Shown here: piece after piece, positions 1 to 64,000 of the stretch
Layout: every line of letters begins with the position of its first letter
Numbering within the stretch: the stretch's first letter is position 1
Assembly (NCBI RefSeq): GCF_000165425.1
Contig: NW_001799017.1
Span: forward strand, 160,908-224,907
DNA length: 64,000 bases
From: Paramecium tetraurelia
Lineage: Eukaryota; Ciliophora; Oligohymenophorea; Peniculida; Parameciidae
Direction of reading: 5' to 3'
The notes under the pieces: generated by a model
Databases searched by the model: none
Told to the model about the DNA's origin: nothing
What the model saw: the letters and a program-made list of their open reading frames with translations, nothing else
Program-made: the position numbers and the translations under genes

Positions 1-1965
1 TCTAACTAATTTGCAATGACTAAACTTCTTGTTCAGTCTTATGCTTTTCCTCTTCCAATAAATTCGAAAGTGTATTAGTGGTATCCTATAATTCACTCTA
101 TAATTTGTGAAGATTCAATTCCTTTGCCTAAATCTAAATTCTCAACTATTCAATTGTCTAATCCTTCTCTCTGCTTTGATTCGATAGATTTTTTATCTAT
201 CTTTCTGCATTCATTTTTTCTCTCTACAAAGTCGATTAAAGAGATATTAATTTTTACTCTTACTCTGCATTAAGCTCTTTTTCTAATGCTATTTACTCTT
301 CTAATTCCTCTATATATTTTTAGGTTTAAACCTTGATCTATTCATTCTCATTAGTCACTTAATTCAACTTATTCTAAACTCTAAATAATAATAATACTTA
401 TGATTAATTATTCAATTGCTTAAACTAAGTTAAAGTTGTCTCATATTATCTCTCTTTCAATTCTATTATTTGATTTAAACTTTAAATTTATTAAGACAAT
501 TAATTCATTAAAGCTGATTATTGTTGGTTATAATTGATCAACTCTTACTTTTATTATTCATAATCTCTGTAGTTTTTCTGGATTTAACCTTAATATTCTT
601 CTGATTACTATAAAATCTATTGAAAATTCATAAAAATATAATACATCTTTTTTTAGATTATTTATTATGCTTTATGCTTTTTCTTGATCCTTTTGGTTGT
701 TCTAAAGAAGTTGTTAACTATATTTTTATAACTCATTTAACTGATTTTATTATTCCAATAATTAATTCTTCTAATGATTGATTTAACCTTCTAGGATTTT
801 AATTTAATTATTAAAATCACTCTTCTACTTCTCCATATTTCTGTCATGTGAATTACTTAAATGCCTCTCAGCATTCTGCTAATCTTCTAAATTCTTCTAT
901 TCATTTCTAACCATTTTCTATTCCAAAATCTCAAATTAACTTCTTATTGTCTAAGTTTCCTCTTCAAAATTAGCTCTCATCCTCTTATTCTACAACAATA
1001 AGGTTTCTATCTCAGTATTCTTGATATCCAATAGACCCTTTAATTTCTCAATTTCTGAATCCATGATCTCTTATTGCGTTAAATACTATTTTTTTAGATT
1101 CTCTATTTATCCCTAATAAATAATATCCTATTTCTGTCTCAAACTGTTCACATCCAAAGAAAATTCTGTCTCTTAATCCTACAATCTATTTCTTAAAATA
1201 TCATTCTCCTTTAGTAGCTAACTCTCAAAGTATTCCTTCTCCTACAAAATTTGATTAAATTTTAATTCCAAACCATCCATCTCTTTATCCCTCATATCTG
1301 CATACTCTCTTAACTTTCTTACTTAGTTCTACAAAAGATCTATTTATGTCAGATAACTATGTTTTTGCTATTCACTTTAAACTAAAAATCTTTATGAAAT
1401 AATGATACTTGAAAAAGTGGTCTTAGTGGCTTCTACTTCTTATGATCTCTCTTTTTCTAATAAATTGTTTCTCTCCTCTAATATCTTTAATTCATTGCTT
1501 AACTTTTTCAAATCCAACTCATATTGTGCTTTTACTAAGATTTTTATTAAATAAGTGCATACATTATACTGCGCTATTCAGTTATTGCTCATACTTGGAT
1601 TTCCACAATTCGCATTCAGTCTTTTTTTAAGCATAACCTTTTTGAAGCTTATCCACATCTTGATTAAGCATTTGATTCTAATGTAAAATGTATTCGGTCT
1701 TATCATCTAACGTTCCTTGTTTACTCGTTCTTATCATCATAGCATCCAATTCATTTTTCAGTTATCTAGAATAAATTTCAAGGTCTGCACTTCTGTTCTT
1801 GTAATACTCCAATTCTTCATTAAATATTTGCGGATCCGTATTTTACCTATTCTCTTTGATACTTTTAGCAGTGAAAGAGTTTCTGACAGAACCATTTGTA
1901 TCTATATATTAAGGATATTGCTTTTTGTATTATGGACTTTGTGTGTATAGCTTATCTGATTTCAT
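1..1965 (-). CDS. Gln-rich coiled-coil protein (3' end outside window)
   Basis: The frame runs from ATG at 1965 to the left edge with no TGA once three small introns are removed (near 1532-1559, 1386-1412 and about 605-632). The protein starts MKSDKLYTQSPQ and soon becomes Glu/Lys/Gln/Leu-rich with heptad-like spacing, typical of a long coiled coil. There is no transmembrane segment or recognisable catalytic motif. Such proteins in ciliates are often basal-body, cortical or scaffold components, but that is inference. More than 25 glutamines are coded TAA/TAG, which fixes the genetic code. The C-terminus lies beyond base 1, so the length is unknown. Confidence 0.75.
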
Positions 1966-2622
1966 ATGAGGCGATGAATTTAACATATTTGAATTCGTTA
2001 AAATAAATAAAAATTAACATCTTCACATTTCATAATTAACTAAACTATTTTCAATTAACTAAAATTATTTTGATGTTCTATCATCAAAACTCCATTGTTT
2101 TACATTTGAATTTCAATTTACTTTCATTAGAGTTAATAATTTAATAAAATATTCTTCATTTAGAAATTTTACATTCCTAAGTAAAGTGAAGATCTCTGAA
2201 ATTATCAATTATAGTAACCAGCTAGAGTCTAAATTTGAACTTAATTCTTAGATTATAAACTTTCTTATACTGTTATATCTTACCTTAAGGTTTAATTATT
2301 TTTGTTTTAGAATATGATGCAATATAAATCTTTGTATATTTTTTGTTAATTTTAGTATGAAAAATACTAATTATAGATGCTTAATAAAAATTTGCTAAAT
2401 ATATTGAAATTATTTATTATCAATTTCTCATGATTTTTGTATTCTTACTGGGAGAAGAAGAGTACGTTGTTCAAATTAAACTTCTGGAGAGATTTCATAA
2501 TCTCCTAGATCTATTTATGATCTAAATAATAAAAAATAAGTAAATATATAGGAAAAATTGTTAGCATTATTTCTTGTTTTGATTATTGAAATCTTTGAAA
2601 TGTGTTTAATGATAATAAAATT
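1966..2622. other. Intergenic, no gene seen
   Basis: AT-rich DNA with stops in all frames on both strands. It holds the 5' flank of the coiled-coil gene and the 3' flank of the secreted-protein gene. Confidence 0.5.
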
Positions 2623-2994
2623 TCAATCCTGTATTATTTTTTTGCACTTTTAAACTTTTTTATGGACCTTTCTTTTTCTTCTATGAATTTCTTTCTCATT
2701 ATATGGAGCTGGTATAGGTTTGAGGATAGTCCTTCTCTTTTTAACAATTTTCTTCACTTTAATCCTCTAATCGTCGTGCTGTTCAACCATTTCACCATCC
2801 TATATTTTTTGTTAATGTTCAACTAAATCATCTTGATCTTATTATAATAGTCGGGTTTAATACTAATTTTATGTAAATATCGTTTAATGGATAAGCTACT
2901 TCTTCTGATATCGTTATCTTATATTTTGCTCTAAAGATTATCCTTAACAGTTTATGATGATGAACATAATCAGAAAAACGATAAAATGTTTCAT
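2623..2994 (-). CDS. Small secreted basic protein
   Basis: An intronless frame of 123 codons from ATG 2994 to TGA 2623. The first about 20 residues (MKHFIVFLIMFIIINC) form a clear signal peptide. The mature part is Gln/Asp-rich, and the C-terminal half is strongly basic (KKIVKKRR, RRKRKVHKK). No known domain is recognised. The signal peptide, length and clean frame make it a likely real gene for a secretory-pathway protein. The basic tail could bind polyanions, which is inference. Confidence 0.65.
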
Positions 2995-4170
2995 GAAATA
3001 AATTAATTAAATCTCAAATTATGGATCATATTTCATCTCTGATTTTGAAATTCGTTAACTCACAAGTTTAATTTTGAATAGCCTAAAGTGTGCACTGATG
3101 AAATTTATTGATTGTGCAAAACGACTTTATTTAGTAATTTGACCACTACTTAACTAAAAGGGTTAAAATATAGATAAGTTATGTTTAAGATTTAAATCTA
3201 ATTTAATGTTGGACAAATATAGTTTATATCAACAAATGATTAATTAAATAAATGAATCTCTGAGAAATCGAAGGTTAAATAGAATGTTTTGTCTCATGTG
3301 ATCAAATGCTTCAGCCTTTTAAGTTAATGTTCTAATCTTTGATTCTTTTAAATATTATATTAATAAAGATGTCATAATTCAATTAGCAATATTTTTATTT
3401 GATTTCAGATATATTTTTGCCATATAATGTTTGGTTATTGAGAGTAATCAAATAATTATTGAAATTTTTGGTTAATTAATGAGGTCATCATTGAGAAAAG
3501 AACATCATTAGATAGAATTTATTAATCATCTAACTATCATATAAATAAAGATGAAATCTCTCAGTAAATTAGAAAAACAACTAATATTTAATAAATACTT
3601 CATAATACTCATACTTAAATACTAATTATTCAATATAATAAATCAAAGAATTTTTAAATGATAATAGTGTTTATTTATATTAATTGATTGACTATGTGAT
3701 TATCACAAAAAATTTATCTTAAAATCACAGAGATAATATTTAAAAAATATAAATGTATCATTTAAATCAACATTTAATTAGACAAAATATTTAAACTGTT
3801 GAATCTAGGACTATTAAATTCTCAGTCAGCATTAAAATAGTCTTAAATTATCTTAAAAATCTTTCATCAATTAGAAGTATCATAATTTTTACACCAATTT
3901 AACCCTAAGAATTATCACCTGAGACTAGTAATAATTGATTACATAAACATTTTGTGAATAAATCTATACTGAAATAGAGAATATATGTTAAAGATAAGAA
4001 TAAATAATTGTGCGAAACATGCTTGGATATTGGATAATGATTAATCACAATATAAATAATACTAAATTCCAAGGTTTATCTCAATATTTCAATAAAATAA
4101 AGTAAATAATAATGAACATTAGGAAATATTGACTTTAACTCTTGATAATATGTATTATTATATATATAGA
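2995..4170. other. Long AT-rich gap
   Basis: About 1.2 kb with frequent TGA/TCA in every frame and no coding run I could extend. This is long for a Paramecium intergenic region, so an untranslated RNA or a decayed gene is possible, but nothing in the sequence supports either. Confidence 0.4.
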
Positions 4171-5397
4171 TCAATTATTCTCTTACTTTTTCATTTTATT
4201 TTAATTATTTTTCTTTAAATTTATCTCCAATTAGACCAAAGGGGAATCACTTCCCTCCTGATTTTTCTCTAATTTTACTTTTTTTTGTTTTTAACTGCTT
4301 TTGTTCAAATTGTAAAGGGATTCTTAGCCTTGTTCTTGTGAAGCTTAAATTTAAGCATCTGTTTTATTTAGACAATGCTCACACTTGCATAGATCATTGC
4401 ATTTCAAGTTCTGACTGTAACATTCACAATATTTTTTTTTGCATCCAGATTTTTTACAATTACATCCCTTGTGTACGACACTGGAGTTGTCTTTACTTGG
4501 TTCTTTTATGGGTTTATCTTAGATGAAATTGAATATACCTTATTAAACGAATTGTGGAGCTCCTTTTGTGGTAAAACATTAAGCAAATGCATCTGAATTT
4601 CTTAACAAGGCTTCTTCGATAGCTTTTGATCGTTCTTGAGGGTTATCTATTCTGTTTTTACATTCTTGGCAATTACAACTCTATGAACAAACCTTTTTGT
4701 AAATAATAAGGAAATCATATCATACCCCATTGTTGGCAAAGCATTCGCAATATAGTTTGAGACATTTACTTTTTTTACAGTTGCACTAAAAATCAGAAAC
4801 TTTTTGATATTAGACTAATTGATAGACTTTACTTTGAAGTTCCTTAGAAACTGTATTCTGACATTGTAAACCATCATACATAGGAGGATAGTAACAATAA
4901 GGTGGCATCATTTATTACGGAGGTCTAGGTTGATACCATTGTTGAACCATAAACTGTTGTCCAGAGGGGTATTTCATCATCATAGGTTAGGGTGGGTATT
5001 TCATTGGATAGAAGCCGAAGGGGTAGGGATTTCGATGTGGATCATCATCCATTTGATCAAAATGGGGAACTTCACCTAATGAATATTTTAGAAATGCTTA
5101 GCTACTTTGACCCTTTTTGTCGCTATTGAGATATTTCTAAGGATCATAGTCATTGAAGCCTGATTAAAATGCCGTAATACCTTTGTTTTCTAGATCGAAG
5201 TGAGGAGGAATATGGGGAAATAATTATGAATACTGCATAGGAGTAAATCGTGGCGATGGATTCATAGGCCAATCATCTGGATATTCTTGAATTTTCTTAT
5301 TATTCTCTTATTTCCTGTGGGGCTCATTTGAATTCTCCCTTCAAATAAATTAATTCAATGTCCAATACCTATTATTATCCTCCGAATATGCACACAT
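4171..5397 (-). CDS. Tesmin/TSO1-like CXC-domain protein
   Basis: Two cysteine-rich CXC motifs are clear: [20 protein letters not shown] and, after a spacer with the family's conserved RNxxAF-type segment, a second copy beginning [17 protein letters not shown]. This CRC arrangement is that of tesmin/TSO1/LIN54 DNA-binding proteins, which bind CHR-type promoter elements and regulate cell-cycle genes. The N-terminal half is Pro/Met/Tyr/Gln-rich. Three small introns are needed (near 5343-5372, one between the Cys of the first motif near 4700-4733, and one near 4515-4536). ATG 5397 is used; the frame is also open to an upstream ATG at 5490, so the protein may be longer. Confidence 0.85.
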
Positions 5398-5490
5398 AAA
5401 TTAATTTATTTAATCACTCAAGATATTCAAATTAATGATTAATTAAAACTGCTTGATCCCATCAGAATAGATAATCAACTTGCCATCCAT

Positions 5491-6215
5491 CTGGGCTAAG
5501 AAAAGGTCTGAGTAGATGACATTTAGATTTTTGTGACCAATTCAAGAATGGATATATTTAGTTTAATTATTGATATTACACAACCAATAGATGATAATTT
5601 AATACCTTGTAGAGAGAAATTCAATCATTTATTTAAAATTACAAGTAAAGTTACTACTTTTAAATTACAAATTCTAACTTTATCTCTTTTAATCAGCTAA
5701 TAGAATAAATCAATCATTAATAATCTAAATTTTTATCGAGTTTAATTATTTTGAATGAACTTTTCAAATTTAATTCAAATGATAACAATTTTATTACCAT
5801 TTTTAATATTAACTATTTTAAGTATAAATTGTTTAATATTTTAAATCGAATATTTGTAAAAAATTTTAAATTTCCTATTTTGAATTTTTATAATTAAATT
5901 AGAAACTTAAATAGTAATTATATAATTGAATAGAATTACTCATTCAAATAAGAATATATTAATAATACAAATCATTAGAATTCTTTAAGAATGCTCAAAT
6001 CTAATTTTAGGTTCATTTGAATTACTATAAACATTTAATGTATAATCAAATTTTGATATATTATTTCTTTTCTTAAATTCTATCCTAATTTTAAAAATTA
6101 ATAAAATTTATGTGCATGAATAAATCATATATGTTATCATAATATAAATATCTAAAATATAGAGTGATGATCACATAAATTTAGAAGCTATTTATATTGA
6201 ATTAATAATTTGATA
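5491..6215. other. Intergenic, no gene seen
   Basis: Very AT-rich, stops in all frames. The only coding-like stretch (5400-5550, minus) is the possible N-terminal extension of the CXC-domain gene. Confidence 0.45.
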
Positions 6216-9200
6216 TCACCAATCATCTTTCTGCATAAGATTTCCTTCATTTTCATCCTTTAATTCTAGAATTCTCACAACAGGTACGACGAAAGATTCG
6301 ATTACAGGTAATATTTCTGAAAATGAGTATTATAATAATCTTACATTCTTCAGTTAAAGTATTATAATTGTCAGGTAGATTAGATTATCTCCATTTTTAA
6401 TACTATGAGATCTAATCGTCATATTCAAAGCATGCTTTGATCAAGTATTTTAACTAAGCTTCTGACAATATAATCTTTTATTTAGGCAACTAGCCTTTGT
6501 ATAGAACTGATTTTTCCTAATTCTGCTCAATTGATTGTAATGGTAAAATAGTACCATCACATTAATTATCAGGTATAATCTTAAAAGAACGCTAAGAAAA
6601 GCTATCGTCCTTTTCTCTATTCTAAATTCTAGATTATAATTTCCTAAGTTTAAATTTGAGTTCTTCAATCCTTGTATTACTTTCTAAGTTGAAATAACTT
6701 AATTTTTATTTCGATAAATGCTTTCCTTCTTCTATTTGCTACATTAATCTAGTGTATTTTAAATAAATGTATTCTGACTATTGTATTAAGTTTGTATAAA
6801 TACTATGATTTATTTAGAAGAATTTCTTTGGTCAAAATAACTGTGTTATTTCTTGGGTTTCAATTATTCTTAATATTTTTCAATTAGATCTCTAAAATAA
6901 TTCAATTTTATACTCTTCATTGAACTCCCTATCTTTGATTGGCTTGTGTAAATGAAAGATGCGATAAATAAGAAAACAATGAAATATTAGTCTAACATTA
7001 TAAGACCAATGAATAAAGAATTTGAAAGCTAGGTTTTCAAAGATCATGTCAGTCAATTCTTTCTTAAGGTCCACTATATTTTAAAATTGTAAAATACCTG
7101 GAAATAATAAATAATTGGTGTAGATCAACTCTAAACATTTTGCTATGATTAAAGCATGTTCACTTTGAGATAGAATAATTCTGATTCCTTTTAAAAAGTA
7201 TTTTTGATCTAAAAACGACGGCATACTTAAATTAAATTGACTTATTTTTTAAAAGCATTTATTTAAAAGATCTAAACAATGAACTACATTGTCAGAATTA
7301 TATAAACTAACCTTATTGAATAAGATGACAATTATGGTATTTAATAAATTTGTATTTCTGAGTAAATAACATAAAGCAATTTTTAAAGCTTCTGGATAAT
7401 TGCATATTTCTCTTGATTTTAATTCTAAAAAAAATGCCTTAACAAGTTAAAAGTATCCCGGTAATTAATGATACGGAACATTTTTACTGTTAACTATGTA
7501 GGTATTTAGTAAATCACACCATTCTTTGAGAAATAAAAAGAAAGCAATTCCTCTTTTACCTAATCGTTTTTGCCACAATGTTTAATTAATAGTTTCATTC
7601 ATTTTATGATTATTGGCATAATATTTTGGATCTTTCATAAGATATTCATAGAAGTGCTTATTCCAATCAAAAATATCATTAAATTCTAAATTAGAAATCC
7701 CCCCACTTGATTTAGTTAGAGATCTCCACTCTGGTATTTGTTCATCCTCAGCTCTTTAAACACTGGTGATTATTTTATTTCTGAATTCTGGTACTCTGAA
7801 ATAAGCATTAGCAAAAAAGTTCTCAACAAAAGATCTTTCATTTTGTGCCAATGACTTTTACTTTAGTTTCTCCAAAATAGTGGATAGCCCTTTTTATAAA
7901 AAGACTTGATAGCTCAATCCGATGTCCATCTTAAACCTAAATAGTTTTTCATCAGTTTTTTGTGTTTGATCTGAAAATCCCAATTAAGACAGACTGAGTT
8001 CTCCTCTATTCATTAGTAGTTTAAGTATAGCATAATATTATTCTCGTAATTGTTCCTATTGTTAATCTGCTGTTTCTAATAGTCTTATTGCGAGATCAAT
8101 CAATAGTTTTTAAGAATTAAAGAGATCCTATTAAGTTTTATATTCAAAACAAACCATAGATTGTTTATGGCTCAACTTTAAATTTTCAACGATCTGATTG
8201 ATGTAATCATTTTATTATGTAATTAAATTCTAATCAGGTTCTGACTATAATAATTTTAATAATTGAAATACTTTGCTTAAGATAATATACTGCAAGTCTA
8301 ATAAACCTTATCCAGCTGAGCTCAACTGTTAAATTTCCTTTATACTGGCTTTAGCTTAATTGATCACTCTGGTTCCTTAGGATACTCCCTTATCAGTTCT
8401 AACTCCCACAATTTGCTATTTCAAATGAAATGGCAGGATGATTTCTAAATGATAATTTAGCATTCCTTCTTATACCCCATGGTTCCAAACTCTTCTGTTA
8501 TTTTGTTTCCAGTCTATTTTATATGATTTTATTCCTTTTTCAATGATCTAAATATTGTATCATTTAATAAGTACGCATTCGGTTTTTTAGGTTAAAGCAT
8601 AATTTAAATTTACATATGCCTCACATTCTATTTCTTTTTTACCATCCTTAATGATATGCCATAAGGATATTTAAATCGAAGAGGAAGTAATTTCGATTAA
8701 AGGTACTTCTACTTCCATTTCTACTTTAGAATCATTCCATACTATTTATTTATTTGATTATAGTGATTGTGGTTTGTGTAATAACTAATTTTAAAATGCA
8801 GGTGAATATTCTGAATGAAATTATAATTATGATGTCAGCATCCTTAATTAGAAACAATATTCATTGTGACTTAAAGGTTCCTTCAAGTTGAAATCAATTA
8901 ACTTTGGAATAAATCTGACAACTAGAATTTGAGCCATTTTGAAATCCAAACTCACTTTTCCGTGTTTTCTTGATCCTGCTTAAGAAAATTCATAATCAAT
9001 ATGAAATGGACCTGTGGCTATTTGATATAGATTCATTTTAAATGCTGATATCTATTCTCCGTTTTCATTTTGTATTTCGACTACAACAAATTTTTATTTT
9101 AATTACTCCTCTGTTGTTTATAATTAAAATTTATGAATGTATTTAAACTAAAAATATTATCATTAAATTACATAAAATTACCCTTAGTTTTCTTTCTCGA

Positions 9201-9410
9201 CTTCAGTTTCAAATGTAGAAAAGTGTGATATTATCATTACTACTTTGCAACTTTACTTATCATAATTACTAAACTTTATACAATATCGTCCATTTTCACT
9301 TTAATGTTTTCGATAATTACATCAAATCCAAGTTAACCCCTAGTTAACAAAGGAATACTATCAATATCTGTTAATAAATTTTCTCTCTATTTACTAGAGC
9401 AGATACCCAT
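6216..9410 (-). CDS. Large C2-like / DUF1765-like protein, probably myristoylated
   Basis: ATG 9410 gives MGICSS, a good N-myristoylation (Gly2) and palmitoylation (Cys4) signal. The next about 200 residues look like a C2-type beta domain (KFVVVEIQNENGEQ, HGKVSFDF). A long helical middle follows, then a conserved-looking stretch with EHALIIAKCLELIYTNY and FFIHWSYNVRLIFHCFLIYR, which resembles DUF1765 proteins of fungi and amoebae. At least eight short introns are needed, including ones at 9320-9330, 7290-7315, 7200-7225 and 6890-6915. Function is unknown; membrane-associated scaffolding is inference. The family assignment rests on my reading of two motifs only. Confidence 0.7.
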
Positions 9411-9667
9411 CCAAACAAATTTATATTTAAGTTATTTAAAATAAACAATTCATTTAGAATTAGATAAAAATAAGATTAATCATTTTTCAAAATACCTTAA
9501 GAAATGCTTTACTTAGATATATCACACTATTAACAATGATATTTGTATGAATTAATATTATTTATATCACAATCTCCCATATATCCATAAGCCACATAAA
9601 CCACGACAGTAAGACTAACAAAACAAAAATTGAATTATACAACTATATATCATTCAAACAACCAAAG

Positions 9668-9799
9668 ATGTTAACAAATAAATAGGAATAGATATTAGAA
9701 AATTCATTTTTAGAAGAATTAAAAAACAACAAATCTGGCTTACAAATTAACCAATCCAAGGTAAAAGTGAGAAATTCAAAATCATTGGGTAAAATATGA
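9668..9799 (+). CDS. Very small ORF, doubtful
   Basis: A 43-codon frame (MLTNKQEQILENSFLEELK...) with Paramecium-like composition and one TAG-coded Gln, in a 640-base gap. There is no partner exon, domain or signal peptide. It may be the first exon of a gene I could not extend, or chance. Confidence 0.2.
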
Positions 9800-10052
9800 A
9801 GAGCAATCAGCACATCTGAGAATAATGAAACTGAATACCATTAATAAATAGCCTAAAGAAACATTTTATATATTCAATTTGTCACCTTTTTTCTTATTTA
9901 TTCAATCAATTTATTGTATAGGTTGAAGGTATGTTGCTTATTTCAACTAGCATTAGACAAAAAACATCATAGTATCAAACTGATTCTTCATCCATTTCAA
10001 GTGGATGAATACTCATTTCAGGTTAACATTCTCTTCTAAAGTAATTTAGATT

Positions 10053-10283
10053 TCAAATTACATATATATATAATTGATTAACAATTTCAAAAGGCTTAAA
10101 TAAATTTATTATATTATTTATTTGTTTTGTAACATTATTTATTAACAAATAAAACAAAAATTTGAGATCAAACTCATTATATATATATTTAATTATGATC
10201 ATTTGATATATGATTAATTGATCAAAATACATACTTCTATCGAAATTCTTTTTCAAATAATTTAAGGCAAATCCTAATTCCAC
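10053..10283 (-). CDS. Small hydrophobic ORF, doubtful
   Basis: A 76-codon frame free of all three stop triplets, ending at a true TGA. It is Ile/Tyr/Asn-rich with a hydrophobic centre (FLFYLLINNV). Using no TAA/TAG Gln over 76 codons is slightly unusual for AT-rich noncoding DNA, but the composition is also unlike neighbouring genes. Could be chance. Confidence 0.25.
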   Translation of the reverse strand: MELGFALNYLKKNFDRSMYFDQLIIYQMIIIKYIYNEFDLKFLFYLLINNVTKQINNIINLFKPFEIVNQLYIYVI

Positions 10284-11139
10284 ATCTCAAGATATACAGT
10301 ACAGTATTAATAGTTTAAGCAACTTCATTTTTATGATTAGATAGAGTGATTTACTTATAAATTTAGTTAGTATTAAGATTTGATAAGCTATAACTCTGAT
10401 TTTACTTTTCAAAAAGAAAATAAGTAAACCATCTTCATTCATGTATAGTGGTTGATTTTCTTTATGTTTAATCCTTAAAAATTAGAATTATCCAAAATAT
10501 GAGAATTCAAAGGTATTGCAATTAAAAAGAGTTACAACTATTCCTAAAATTAATTCAGCTTTTTAATTGGTTTCATGTTAAACTCCATTTACTCTTATTT
10601 AGTTATTCCTCTATTTATTGTATTGGGTAATTATGCTAAAATAATAAGAATTTTTATTTCTTAACAGTAAAATAACAAAACTGCTAATAAAGTTAAGAAA
10701 ATAGAGCCAATAATATTTAAAGAATGTTTTGGACATCATTATTTTTATCATCTTATAAGAACAATATAATTTGTTATTTGAAAATCATTTACACTAATTT
10801 TTGACACTGAAAGTTGTAACAATTAAATTATATATCTGATACTAGGCATAATTATTAGAATTCTTTTGTTATAAAAGGCAATGATGATTGTATTTATTAT
10901 TACTTGAGGTTTCAATACAAAATTAGGTGATATATTATTGACAGGAATAATCAAAAATAATTATTTAAAATCAATTTATCGTTTTATTTAGCTATTTTTG
11001 GGAATGGATATTTAAAAAAAATAGTTTTCTTTGAAATTAGAAAATGGATTAAATAAAAGGAAATTAGAAAATTGGGTTGTAGATAGTTTAGAGTGGTTTG
11101 AATGAAAAATGAATAGATTTATAATAATAATAGTTTTGA
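10284..11139. other. Intergenic, no gene seen
   Basis: AT-rich with stops in all frames. Nothing recognised. Confidence 0.45.
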
Positions 11140-12040
11140 TCAAGCTGGGATTATGATTGGATTAACATCGACCAGTTCATAATCATATCTAATTTGATCA
11201 TATTTTTATTTTTCAACAATCAATCTGCAATTGAAGAGACTCTTAGTTCTTTCGCATTTTCTCTTAGTTGAATCCATTTCAATGTTTTTGAGTTGTTCTT
11301 TGGTGGTTTTTCCAGTGATAATGAGAAAGATATGAAATACAAGTAAACCAAAGACTAGCAGTATGCATATTCCAAAGGGAACCATCAAAATAATGATCAG
11401 AATTTGCTGAACTTTTTCATCGTTTGTTGCAATGAGGATAACGAAACATAAAAACTCAATTCCAAATGAGATGGCTGCCATAGTAAGGGTGGATATGAAG
11501 GATATGAAGTAAGCATAATTACGTTTGCCAATGCAATTGTTAACAAAGGGACAATGATGATCAAATACATCCACACAATTATCACATTCTGCACAATGAT
11601 TAGAACGAGGAGGTTTCTTAATCATACAAGTAATACAGATTCTAATGTTATAATTACTATTATCAGCTTCGGTTGGTATTAAATGCAGAAGATTCTCGTC
11701 TTTCATTTTTTCAATGATGTCTTTTCTAGGTATAATACCCTAAGTTAATAGATATAGTGATTGTTACTGGATCAGTGAATTAAGTTAGAAACAGGAATAG
11801 CACACAGCTGAAATACATGACATACGAGATGATTGGGAGAGAGGGATGTAAGACAATCCAAATCTGGGGTGAGATGTAGACAATAAATGGGGCACCAATC
11901 AACAGGATTAATATCCATGTAATTAAATTCGTTGTGTGATCTGCGCTCGGTCCTGTCATTAAGCGACCTCGACAAAGGAATCTATTATTCGACGGCCATA
12001 GTTAGTATAAGTGCACTAGTTATTATTTGTTTTAATTCAT
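11140..12040 (-). CDS. DHHC-type protein S-palmitoyltransferase
   Basis: The cysteine-rich domain is complete: CxxC, HCxxC, then [16 protein letters not shown], whose Cys is the acylated catalytic residue. Upstream are the typical [14 protein letters not shown] motif, two membrane segments ([17 protein letters not shown] and [19 protein letters not shown]) and the TDPGIIPR (DPG) motif. Two more membrane segments follow the CRD, giving the standard four-helix topology. These enzymes add palmitate to cytoplasmic Cys of membrane proteins at ER, Golgi or plasma membrane. One 28-nt intron splits the DPG motif (about 11734-11761). The C-terminus is short. The start at 12040 lies 38 nt after the end of the next minus-strand gene. 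Confidence 0.93.
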
Positions 12041-12078
12041 TAAGGAAATTAAGTATTTTAAATTGCAATTTAAGATTA

Positions 12079-13144
12079 TCAATGCATTTTCTATTTCGGA
12101 GAGAAGGGTCTATTATATTCCTAAAGTTTCCTATCTGAGTTCTTTACAGACAAAGGCTCTCGTATCTCATGTGGGCCTGACTTTATTGAAGACTATTTCA
12201 TGAGAGGCTTCTCTTCAACTATCGCATTTAGCACAGAAGCCTTGATCTGAATGGAATGGGGAGGCATAATCTAATTGAAATGAGGAAAGAATCTATTGAA
12301 TTTGTAGAAACTCAGCATCTTGGTTTACAATGATTGACACTAATTTTGTAGTTTATTTTACTTCCTTATACAACTCCAACAGTTGTTATTTGTTCCCTAT
12401 CAAACTTGGGTTCTTTTCGATAAGATACTTTACGTCTTTGAGTATGAAAATATAAATGTCCTGAATGTCAAAATAGAGGAACTTAACTAAATGTGCCATC
12501 ACCGGATTGGTTTCATGATCTTAACTTATTCTTTCTATCAAATGTTACATACTCATTCCGATGTAGCATTAATTCGACAACGTAAAGTAGATCATTAGAT
12601 CTTCTTAAGGTTTATTGAATTCTTCATTTATCAAAGTGGTTTGAGCAGCCAATTTATATATATAACAGTAATAAGATTGGCATAATTATCCATACACGTT
12701 CTCTGAGTCATCTTTGCTCTTGATATTTATTATTAAACGAGTATTGATAATCATTTTTGAGAATTCAGCCCTTGCTACTTAAGAACTGATGATAATATGA
12801 ACTAATAAGAGCATTTTTAACTTTATGAAGAAATTTTTCTCCTATTATAAGTACTCTCCTACTACTACTAATAATTATTTTAAAAACTAAGACTAAATGG
12901 TAATCTATTAATTTACTTTTGATTGATCATTGGCAAAAAAGTGTTTTAATCTCTTGCTTATTTCTGCTTATTATGTAAATTGAGTGTCATTGCTGTTTAA
13001 TTTTAAATCTTTTAGAGCAGCCAAAATTGGATTATTTGCTTGTCCAGCAGAATTATCATTTATCAATTGTTTTAATTTTGTAATCATATGATTATTTATA
13101 TTTTCTGTTAAAGAAAATTTATATAATCGATGGGCAAACAGCAT
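12079..13144 (-). CDS. Uncharacterised helical protein
   Basis: Frame from ATG 13144 with introns of 24 nt (about 12890-12913) and 19 nt (about 12294-12312). About 340 residues, largely alpha-helical, with a hydrophobic run (MLLLVHIIISSQVARAEF) around residue 110. It ends in a Lys/Ser/Pro-rich tail (FSPKQKMH). Without the second intron the frame would stop at a TGA just after a CAKCD sequence; the spliced reading restores a coding frame up to 12079. I do not recognise the family. It is followed by the DHHC gene after 38 nt, normal packing for Paramecium. Confidence 0.65.
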
Positions 13145-13936
13145 CTATCATTCATTAATTATGATTTAAAGTATTCATCATCTTATCTGAAGGATAATAT
13201 CATTCATCCAACTTATTTTTATGAACATTCCATTATGGAATATAAAATCCTACAGAGATACTCTAGTTACTTAGAATCCAAATTATTTGTCTTATGAATA
13301 TCTAGGATTTTGATCTTTGATCATTTGAGTTCATTTTAATTGCAATTCCTTAGAATTCGATGACTTAACCAAATTATATATATAATAAATTTATTAGTAT
13401 CCAAATGATTAAATTTGTATATACATATCCTATCATTGTATTATTGATAGTGTTATTATCTTGTATTAAATGATACAATGTTAGAATGAATCTAAATCTG
13501 TATTAAATTAATTAAATAAAGATCAAATTTCAAGTTTTCAATTTTCATTTAGTTCTATCGACTTATGTTTTAATAAAGTTGTTACCTTACACATTATAAG
13601 AAATTTAAATATTCCAAAGAATTCTAATAAACTATAAGAGTCTTATCTTTGCAAAATTTTACTAATATTAAAAAGCTAAAAGAAATCTTCATTATTAGAG
13701 TAGTCAAAAAGAAGATATATTCTTATAAATAAGATTGATATTAATTCTTTCAAAATTGGATTAATAGCTTAAATTAGATACATAATTTTATTACTAAATT
13801 ACAAGGCAAATATTCTAATTAGAAAATATGGGAAAAAGATATGAAATATTTATATGAATATAAAGAATATCGATTGATTAATTTTAATATGGCATTAAGC
13901 CTTAATGAAAAAAGGATATAAAACTAATAATTACTT
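13145..13936. other. Intergenic, no gene seen
   Basis: About 790 nt of AT-rich DNA with dense stops on both strands. Confidence 0.45.
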
Positions 13937-14518
13937 TCATATTTATCCAAAGTTATGAGTAATATTAAACTGGTCGTTTTCTTAGAATTCTAGTTCTTCA
14001 ATATAAAATTATTGACTCTAAAACTGTTACTAGAGTTGATCATTATAATTAATGAGATCTTGCAGTTTTTTTGCTAATATATTAATTTGTTCTTGAAACT
14101 AATCGATATTGATCTTGAATTACATGGCCTACTCAATCTTCTTGTTTTGTAGTTACTTGTATAATATTCAATCGAATACTTCTAGCTGCTATTCCATAAT
14201 ATTGCTTTTTCGAATTGCTTCCTAAAGTGTGTATTACATTGTATCTCTTTATTAGATTAGTTCTGAGATTTAATTTTGAAGTTCTTTCAAGGAGGAACTT
14301 TGACAAAATGAATTGCCAGGGATTCTTGTAAGATTCTCTTTGCTCGAATGAATAATAAGTTTCTAGCGATCATTGACTTATCCATATAGTTATTTTTCAT
14401 CAAATCGTTGTGGCACATTTAACTATGATCTGTTGGGAGTTGAATCGAGGCAAAATGATCTCACATTTGTTGGAGTGATGGCCAAACGAGTTCTTGGTAT
14501 TTAAGCTTAAATAAACAT
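13937..14518 (-). CDS. Small coiled-coil protein
   Basis: Frame from ATG 14518 to TGA 13937 with one 24-nt intron (about 14155-14178). About 185 residues: an N-terminal Thr/Pro/Arg/Ser segment (PRTRLAITPTNVRSF), then a coiled coil (LKELQNQISELIQQRDTMQ...) to the C-terminus. No catalytic motif. A structural or adaptor role is plausible but unproven. Its start lies 43 nt from the end of the next minus-strand gene. Confidence 0.7.
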
Positions 14519-14561
14519 TTCTCTTTTTATTAAAATAACAGTCACTAAATTAAATATATGA

Positions 14562-16309
14562 TCATTCTTATTCATCCTTTATTTCTATCAATCTATTTTA
14601 TTATCTATCTTGCAATGATTAGTTGTAATTTTCTCTGCTATTCTTGAATTTGTAGGTTGTACTCAAATCCTAGTAGGTAGATTTGGTCTTCCTAGACAAA
14701 TAGTCAGCTGTTGAAGGCATCTCGATTGAATATTTTATCGGGGTTATTGATTTACAATTATTCAATCTGAGATTCACATACTTTTAAATTGTATTTTGCT
14801 TTGGAGTTGGTGTCTGTGTAGGTGCTTCTTTCATTTTGAAGATCTTCACAGACTTAACCTATTTGAATAATTGAGTTGAGTTCAAGAATTGGTTAAGATT
14901 TTATTCTTTCCTTTGAAATTGCTTAGATCTCACTCTCGGAATACTAGTCTTCTCCTTGGAGGTAACTTCTTGCATAGCCATTTTCTCTTGATTTTCAACT
15001 ACAAATATGGCATTACTATATACCCATAACGAAGTAACAATCTAAACAAACAGCGATGGTTTTGTACTTAAATCCTTGAGACTACTTGAACTCTTGGTAG
15101 TTTTGAATGTTTATTTGTTCGTGTAATTTCTAGAAAGTCATTGGGATTTAAGAAATGGTATTGACATAGGCAACCTTCTCTTGGTTGGCTCCGCTAAGTT
15201 TGACTTGCTTGGCTGATTTCTTGATTTCAAGAGGCCACTTTTCAACAGGAAGTGGATTTTCAGGTAAATCAATTAGGAAGTGATACGGAACTTCGATAAA
15301 GTTGGATCCCTTTTCCAATTAGCCACATCGAATGCACTTGTGTTCTCTATTCAATTATAGAGGTCTGGAATTATAGACAGACATCAGATTATCGATTGAT
15401 TTTGGAATCTTGGTCAGTAGAAGATAATAATACTTTGATTTGAGATTGGGTGTAGAGATCTTTAGGTAGATTTTTGAGATGTTTGTCATCTTCAAATTTG
15501 AGATTGCCACAAAAAAGGAACCAACATCTGGCTTTCTTGTCTACTTTGAAATAGAAAGTGCCTTGTGAGATATTCAATTTTCCATAGGAGATGGCATCTA
15601 GATGGGAGATCATTTTATCTATTTGTTCAGAGATTCTCTGGGATTAGAAATCTTTGACTTAAGCTTGAATGAACTATGAAGAAGATGATGATACTTGCTT
15701 CGCTGAAATATTCAGGTCCTTCAAAAGTGCAATGTCTTTCATAGATGTTCATGGACTTGTTGGTGAATGATTTCTTGCACACTCTTTTGGTGAAGAGAGT
15801 GACTGATTTACTCCAGAAGGCTTGGATTTGGGCTATGAAATAATGGATTGCTTATTTACAATTGCGATCGTCTGCTGGTTCAATGAATTGTTAGAGAATG
15901 CCAAAAGGTAATTCGAAGTGCCCATCCATAAATTTATTGAATCCTTCAACATCAAAGTATATCACTTGGATTTGGCCACTGATTTGAAACTTTTCTGGAG
16001 GGTAATTGAGATCTAAGTTATCACTTGCAAATTAGTAGGGAACAACGCATACATAAAATGTAAAAGATATGCTACAACACCGCCTCTGCCCACTTGCTAA
16101 TTCCAAGTTTGCTTGATATTTTGTTTGGTAACATTCTTCCTCATCTTCTTTTTGATTTCCCCAGTTTCTTTATCTGTATAATACCAATAGATGGGCATAG
16201 AACGAATAAGAATGACAGTGTCAGGAATGAGAATGGCAGGAGGATTAGCAGTTTCCGATTTCACCCACAGGTATTAATAGATTTTGTCATACAAAATATG
16301 CTCTTACAT
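14562..16309 (-). CDS. Uncharacterised protein with a C-terminal CxxC motif
   Basis: Frame from ATG 16309 (MQEHILYDKIYQYLWVKSE) to TGA 14562 with introns that include two ending in AAG (about 16024-16052 and 15405-15429) and one at about 15007-15031. The centre holds an aromatic-rich globular region (YFDVEGFNKFMDGHFELPFG) and later HKCIRCGQLEKGSNF plus a downstream VCLDCY, so a four-cysteine zinc site is possible. The C-terminal third is basic and Ser/Thr-rich. I do not recognise the family; it may be ciliate-specific. GC content and codon use are typical of the real genes here. Confidence 0.7.
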
Positions 16310-16475
16310 ACTCTCACTGCTAAACATTTTAAATAATTTTAATATATATTTTATTACATTAATGATTATTATGATAACTAACACTCATTTCTGATGGATA
16401 ATAATAATGAGGAATTTATTAATAAAATGAATATATCAACTAAAATTTTAGCCATCCCACTTTAATAATATTTTT

Positions 16476-17952
<1,477 letters not shown>

Positions 17953-18044
17953 TCTATATATGTATATTTTTAAGATAAATTGCTTTGTTTATTTTGGAAT
18001 CCAAGGTTGTCAAATTTTATTCTAAAGATTATAAATATAAATAT

Positions 18045-18359
18045 ATGAATAGATTTAAATCTTAATCTAAATTACCACCCAAGTTGAGAACACAACCTAT
18101 TGATCCTCGGGTATCATATTATGAAATCAAATTACAAGAACTGAGTTCAGAACCTTCTCAAAAATACAAAATGCAATAAAGTATATCGCTCACTCATGAA
18201 GGTTTTGTTCGTCAACGGAAAACCATTAGTGATTATAATAAACTCCCCACTCCATTACCTAAAATCTAGAATACTCGAAAATATAATGAAGAATATAGAA
18301 ATATATTTAGTTAAAGGAATCTAACCAGACTAGTTGGTGGACTACAATAATTGTTGTGA
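18045..18359 (+). CDS. Small basic protein, unknown
   Basis: An intronless 104-codon frame (MNRFKSQSKLPPKLRTQ...) 92 nt after the helicase stop. It is Lys/Arg/Gln/Pro-rich with no hydrophobic segment, probably disordered. Uses both TAA and TAG for Gln. No family recognised. Real by frame integrity and composition. Confidence 0.6.
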
Positions 18360-18424
18360 TTGCTTATTAAAATTAATGATAAGAATTTTCATCTCTTTCC
18401 ACCCCAAGTTATTCAAAATTAAAC

Positions 18425-18847
18425 ATGCTTATATATCTTGATTCTCAACCAGATATCTAATCTAGTTAAACATCTGTCAACCTATAAAATATTAATAATG
18501 ATAGTTCAAAAATACCATTCAATTAAACTGAATTCATATAGCCAGCAATCTTCAATTGTTCTCACCTAGATCTTCGGTATCAATATACAAAACCAACGAG
18601 ACATACAATTTAAGAACACATTTGAGTAGCAATTACTGATGATTTGGATCCTCAAAATTGAGTCTAATTGCTAGATAAAAAATGTGTTTTATGAAGAATT
18701 TAATTAAATGAGAATGAAATAATATGTTAGTTATGGCAAGTAACTAAGATTTTAAACAAATCATATCAAAAATTCTGCTTAATAATAAGCAATTACTTCT
18801 AAAAGGATTTAGTCTGTTTTGTAGATTATGAATCTATGAATTTATGA
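18425..18847 (+). pseudogene. Frame of 141 codons interrupted by three in-frame TGA
   Basis: From ATG 18425 the frame reads MLIYLDSQPDIQSSQTSVN and onward as good coding sequence to TGA at 18623. The same frame continues as coding-like sequence through TGA at 18659 and 18692 to a final TGA at 18845. The last part is particularly protein-like (ICQLWQVTKILNKSYQKF). No combination of GT-AG introns that I tried removes all three stops. It may be a decaying gene, or unusual introns may hide it. If only the first part is real, it is a 66-residue protein. Confidence 0.45.
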
Positions 18848-19690
18848 TTTTTGGAATTAAAAATGGGATTTAAATCCATTATACGATAGTATATATAGAT
18901 TAAATCTATCAATTAGAAGTTTAATTTTTCTTTAGGAAGAATTCTTTCTATATATACTACATTGTATTGATGAGTGGATTCAAATTATAAGATATACTTA
19001 ATAAATTTTCATTCTTTTTACTTCTTCTTAACATATAAATCTATAAAACATACTAAATTACTATTAATAGGTTTCAATTAACAATTTTACTACTTATTGA
19101 ATAATCTTTAAAGTAAAATAAAAAGCATTGAGTTATCTCTCATTTGTTCATTCTCATATAGTAATGAAATTGTTATATAAGTAATTTAATTCCTCATTTT
19201 TTATCAAAATCACATACATTGTTAAATAATTGATATAATTTAAAACAATCAATAGAGTTAAAAACAGCATTGCTAATTTTTATTGTATACATCAAAATAA
19301 ACCTATCTATGGAGTATAACAATACGTTCATAAATGGTTCATCTTAAGATTATATTAATTCTAAATTATTTTTTATTAATATTCAAATTAACTGGTCTAA
19401 TTTACTTATAATATTTATTATTTTGCATTCTCTCATACAATAAGAGTTCCTTTTATTCCTTAATTATAATCATAAATAAGTTTGATAACCTTTGAATATT
19501 AATTCTAATAAATATATTCAAATATACATATAACTCATAAAATAGAGAAATGAAGAATATAATTATATTAGAATTACTTATCATTTCTAAGTGCTAGATA
19601 TAACTACAAATATGATTGAACTAAAATAAGAACTTAAACATAATAATAGCATTTAATAAATAGATTGAAACTTATCATTATTAACTAAAC
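18848..19690. other. Intergenic, no gene seen
   Basis: AT-rich DNA with stops in all frames. An imperfect palindrome (gatag...ctatc) lies near 18884-18920. Confidence 0.4.
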
Positions 19691-20101
19691 TCAAGCAAAG
19701 TATAATTAAGTTGTTGTAAAACACTAGTCCATATTACCAATTCTTTTGATAGGCACTCTTTATTTATTAAGACTACTGCAAGTATGTTTTGGAGTATATG
19801 ATTTATTCGAAGGTGATCGGCTGCTACTGTTATGAAATCCTGTTTGATCTCTTGTTATGCGAAATGAATGTTATGTGGTGACAGTTCTTGGTCTTGAAGT
19901 ATTCTCTGTTTCTACTTTGTTGGTGTATATTGATCTCAGAATTTTATTAAGCGCTCTGTTATTCATAACAGCTTAATCGCACAACTCTGTTAATTAAATC
20001 ATATCATTCAATTCTTCTTCTTGTTTCCTTAATTTGTATAAGGTTTTGGCTAAGTTTTGAGTTGAAGATGCATAGATGGGTTTCAATTTATTGGATTTCA
20101 T
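19691..20101 (-). CDS. Small basic Ser/Thr-rich protein
   Basis: An intronless 136-codon frame. The N-terminal half is helical (LAKTLYKLRKQEEELNDMIQ) and the C-terminal half is Ser/Arg/Thr-rich and probably disordered (SSSRSPSNKSYTPKH), offering many possible phosphorylation sites. No known domain. Convincing as a gene from the uninterrupted frame and codon use. Confidence 0.65.
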
Positions 20102-20271
20102 AATATGGAATTATTATAATGTATAAATGATTTAATCAATTATTTCAATTACTTAAAATAAATGAATCAATGAAATTCTAAGTATAATTTTTAGTTGTTT
20201 AAGACTTTCAAGACCAATGAACAAAAAGAATAAAACATATCATATCCCAAAAGTTATTAATTTATTAGAAA

Positions 20272-21561
20272 TCAAAAGTCCAATTCCTATTTACTCTTTA
20301 ATTATTCCACTTGGTCTGGATCTAACCATTAAGTTCTTTTGCCATCAGCCCAAATACCATATTTTGGTGGTTGATTAGGTAAGTAATAAGCCCCATAACC
20401 TTATTACTTGCCTTCAACCCAATTTCCTATGTATCTCCTTCCGTCTGGCCAGAGGAACTGACCTCTTCCATGTTTCAAATCGTCTTAGTAATTCTTAAAT
20501 TATATTAATTGGTTACTCCAATAAATTAACGACCATCACTCCACTTAATTTCTCCAACTCCATTCATCTTATTCTATTTCCAGTTTCCCTTATACACTCT
20601 TCCATCCGACCATTCATAAACCCCATAACCATGGATTTCATTATTGGCAAAAAACCCTGTGTATTTGGATCCATCAGCAAAGTACAGTATTCCATGGCCT
20701 TCTTTTCTGCCTTCTTGATATTCTCCTTCGTACCTAGCTCCATCAGGCCAAGTTTCAATTCCCTTTCCTGATTATTTATCATTGAACCACTTATAAATAA
20801 TATCATAATCATACTTAACCCTCATATCTAGCACCATTAACATGTTAATAAACTCCTACTCCATGAGCTTTATCATCGAGCCATTCTCCTTCATAAACAT
20901 CACCATCTGCATGAATCAATTTTCCTTTTCCACAGCACCTTCCTTCAACCCATTATCCTTCATAAATTGAACCATCCGGCCATATTTGCTTTCCTTGGCC
21001 ATCGCGTTTTCCTTTTAACCATTCGCCTTCATAGACTGCTCCTTTGTCAAGTGTTTTTGCGGCTAATTTGATACGAACATCACTCAAGGTATCATCTTAT
21101 TCAGCTTTTTACACTTTTTGATTAAATTCCAAGTTTTTATTTTTTTTTTTTTAAAAAACTGAATTTTTGTTAGGCTTTTCTTGGAGATCATATTTGGTGA
21201 TGGGGCCATCATCTTCAAAATGTTTTAGTTTTGAGTTAGGAGTAGGAGTTTATTTATCAGTTTAATTAGATGCTGATTCTTTTTTTTATTTATTTTTCTC
21301 ATTTTCATTTTGGGACACTTTAGCATTATTTAGAATTTAATCTTCTTTGTTTTTGAGTTTTTTTTTCTCCAATTCTTATTGTTCATGCATGCGATCTTCT
21401 TCAAATTTATCTCGTTGTTTTTAGATAGAATGATGAGAGAGTTTACCTTTGGAGTCTTCCATATCAGGATTGCCTTCATCCACATTTATCTCACTTTTCT
21501 AATGAGTTCGTAAACCATATTCCTGGTCTTTGTTGCAACAATTTGTTTAGCAAGTACCCAT
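20272..21561 (-). CDS. MORN-repeat protein with N-terminal acylation signal
   Basis: MGTC at the start, with further Cys at positions 8-9, suggests myristoylation plus palmitoylation. Residues about 20-130 are charged and low-complexity (a 13-A run at 21140-21152 keeps frame). From about residue 145 there are 7-8 MORN repeats of the YEGEWxxGKxxGxGxxxxxDG type, for example [17 protein letters not shown] and [16 protein letters not shown]. Introns near 20790-20815 and 20495-20517 end in AAG. MORN proteins bind phospholipid membranes or act as cortical scaffolds; an association with the cell cortex or cilia is inference. Confidence 0.9.
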
Positions 21562-21577
21562 AAAATTATATATATAA

Positions 21578-21907
21578 TCAATTCAAAATTTTAATTGTTT
21601 TACTTTTCTGAACATATACGAACTTTTCATCTTTGGAGAGATTACGCCACATGTGTTTGAGTGTTTCTAATCTCTCCTTGAAGCCATATTCAGGATGTTA
21701 TTTTTTAACTTCCACAATATGATCAAGTTTGAACAATTTGAAAGCACTCTTGTTTTTTTGGTCTTTGGGAGTGAAATGCAAGGGAGGCAGTTCTTCAGGA
21801 TTGAGACTATTTAGATGAAGATTCAATTACATTTGTTGGTTCTCAGCCCATAATTACCAATCCTTCATAGTTTTTTCACAATCTTGAAAGTGTTTGGTTT
21901 AGTTCAT
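21578..21907 (-). CDS. HMG-box protein
   Basis: A 109-codon intronless frame. The central part (KNKSAFKLFKLDHIVEVKKQ then HPEYGFKERLETLKHMWRNLS) is a recognisable HMG box: the conserved Phe pair, the HPE/GF segment and the MW-N-LS core. HMG boxes bend DNA and act in chromatin or transcription. The N-terminal 45 residues are helical and Gln-rich. The stop lies 16 nt upstream of the MORN gene start, and the start codon is only 6 nt from the divergent kelch gene start, so the true start could be a downstream Met (residue 14). Confidence 0.8.
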
Positions 21908-21913
21908 TAATTT

Positions 21914-23866
21914 ATGTAATAGTTATTTTGGAAGAAAATTGAAATTGACAGCAGTATGTGATTAATTCAAATTTATAGAGAAACATGGTCGTCCACCAAA
22001 GTTAGAGGAGTGTGTTAATTTGGTGTATTTGATTGATCAGAATCGATATTTATACTTTGGAGGCAAGAATCCATTCAATATTAAGGATTTGTAATAGGAA
22101 GGTATGCAATAGAATTTACTTGGTAGAGAAGTAGCCATCTCCTCCAAAAAGTGATGGAATATCATTTAAAATAGGGGCACCAAAGTAGACAAGAGTGAGT
22201 AGTCCATTTAGTAATCAAGAATGCTAAGATTATGTATACATTTTGGACCCAGCGACATATTCTTGGAGTATCAAGAAATGCACAGGTAAACCTCCTACTA
22301 GAAGAACAAGCGCATAAGTTTGGTATGAAGCACCTTTGTTGTATGTGTATGGAGGGATCACATATGAGAATAAAACTGTTAGTGATTTGTACATATTGAA
22401 TACAGAGAAGTTTGTGTGGAAACGATTCTTTTATTTGGAAGGTCCTCCAGGCAGATTGCATTTTGGATTCTCAACTTAAGGAATGAAGAAATATTTAATG
22501 GGTGGAGCAAGTATGCCAGAAAATTTATTGATGGATGATGTATGGTAATTGTCTGTAAGCAATATTGGTAAATAAATTAGTTTGAAAATGTGGCATGGGA
22601 AACTCAATCACTGGAGTTACCAGGAATTACTTGGGAGAAACTTCCGTTTGATGATATGCCAGCTATCAAGGCACACACTATGATATAAGTATCAGATAAA
22701 GAATTGTTGGTCTATGGAGGATTTAATAAACAAAAATAATGTTAGGATCGTTGTCTTTTATTGGATATCGAGACTTATGATATAAGTTAATTAGAATTGA
22801 AAGGGTAATCACCTGGTTAGAGAGCATTTCATGTAAAATATGATAATATTTTAAGGAACTATTGGTTGTTAAGGAGAACTTGTTGTGTTTGTATGGAGGA
22901 TACAATGTGAATGAGAATTAGTTAAAGAATTCAGATCCTTTGAATGACTTATATCTATTGAATTTGAATGAAGGGTATTGGTCGAAACCCATAGCTGGTG
23001 GCTACATTCCAATTCCTAGATTTGGTTATGTGATGTCATGCAATTAAAATGAAGTACATGGAGAAATCATGTTGTTAGGAGGCAGATTGAATGATGGGAC
23101 TGTTGATTAAAGTATTTATGTTTTGCATGAATTGGACATGGAGGCAAGAGAGGCTTGGGATGAGAAAGATGAGAAGGAGAAGAATAAATATGATACATAT
23201 AGAGAATTAAAGAAGGAGAGTAAAAATGTTACTGTTCCTACCATGACATTAGTATTTGATGAAGCTGAAAAAATCATATTGGAATAGAAAAGAACCATTG
23301 GTGAAAAGGAAAAGGATTTGAAATAATTGTAATAGAACTCGCATTAACTTGAAGAAAGAGCTGAGAAATTGTAAGAGTAAATCGATATTGGAAAATTGAA
23401 GATGGATTAAGATCTCGAAAATACAAGAATTGAAATCACTGAACTCAATCAGAAAGCCGATCAAAGTCTTTCAACTATCGATAAGATAATGTAATTATTG
23501 GCTTTTGAAAGGAAAAAAAGAAAATTAGTATACAGAAAAGCTCTGGCTTTGGAAGATCTTTATAGAAAGACTTCCTTATACATATTTGAGATGGACAAAG
23601 TGTTTGTTAAGGGATAGAGTGAGAATCTTTTGGAAACATCAATAAATGAAGACATCCTGAATCTTATTGATTAGAGAAAACAAGAATATAAAAACATTCT
23701 CATATCTTTTCATAAATCCTTTGAAGAGAGATACAAATAAGAAATGCAAGTAAGACAACAAATCAGAAGCAACAAAGACATTCTGAAATAGTTCCATAAC
23801 ATCAACGAAGTGTACAAAAAGACTTTGCTCAAAGAAGACAGAGAATACTTAGACAAGAAAATATGA
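21914..23866 (+). CDS. Kelch-repeat protein with C-terminal coiled coil
   Basis: The N-terminal half carries kelch repeats, seen as YxYGG or LYGG strands (YLYFGGKNPF, LYVYGGITYENKTVSDLYIL, ELLVYGGFNKQ, LCLYGGYNVN, EIMLLGGRLND), consistent with one beta-propeller. From about residue 400 a long coiled coil rich in Glu/Lys follows to the end (KIM...QEMQVRQQIRSNKDI). Introns of 25, 25, 26 and 23 nt lie at about 21953-21977, 22100-22125, 22555-22580 and 22831-22853. Kelch propellers bind proteins such as actin or act as E3 adaptors; no BTB domain is present. Confidence 0.88.
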
Positions 23867-23882
23867 TTTTTCATAATCTAAT

Positions 23883-25783
23883 TCATATATCATTGTTAAG
23901 TTCTTATTCCATCTTATATGTTAAGCATAATCCCATTTTCTAGACCAATGCCAAGTAATTTCCTACATCCTATTCTTCATAAACTGCACAACATGATGAT
24001 GCTGATTACTCCACCAATAATTGAGGAGGTTTTGTCTCTGTAAAATCATACAAACCCACTTATTCCACTTATTTCTACTATATTTAATATCATAACAATA
24101 CTACATCAATATATGAAATCACCAAGATAGGCCATGTCTTTATGATCGACAACATGCAAATTTAACCAAACGAAACATCCTTAAATAATAGTAACTCTCC
24201 TTCTCCTTTTTTATCATAAATCTTTATTTTATCTGCCAAACCCACAAATAATTTGGATTCATTAGTCAATATTTTATTCACTGTCTATTCCAATCCTTCC
24301 ATTTTGGTTAAATCTCCTGTAGTCTAATTCCAAATTTGAATTTAGTTGTTTCCCCCAATAAACAAGCATTTCCAATCGACATGAAATGCAGTTGCAGGTT
24401 CTTGCAACTATATCCTTTTCAACTCCTTCATTGTTTTCAAACACCAAACCTTTGCTATCATTTCTTGTCCTATACTGTATAATTATTCCTCCACTGGACT
24501 AACCTAAATTGACAGTATTCCAGGCTTATCAATACTATGACTCCTACTCAAGCCTTCTTTAATTTTGATATTCCTTTCTCCTTCTGTTATTAATTTAAAG
24601 ATATTCCCTTTTTTGCTGGCTAGGTAAATATATCCAAGTTATTCATACGTATTGAAATATGCTAAATCTGTAAATTCTGCATCATTCTATATAGTAACAA
24701 TCCCTTGAAGATTTTAATCCTTGCTGGAAATATCAAACATAGAAAACTTAGATCCAACTATCCCACAAATGATATATTAATTCATATAGAGCATTTTAGT
24801 AAAATTTAATCCTCCAAGCATAAGTTGGAATTTCTTCTCTTCAGAAAATATCAGTGTCGTCTCTTTTTCTTATTAAATATCATTTTAAGGAGGTACTACA
24901 GGTTATCTCTAAATAAATACCTATTTAGTGTGGCATGTTGGAAATAAAAGTATTAGTATTTGATAATTTCTATTATTGTGGCATACCATCATCCATAATC
25001 TACATTAAAGATAGAACTTATTATTCATTAAATAAGGGTTAGACCTTATTAAAATGTTAAGTATCATTCTCTGATTCTATGAGATCTTTTGGGAATATGC
25101 TTGAAATACTCTTTTATAGAGTGTCATGCAATTGTTGAAATAATTTGGTAAATTTTCTAGTTGCACTTTAAAATTGCTAAACATCAATTTTCATATTAGT
25201 AATTGATTCATCTGATAAGGACAATTATTGGGAAGGATCAATTTTCTTGATTGTGAATGAGAACAAGTCAGAATTTGGCATAAAGGATTCAATTTGAGAG
25301 AGGAGACTGATAAAATTTTTATGAGATGGTTCTGATTCAAATTGCTATAAGATGAAACAGTAATTTAATAGTGAAGAACCAGAATGAGTCATCTAATGAA
25401 GGGACTACTTTGCACTAAATAAATTTGAAATGTACTTACTGTTGAATTGCTTATTTGATTTGATAGAACGTATTATAAAAGAATTTCTGAGATTCAATTA
25501 GTGTTGCTTCGATTGAATCAAGATGAAGACTCAGTCTAAATGAAGAAGTGATTCAATACTCTAAATTCTATTATTTCAAAGTTTCTAAATTCTTGGTATC
25601 AATTTGATCTTTATACATCTTTATGAATCTGTTTAATGGAATTCTTTTGCAACTCTAATGATCTTATTAGCAATATGAACATAGCAATCGTCGATTTTTG
25701 CATTCATGATCTATACAAACAATATTCAGAAACTCAGATTCATGTTCTGCTAATTCACAGGATGAATAATTATGGGGTTTCAT
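23883..25783 (-). CDS. B-box / coiled-coil / WD40-type protein
   Basis: ATG 25783 opens a Cys/His-rich segment (CELAEHE...CIDHECKNRRLLCSYC...DHQSC) with the spacing of a B-box zinc finger. A coiled-coil-like linker (residues about 60-240) follows, then a WD40-type beta-propeller (for example MLYMNQYIICGIVGSKFSMF, TAFHVDWKCLFIGGNNQIQIW). At least four short introns are needed. This architecture is common among Paramecium proteins with unknown roles, possibly TRIM-like. It ends 16 nt from the convergent kelch gene. Confidence 0.82.
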
Positions 25784-25847
25784 TTTAATTAATAATAACT
25801 TTAAAGTAATGAAAATAATGAAAATGATAGATTTATATAAATGTTTA

Positions 25848-26797
25848 TCAAGCTTTTGTCTCAATTCTTTTCTTCCTCTATTAATTAGCATAATATATAT
25901 TGTTTTTAAACTTCTGTTTTAGAAAATTGATATCGTTTGCATTAGTATAATTTCGAGCTGAAGAGACCAATTTAATTTCAGGAAGAGGAGGACAAACTAC
26001 TTTTGGAGATATTTGTTTCCTCAAAGGAGAATTACTGTGCAATTGTCCATTCATCTCAGTCAGACTTTGACAAGACATGTAACTTAAGAAAGGATTGCTA
26101 TTTGTCAATTCTTTAGACTATAAAGTTTTCTCTGTTTTTTCATTAACATAACTCTAGATTGAAGCAAAGGGTTTTTTAGATTTTCGAGATATATTTAAAA
26201 CTACTTTAGGTTATTCAGGTTCGATGACCGATTATCTAATCTTCGTTTTTTTCACTTCCTATGATTACAGGAGAACAGGTTCTTCGATTGGTTATTGGGA
26301 TTATTAAAGCATTAATAATTAAATCTCGCTGTTCCTTTGATTATTAATACTGTTCTGATTCCCAATATTACGAAGTGTTGTTTAATGTTTAATTAAGATA
26401 CTCGACATGCGCTTAAAAAGAGTTTTCTTTCTCTCCTTTGTTTTCTGAATCTCAAGCAATAATATTTACTATTGCTAGACACAAGTCTTGGGATATAAGC
26501 AATTAAGATGCATCTAATAACACAATTATTAAACTTCATTACTTGCTTCTCTGATAATGGTTCAATCCCACTCTTGCGTCGCTGTTATTTCCTACTATGG
26601 TGAACAACTTTGAGATCGAAGCTTTTACTTACTCTATTTTATTCATTCTCCTGAGTCCGTATTCTTAGGCTTCTTAAGATTCTCATCCGACTGATTGGTG
26701 ACTCACTTTTGGGAATAGAACCAAAGTGACAATGCTAACTGTTACTTGACAGCAGATCGATTACTAAATCATTTAATTTTTGTACTTTTGGTTGCAT
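25848..26797 (-). CDS. Basic, probably disordered protein
   Basis: Frame from ATG 26797 (MQPKVQKLNDLVIDLLSSNS) to TGA 25848 with one 29-nt intron (about 26490-26518). About 300 residues, Lys/Arg/Ser/Gln-rich with many SP and KKP sites and no hydrophobic core. No domain recognised. Could be cytoskeletal or nuclear; not determined. Confidence 0.65.
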
Positions 26798-27003
26798 AGT
26801 TTTTGGAAAGGGTTTTATTTAAGGTTCTCTTGCTTCTACATTGGGTTTATTTTGAAGATTCCATTATCAAATTACTTAAAATTATAAATGTTTGAATTAA
26901 GCAATCATTATATTGCTATAAGTTATTGATTCCATCTATTATTATTAGTTGATATATATAATAATTGAATCTTCTCTATTAGTAAGAATTATATGTAGAA
27001 TTC

Positions 27004-27476
27004 ATGAGTTGTTAAACACAGAGATTTTGGTTGAAATCCCACTCTGAAAAAGACACAATATCTGCATTTCAAATGGTTAGGATAATTAGCTTAAATATAA
27101 GAAAGAGTAAATAAAATGAATATATTTAGTTGATGTTTGTAATGATGAAGGAATCCCACATATGGGTAACTATGTTTCATCATAGTAGTAAAATCAAAAA
27201 GAATTATCAGTTACACTAATTTTTATAAGTAAATAAAATGGAGAAGTCAATATTTATGCGAGTATGAAAGGGGAGTTCATTTATCAGTGGATCTGGATAT
27301 AATTTGGAAAATCAAAATAATGGTCAAGCCATCAATCTTTCAATATAGGTAAGTATAAAGTAAAGATTAATTCATTTAAACATAAGAGAATCTACATGTA
27401 AGAAAGTAGTAATGAAATACTATAAAAGATTAAATTGATTATATCAGAGTTGCACAGAAATATAATTGATTTATGA
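27004..27476 (+). CDS. Uncharacterised protein, 3' end uncertain
   Basis: ATG 27004 gives MSCQTQRFWLKSHSEKDTIS, then a 23-nt intron (27107-27129) and a beta-rich continuation (SVTLIFISKQNGEVNIY, YQWIWIQFGKSKQW) to TGA 27474. A second coding-like frame begins at ATG 27473 and stays open to 27721, partly antisense to the MYB gene, so an unrecognised intron may join the two. No family identified. Confidence 0.5.
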
Positions 27477-27594
27477 ATGAGAAAATATCTATAACAATTA
27501 ATGTTGATGAAGAGATTAAGAATAAAGTATAGATAAGATAATGGAAGAGTAATATTAATAAAATAATTATTGATGATGAATACTATTAAATTAT

Positions 27595-28698
27595 TCAATC
27601 ATTTAACTGGGAATTTGTCTAATTAAAAAGAATTGACAAATCCAACTCTACTTTGGAACTTCCCCTAATGATAACCAACTTATTAAAGTCATTGAGTTTA
27701 ATTTGCTTAGTTAGAGGATGATAATAGAAGTTTTCAACCTCTCTCTAATTGGTTTTCATTTCTAATTGAGAAATCTTACCAAGTAGTTTGTTGATTTCTT
27801 TGTTGTTCCAATCAGATGATATAGCATACTTGGTTCCATTGATTGATCTGGATTCTAAGGATGGATTATATATCTATTTACCTGCGCTATTTGTACTCGA
27901 TATTAATTTTTTAAATCTATGTTTTAAAGAAAATTCAGTTCGTTTTTGATTATTAGTAATAGGGGACAAACGAATAGATAATTCAGCCCATCTTCTTCCG
28001 TGTTAGAGGAGTAGCTATAGGAAGTTTAGATCTTCTTAATCAGTCCATTCGTTTCTAAACATAATGAGATTCAAATCTTACCGATTTATAGATGGGTCTA
28101 ACTTATTTCCCCAACGTTCTCTACATTATTTGGGAGTACGAATAAACTTATTGAGACTTCGTTCATTTAGTTCTCGTGCGATTTTACTCCATTTGTTCCC
28201 CTTCTTCATTCTTTGAAAGGACCTAAAATGAATATAATTGATTACAAAATGATGTCTAAAAGCAATTTATCCTCATTTTCAGACCATGGGTTGTTGTAAG
28301 CTGATTGATGGACAAACTACTGACATATTTGGGACCATTTAAGTGGAGTTTTATAGGTTGGCATCAGTTCACTTATATGAATCCATTATTCCTCATTCTA
28401 AGAGTTATCACTTGAAAATTACTAATTTTAAGTTTAAGGGAGCTCGCATATTCAAGAGAATGCATTATAAGAAGATCATCTCTTTGGTCTCTCGGTCTTC
28501 AATAGTTTGGCCTTATAAATCATAGTAAATAGATTCTAAAATTTTTGGGCTTGGAACATTATTAAAAAGGAGCCTCCATTTTTTTTTGTATGGTTTTAAA
28601 TCAATGGCTTGTATTTGCACAAAGTTTAATTTGGAATTCAGAGGATGGGATGATTCCTCTGTTGATTGTTAATAAGATTGAATATGAAGGAAGCTCAT
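27595..28698 (-). CDS. MYB-domain DNA-binding protein (copy 1)
   Basis: Three MYB-like repeats: TPLKWSQICQQF, PWSENEDKLLLDII...KWSKIARELNER...QCRERWGNKLDP, and EWTDQEDLNFLQLLLQHGRRWAELS. Trp and hydrophobic spacing fit R2R3-type HTH repeats. Introns near 28397-28421 and 28222-28244. Likely a sequence-specific transcription regulator. It lies directly beside a second MYB gene of the same layout on the same strand, so this is a tandem pair. The 3' end may overlap an opposite-strand frame. Confidence 0.9.
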
Positions 28699-28825
28699 AT
28701 TCCAAATATTTTTTCAATAATCAAATTTATCGCTTTGGAATTGCGAGAATATAAAACCCAGAAATTTACATATCTTTCTCATTTTTTAATCGGATTTAAT
28801 ATAATAAATATATATTGCTTTGATA

Positions 28826-29831
28826 TCACAATTTGATCAAACACCCATTCTTAATGATCACTAAGCAAAACTCATGATCAGAACCCAAAAATTCACAAAA
28901 AGAATATTCTTGAGTCTGACACTTTCTGGTTTTCTCTTAGAGTAGTTCAATTTTGTATCCAATCATCTCAGCTTCCATGGTACTCCAATATGGACAAATC
29001 TATACATCACTAGATCTTTTGGCCTTCTGACCTGATAAATCAATAAAACTAGATACCATAATATTTTTTGAGTTATTTGAATTTGTGTTTCAAAGCAAAT
29101 TCAGTCCTCCTTCTATATTTAGTAATCATTGACAATTTTATAGATATTTCAGCCCATTTGCGTCCATTCTGAAGTAGCAATTATAGAAAGTTTAACTCTT
29201 CAGACTTCGACCATGGTTCTCTTTAATGTGATATTAATACAATTACCTGTTAATTTGTGGATCCAATTTATTGTTCCATCGTTCACGACATTATTTTGCA
29301 TTTCTTTAAATTTCAGACTTGCAAATCAGATTGTATTAATTAGAAATTGCACTCCATTTCTTTTTACAACGACTAGGATTATCTCTAATATAAATGAGTT
29401 AAATAATACAAAATGATTTATAATAGGGTTTTATCTTCGAAACAAGACCAGGGCTGTCTTGGAAGTAATGCTTTATAGAAAGATTAGAATTTAAAGCACA
29501 ATTCTGACAGACTCCTGTGTTTCGGCATCAGCTTCTGCACTTTCTCCCAATCAAACCGATTCTATATATAAATAATCGGTACTACCTTTATGCATCTTGG
29601 ATTGAGACTCAAAACTATAAGTTATAAGAAGAGCTCTTCATTCACACTCCAAGTATCATTCGATCCAATCTTAGAAGACTCATAAAGTTTGATAAAGTCA
29701 TTAAAATCAGGTATAGTTTTGAAATGTAGTTTGAGCTTTGAAGATAATTTCTCTGGTTCAATTAGTTAGAGATTCTAGTAAAATAAAGCCCAATTATTAA
29801 GATCTGTAAATGAGCTTTGTGAAGAATTCAT
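28826..29831 (-). CDS. MYB-domain DNA-binding protein (copy 2)
   Basis: Same organisation as the neighbouring copy: NDTWSVNEELFLQLIVLS...FDWEKVQKLMPKHRSLSELC, PWSCFEDKTLLQIIL...AKQCRERWNNKLDP and PWSKSEELNFLQLLLQNGRKWAEIS...RTEFALKHKFK. Introns near 29561-29584, 29380-29404, 29219-29244 and 29037-29061. The C-terminal extension has six Cys in about 65 residues (CPYW, CQTQ, CEF) not seen in copy 1. Probable transcription factor; the tandem pair suggests duplication then divergence. Confidence 0.88.
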
Positions 29832-30210
29832 TTTGTTTTATAAGATTAATATTGTTTATCTAAAATCTAGACTAGAAATTTAAACACAGAAATCTAATTA
29901 AATTAAGACTTAATATCCTTAATACTACAAATAATAAATTAATAAAGCTCTCTATTAAGATTCTGCTTAATTTCCATATAATTACCAAACCTCTTAATTA
30001 CATATAAGATATACATCCCAAACAACAAATCAAAATTTTATTTTCAGCGATAATAAACAAGTAAAACTAACTTAGAAATAACTATTCAACCCTCCTTTAC
30101 TAATTATTTAAAATATTAATAATTAACTATAAAATCATTATAAACATTAATATTATAACATCTCATTTTCTATTCTTAAATCTAATTTACTCTTTCAACA
30201 ATTCAACCCA
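29832..30210. other. Intergenic, no gene seen
   Basis: AT-rich, stops in all frames. Confidence 0.4.
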
Positions 30211-30678
30211 TCATTTCAATATGTTTGATTTTAATTTACTCACTCCACTTGTAAAATTCTCTAATTATAAATACATACTCTACTTTTATCCTACATTTAA
30301 ATGCCTATTTAATACATCTTTTAATTAAGTTTTCCGCTATCTCTCAATTTATATGATTCCTATCGTTTAATTCTATTATCTTTAATGACTTCGCAGTCCC
30401 CCTGGTCTATTATATAAATTTTTGTCATTTTTTATAAATATTTAGTGAATATAATCTACGCATTCTCCTTCACGAGTTCTTAACTTCTCTCTTCTCCTAT
30501 CTAATTTGGTGCTGAAACTCGAAATCGTATTTCTATTAAAATATTACTTCTTAATAAATTTTAGCCAGTCAATTTTAGTTTTTTAAGGAACGCTGACATT
30601 TTCATTAGGGATTTCCCAGGAATATGAGATAAAGGAAATGAAAGTTGAAGTATTAATACAATATTTCAGTATAGACAT
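30211..30678 (-). CDS. Uncharacterised small protein
   Basis: An intronless 155-codon frame starting MSILKYCINTSTFISFISYS. It is followed by a mixed charged region (KTKIDWLKFIKKQYF, SSFSTKLDRRREKLRTRE) and a Gln/Lys-rich C-terminus. No signal cleavage site or domain is evident. I do not recognise it. The long TGA-free frame supports a real gene, but the composition is weaker than in neighbours. Confidence 0.5.
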
Positions 30679-31447
30679 ACTTGTTATATTAACATTTTAA
30701 CTTAAAAATCAAAAGATGGTTTGCTTAACAATTATAATTTTAGTATTTGTTCGAGAGAGCCTGATTGTCTTATTAACAGTTATCGAAATTTTATATGGAG
30801 AACAACCCTTATTTTAAATATCAAATTGATTATCTTCTGAATTTAGTAAATATAATTCTTATGATTCTTATATTAAACAAATAATATTATATAAATAGGA
30901 AACTGTAAAGTAAAATTAACAATAAAATTATTTATTTAGTATTATTTATAAAATAATTAAACTCCATTGTTTATTAAGATAATCTTATTTTAAATCAGTT
31001 CCAATTAGTATTAGAGTGATGATTAATAATTACTGTTTTAAATTAAAATTAATTATCTTTTATATACAATGACTAACTGCATAGGTCCCAAAGTTAAGTT
31101 TGAATTACTGCAAAACAAAAAAACTTAGTTTCCTTACACATATGACTATGAATATTAAGATTCTATGCAATAACTGGTGGAAAAGAGAGTGAGTTTTGCA
31201 GATTCTTCTATAGTATTCTTGCATTACTCAGAAGAAGAAATAGTTAATTTCAGGTAGAGACTGAGAGCCCAGCTACAATAAGAAGAAATAGGGCCTGTAT
31301 CCTTAAATCCTTCTTTATATGATTCAAGTTTATAAAATAAGACAAGATCATGCTTTAAACCAGTTGAGAATTGATTACTATTTATGTATTCTTTATAGTT
31401 ATAAGAACTTCAGTAACATTTATAATAATTTAATTAGTAAATGATCA
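30679..31447 (-). other. Open frame of uncertain status
   Basis: A frame with no TGA runs from about 31367 to 30670 on the minus strand. The first about 70 codons look coding (GLKHDLVLFYKLESYKEGF, YCSWALSLYLKLT). They could be further exons of the G-patch gene: a 32-nt intron at about 31461-31492 and a 27-nt one near 31390-31416 would join them in frame. The rest is Ile/Asn/Leu-rich and may be chance. Confidence 0.35.
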
Positions 31448-33676
31448 TCAAACCAGCATCCTTTTGATCAAATTAAAGTTTTTAGACAGTACCTGCACTT
31501 TGTTTAATACTTTTTCTTAGAGGATCAATTCCCAATCATTCAACCATCTATTTAAATAATTAACAAATATATACTAAAATATTTCTTTATGAACTTCTAA
31601 ATCTTTACAATTTCGATTTTCTAATATTCTTGAGCGCACATGTTAATTTAATTTGTCAATTAAAGGTTAAAATAGCACCTCAATTTTATCTTAAATGTAA
31701 TCAAAATAATAAAGAATTCTGTTTGCAAGCTCAAAATTAGATTATACATCTAAATCTTTAATAAAACGCCCCATTTTTGTTATAATTTATTTTTCAAGAA
31801 TCAGATTCCATTAAGTACCCTAAAGTTTCGACCATGGAGATAAAATACTAAAACCAAAGTCAGGTTAATCTCCTAAATCAATATCCATCAGTTTGTCAAT
31901 CAACTGATCTGATAAATCTTAGTTGCTGAACTAAGAGTCGATCCAAGGAAGTAAGACTTTGTGAAGTTAAATTGAATTATCTCTATTATTCCAATTTGAA
32001 ATAGTTGATTTTAATTTTGGAATCACAAGATTACTTAATTTTGAAATAGTCTTTGAATTAAACAATTGTATTCTTTCTTCAATCTAATCACTCTCTATAG
32101 ATACTATATCAGTACTCCATAATTTAAGCATTTCAAATAATAAATTTTCTTTCTTTGGATCATAGTGTGTACATATATAATATTCCAATTGTTATGAGAT
32201 CGGATGAATTAGGATGTCTATAATATTTTGAAGATTTATTATATTTGTTGCAGCCATCATGTTATCATCAAAAATTGAATCTTGATGATTTGAAGAAATG
32301 GCTTAAGATTTCAAATAGATTATAACATCTTTGCCTAGATTCACAATTTTATAAATTAACTTGAATTCATTTTCAAGAATATCTGTTTTTGGTCCTTCCC
32401 AACTTTTTGATATTTATGCTATTTCCTATCCTCCTTGTTAAATTAATACGTCAATTAGATTAAACTAAATAAATAAATCAGGATGTTTATTAAAGCAATC
32501 TGAAAACTTCTGAAATAAAGTAAAAGATTGGTCTTATATTTTGATATCATCTTCTTAAAAAAAGAGAAGATATTTTTTAAATGATTAGTTTTTTTTTGTA
32601 ATTTCCATATGCTTTTCTAACTTATTGAGTGTTTTCTCCTTTTTATTCTCGATTGAGATGTTTTATTATTCATTCATTTATTTTGTAAGTAGTAAATGTT
32701 ACACAGATTAAGTCAATTCTGATACTTCCCCTAAATATCCTAGATCAGCATTAACTTTAGATTGTATTATAGCGGGTTCCTAATCTTGCTAGATATCGAT
32801 CTAGTTCCTTTTTCTCCATAATTTATGTAATTTTCTTGCATTTTTATTCTCTTTTTGGTTATCATACTACCAAATCAAATCCTCCTCATTAACCTTATTG
32901 TGATTTTATAATGAACCTGTAAACACTTGCTTTTTCACAGGGATTACAGGTTCTAAGATACCTTGTCTATTAATTCCTAGCCCTTCACCATATTTGAATC
33001 CTAATTTTTAGAGTAATTATAATCCAACTCCATAATCATGTTCTTTAACCTTCTTCTCTAAGTTTCTTATTTCTCTAGAAGTTAAACCTTTATTTTAAAA
33101 ATAATCTCCCTCATCATCTGCTTCATGTTTAAATTCTTGCATTTGTTTTTTCAATATACTCCTTGGTTATTAAGCTAACTCGTTAACTACTATTTCTATA
33201 ATGGAATGTTGCTCTTCAATTTAATCTTCATCCTTTTCAGATGTTGAATCGAATCTATTTTATATTGCATATTTTTGTATTCTTCTTGAGAGATTAAACT
33301 TTTCTTTCTAAGATAGATATTCATTGGGATGTTTTACTATTGCGTAGATGCAATTGTTTAGAAGGTTGAATTGAACCGACTTAACATTCTTCATATTTTC
33401 ATCTCTATTCTATTCTTAAATATGATGTTTGATCATTTTAATGGTCACTCCCTTTTCGACTTGAAAGGGTGGAGATGTATGATGCTTTATAAAGTTACTA
33501 AATGCTTGGTTCTTACGAAACACTTTATGGGTGTCTGATAATTGAATAGGAGGATCATCCTATTAATAGTTGATATTTTATTCTTCAGAGAGGGTCGATT
33601 ATGATTCTTGATTCTGTTTACTTAATTCTTCCTATTTACTATCAATTTCGAATAACAAAGGAAACAAACCATTCAT
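31448..33676 (-). CDS. G-patch / GCFC splicing factor (TFIP11/Ntr1-like)
   Basis: Near residue 230 the G-patch is clear (GVGLQLLQKLGFKYGEGLG, then INRQGILEPV). The following about 400 residues match the GCFC pattern of TFIP11/STIP/Ntr1: repeated helical units with LLPW or LSPW turns (KVLLPWIDSQF, FGFSILSPWSKLQG) and the WLNDWELILQEKV end. In other eukaryotes this protein recruits the DHX15/Prp43 helicase for intron-lariat release. The N-terminus is Gln/Asp-rich without an obvious TIP_N domain. An upstream exon to ATG 33758 is possible through a 22-nt intron. The C-terminal limit is uncertain. Confidence 0.85.
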
Positions 33677-33876
33677 TGAAATAATTAAATCTTTATAAAT
33701 AATTTGATAATCTTCTTATTCTTGAACCAGTTCAACTCTCAGATTTCAAGGTCTACATGAGCTTATTGCAATAAGCTGATTGGAATTAGATAAAAAATTG
33801 TTTATTTGAAATAGATAAATGTATAAAACTTAATTTAAATGTTTTATTGTTAATAAGTTGTTAATTAATTTAAATT

Positions 33877-34573
33877 ATGAAGAGAAAACTTTAAAAATTG
33901 TCTTTGTTTAAAGAAATTGATGAGTTTAATCAAAGGGATAGTGATGGACATTTGAGTGATGACTCCTCTACGTCTGATGACTTTTTGAATTCTACATTTG
34001 AAGCATATGGTAACAACTTTTGATGATTAGACTTAGAGTCTCAAATATTTATAAGCAGCAATCAAACTCCTATTCATTCTGAGCAATTACAATTCATATA
34101 AGGAGTATTCGATAAATCAGAAGAAAGTGAGCAATCATTTTATTTCAATATTACTAATGTAACAAATCAAAATTATTATAGATTGAAGGAGATAACAGAA
34201 CAACTTTGATGATGAGAAATATTCCTCAAAATTATACAAAAGAAATGCTAATCATGGAAATTGATCCAAAATTCAAAAATAAATTTGATTATTTCAATTT
34301 ACCTTTTGATGGAACTGCTAATCCTGGCTATGCATTCATCAATCTCAAATCGAAGTCTTATCTTAAAGACTTTTACAACTATTTTAATGGCAGAAAATGG
34401 AAGACAAATCCACACAATAAAGTAACTAAATTCAATTATAGCATTAGCCTTGCTATTTAAAATATGCCAAAATATAACATAAGAAATTTAAATAAATAAA
34501 TCCATAAATATATTTACAACAAAGCAGTGTTATCAAACTTATTTAAAGTTAGAAATTATAATGCAGTTTGTGA
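33877..34573 (+). CDS. Mei2-type RRM (RRM_2) RNA-binding protein
   Basis: After an acidic Ser/Asp-rich N-terminus the protein has TTLMMRNIPQNYTKEML, the FDYFNLPFDG and NPGYAFINLKSK segments, and FNGRKW then CYLKYAKIQ. These are the conserved blocks of the Mei2 C-terminal RRM. Three introns of 20-23 nt (about 34012-34032, 34162-34184 and 34420-34439) are needed; the last restores the CxLxYAxIQ block. Mei2-family proteins bind RNA and control meiosis in yeast and development in plants; a role in ciliate conjugation is inference. Length about 210 residues. Confidence 0.88.
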
Positions 34574-34648
34574 ATTATATTAATACTTTTTCTCATTATA
34601 ATTAATAATTTTATTTCATATTTATTAATATTTAACTCTATTCAAAAC

Positions 34649-35030
34649 TCACTTTTCTTAGAGCCATAAAGGGTGTTTATAAACCAAGGGTTTATTTGTT
34701 ATTGAACTAGATGATATATAAATCTCCAAATCATCAGGGTGGGTGACCTTGTAATCCAATAATTTAATGGCCTCCTAATGGAGTTCCTTCTTATTCAATT
34801 AAATCCCTTAATAATAATTTGCATGTAATTCATTTAGTTTCTTCTCATTCTTGAATATTTTTTCTCTCCTTAAAAATTTATCAATTTTAAGAACATCCTA
34901 TCTGTTTATTTCTTTATTTTACATTATATTTATTAATTTCATGATTAACCAAATAATCCTACATTTGTTGTATTCACAAATAAAAATATTATTCTTGAAT
35001 TTCATTCTAATCCGCAAACCTATGATGCAT
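34649..35030 (-). CDS. Small charged helical protein
   Basis: Frame from ATG 35030 (MHHRFADQNEIQEQYFYL) with a 19-nt intron (about 34955-34973), ending at TGA 34649; about 120 residues. Lys/Glu/Asn/Leu-rich helix (FLRREKIFKNEKKLNELHAN), then TNKPLVYKHPLWLQEK. No family recognised. Good frame and composition. Confidence 0.6.
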
Positions 35031-35476
35031 TCAAATAAAATTATTATTGGGTGAAATTTTAAGTCCAAACTTAATAAAAACTAAATACTATCAATTTATA
35101 ATTTTAAATCTCTTTTGTGTTTATTGATATTCTATCTCAGTGAGTTAAATGGATATAAAAATAAATTATGACATGTAGCTATTACTTTAAATACTATAAA
35201 TCTATTCATTTCTTTTATTAATAATTGCACCTTTAAATAAAAAGACAAAATGATATTAAATCATCAATTTTTGATAGATATTCAATATATTTCTGTTTCA
35301 CGATTAACTTTTAAAGGATATTATGTTCTGATTAGTACTCATTTATAAGAATAAGAAATTGCTATTGTTTGTATTAAAAAGGATGAAAACTCAAAAATAT
35401 ATTGATGATATTTAGCATAATTTAGGATAGATATATTAAAAATTTAAAATTCGTATTTATTTTAATGTTTAGATAC
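35031..35476. other. Intergenic, no gene seen
   Basis: AT-rich with stops in all frames; contains the 3' flank of the trichocyst matrix gene. Confidence 0.45.
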
Positions 35477-36704
35477 TCAATTTAACTGAAGCCTTTCTCT
35501 TAAATATTCTTTAAGGGTTACAATTTTATCCTAAATGTGATCTGATATTCTGGAAATTAAATCTTAACTCTAAACTCTGGATTAGGTTTCCATCTAATAT
35601 ATGTCTTGTTATTATCTACACCATTAGTCTTATCCTTCCAAGTTACTCTTTAATTTAAATTATTTATTACTTAGTTTCTTTCAACTTCAGCCGCATGATA
35701 CTCAACCTTGCCTTCTGACTCTTCAATGATACTTTAATAATTTAAGATAGCTTATTCTAAATTTTACCTTTAGTCTGACCTATTATAAGAATAGCGATAA
35801 GAAATTACAAAGTGTTTTTCTCATTTGTTAAATCTGCTAAGAATTATTACCAATTAAGACTTTATTATTTCTCGATTGATTCATCATTTCCTTTACTTTC
35901 GACAATTTGAACTCTTAGGTTGGCCAATAATTATAAGACTTTCTTTGCAGTGTCTGAATCAGATTTTGATGATAATTAGGTCATCATTGTAAGGATTGGT
36001 TAAAATAATAATCCAGTTGATTAACTAATATGAATGAGATGGAACTTTACTTTTACAATCTCTACAAGACTTTGTTAAATCTTCCCTTAACTTAAATAAA
36101 GGATGATCCACTTGATAAATGTTCAATTAATGCATATGCTTCATCAATTGCAGCAATTGCTTCTGTATGAACTTTGATTTTAGATTAAAATTCAGCATAT
36201 TGTAAATCTCTTTCGCTCTACCCTGCATTTGTATTCTTGGTGTTCTCTTCAATCTCAACTGAGACCTCTGCAATTTTATTAAGAGATCTTTAAAGATTAT
36301 TTGTATTTTCCTAATTTATTGATATATGATTAACCTCAACAATTTTCTAATGAGCCTTCAATTAACTCTAATGATAAGCTAAATTTGTTGAAAAATCGTG
36401 TAACAATCTATTGCATGATGCCTATGTGCTTTAAATATAGAGGTCAGCATCCTTTTATTCTTATTCCAACATAAATCTACAATCATGATTATTTTATACC
36501 TAATATTGTTTATGTAGCTCTAAATTTCATGCACAGGTGAACCTGTTGCCAAACTAATTTGGATTGCATTCAAGAATGTTTTACCCATATGATGATCATC
36601 TATTTCTGCCAACACAATCTTTGGATCTGTCCCCATTTTACATAATGCCTATCATCCTATAACAATAATACCATGCTCAATAGAACTAATAATACAATTC
36701 TCAT
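35477..36704 (-). CDS. Trichocyst matrix (secretory granule core) protein
   Basis: Signal peptide MRIVLLVLLSMALC, then features of the Paramecium TMP / Tetrahymena Grl family: LAEIDDHHMGKTFLNAIQIS, LATGSPVHEIQSYI, and a second half with ERDLQYAEFQSKIKVHTEAI, AAIDEAYALIEHL and SSFIQVKGRFNKVLQRLQ. Rich in short coiled coils, as expected for proteins that are processed and crystallise in the dense-core trichocyst and expand on exocytosis. At least five introns of 23-26 nt are required (about 36644-36666, 36505-36527, 36045-36070, 35740-35762 and 35643-35665). The family is large and multigene. Confidence 0.9.
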
Positions 36705-37379
36705 TTTATATTAATATTAAAAACGAATACAAATTATATTTAATATCATTTTTATTTAAGATTATGTAAAACAATCATTAAATTGATATTCAATCTCTTA
36801 ATACTTTACTATTATCCATCATGCATTTTATAATTAATATTTAGAATTTCTAAATTTATTAGTTAGCAATCAACCTTCAATTATTTAATGTATAAAATAA
36901 AATTAATATTAATAAAAAATTTTGATAGGTTTATCATCAATAATGCATACATATCAGAGTTGAATAGTTAGATATAATGATTTTAAAATTATGCTTTGAT
37001 TTTAATTAAACATTTTCATTCCAGTTTTATTTAGAAACAATTGTTTATTTAATAAATTGAGTAATAAACCAAAACTGTTTTTGATCAAAACGTAATTGAA
37101 AATTTATGATCCTGTAAAATTTAGAGATTTTCTTATTATTAATTATATAAATACTTCATATTATGGTAATTAGGTTATAACTCCTTTATTTAGAAGATAA
37201 ATGAATAATATAATTATTAGAATTCTCAATTGAAATGGATCTTAATAGAATATCATCATAGACTTATATGTTATCTATCTTAGAAGGTAATTAGAGGATG
37301 CATGAATTACACTTTATCTTATTTAAGTATTATTGATTAATTTGCTGGGACATTTACATTATCATAATAATCCGTCTTA
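36705..37379. other. Intergenic between divergent secretory genes
   Basis: AT-rich, no frame extended. It separates the divergent starts of the trichocyst matrix gene (minus) and a secreted acidic protein gene (plus). Confidence 0.45.
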
Positions 37380-38060
37380 ATGAGAACAGTGATCTTAATA
37401 GTTATCTTGATAGGGATAGTTCAATCAGCACAGCATCTGAGACAAAAGCAGAGTCATATATTGAATGGACAGAAATTAGCTTTGATAGAAAAATAAGTGC
37501 AATATATTGATGATGATGTTGAATTGAATGGACAACAAGAAATTCAATAAGAAGGATTTTAAGAAATCAATGTTCATGAATAAATGTAAGTTCAAATAGA
37601 GGAAGAAGCAGTAATATAAATAGATGAAGAATAAACATTAACCGCTGAATAAATGGAAGAGTTAGATAGAAAAGAATAAGAAGAATATGAGAGAATGAAG
37701 AGATAAACACTTGAAGAATAACATCTAAATGATGAAGACACTTATATGTAGAGTTAATAGAATGAAAGCAAAAAAGACAATCAATATGATCCTGAAAGCG
37801 AAATGCCTGTAGATGTAGTTGAACACCAACTCACTCCAGTTATTTAAAAGGATCCAATCCCTGATCAAAAGGGAGTTATTTCTCCATTTGCTCCTGCAGA
37901 TAACAGTTTACCATATTCATCATATGATAGTGAAAGTGGATTCGAGGTTAAGGAGAGTGATATCAAAATGTAGGGATCAATCAGTCCTAACGATTTGGAT
38001 CAATATTTGCAAGAGCAATATCAAAAAGAGATGGAATAATTTGCAAATGTCCCCATGTGA
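37380..38060 (+). CDS. Secreted acidic Gln/Glu-rich protein
   Basis: Signal peptide MRTVILIVILIGIVQSAQHL on an intronless 226-codon frame. The mature chain is Glu/Gln/Asp-rich with low hydrophobicity (QIEEEAVIQIDEEQTLTAEQ), then a Pro/Ser/Tyr-rich segment (SPFAPADNSLPYSSYDSESG). No Cys apart from none in the mature part and no known domain; likely disordered. Its start resembles the divergent trichocyst matrix protein start (MRIVLLVLL), so granule or cortical secretion is possible but unproven. The 3' 80 nt overlap an opposite-strand frame. Confidence 0.75.
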
Positions 38061-38611
38061 AAATATAAAATAATTATAACAATAATTCAATCCATCTCTA
38101 TCTATAAAATTGACATTATAAATATGGTTAAACTTCTTTATTATAATTTGTAAACAATAGAGTAAATTTCTAAAGTGCCTAGTAACATTGGAAGCCAAGA
38201 AAATTTTCTATTCTTTTAAATTCAATCCTGAAATGAACCTCCTATTGAAGAATTAGATCATTGAGTTGTTCATAAAGGAAAGACTTTTCAACAGATTACA
38301 GAAAATAATTGACTGGCATACAAAATTAAGCTATTTTTTTTCTGCAAAAGTCATCTGAATGTGTTGAGTAAAATTATTATCTTTAAAGTACATCAAATTC
38401 TTAACTTTGTGTGTGTTCAAAATTTCCACCTTTTCTATTAGGATAACTATCCTACTATTCATAATTCCATTTTATAATCAATTCCTTAATAGCAACAATA
38501 TAAGGGTCTCGACAATTTTATAGGGTAAATTGATCAAATTTTTGGATATCACTATATTTATCTAGAATTTTAATAAAAGAATTTACTTAGAGCACTTAAA
38601 TGAAATGTCAT
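37981..38611 (-). CDS. Uncharacterised protein overlapping its neighbour antisense
   Basis: Frame from ATG 38611 (MTFHLSAL), 25-nt intron (about 38565-38589), then long coding-like sequence (NCRDPYIVAIKELIIKWNYE, THSDDFCRKKIAQFCMPVNY) to TGA 37981. The same frame is open upstream to ATG 38734 except for one TGA (38617). Its last about 80 nt are antisense to the secreted acidic protein gene, so either the 3' ends truly overlap or the last exon is mis-drawn. No family recognised. Confidence 0.5.
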
Positions 38612-38864
38612 TTCTCATATATCAACCATTTTATAGATTACATTATTTGATTTTTTATTGAAAGGGCAGTAATATTGTTGGATTAAGTAGAATCCATTAA
38701 GATTTCTCTTATAAAATATTGCTGTCTTTATCATTAATGGAGTCGTAATTATATGTACGGATATTGAGTGAATAAATATACATATATTTACAAATTAAAA
38801 GAAATCTTTATTCAATGAATTATTTATTAAAATTTTTTTAATTTATATTTCAACAAAATAAAGC

Positions 38865-40007
38865 ATGTCTGGCTATGATATAAATCTATTCCAACCTAAA
38901 CCTGAGCATCACTATATTTGTTTAGTTTGCAATAAAATTGTAAAGGACCCACAAGAGTGCGGTTAATGTGGTTAAATGTACTGCAATGTATGTGTAACCC
39001 AAAAGCCCACTTGTAAGAGTCCTTCTTGCCAAAAAGTAATGCCTCAACAATATAACAAAATTTAAGGAGCAATGCTCAAAGCTTATAAGAATTTAACATT
39101 AAGTTGCCCAAATGTCTCATGCAAAAAAATTTTCACAATTGTAGATTTTGAGTAACATCAAACAGAATGTGTGAAATCTAAATGTCAAAATTATGATGTA
39201 TGCAATGAATTTATAACATAAGAGAAAAATATGTAATTCTATAAACATATTTTAGTTCATCATTATATTGCAGTGTTATTTGTGAATGTACTGATTAATT
39301 ACATAATAATGCAGGAGTTTCCAAGAAATAATTTGAGATTATTAAACAGTATGTAACTCAGTTATCAAATTCACCATCTCAAATTTAGAGTATATAAACT
39401 TAAAATATTCAATAACAACCTATTGTAATGGGTAATGGAGGTATTGTTTTTAAATGGGACAAAAATAAATGTGGATAAAGTATTTAATTGTCGAATGATA
39501 ATGCTTCTTTGTTTTTGAAAGAAAACTCACACATTTTCAGATCGGTGTTGGGAGATATTGTAATTTTTAATATTTTATGAAGCCTTTTGAAAGGGGGATT
39601 CATTATTGGGAAATTGAAGGAGATAGTAGAACAGAAAACGAATTAAAAATTGGTGTTGTTGTAGGAAATAACATAAATTTAAATGCTGCATTTTGTGACT
39701 TTCCTCAAGGATTTGCATACTATGGATTATCATAATTAAGAAATGGACAAACTAATAGTGGTTAATCGTATGGGAAAAAATTCAAAAACGAAGGTGTTCT
39801 AGGTGTCTGTCTAAATATGAATAATGGTAATTGATATCATAAATAACTTTAGGAACTCTGTCCTTCTAATTAAACAATGATTATATGGGCATTGCGTTTA
39901 GATCAGAGTTGCTAAAAAAAGGGCCAATCTATGCTGCAGTTGCTGTGTTACATTGTGGTGGATGTACAGTAAGATCTGGAAAACCAGTACCTAAATATAT
40001 GGAATGA
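38865..40007 (+). CDS. RING/TRAF-type zinc finger and SPRY protein
   Basis: N-terminal Cys-rich region ICLVCNKIVKDPQECGQCGQ, MYCNVCV and a following CPNVSCKKIF...HQTECVKSKC segment, like a RING finger plus a TRAF-type zinc finger. After a linker the C-terminal about 180 residues form a B30.2/SPRY-like domain (FERGIHYWEIEGDSRTE, GIVFKW, GVLGVCLNMNNGTLSFQLNN). Three introns (about 39231-39253, 39560-39582 and 39827-39852). Likely an E3 ubiquitin ligase with a substrate-binding SPRY domain. Zinc ligands look complete, but the RING is atypical. Confidence 0.8.
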
Positions 40008-40170
40008 TATTTATTCAAACTCTTTTTAGCAGTCAACTTGTATTTTCGATATATTTTTTATTATAACATTATATAATTAAGTTTATAAATTGAGATGTTC
40101 TGAATACATTTCGCAATTTCTAACAATGAAGCCGATTTATTAATAGTCCTTTTTGAATTATTGATTGATA

Positions 40171-41007
40171 TGATAATTAAAGGGAGAATATTATCAATAA
40201 CATTTTTGGTTTTACAGCCTTTGAAAAGACTTTTTGTTTCTTAGAAATTAAACGATCTTATCAAGTGTGCTTCTTCAGCTTTCTAAGTAAATATAAATTG
40301 TTTAAAATCAGTCTTGAAAAAATGTGATTTTATTTTTTATAGAATTAAATTGAAAATACAAACTTTGAATTATTTATTAGTGATTAGACTTCTAAATATG
40401 CTTTTATATCCTCTAATAAAAGGAATAAATTAATATTATCAATGGCGCTAATGGCTTGTCTGATTGCATATATTATCTCAGGATATTATTTTTATAGATG
40501 AACTTTGGGATATTAATAAATCGTTTGCTAAATCGATGCATTGAAATAAATTATTATGACTGGTATTTCAAGAGTGATTCTTGAGTTTACTCAATAGGTT
40601 GGGTTTGTAGTCTATTCATTGCTTTAATGTATGCTGTTATTATTCATTATTCATTAAGACAGTATTTAATCAATTATAATACGTTTAGATACATTCTAAA
40701 TTTATTTTATTCATAATAGAGTCGACATTAAGAAGTAAATCATTTCATTCCCAATACATTTTCCTATTATTAATCCTTTTATATTTATCTTTGGTATTAT
40801 TAAAATTAAATTTTTTGATCCATTATGATCGATAGGACAGAATTAATGGATTATAAAAATTAATCTATCAATTACACAAGAAATTCCCTGTAAGTATGAA
40901 ATAATGCTTGTTTTCAATTTACAGGATTAGGAGCTGTAATAACAGGGTTGCTAGTTAGTGTTGTGAAAACCGAGGGTTCCTATGAGGAAGGCCTCTTTAG
41001 TAAGTGA
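40171..41007 (+). other. Probable membrane-protein gene, exons unresolved
   Basis: Several coding-like pieces lie close together: a membrane segment (MALMACLIAYIISGYYF) at about 40430-40500, another (IGWVCSLFIALMYAVII) at about 40595-40640, one more (FLLLILLYLSLVLLKL) near 40755-40805, and a final exon GAVITGLLVSVVKTEGSYEE ending TGA 41005. They are in different frames and I could not connect them with convincing short introns. A multipass membrane protein or a decaying gene is likely. The 40008-40170 part shows nothing. Confidence 0.35.
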
Positions 41008-41366
41008 AAGATAAGGCTTACTAAAAAATAGATTACTCTCAGTATTTCTTCTATTTATAATTTTGATTCCTTTTATATATATTAAGTCGAATAGTTTAGT
41101 AGTTCTATTAATATGAAAATTATTGAATAAATAAATGATATTAGATTATTCGAATATTATTAGGAGTTGCGATAAATCATAATTTGGTAATTCCATATCT
41201 TTTAAGAAGATTAAATTTACAAACACCAGTTCATTTTCTATTTTTAAGTAAAAGATAGTAATTTTTGTAGGGCGATGGTTTGTAGTAATAAGTAAATTAA
41301 TATAATTATTCATATAATTGAAATAAAGTATTTGAAATATGCTTTGATTAATTTAATCTATTGTAA
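41008..41366. other. Intergenic, no gene seen
   Basis: AT-rich with stops in all frames. Confidence 0.45.
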
Positions 41367-41765
41367 ATGGACGCTGAAGTCACAATCTTTGATAAAATCG
41401 TTTAAGGTTAAATAATAGCAAACATCATTTATGAGGATAATCTAGTAATATTTATACTTATCTAGTGCCTTGCTTTTCATGATGTTATCCCTTAGTCTCC
41501 TGTGCATATTCTCTTAATTCCAAAATAGAGAAATGGTTTGACTTAATTATCTAAGGCTCAAGAACATAATAAAGAAGTCTTAGGCCATTTATTATTCACG
41601 GTGTCTAAAATAGTAGAATTAGTGAATGAATTTAATAGAGGATTCAGAGTTGTCATTAACGATGGTGAGAATGGAGGTCAAGGTGTATGGCATCTTCATC
41701 TACACATTATTGGAGGAGAATAATTAACCTGGCCTCCAGGATCAATTGGAAGCTCGAAAAAGTGA
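41367..41765 (+). CDS. HIT-family nucleotide hydrolase (HINT1-like)
   Basis: About 125 residues. It begins with the HINT signature TIFDKIVQGQIIANIIYED and ends with WHLHLHIIGGEQLTWPPG, containing the HxHxHxx catalytic triad (the middle His is the nucleophile of the AMP-transfer reaction). Also present: AFHDVIPQSPVHILLIPK and INDGENGGQGV. One 21-nt intron (about 41451-41471). HINT enzymes hydrolyse purine phosphoramidates such as AMP-lysine, and aminoacyl-AMP. Soluble cytosolic protein of normal family length. Confident. Confidence 0.95.
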
Positions 41766-41805
41766 AGATGGTTAAAATAATAATAATATTTTTATACTTT
41801 ATGGA

Positions 41806-42260
41806 TCAGAATCTTAACACTCTGTCTTGAACGTACAACATTTCATATCTTGTATTGTAATCCATGTCTCCAGATGGTTTGCATGCCAAGTCCCAATATG
41901 ATGTATTAAACACCTATTCATTAGATATTATTGAATACTTAGCAGGGATCTCCTAACAAAAATGTATTCCAAATAAGAATGTAAGCAAATAACACCCAAC
42001 CACTTCTGTACATTAAGTTCATGGCCATCACGTGCATCTTGTAAGTATAACTGTGATCCTCTTCCATTCCAATACTGTCACCTGCTTATCTCAAAACTAA
42101 TGTTTTGAATAATCCTCTTTAACTTAAATTAGAATATTTACTGTCTTCCAATCCCATGATAATATCCGGTTTAATAAGTGGCTAACAATTTTGGATCAAA
42201 TCTATTAATATATTAATAGTAAGCATGTTTGGAACAGGTTTTGTAAAATCTCTTCTCCAT
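41806..42260 (-). CDS. Small single-pass membrane protein
   Basis: ATG 42260 (MEKRFYKTCSKHAYYQYIN), 25-nt introns near 42114-42138 and 41921-41945. Residues about 65-85 form one membrane helix (SGWVLFAYILIWNTFLLG), then a short tail (YWDLACKPSGDMDYNTRY). About 130 residues, no known domain. It sits 51 nt downstream of the TMEM245-like gene on the same strand; a functional link is not implied in this genome. Confidence 0.65.
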
Positions 42261-42311
42261 TATTTAATATTATTATTATATATAATTTTATTTACGATTG
42301 ATAATATAATC

Positions 42312-44093
42312 TCAATCTTTCTTCTTCTTACCTTCTTTCTTACTTTAGCCACTCCTGCTAGTGATTCCTTTATTTTCAATTGGCTTCAAATCACCTTAGC
42401 TCCTTTGATTCTCATTCTAAATTGACTTATCATCATTCAAGATTTCCCTTTCACCCCAGTACCAGGCAAGAATCTCATAAAGAGTTCTTACTCCTCCAAT
42501 TAACAAAGGACCAATCAAAAGTCCTTACCATTGAAATGAAATGTATCCTAAAATAACAGACATTGCACTCCAGTATGCATCGCCTAATTGTTTTTAAAAC
42601 GTGTTTAAATAAATTGAACCAGATTAAAAATAAAATCCTATAGCCAACAATATGGTTAATCCATCATTTATACAAAACTCATGAACAGCATCATTTAGAA
42701 ATCCAGCCAACCACCAAATTCCAGTGATTAATGTAAATGTCAATCCAGGATCCACTATCTAAGTTAAAGATAATAATCCAATCAAAAAGACTTTATATAA
42801 AGGCTAACTTTATTTGTAATATATTCAAAAACATATATGATAACATAAAGTGTTACATAAAAAATAGTAAATAAGGATACAAATACTCCTGTTATGTGTT
42901 TACTAATATTCTAAACCAATGTTCCTTTAAATGAATTTTTCTTTTCTTTCACACTAATTAAATCATAAAACGAAGATTCTGTTAATAAGTACATCACTCC
43001 CTATTAAAAAATAATGAACTTCACTAAAAATGCGACACTCCCACTAAATATCTTTATGAGAAACTGTCCAATCACGGATGCAAATTACTATAATTGAGGC
43101 AAAATAGCATTAAAATAGTTATAACCGTATTGCATATACTCATAGATTTAATCATTCAACAAATTCAAATTATTAAATAACACTTTAGCTTAACAATACT
43201 TGGAATCTTGACAGTCCTTTAGACTTCCAAGTATTTTCAACGCGTGTTCTCCATAAAAGATCTCTAAAAAGATTACATTATTTTTATGATTATCTTCGAC
43301 ATCGACAGGATTTAGGTATGATGATAGCTGCTGAATCTAAGATTCAGATAGATACTGGCCTTGCAATTAGGATAGAAGGAAGTCTGCTGATAGATAGTAT
43401 TTATATTCATTTGGAATTTAATACTTCTATAACTTTGGTATCAGGTCCTCTTTGTATATCATTATATCCTAATATATTAATGCTATTGCTATTGGTAATA
43501 TTAGAATCATTCCCAACAGCACCGATGCAAATAACATTGTATTAAATAATTTAGATTTGCTAATCCATTCTAATAATCCTTACTCGTCATTTTTGGCTTT
43601 CCTCTTAAAAGGATAAGTTATTATTCTTAACAAATCAATACAAGCCCAAAATAAAACATCCCAAAACAATAATTAAGGTAAGCACTACAGTTTTATTACT
43701 ATAACATAGAATATAAAAATATAAGGAATTGAAGAAATTGTAAACAGCTATTTCAAATAATCTAACATTTTAAATGGATATCTTATGCAATACACAAGAT
43801 TTATTATTAAATTGAAAGTTATTCCAAATTTTGCTTGATGCAAAAAGTAAATTCTTTAATTTGACCATCTCTAACTATTTGTTTCATATAATTTCTAAAT
43901 GCTATTCACTACTGAAATTCTTATGCTTGCCAATGCAACAGCAAAAATTATCTACATTCAATTATGCTTTTACCATAAAAAAAAAGGTTGTTAAGTAATC
44001 ACCCGCTAGTTGATATAAACCATATAATATTCCTCCGCCAAATGCAGTAATTATATTTGCAGTCACTAGATATCCTACTTGAGATGAACTCAT
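42312..44093 (-). CDS. TMEM245 / AI-2E-transporter-like multipass protein
   Basis: About 570 residues with several membrane helices: near the N-terminus (ANIITAFGGGILYGLYQLAG), in the middle (LLGMILILPIAIALIYQD) and in the C-terminal half (VSLFTIFYVTLYVIIY, LIGLLSLTQIVDPGLTF, LTILLAIGFYF). The end (LGYISFQWQGLLIGPLLIGG then VRTLYEILAWYW) matches the TMEM245/AI-2E permease C-terminus, where a GPxL motif closes the last helix. Introns near 43961-43982 and a 29-nt one near 42800-42828. Function in eukaryotes is undefined; transport is inferred from the fold. Confidence 0.78.
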
Positions 44094-44767
44094 AATAAAT
44101 AATTTAAATATTTATATATATCATTGTATTCAAGAAAATATTTACTAATATTATCTTCTTTTTTGAGACCTATTTAAAAGAAGAGAAATATATCCAAGGA
44201 TTGTAATTCATCATTATCATCTTCCGATGTGAAGATGATAAAGTTAAAATCAAATTCATTAAAATATTAACTAAATCAATTAATTCTTCCAAATCAAGTT
44301 TCTCTAAAGTTCCGATTGGATATAGTATAACTTGTAATTTCATAGTAATGAATAGGCATTATTTGAGTTATGAAAATCTCAACATAAGATTTTTTTTGAA
44401 GTTATTCAAATTTGAAATATTATAAAAAGAATAGGATGGATTTCTATTTAACAAAATTAAAAAGAATATTCGTTAAAGAAATATCAAACAGAAATTATAT
44501 AAACTATTTGATAGAAGTTAAATAATAAACTGTTTATCAAACTTAAAAAAATAGTTGGGGTTTAGATAGACTAACATATCAACAATCAACATTTACAGTT
44601 ATATAATATATTATGATATAGTTATAAATTTTGTGAAAAAGGTCAATATTCTAAAAATAATATAATGCAAATCAAAATAAGAGTTCTTTATAATCGAATA
44701 AAAGACATGTAATATTTATTTATTAATAAATGTTTCTAATGAAGAAACACATTTCTTCCTTTAATTA
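44094..44767. other. Intergenic, no gene seen
   Basis: AT-rich, frequent stops in all frames. Confidence 0.4.
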
Positions 44768-46027
44768 ATGATAAAATATCCAAATGTATATTTATATGAA
44801 AAATTGAATCAATTAACTTTTATTTGAACTAGTAATCTATTAAATGATTTGATTTGATACAAGGTCATTATAGATTCCAATTCTAATCTCTTTTAAGAAT
44901 TAGATTTTTCAAAAAGAGAAAATTAGGTCAAAGTGATAAACAAGATAATTGAGAAATAATAATAAGCATTAGAATTAATTTTTACAGAAGAACTTGAAAA
45001 TTAGTAAAAGGAATAAGAAGGACAAATCTAGAAGTTGGTAGGAATTATAGTAAAGTGATCAAATACAAAAGTTGTCAAATGAGAACAGCTAAGGGGGAAA
45101 GAGTAACCAAATGGAGATTTAAAACATAATATTGCTGCCCCAGTCAAATTGTAGTTGTAGAAGGAGGTTTCAGACAAAATAGAAGCTTGGAATACTCTCG
45201 ATGATACTTAGAGCTTAATCCATGATTATCAGGATTGTACTTAGGACTAATTTTATACTACATAAGATGTTTAAACTCCATAAGAAAATGAATAACTAAA
45301 GTCAGATTAAAATTAATTGATGCCTTAATCAATTCTTACTAAAAAGAAAAAGAAATAAAAAAAATCTAAAGTTTCATCTGTCAAAGAGAAGTCTGTTCGA
45401 TTCGCAGATAATATTAGCCAAAAAGAGAAAAATATCAAATAAGCATAAAAAATAAAATTTGACACTGATAACAACGAATTTCTAAAAGAAACTTTGTAAA
45501 ATGAAGAGTTAGACGAGCTAGAAGATGAAGATGAAACTATCAAACTCAATGAAGAGAACACTCAAATAGAGGATGCTGATTAGTAAGATGATATAGATGA
45601 AAACGAAGATGAAGATGATAATGAAGAAAGTTAAAATGAAAATGATGAAGAAGAGGAAGAGGAAGAGGAAGAGGAAGAGGAAGAGGAAGAGGAAGAGGAA
45701 GAGGAAGAGGAAAATGAAGAAGATGATATTGAAGGTGAAAATGGAGAAGAGGAAGAGGAAGAAGAGGAAGAAGAAGAATAAGAGGAAGAAGAGGATGAAG
45801 AAGAGTAAGAGGAGGAAGATTAAGAAGAAGAGTAAGAGGATGAAGATTAAGAAGAAGAGTAAGAGGATGAAGATGCTAATGATGACTTAGATGAGGATGA
45901 TTAAGAAGAGGATATTGAAGAAAACGAAAACTCTAATGAAGAAATAGATATATCTCATAAAGAAGATTATGAGAACTAAAAAATATTATAGAGATTAAAA
46001 GAAAAAGCTCTTCAGAAAAAGTTTTGA
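44768..46027 (+). pseudogene. Acidic-tailed protein gene with four in-frame TGA
   Basis: From ATG 44768 (MIKYPNVYLYEKLNQLTFI) one frame of 420 codons reaches TGA 46025. It is interrupted by TGA at 44825, 44855, 45056 and 45080. The body is helical (QVKVINKIIEKQQQALELIF, prefoldin- or coiled-coil-like), then basic (ILTKKKKQKKSKVSSVKEK), and ends in a Glu/Asp/Gln tail of over 100 residues with a near-perfect (GAAGAG)n run at about 45649-45714. A 39-nt intron (45050-45088) would remove the last two TGAs in frame; the first two are not explained. Either unusual introns or decay. Confidence 0.5.
45649..45714. repeat. (GAAGAG)n microsatellite inside the acidic tail
   Basis: About 11 copies of a 6-bp GAAGAG/GAGGAA unit coding Glu-Glu. 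Continues imperfectly to about 45900 with GAT/TAA variants. Prone to length change without frame loss because the unit is two codons. Confidence 0.85.
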
Positions 46028-46094
46028 TTTAATTATTTATATATACAAGAAAAATTAAATAAATTGTGATCATAAATATTCATAAGGTTCCGTT

Positions 46095-46520
46095 ATGTAC
46101 AGATTTTGATTTAAAAAGTTTCAGATTATAAGAGATGGAAAAGTTAAAAAATTATCATAATAGAATAATTCTTATTTTAATGATGAGAGAATAGGTTATA
46201 AATCAAATCTAGTTAATCGAAAGATTAGAACAAATACAAACTTAATTGATTAAAATAAGATTTTGAATTCTAAGGCAGGATAAATAGAATAAACGAGTGA
46301 GCTAACGATGAGTTAAACAAGAACCAATTTATAACAAAATGGATATTACCGTAACAAATATTTTAGAAATGAGTTTTATATTTTTATCAATCAAATCCAT
46401 TTTAGATAATATTCTTAAATGCTTTTGTATATTTTATAGAAAGCCTGGAAAAATTCTCATTTTTATACTTTCGAACTAATTAGTTAAATAGTTTTCTCTA
46501 AATAAATCTATTCAGGATGA
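46095..46520 (+). CDS. Uncharacterised basic protein, start uncertain
   Basis: A coding-like frame (FKKFQIIRDGKVKKLSQQNN, ERIGYKSNLVNRKIRTNTN) runs to TGA 46518. From ATG 46095 it has a TGA as codon 5; a 32-nt intron at about 46087-46118 would instead join it to an upstream exon I could not find. Gln/Asn/Lys-rich. The second half is hydrophobic and aromatic and may be noncoding. Low certainty about boundaries. Confidence 0.4.
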
Positions 46521-46645
46521 ATATAAAAATCAATTAGAGTTAAATCTTGATCTTATCTTATCTCTCAAATATAAAATACCAATTAATAAAATTCTCCTTA
46601 TAGTTGTTTAGTTAATATTTTAGAGCATGCTGAAAAAAAATGTTA

Positions 46646-47512
46646 ATGAAGACAAAGCACAATGAATATATTGTAATAGTTGAGCAATATGACGGAAGAA
46701 AATTGAAGAAAATGACATATGAATTTACAGTTTGCGAGTTTAATGACTTAGTATTAGAAAGAATTACATCAAAATAAAATATAATGAAAAGATAATTAGT
46801 AAGTTTTGTGGCTCGTTTTGTAAAACAGCATCCATAGCTACAAGTAAAGACCCCTTTTTGTTAACATGAACACGTAAACAATATTTTATGAGTTAGGGTT
46901 GTTTGTATAATGTTTTAGAGGGACTGGTGAGATCTTTTGGAATAGCATATACAATGAAAGCACTTTTTGGATTGATTTCTGCTTTGTTATCTAAAAATAA
47001 GAAAATCAGCAAGGGTAGTTTAATTTTAGAAGCATTTATTGGAATAGATACATTGAAATTTGCATCATTTCCTACTGTCTATTCATTAATACAAAAGACC
47101 ATAATTTGTGGATGCAGACATATGACACAACAAGATCTAAAAATCATGTCTTTTGTGTCTGGATTTAGTGCTGGATTTGTGAGCTTAAGTTTAATAGAAG
47201 AAAGTAAGAGAAAGAATTGGGCTTTGTATTTGCTGACAAGATCAATGGATACTATGTTTAATTCATTAATAAATAAAAATATAGTTGCAAAACGAAGCTA
47301 TTATTACATCATTTTTATGGGTAATTTATAGCATAATTTCAATAGCAATTGAGGTTTTGGTGACAGCTTATGCATTTGGTTGCGAAAATGATTGCTTAGA
47401 GGACTATATGTTGAAGTTTTATGCTAGATTTGGTAATGAGAATCAATGTGAATTGGACGAAAGGAAATGTTGGCATGAGAGAGTAAGAAGGCAGTTCGAA
47501 AATAAATAATGA
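46646..47512 (+). CDS. TMEM135-like membrane protein
   Basis: About 270 residues. The N-terminal half includes KTPFCQHEHGCLYNVLEGLV then RSFGIAYTMKALFGLISALL, which matches the Cys/His and Y-KA pattern at the start of the TMEM135 domain. The later MSFVSGFSAGFVSLSLIEES and NWALYLLTRSMDTMFNSL match its AGFLAG and ALYLLxRxLE blocks. Introns at about 46874-46896 and 47320-47344. TMEM135 is a Tim17-related protein affecting mitochondrial dynamics and peroxisomal metabolism in animals; location in ciliates is unknown. Ends 11 nt from the convergent coiled-coil gene. Confidence 0.75.
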
Positions 47513-47523
47513 TATTATGATTT

Positions 47524-48664
47524 TCAATATTATCGGCCACCAGTTCTACTAGCTCTTGTATTCGATTATTAAACAGTGGTAGTTTTTTCAGTTGTAGTAA
47601 TAGTTTTTTATTTTTTCAAAGAATCCAATTCAGCTTATGCCATCATCCATTATTCTTAAGCAGTATGAAAATCTTAATTTGCTTTCATGAATCTTTCTTT
47701 CCAAATATCTGCTTCATTGGAATAATATTTCATTTTCTCTGTGGTTTATTGAAATTCACTCATTTCTTGTTCTAATTGTCGAATCATCTATTTATATTAT
47801 GCAATTTCTTAATCTTTGTTCCTAATAAATTGATTGAAAAAGTTACTAAATTAATCTCATGTAATTTTGCATCTCCACATTTTAAGAATTTAATGCATTT
47901 TCCAATTTCAAGATTTACCTTTCTTTTTCTGCTAAAGCATCCCTTAATTATCTGACTTCTTCCCCACCTTAAAGTAGTTGTTGAAATTCTTATTGCAATT
48001 TTGAATATCTCTATCTCCAAGAGTCGATTTCACTTTATTGACTTTCTATTTCTTTTCGCAAGCCATCCTCAATATCCTTCATCATTTTGATTTTTGCTTC
48101 CAATTCTCTCACTTAAAATTCTTCATTTGATGTCACCTTCAATTCTTATCCTTAATTCTTATATCTGGCTAATTCAGTTTACAAATCGAATATTTTAATT
48201 TCTAATTCAACACATTTCTTTTTCCAGGGCTCTTCTACATCTTCAACAGAGAGGACTTACAATTCTCTTTCGACATGATACATCTCATTAATTTCAGGTT
48301 ACTAAGGAGGAGGTGGAGCAGTAACAATAGGTTATTGAGGTTGAACAATTATAGTTTATTATGGAGGTGCAACTATTGGTTATTAATATTAAGGTATTTT
48401 ATATTCATGAGTGTGATGCCTATATAATTTATTGTTAATGTACATGTGGTGTTATTGGATAGTTTTGACATGTTGATTTGATTATGTATACATCTGACTT
48501 TATGCTGCTTGTTATTAATATACCATTGAAGGTTAAGGTTATATCATCTTCATTTAGATAGGTGATTAAAATTGCTAAGGAGGCAGCCTTTAATTTGTTT
48601 AAGTCTATTATTAGTATAAAACAGATTGAACAGGAAGTTAGGGATATTAATTGTTCGTTAACAT
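47524..48664 (-). CDS. Pro/Gln-rich N-terminus with coiled coil
   Basis: ATG 48664, about 370 residues. The first 130 are Gln/Pro/Tyr/His-rich (VAPPQQTIIVQPQQPIV, TAPPPPQQ) and look disordered. From about residue 135 an unbroken coiled coil runs to near the end (ELEIKIFDLQTELARYKNQ, IRQLEQEMSEFQQ), closing with a short Thr/Ser/Arg tail (ASRTGGRQY). One 25-nt intron (about 47828-47852). This layout resembles cortical or epiplasmic cytoskeletal proteins of ciliates, but no diagnostic repeat is visible, so the role is open. Confidence 0.75.
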
Positions 48665-49058
48665 TAATTAATTATAAATAATTAATTTTAGAAGAAATTC
48701 ATTTACAAATTAATTCTACTGATTTATATAAAGAATAGGATTTGATTGAGATTGTCAACTACTAATCCCAGATTCATGGACTCAGAGTCTTTGAGTTTAA
48801 TACATCATTAAGTTGGATTAGCTGGTTATATTCTCTTTGTCCTTTCTTCATAGCTGAACAATGTATACATCTTTTCAAAAACTCTTATCATCCCTCATAA
48901 TTCTTATTTATTAAGGAAAGGTAATCTATCAATGATAATCCATTGCAAATATTTACATAAATAAAATTTGAATTCATTTACCAAAGTTTAGTAGAATTTC
49001 TTCATAATAGAATATAATTTGTATGATATATTTTTCAATATAATCATTAATTTAAATA
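48665..49058. other. Intergenic, no gene seen
   Basis: AT-rich with stops in all frames; holds the divergent 5' flanks of the coiled-coil gene and the ART-like gene. Confidence 0.4.
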
Positions 49059-50906
49059 ATGTTATCCCTATATTGGTTAGGAAGCTTCATATTTTTTGTT
49101 ATTCTTATTGCTATTGCTAGATTTATATACTATAGAATATAGGACCAGGGAATGTAAAGATTCCATAATGAATAGACAAATGAAATAAATCCAGATATTG
49201 AAAGTGAAGTGAAAAGAAAGGAGTAGGAAAGACTTGAAGAGGAAAAAAAGAAGTAGGAAAGACTTGAAGAGGAAAGAAAGAAGTAGGAAAGACTTGAAGC
49301 GGAAAAAAAGAAGTAGGAAAAACTTGAAGAGGAAAGAAAGGAGTAGGAAAGACTTGAAGCGGAAAAAAAGAAGTAGGAAAAACTTGAAGAGGAAAGAAAG
49401 GAGTAGGAAAGACTTGAAGAGGAAAAAAAGAAGTAGGAAAAACTTGAAGAGGAAAGAAAGAAGTAGGAAAGACTTGAGGAAAAAAAGAAGTAGGAAAGAC
49501 TTGAAGCGGAAAAAAAGAAGTAGGAAAAACTTGAAGAGGAAAGAAAGAAGTAGGAAAGACTTGAGGAAAAAAAGAAGTAGGAAAGACTTGAAGAGTAAAG
49601 AAAGGAGTAGGAAAGACTTGAGGAAAAAAAGAAGTAGGAAAGACTAAGAATTAAAGAAGAAAGTTAAAAGCAATTAATGCAATAAGAGTTATAACCAATA
49701 AGTTATTAATTTAAGATATAATAAGAAATTAGTACTAAACCAGTTTAGCAATAAATATAAATATTAAACTCTGAAATAAAAAAAATCGATAATAATAATA
49801 ATCTTTCGAATAATAAGAAATAATATTATAAACATTAATACCAATAATAACTAGTTTAAAAATTAAAAGATTAAGGCGATGCTAAATCAATTCCCCATGT
49901 AAGATAGAATATTGATTCTTCAAACCCTGAAGTGGCACTTTTTGTTCTAAAAGAATCATTATTAAGAGATTAAAATAGAGAATTATTAACAACTAGTCAA
50001 GAATATTCATTTGGATTTGATTCAATAATAGGATCTTATGGCTCAGAATAATCTTGTTTAAAAGTTAGAAATAAAAAATTTGATTATGATAAAATTATGA
50101 ATGACAATCAAATATTACAATAACATTTATTAGATTTTTAATAAAAACTATCAAGTTCACTTAATATTTCAATTGATTAAATTGAAATTTTAGGAGTATC
50201 AAAGGGAAGCTTTGAAATTAGTTTTAATATTACCGGTATTGACAAGGATTAAATTTTAAAAGAGATTAACGATAATAAAAATGCAAAGAAATTCTTAAAT
50301 GAATATTGTAATGGCAAAGTTGAATACCTACAATATTTTGATAGTGCCAAAAATTCAGCAAAAGGAGTAACTCTTTCTTCAGATGATTTTAGTCCTAAAT
50401 ACAATAGGAATTGGGATGGTTTTCATGAGAAAGAATAGAGAGGACCTTCATATCATAGATATGATTATTATTTTCCTAGAGGTTGCTATGGATTTGGGTT
50501 AAACATAAAAAAGTATGGAAATGATGATTGGGTAAAAATAAATGGCAATATTAATGAATGGAGAATTCTGTATCATGGTACTAACCAAGTTGCTGTTAAT
50601 CCAATTGTGAGAGATAATTTAACTGCAGGGGGTGGATAGTTTTACAAAGATGATGAATGTATAAATGAGTTTGGAAAGAAAGTTAAAGTTGGAAAAGGAA
50701 TTTATTTTTCCGATAAAATATCAGTTTCTAAAGAATATTCACCTCCTATCTAGACAGGAAATAAGAGATTTAGTATTTATTTCATGTCTAGAGTAAACCC
50801 AAAAAAAATTAGATAAAGTGATAGGATGAAATAAAAAAATTATTTTGTAGTTAATAGCTCAGAAGATGTTAGATCATATAGAATTCTAATTTAGGAAGAT
50901 TTATGA
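49059..50906 (+). CDS. Membrane-anchored ADP-ribosyltransferase-like protein with tandem repeats
   Basis: An intronless 615-codon frame. Residues 5-25 form one membrane helix (LYWLGSFIFFVILIAIARF). Residues about 50-196 are tandem 8-10-residue repeats of the QERLEEEKKK type, a charged single helix or coiled coil. The C-terminal domain has WRILYHGT (His506), VGKGIYFSD (Tyr549) and YFVVN...VRSYRILIQ, the order and spacing of an ART/PARP fold. Where PARPs have the catalytic Glu before Tyr there is Asn594, so activity is doubtful or altered. The substrate is unknown. A shorter gene with a similar start (TM, then charged stretch) lies at 56842-57420. Confidence 0.75.
49207..49646. repeat. In-frame coding minisatellite
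   Basis: About 15 tandem copies of a 30-bp unit (with 24- and 27-bp variants) of the aagtaggaaagacttgaa type, alternating GAGGAA and GCGGAA versions in a higher-order pattern. All lengths are multiples of three, so copy changes keep the ART-like gene in frame. The pattern suggests recent unequal exchange or slippage. Confidence 0.9.
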
Positions 50907-51311
50907 AATAATTGTTAATAATAAAATTTTACTATTCAAATGTAATTACCTTAAATATATGATATAAATTTAATAATTGATTAAATCTTTTATTCTCTTA
51001 AAGAATCTTTTTGTTTATCGTTACTGAATCTTTTTTAAATGATATCATTTATAAGAGACACTACGATGAAAGAAAAACACAAGGTTCAATCCAAAAAACA
51101 TAATTTTAAAATTAAAACATATAAAAGAAAAATTTTTTCAATCATTATTAATTTCTAATTTTTTAAAGTATATTGTTTCTTAAAAACACAGCAGTTTTAA
51201 AACTGTTTCAATCAAATCGATCTATTGAAAAGGAATTGCGTATTTTTTAAATTTTTATAACTATCGAAAGTAGATTGCTTTTCTTTTCTAAGAACTTTAG
51301 TTATATAAAAT
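50907..51311. other. Intergenic, no gene seen
   Basis: AT-rich flank after the ART-like gene. Confidence 0.4.
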
Positions 51312-51482
51312 ATGTTGAGAAATAAATTAATGTTGAAATTACTAATTGAAAGTGTAATTTTTAGTTCAATAATCTATTTAATAGTTAATGCATAATTAGA
51401 TAATGGTAATTTTAAATAAGTTAATTACGGATGTTCTAAAATTGAAAGGACCAATCATAAATATGTAACTTTTAAATTTTGA
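51312..51482 (+). CDS. Possible small secreted protein
   Basis: A 56-codon frame starting MLRNKLMLKLLIESVIFSSI then YLIVNAQLDNGN, which reads as a signal peptide with an AxA-like cleavage site (VNA). It is too short for a domain. It could be the first exon of a longer gene. Plausible but unproven; 51483-51944 shows nothing further. Confidence 0.35.
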
Positions 51483-51944
51483 CTCTAATTTATAGTATTG
51501 AATGAGGAGTCATAAAATGTTGTTTTGTTTTTCTTCAAAGAAACAAACACACTTAAAATATCTTTATTATACATTCAAGCTAAGTTAAAAACTTAACAAT
51601 ATGCAACATCTTCTAACCTTGCATATTTCTCATAATTTTAATAAGATTCTCAATTACAATAAGGCTTCGCCTATCAACTATATATAGAAGGAAAATATAA
51701 AATATAAGAGATTTTTCATTTTTGTAATACTTCTTCCATTGCTAAATCAATACGAATGTTCAACTTGAAGATAAGCATACAGAAATCATTCACTGAAACT
51801 CAATCAGAGAATTAAAAATACTAAATAAGGAATTGCTCACTAAGCTATAGATTTTATAATAATAGTAATAATGACATGCATATTTAATTATACTAATATT
51901 TGATTGTTAATTTATTTAAATTTAAAACCGGTTAATTTGATAGA

Positions 51945-54286
<2,342 letters not shown>

Positions 54287-54318
54287 ATTATAAAATATAT
54301 TAAACAATTATATTCAAA

Positions 54319-56787
54319 TCAAATTTAGCTAAAATCATTATTAATAAATGACCATCCATTAATATAATTAATAGAACTAGACTTGTCAGCTGATAATATA
54401 AAGTCAAAAGGGATGTCAAATTTTTAATTTAAAATCTCCTAATTAATAATTGGTTAAGGAGGTTTATATTTTCTATTGTAATAGTTTCAAATATCATTAC
54501 TTTTGTAATAGATCATCCCAATTAATTTACCTAAAAAAAGGATGATCTTTTATTTCATCAGCATCTCTCGATGAAGCACCCAACCTAATCATAGGGTTTT
54601 TCTCTAAAAGCGATTAAATTATTGATTTGCATTCTTTTGAAATATTGTCTGGAAATGTGATCTTATTGCATTCAATATTATTCAACATTTCATCTCTATT
54701 TGGTGAAAAATATGGAGGTTTCCCACTAATCATTTCGTAGAGTAGAATACCTAATTAATATATATAATTCAATACCTAGATGATACCAATCAACAGCTCG
54801 CCCATGTCCTACTCGTTTCAACATTTCTGGAGCCAAATAAGCCATGGATCCACAGAAACTTTTAGCTCCATAATTATCTCTAACTCCTTCTTTTGATAAT
54901 CCAAAATCAGTTAACATAGCATGACCTTGTGTATCAATAACTATATTTTCCGGTTTTAAATCTCTATATATTATATCATTTTTATGAAGGTGTTCTAAAG
55001 CTGTCAGTATTTCTGCAATATACAATTTAGCTGCTTATTCTGGAATTCTTTTTTAATTTTAAATAATTTTAGATAAATCTCCACCTGGACAGAAATCCAT
55101 CAATAAACACAAATGAGTATTAGTTTAAAAAGCAAATCTTAATTTAACAATGTATGGATGATTTAAATAAGATAGGATATTCCTTTCAGCCATAGCATAT
55201 CTTATTAAATTATGACCTAAAAATTTACTTTTTGGTAAAACTTTCATTGCATACTTTTATCCTTATGCAGTTTTACTTTAATTCCTTTTCTCAACTAAAT
55301 ATACATCTCCAAACGAACCTTTACCTATTTGTAATATAATTCTTATATTCAAGGGACCTATCATTTCACTTTCATTTAGTTATGACTATTATTTAATACT
55401 CAATTACAACTTGATTAAGTGTTGAACGATTGGATGTAGAAAATTAGTTATCAGTCTGATATGGCGAATAACATTTTGAAGTTTGTTGATACTGATTTGT
55501 TAGGTAATATTATTATTTACTAGTTGGGGAATTGACTTTCTATTAATCTTTGGAATCATCATAGATTTAAACCTTATGACATTGGTTGAATGATTCCTTT
55601 TTCATCTTAAAAAAATTTAAACCAACAAATACCCTATAATGTTTTTCAATAAGATTTTTTAGAGTAGAATTATTTTATATTAATTCAACAGGAGATTTAT
55701 TATCCAAATTCTTTTAATTTAGCTGCAAAGATGGTCTTGCCAAAAGTATTTCTGCTATTCTAATATGTTCTAATAAAGAATAAATAAACTATTGATACAA
55801 AATAAACAAGCGTAATGTAATGCTGTATTTTGATGATTATCTATATGATTGATATCAGATCCTATAGTTAATAATAGAGTAGCAATAGAATCACATCCAT
55901 TTTAAGCACAAATGATTAACGGCGTTTATCCTTGAGCATTGATTGAATCACAATCTGCTTCATTTTTTAGTAGTAAGAGTGATAAGTCATAGTTTTAGTT
56001 TAGACAACTGTAATGAATTGAAGCAAATCCTATTGATATTATAATATATCTGATACCATTGTCATCTTTAATATTGATTTCTGGTTTCAAGTCTTTAGTA
56101 GGAATCTCTAATAATTTTTCTATTTCCTTGATGTTGTTCTGTTTGACATTGAGTATTAGAAAGTGATTGTTTTCCCTTTTTTATTACCACCAACCTTGCC
56201 ATGCTGATTTATGTCTTTTTTTCAATTTGGCCATATATTCTTTATTAACCTGAATCTTATCGACTTATCTAATATCATAGACAGTTCCTGTTGTAATAAG
56301 TAGAATTTGAAACCTGTGTCTTGATCTTTAAGAAGGAACATTTCGTCATTGAATTTCTATTCATATAAATTAACTGGAGCTGTATTTGTATGAAAATGCG
56401 AGATACGTATGTTGGATGATTGATTCTACTATGCAGTTTCATTGAATATGTTTGCAACTTACTCAAAACCTGTGGAGTTTTTAGAGCCCCTAGATTTATT
56501 GCTGTTACAATTAGAAAGGCTTCCCTAAGAACTTTATTTTTAATGACTACTTTAATTGAGTTTAAATACTATTAATCAGATTAATATTATTTAGTTCTCA
56601 TCATAGTCTGCTCTGCATATAATTTATTATTCATTGCTGATGGTGCTCTTGGAATTTCAGTTTTCTTGTTCATTGTATTTAAAGTTGGAGTAGCTGCTTC
56701 ATTTTATTTTCTGAATGTAGATTAATATTGAATAGGACAAGTGGCATCTCTAGGTGTATTGATTGGTAAAATTGGATGCTTTTGCAT
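54319..56787 (-). CDS. Ankyrin-repeat / AGC protein kinase fusion
   Basis: N-terminal 200 residues include a Ser/Asn-rich stretch and a short globular part. Then 3-4 ankyrin repeats (GFASIHYSCLN, QGQTPLIICAQNGCDSIATLLL, NTALHYACLF). The kinase follows: GKGSFGDVYLV, YAMKVL (Lys), IYRDLKPENIVI, TDFGLSKEG, activation-loop KSFCGSMAYLAPEM and GHGRAVDWYHLGILLYEM. The C-terminus has an AGC tail (NWDDLLQKKYKPP) and a hydrophobic motif (WSFINNDFS). The fold and motifs fit the S6K/SGK/PKA-like group. About seven short introns, ends TAG or AAG. Ankyrin plus AGC is an unusual domain mix. Residues of the catalytic core look intact, so it should be active. Confidence 0.9.
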
Positions 56788-56841
56788 AAAAAATATTAAT
56801 TTAAATTTCTTATTACTTTATATAAATCGATCATAATAATA

Positions 56842-57420
56842 TCATCTAATATTTGTTATCATTTACATATATTTGATCGATTCCATTAAGCTCTAATAAG
56901 ATGATCTCATATGTTAATTATAGGTTTGAGAATATTGTCCTAAAACTAAATTATTATTAATTTTATCGAATTTTTACTTTTTATTATTTACTTTATATTC
57001 ATATTTGAAGAACTGAAACCATTGTCCATAATCTAAGATATATATAATTAATTTTTTGAAATAAAATTACCATTTTTCGGGGTTAAAACAATAAATAAGT
57101 CTCAGATTATAAGTAAAACATGTAATGGCTTAGAAAAGAACCTGGTTTTCACCTTATTTCAACATTTTTTAAAGAAAGACTTGAACTTTTTCTCTTTTCT
57201 TATTCGATTTTTCTTTTTTCTTCATCCTCAAGTTCTTATTTTCTTTATTATTATTTTGTTAGCCAATTTATTCTTCTTGAATTCTTCTTCTATTTGCTTC
57301 TCCACTTAACAATCTCTTCCCTTCCTCCTCTTCAAGCTCCCTTTACCTTCTAATATTAAATAAGGTAGCAATAACAATTATTGACAATAAAGAGCTTCCT
57401 AAATATTAAAGAAAGCGCAT
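56842..57420 (-). CDS. Membrane-anchored basic protein, possible truncated relative of the ART-like gene
   Basis: ATG 57420 gives MRFLQYLGSSLLSIIVIATL, one membrane helix, followed by Arg/Glu/Lys-rich sequence (RRQRELEEEEGKRLL, NRRRIQEEQIGQQNNNKEN). The arrangement (short lumen end, helix at residues 5-22, charged run) resembles the ART-like protein at 49059, but there is no repeat array or ART domain. A TGA-free frame continues to 56842 with weaker, aromatic-rich composition. Either a real small gene or a truncated copy. Confidence 0.45.
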
Positions 57421-58041
57421 TCTTTATATTCATTATTTCATTCATAACATAATTCATTAAAGATATCATTTTAATTCTAACCTCTAAATTTTTCCAAGTT
57501 TTTTAAATAGATTATCAAAATTCATTTAATATAAACTGAATCCTTTTTAGACAGAATATTTGCTTGGTTGAATCATATTCGAAGTTTAAATTGAAGAATA
57601 AAATTTTATAACCAATTTATCTACTAGATAAATTTCAAATATATCATCAGATCATGGTATATCAGGTTTTTCGTTTCAAGAAAACATAAAAATGATTCTT
57701 TTATTTCCTTTCAATTATTTATGCTATAAAATTTAGAATTCTATTTTTTCCATTCACAGAGATTTAATAAACCTAATTATTCTATGAGTTTCTCAAGACA
57801 TTCAATAATTAACATCTTTTGATTAATTTAAATCTTTGAAATGATAGATTTCTTCAATTTCAAATCTTCAGCCTCTTCAAATTTAAAATCTAATATTAAT
57901 AAACTTTTACGTAGTAGTTTTCATCATTTTTATATTAAGCCTTGTTATTTTAACAAACAAAGTTTGGACTACATAGAAGATTTTTGTTTTCAACAAAATT
58001 AAAAAAATCAAAACCATTATTCAACTTTTAAAACATATAAA
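57421..58041. other. Intergenic, no gene seen
   Basis: AT-rich, no extended frame. Start of the gene-poor terminal 7 kb. Confidence 0.4.
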
Positions 58042-58350
58042 ATGGAGTTAAATGTAGGCTAAAGTTATTGTTATTAGAATGCTATAAAGTTTGTATTAAA
58101 TTGTTTAGACTGTGGACACTTAACAACTAAATCTTTATTTTAGCTTAAAAAAGGTGTCAGAATTATGCTGTGTCTTTATTTAAAGAAATAACTAATACCC
58201 GGAATCCAGATAGAAGTTTAATACAATAAAACAAAATAATAGGAAAAATAAGAAAGTAATCCATTAAAAAATGGACTGAAAGGCTTTAAATGTGATAAAT
58301 AACCGTAATAAAAACTAGATTTAAGGATATTCAATTAATTAATAACCTGA
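58042..58350 (+). CDS. Small uncharacterised protein
   Basis: A 102-codon intronless frame starting MELNVGQSYCYQNAIKFVLN then CLDCGHLTTKSLFQLKKGV, later Lys/Gln-rich. It has a CLDC pair and good codon use in an otherwise gene-poor stretch. No family recognised; may be a fragment of a larger gene. Confidence 0.45.
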
Positions 58351-58669
58351 AATAATCGACTTTCTATCAAAAATATAAAGCAAATTCAGTAATATGCCAC
58401 AGAATGATTATTTATTTAGTTTGTAAGAATACCATAAATTGAGGTTTTAGGAATTTATGAAAGGCTAGTTTAAGAGAAGTTCGTTTAGATGAAAATATTA
58501 TTTTACTATTCCAAATTCATATGGCAAATATTCATTTATAATGTTCAACAATTAGTTAGAAGACTATCACTCAAGAAAAGCAAAAAATAATTTATTTATG
58601 CGATATCATTTACATCATATCAATTTTTTTATTAAACTTGATTTGGAAATGTTCACAGTTATCTAAATT

Positions 58670-58830
58670 ATGGTTAAAAAATCAAAGAAATCAAGAGAAT
58701 GACATAAAGCTAGAATTGGGAAAGGTATGAAATATTTCTTATTCATTATATTTCAATCCAAGGTATGGAATGATAAACAGCGTATTTTACCTTAGATAAT
58801 GCTTCATTTTAAAAGGTGAAATATTTTAAA
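58670..58830 (+). pseudogene. Possible Nop16-like fragment
   Basis: Starts MVKKSKKSRE, then an in-frame TGA, then HKARIGKG and, after an intron-like stretch, VWNDKQRILPQ. The very basic N-terminus and a later KVW-DKQ pattern recall nucleolar Nop16-type proteins, but the match is short. Taken with the TGA it looks like a gene relic. Weak evidence. Confidence 0.2.
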
Positions 58831-59251
58831 ACGAAGTGTTTTGATTAGCTAATTGCTTATTCCTGCCTCCTTACAATTTTTAATTGAACTTTAAATATGA
58901 GATGTATTAAATTTCATTTTTTAAGAAATTGTATCAGTGAAGTAATAATAATAGTAAATTTCGGGATAATTGATTAGATAATTTTGATGAATCAAAATGG
59001 TTTATGAAATGAATGATTTAGCAACTTATATTGCTTTATAAAATTTGTTAATAGATTTTTATTTACTAGAAATATAATATTACCATCCCATTTATAAAAT
59101 TCAACTTTTTATTATTTTTTAAATTCACCATAATTTTCCAAAAAAATATCTTATCAACCAAGTTAAAATTATTTTCAAATATTTATCTGCTGAAAGCTTT
59201 AGTCTCAATGTATTGTTGATAATTATTTTTCATTAACTTTATTCTTGACTA
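58831..59251. other. Intergenic, no gene seen
   Basis: AT-rich with stops in all frames. Confidence 0.4.
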
Positions 59252-59914
59252 TTAATCATTAGTTTAGAATTAGACTTTCCTCAATTATGTAATATACCCC
59301 ATATTTTAAAATCGATATTAAATAGTTATACATTAAATGACAATCAAATCCAAAATCTTAATCATTACTTAAAAAATAAAATTGAATTGAAAATCATAAA
59401 AGCCTCATTTATATATTTAACCAAAATAAAGAAAATAGAAATTATTAATCTATGTGTAAAGTTTAACTTCATTAATAATTTCTAAAGATCTTATTAACCT
59501 TTTGAAATTATTCAGTCTAAAGCAAATATTTATAATTCGATTTAGAGAGTTAGTATTTTTCAAAGTGATTAAAATACTTTCAGACGAATATCAACTCCTT
59601 TTAAGAAGATGATTGCAAATTTTCCATTGCTGGTTGGTTTGGTTGATGAAGTTAAAACATCTAACATTTTAGATTTAACAATAATATAATATATAAATTA
59701 ATACTTTTTAATTTATGTAAGTAAGATATTTGTCAAGAATTTACATAATCTCCTCAATTATATGACATAAATAATTATGATCATTTATTGTATTCTATTT
59801 ATCTTAATTAATAAAAAAGGCAAAATACTAAGCTTGGTGTAATTCTTAATTTTATGGTACATTTTCAACCTACTAAATCAAACTAATAAGATTTAGAATG
59901 ACTAAAATATATGA
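59252..59914 (+). pseudogene. Long open fragment, possible gene remnant
   Basis: A frame without TGA for about 220 codons (LELDFPQLCNIPHILKSILN, IQRVSIFQSDQNTFRRISTP, FPLLVGLVDEVKTSN). The central part has protein-like composition. There is no Met near the start and no exon I could join. It may be an exon of a larger gene or a decayed copy. The last third is AT-rich and less convincing. Confidence 0.35.
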
Positions 59915-61133
59915 TCGTACTAAAAAAATATTTAATTTAATTCACTATCATTAAAAAAGACAAATTAAAAAGTATTATGAGTCATTTAATAATATTTAAT
60001 TCAAAAACTCTATGCTTACTTTCAAATATTCTTATTTTCAATTTAATTTATATTACATTGCAGGGTTAAAATAAAATTTTTGGCTTTTGTGTTTATTAAT
60101 TAGTTAAACACATTGTTTCAAGGCTTAAAATTCTATTGTTGATGTGGCTTCAAAAAAGAAAATTAAGTGCTCTTGATATTAAGTCAAAATAAATTATATT
60201 TTCATTTATTACCTCCTAATGTTAACANNTATCCGGGCACATTTACGTAGGTTGCATATACACATATTTAGAAATAAAGAAAAATTGTAGTATTATTGAT
60301 TAAGAATTTTAGGGCTTATGTAAGATGAAATAATCAAATTGGATAGGTTTTAGATTCTATTTGATTATATATAGATTTCAAGTTTGAATAATGTTAAATT
60401 AGTGAAAATAAATACTGAGTGACAATATCAAATATCTTCTCTAGCATTTCTTCTCTATATAATTAGAATCCTAATGGATTTAATTTAAAATATATCCTAA
60501 AAATTCGTGTATAATATTGATCGATAATAATTTCTATTTTTTTATACATTTATTAATTTTATCTCGATGAGATAATTAATTTAAGAATATTAATATGAGA
60601 TTATCTAAAATAAATTGCTGTTCTAGTATTCTTAAATACATCTAGGACAAAAAACACAAATTAATTTATATTTTGAAATGATAAAATTAAGTATTTCAAT
60701 TATAAATCCTTAATGAAATACATGATGGTTTAGAATTCCGTTTTTGATAAGTATTACTGAATCCAATCGAACATTTAATATATTAATATTGTAATGATAC
60801 ATAAATTGATGTAGAAAATTATGTATGGTATTTTCTTAGAGTTGATATTTTATACATTTGTATTGATAAAATTTGAATTGAATATTTTAGATTAAGGTTT
60901 ATTATAATAATTTAATCTATTTATTTGAATAAGTTTATTTTTTTATGAAAATCTTTTATAAATGTAGCAATAAAGAAATGAAAAAAGTTAAATATCTTTT
61001 TGGAATTTAGAATTGGTACTTTTTATTCTTTTTTTTTATTGAACTTTAAAGTCAATTATTGGAAAATTTTATATAAAATAATAAATCAAATTTTTTAATA
61101 CTAACGATATATTTCAAATAATAAACAATTTAA
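59915..61133. other. Gap-containing gene-poor stretch
   Basis: AT-rich with dense stops. Holds two undetermined bases (60228-60229), so the assembly is weak here and a frame could be hidden by an error. Confidence 0.5.
60228..60229. other. Two undetermined bases (N)
   Basis: The only N characters in the window, just before a less AT-rich motif (atccgggcacatttacg). Marks a sequencing or assembly uncertainty. Confidence 0.95.
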
Positions 61134-62153
61134 ATGCCTAAATTTCGAACATTACCATGTTAAAATAAATCTAATATTTTTGCGGATGAGAATTCAATAA
61201 GGTTTGAAAACCATTGTTTGGCTATTTCGATAAATAAGGATAATTAAATCATATTTGTTGCAAGCGATTACTCTATAACTTTGTTTCAATTTAAATTTCC
61301 ATACTTAAAATACTTACAAAATTGTAAAAATCACACTAATTATGTCTCTACTTTAAATAACTTCAAAAATTGTTTGTAATTCATATCAGGCTCTATGGAT
61401 TCAAATATTGTATTATGGCCATTAAATCTCTTGAAAAGCAGAAAATATTTATAAATACTTTAAGGACATACTAAAATGATTACCTGTTTAATTCTGATAC
61501 CAAAATTAGAGAATTACATAATATCTGGTTCTATGGACAATACAATTAAGATTTGGAATATTACCTAGTAATAATGGAGATGTGTACAAACAATAACAGA
61601 TCATTAGGATTCAGTTTTATCTTTAGCAACAAATCTTGAAGGAAATAAAGTTTTATCGAGTGGAAAAGATAATACAATCTTGGTGATTGAGTAAAATTAA
61701 TTTTTGTCTTGGGAGATTAAATAAAAAATACATGTTAATTAATTTGGCTATCGACTTAATTTTATTGATGAATTCACAATCACTTTCCAACCAGAGAAAA
61801 GTTCGTAACTCCATTTGTACAAGGCAAATCAAATGGGAGATTTTATATTAACTACAGCAAACATTTTTATAGCAGGAGGTGGTTAATATTGTTAAGTACT
61901 GTTCCCATCTTAATACAATTCTAATAAGGGTCTGCTAATTACTAAAAATGGATGGAACTTAAATATAGTGAGGCATTTTCATGATAAAATAAATAATAAA
62001 GATATTTATTAGTTACAAGAATCTATAGAATTTGCAGATTAGTATATTTATGGCATAATGAGTGATGATGGAGAATATTTAATCACATGGGATAGCCAAT
62101 CTTAATAGATTTCTATTAAAAAATTCAAATAATTTAATATTGAATAACATTGA
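61134..62153 (+). CDS. WD40-repeat protein, possibly truncated
   Basis: An intronless 339-codon frame from ATG 61134. WD40 units are evident: NHTNYVSTLNNFKNCLQFIS with GSMDSNIVLWPL, TKMITCLILIPKLENYIISG with SMDNTIKIW, and the DGEYLITWDSQSQQISIKKF end that closes the propeller in a common Paramecium WD40 family. Those relatives usually have a B-box and coiled coil in front, as in the gene at 23883-25783; here the protein begins just before the propeller, so it may be a truncated copy. The frame continues past TGA 62151 for about 200 codons. Confidence 0.75.
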
Positions 62154-63378
62154 AATATATTTTTTTTAGTGTTATTTATAAATGAAAATAGGGCTAGATT
62201 ATTGTTATGTAATCAATATTGTCTAAATATTAGTAAGTCTTAATATTTTTAATATTATATATTCCTTATATATTGATTTTCTCATACTATATGCCTTGCT
62301 TTATGTCTGCTTTGGAAACACTTTTATATTTCGAATAAATGTAATTTTAAAGTGCTGTTTTGTTACTTAATTGAGAGGCTAAAAGAAGTTATATATATAA
62401 AAATTGATGGATGTAACCGAGATATAATATAAATTTAAAATATATTAAAATTGAAATAATAATTAATTTTTACATCACTTTGGTAAAATAGAAAAATTCA
62501 ACTTTTAAGACTTCCAGAATTGCTAGATAGTTAAAATATTTAAGTTATTCATCTAAGTAATTTCTCTACTTCAAGTAAAGCAGGACTTCAAAATCTTCTT
62601 GTCTATGTTGAAGACTAAACTAAGAAGATTAAATATATTGATGAGAAGGAAACTTGGATTAAAACTCATTTATGCAATAGATTTATTCCAGAGTTACCCA
62701 ATTTTAAAGTAATTTAGGAGAAATCTTTGAATTATAAATTGCGTTGATAGTCCCTAAAATCACATTCTTTGTCTATCCTTCATTTATTATAGTTGATTAT
62801 ACGAACTTATGCCCTGAATAATTCGTGGAAATTCCTTTCTGAAAAGATAATTGATAATTGGTTTTATAAAGGAAAATTAGATTTACAAGTTGGATTTCAT
62901 TTCATTTTGCTATAAAAAAGTTAGCATTACTAAAAATAGGTACAAAGATATATATATTCTACCTTAGGGTTTAATTACTACAAACCATATTGCCTCATTC
63001 TGAACTGCATATTTGCCACTAATAAGTGCTTCTAAAATTAAAGTACATCAATAACAAATACAATCAATAAAACTCCTCGATGATTATTCATAACCTTGAA
63101 ATTTTAACATAATGCATTAGTTTAAGAATCTCAAAGTTTGTTCTGAATCCTCAAACGAATCAGTTTAAATATATTTGCAATATCCTCCCAATCCATTTAT
63201 ATAATGAATTTAAATTAGAGGAATCAAAACTCACTTACAAAGGAATTTAAGAATATCATTCTTAAGATGAAAAATAAAATTTCCAAAATCTTATATTCTT
63301 CTTGTATCACATAGTTTCTAGAAATCCCTTGCAATAATATCTGATACACACCTTGAAATCAGGGTGGCTGAAATTATG
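62154..63378 (+). pseudogene. Coding-like frames broken by TGA and a frame change
   Basis: After the WD40 stop the same frame stays open to TGA 62745, with protein-like sequence at about 62480-62740 (IQLLRLPELLDSQNIQVIHL, STSSKAGLQNLLVYVEDQ). A second frame starts near there (LIVPKITFFVYPSFIIVDY), has a TGA near 62843, and is open again to TGA 63376 (SMIIHNLEILTQCISLRISK, FIRST of several helical runs). No Met start or clear introns link them. Probably a decayed or partial gene near the chromosome end. Confidence 0.35.
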
Positions 63379-63447
63379 AAGCTAATTTATTTTAACTTAA
63401 GTTTTGCTTTGACACACCTCTCGAATCATTCGATGAGCTCATTGGGA

Positions 63448-63493
63448 ACTCAGATTGGACAATTCTATAGAGTTAACTCAGACCAATCTGAGT
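63448..63493. repeat. 11-bp perfect inverted repeat
   Basis: ACTCAGATTGG at 63448-63458 and its reverse complement CCAATCTGAGT at 63483-63493, separated by 24 bp. Could form a hairpin; lies in the less AT-rich subtelomeric stretch. No transposon ends are evident. Confidence 0.8.
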
Positions 63494-63882
63494 CGCTGTT
63501 GATGCTAGATTACAGAACAAATCTAAATATTCGATAATGGAGGATAAGAAAAAGAATAGAGAAATATGAACTAGATGGATTAATGCTGACTAAAGGGGGT
63601 TTCATGGGGATAGCGAACAGGAATGTTAGGATAATTTAAAAGGCATATTGAGAATGTCGAAACTCAACCGATTTAGATATGGGAAAAGAACAAAGTAAAA
63701 GGGGCTTGATAATTTGGATCTTATTATAAAATTTGAAAAATTGCCTATCGTGATCCTATTAATTCTGATTGCAATTATTATAAAAAATGGAAAGCATTGT
63801 TGGAAGTATCCTCTAATAATTATGAATAAGTATTAAGTTAGAGGTAGGTGTACTTTCTGAAATAGAATAATCTGAAGAGAAA

Positions 63883-63900
63883 GTGGCAGTGGCAGTGGCA
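63883..63900. repeat. (GTGGCA)x3 microsatellite
   Basis: Three exact copies immediately before the telomere-like tract. Higher GC than the surrounding DNA. Confidence 0.85.
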
Positions 63901-63910
63901 GTTGTATAAT

Positions 63911-63955
63911 GGGTTTGGGGTTTGGGTTGGGTTTGGGTTTGGGTTTGGGGTTGGG
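63911..63955 (+). repeat. Telomere-type repeat tract (mixed G3T3/G4T2)
   Basis: Forty-five bases of GGGTTT units mixed with GGGGTT and related variants. This mixture is the known signature of Paramecium telomeres. The G-rich strand runs 5' to 3' rightward, so a chromosome end would lie to the right. However 45 nt of unrelated sequence follow to the window end, so the tract is either internal or followed by a joined or mis-assembled piece. Confidence 0.85.
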
Positions 63956-64000
63956 ATAGAGATTCACTTTGGATGGCATCTCCAATCGGCAGTTCCAGAA

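Follow-up and report, generated by a model that had tools for sequence, protein, structure and literature searches.

A putative membrane-anchored, H-Y-Y PARP-like protein on a repeat-coded helical stalk in Paramecium tetraurelia

A gene near one contig end of Paramecium tetraurelia appears to encode a membrane-anchored ciliate PARP-like protein, in which a mono-ADP-ribosyltransferase of the H-Y-Y kind (His506, Tyr549 and Tyr595) would sit on a helical stalk that may change in length; we put the probability of this reading at roughly 0.55. The gene was studied in a window of 64,000 nucleotides, which is the whole stretch of DNA analysed (NW_001799017.1, positions 160,908 to 224,907, assembly GCF_000165425.1), and its features, with the basis of each in brackets, are the following:

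49059..50906, plus strand: whole gene, 615 codons and a TGA stop (ciliate code, TAA/TAG = Gln)
49062..49148, plus strand: N-terminal hydrophobic helix, residues 2-30, predicted membrane anchor (Kyte-Doolittle, AlphaFold2)
49149..49190, plus strand: low-confidence hinge between anchor and stalk, residues 31-44 (non-helical in the model, pLDDT about 51)
49205..49645, plus strand: minisatellite of about 15 copies of 30 bp, three units being 27 bp, in frame (TRF)
49209..49661, plus strand: charged stalk rich in E, K, R and Q, residues 51-201 (composition; within the model helix 45-224)
49731..50336, plus strand: family-specific middle region, residues 225-426 (12 own-genome match rows, all at family places)
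50364..50903, plus strand: PARP/ART-like domain, residues 436-615 (PF00644; paralogue alignments)
50574..50576, plus strand: His506 codon, triad position 1 (YHGT)
50703..50705, plus strand: Tyr549 codon, triad position 2 (GKGIYFS)
50841..50843, plus strand: Tyr595 codon, most likely triad position 3 (family columns, PARP16 strand)

Read with NCBI table 6, positions 49059-50906 of the plus strand form a single open frame of 615 amino acids, in which 48 TAA or TAG codons are decoded as Gln and TGA is the stop. Because the bacterial code gives no frame of more than 142 amino acids around the gene (47000-53000), whereas table 6 opens all 615, the window is taken to be ciliate DNA. A longer alternative frame opens at 49023, where an ATG lies upstream; the start at 49059 is favoured over it on the strength of the paralogue L002, in which an ATG likewise stands directly before the hydrophobic stretch. 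The gene coordinates, strand and open frame given in an earlier sequence-only reading of this DNA hold under table 6, and its description of the gene as intronless agrees with both the DNA and the family alignment.

The 69.1-Mb assembly is divided among 231 contigs, of which C64 ends with the window. Telomere-like TTTGGG repeats are seen at 63910-63955 near the right end, with about 45 more bases up to the contig end. Several other frames in the window also drew attention. A second repeat array, acidic (E/D-rich), lies at 45585-45909 within a separate frame (45320-46027), and the minus-strand frame at 54690-55562 carries a protein kinase-like sequence (DIIYRDLKPENIVID, TDFGLSKEG), named by eye. 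Another minus-strand frame, at 56842-57420, has a hydrophobic start and then a charged segment (MRFLQYLGSSLLSIIVIATLFNIRRQRELEEEE); its first 66 residues match nothing but themselves in the genome at E <= 0.1.

At the N-terminus, the mean Kyte-Doolittle hydropathy of residues 1-19 is 2.38, and AlphaFold2, given residues 1-235 as a single sequence, predicts a helix at residues 2-30, both of which support an N-terminal membrane helix, as had been proposed; past residue 30, the best start of a 19-residue stretch is residue 377, with a hydropathy of 0.68. The protein is thus probably anchored in a membrane via this helix. No charged residue precedes R21, and the next is R26, so that by the positive-inside rule the C-terminal remainder is probably cytosolic. 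A search of the anchor region against the genome at E <= 1 returned itself only, and a Pfam match at the N-terminus (G0-G1_switch_2, E = 0.016), being below its own cut-off, was treated as chance.

The hinge is followed by the repeat-coded stalk. TRF finds the array at 49205-49645 with period 30, 15.0 copies, 87% matches and a score of 665, far above chance, and since the units are 30 or 27 bp, the length steps seen in the stalk stay in frame. The 151 residues of the stalk include 56 E, 40 K, 19 R and 16 Q, with a hydrophobic fraction of 13%. Leucines are spaced by 9-10 residues with no heptad, and the periodicity signal is 0.10 at period 3.5 versus 0.72 at period 10, as befits a charged single alpha-helix that lacks a heptad core. 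Pairs of E with K or R at i+3 number 38 against 21.6 in shuffles (0 of 2000 reach this), and like-charge pairs fall below shuffles at both i+3 (27 versus 42.5) and i+4 (33 versus 42.1). In single alpha-helix domains, E to K/R pairs are usually enriched at i+4; in this stalk the i+4 pairs show no excess (19 versus 21.5 expected), and the excess sits at i+3 instead. In the single-sequence model of residues 1-235 the stalk forms part of a continuous helix from 45 to 224, whose block-mean pLDDT is 94-96 over residues 61-200 and drops to 44-86 in blocks near the helix ends; AlphaFold2 readily predicts helix for such charged sequences, and the model is taken as supportive only. Together, the array, the 151-residue stalk and the predicted helix support the minisatellite-coded charged helix of about 150 residues that had been suggested from the sequence.

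Beyond the stalk, the middle region is family-specific: no relative outside the family was found in the genome, Pfam or PDB. In the window member it has no Pfam match and no PDB match at E <= 10, and the Pfam matches of the other four members are weak and scattered.

The C-terminal part shows similarity to ADP-ribosyltransferases, in line with the ART/PARP-like domain of the sequence-only reading. Against PF00644, whose cut-off is 26.7 bits, residues 320-615 score 29.4 bits (E = 7e-7), and the whole protein scores 25.8 bits, slightly too low to pass. The match includes both the His and the Tyr motif and extends as far as model position 119 of 199, short of the strand that carries the third residue; 4 of the 6 members of the family alignment (A1) match PF00644 at E <= 1. 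H506 (YHGT) and Y549 (GKGIYFS), at the very residues that had been named, are invariant across the six rows of this alignment. A family profile gave weak matches in PDB, topped by RNA 2'-phosphotransferase (E = 0.011) and including PARP15 (0.067) and PARP10 (0.4); a second PDB profile search was topped by viral spike proteins at E of about 0.4-0.5. The single-sequence model of residues 306-615 has a mean pLDDT of 38.5, too poor to show any fold. Relatives were also sought in viruses and prokaryotes, where the family alignment gave 105 and 86 pattern matches with none confirmed; a phage search and a single-sequence pattern search of viral contigs returned no match.

The third triad residue is most likely Tyr595. 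The seven family rows compared differ at column 594 (N, Q, R, Q, R, H, N) but share an aromatic residue at column 595 (Y, Y, F, F, Y, Y, Y) and Phe at column 596; no row has Glu at 594 or 595, where an H-Y-E enzyme would be expected to carry its third residue. We slid the last strand of several PARPs ungapped along the family columns and compared the scores with those of 3000 shuffles. The human PARP16 strand (KYFVVTNNQLLRVKYLLVY, sequence verified against PDB chain 4f0d_A) reaches 31.6 when Tyr254 lies over Tyr595; the maxima of its shuffles have a mean of 6.1 and sd of 4.4, and 0 of 3000 shuffles are as high, a figure that takes no account of the strand having been picked for its resemblance; in the Asn594 register it scores 9.0. 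The strands of two H-Y-E PARPs of the genome fit Asn594 better, namely L024 (11.3 at Asn594 versus 9.1 at 595) and L041 (12.6 versus less than 6.0, outside the best three), though 531 and 350 of 3000 shuffles, respectively, equal them. The PARP14 and L047 strands fail to beat shuffles, 1277 and 1003 of 3000 being as good. Asn594, which had been assigned to the Glu position, accordingly ranks second by the strand test and gives way to Tyr595. Of the altered triad that had been proposed, the absence of Glu stands in all seven rows, and the odd Asn is replaced by a tyrosine that most likely corresponds to Y254 of PARP16. An hhalign comparison of the family with the genome's other PARPs was also tried for settling the third residue and was set aside, as the His and Tyr region alone aligned (probabilities 32% and 66%).

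These results suggest that the domain is an H-Y-Y mono-ADP-ribosyltransferase of the PARP16 type. Likeness to PARP16 is well supported by the sequences as a local statement about the triad, and orthology to PARP16 is not supported: PARP16 is absent from the PDB profile searches at E <= 10, and a gapped local alignment to it covers residues 594-615 only, so that neither approach extends the likeness across the whole catalytic domain. In the gapped local alignments the Tyr motif pairs with the genome's H-Y-E PARPs and L047, not with PARP16.

It is also evident that the gene belongs to a family in this genome. The own-genome search gave 15 match rows that merge into 11 places, including the window gene. 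Judged by frames and match-row overlaps, which may include assembly errors, the searched part is uninterrupted in five (window, L002, L003, L004 and L006) and split or interrupted by a TGA in another five (L005, L007, L009/L010, L011 and L013/L014), while a run of N cuts L008. The frame of L003 has no Met in its first 120 residues. His is kept at 9 of the 11 places, the interrupted L007 and L009 reading YYGT with Tyr for His, and the uninterrupted copies keep His, Tyr and an aromatic third residue. In all 15 pairs of six copies (interrupted L005 included), dN/dS is 0.25-0.48 in the ART domain and 0.29-0.74 in the middle region, which at the level of sequence indicates selection for function at a fast pace.

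The anchor and stalk differ among copies. L002 begins with a hydrophobic stretch (Kyte-Doolittle 2.0), and its charged run, 137 residues long, is encoded by a 69-bp repeat present 4.9 times, in an array that can also be read with a 138-bp unit; in the neighbouring L005 a similar 69-bp unit occurs 2.8 times. L004 and L006 have neither anchor nor stalk, so anchor plus stalk is confined to some copies, and none was found in the frame of L003. Stalk arrays thus vary in both unit and copy number among paralogues of one genome, which gives indirect backing to the earlier proposal that reach could shift with the number of repeats. In a tree of nine rows, the window gene, L002 and L005 never form one group in 200 bootstrap trees; a single origin of anchor and stalk is still conceivable. 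Family members cluster on C64 and C174. One copy, L007 (L016:3993-4820), appears mosaic by eye, with a middle like L009 and a tail (VQTGNKKFSVYFMSRVNPRKL) like the window gene, and looks as gene conversion would make it. By analogy, the fast evolution, the clustering on C64 and C174 and the interrupted copies recall families in conflict with parasites, which we offer as a lead only.

Searching the genome with PF00644 at E <= 0.1 gave 34 rows, two of them at family places (C64 and C193), and thus recovers only 2 of the 11 family places. The remaining rows merge into 14 further places. A canonical Glu strand is found by pattern at 8 of these, and the place on C187 has YEFIIYD in its frame. Those on C28 and C19 have Ile or Val at the Glu position, and those on C190, C200 and C155 have no strand match by pattern.

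Three other explanations deserve weighing. It is somewhat unlikely that the ART-like domain is a pseudoenzyme, a tethered module that binds NAD+, ADP-ribose or a partner and transfers nothing. The absence of Glu in all seven rows would fit such a module, as would the moderate dN/dS of the domain and the 5 of 11 places that are split or carry stops, two of which have also lost His; however, the uninterrupted copies retain His, Tyr and the aromatic third residue, and PARP16, an H-Y-Y enzyme, is active (PMC3372510, available text).

The stalk could also be a dimer-forming coiled coil, in which the repeats would set oligomer geometry and not reach. We consider this unlikely: one Leu does recur every 9-10 residues, and the i+4 pairs usual in lone helices show no excess, but the low hydrophobic fraction, the nearly nil heptad signal, the strong excess of opposite charges at i+3 and the depletion of like charges at i+3 and i+4 all argue for a lone helix. 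A cleaved signal peptide, which would make the protein a secreted or cell-surface ecto-ADP-ribosyltransferase, is improbable. The 20-residue hydrophobic start does end in AIA just ahead of R21, as a cleavage site might, yet the hydrophobic start of L002 has no AIA-type site, and L004 and L006 lack any hydrophobic start, as fits a cytosolic domain.

Under the preferred reading of an anchored, stalked transferase, the N-terminal helix would hold the protein in the membrane with the remainder in the cytosol, and a flexible hinge would lead into a long charged helix of 21 to 27 nm, at a rise of 0.15 nm per residue, the range running from the 140 confidently predicted helix residues to all 180. If rigid, this stalk would carry the middle region and the catalytic domain off the membrane, and targets within its reach might be modified. 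The tandem array that encodes the helix is in frame, so the helix could change in length without breaking the domain: each in-frame gain or loss of a unit would shift the stalk by 9 to 10 residues and leave the downstream domain intact. A wider proposal, which we regard as doubtful, is that the family consists of tethered PARP16-type mono-ADP-ribosyltransferases whose radius is set by minisatellite copy number (30-bp units here, 69-bp units in L002 and L005), and which undergo birth and death as in conflict with parasites or symbionts.

Several known systems resemble the window protein in part. The genome's canonical H-Y-E PARPs (L024, L025, L041 and others) have the His and Tyr motifs of PF00644 in common with it, but they keep Glu and most score far higher with PF00644 than the window family does. 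According to the available text of Perina 2014 (PMC4245714), clade 3 PARPs with a transmembrane domain occur in a sponge, where it is N-terminal, and in Rhizaria, and P. tetraurelia has a clade 3 protein with a macrodomain. Compared by description only, the sponge protein joins an N-terminal transmembrane segment to a PARP domain as here, so an N-terminally anchored PARP domain has, taken alone, been described before; the stalk of the window protein does not figure in that description of the sponge and Rhizaria proteins. The available text of Citarelli 2010 (PMC2964712) describes "clade 3D" PARP-like proteins of Tetrahymena whose triads are altered: Glu persists in one, Gln stands there in another and Thr or Ser in a third. 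They have no known domain beyond the catalytic one, and in them the third residue is followed by an H/NNSK motif that they share. Again by description only, the residues after Tyr-Phe-Val-Val are NNSK in L009 and NSSE in the window protein. The long, charged, predicted lone helix of drebrin (PMC12203971, available text) is like the stalk here, which differs from such single alpha-helices in its regular 30-bp array, its Leu per unit and its charge pairs at i+3 and not i+4. A stalk is described neither for PARP16 nor for clade 3 or Tetrahymena PARPs in the available text of PMC2964712, PMC4245714, PMC3372510 and PMC9189837, and among the matches listed for Paramecium or ciliate PARPs or ADP-ribosylation, the titles and abstract openings mention no stalked PARP.

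The closest comparison is with PARP16 (ARTD15), a clade 6 mono-ADP-ribosyltransferase, whose H-Y-Y triad and third-residue strand (KYFVVTNN versus NYFVVNSS here) are alike. A review gives H-Y-Y for PARP16 in its table and isoleucine as third residue in its text (PMC9189837, as available). In the portion of PMC3372510 available, PARP16 auto-modifies, the double mutant H152A/Y254A does not, and the protein is tail-anchored, with a C-terminal anchor and a cytosolic catalytic domain. Both proteins would thus be membrane-anchored, but the window protein has its predicted anchor at the N-terminus, a repeat-coded stalk and a different middle region, and shows no C-terminal tail anchor by hydropathy (best value past the N-terminus 0.68, residue 377). 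The likeness also bears on clade 6 PARPs in chromalveolates, where clade 6 type PARPs are described as lost (PMC2964712), whereas Perina 2014 places clade 6 in all six supergroups (PMC4245714), each in the text available. If active, the window protein would combine an H-Y-Y ADP-ribosyltransferase with a membrane tether at the other terminus from the one that PARP16 uses, and would be a natural example of enzyme reach evolving through in-frame repeats.
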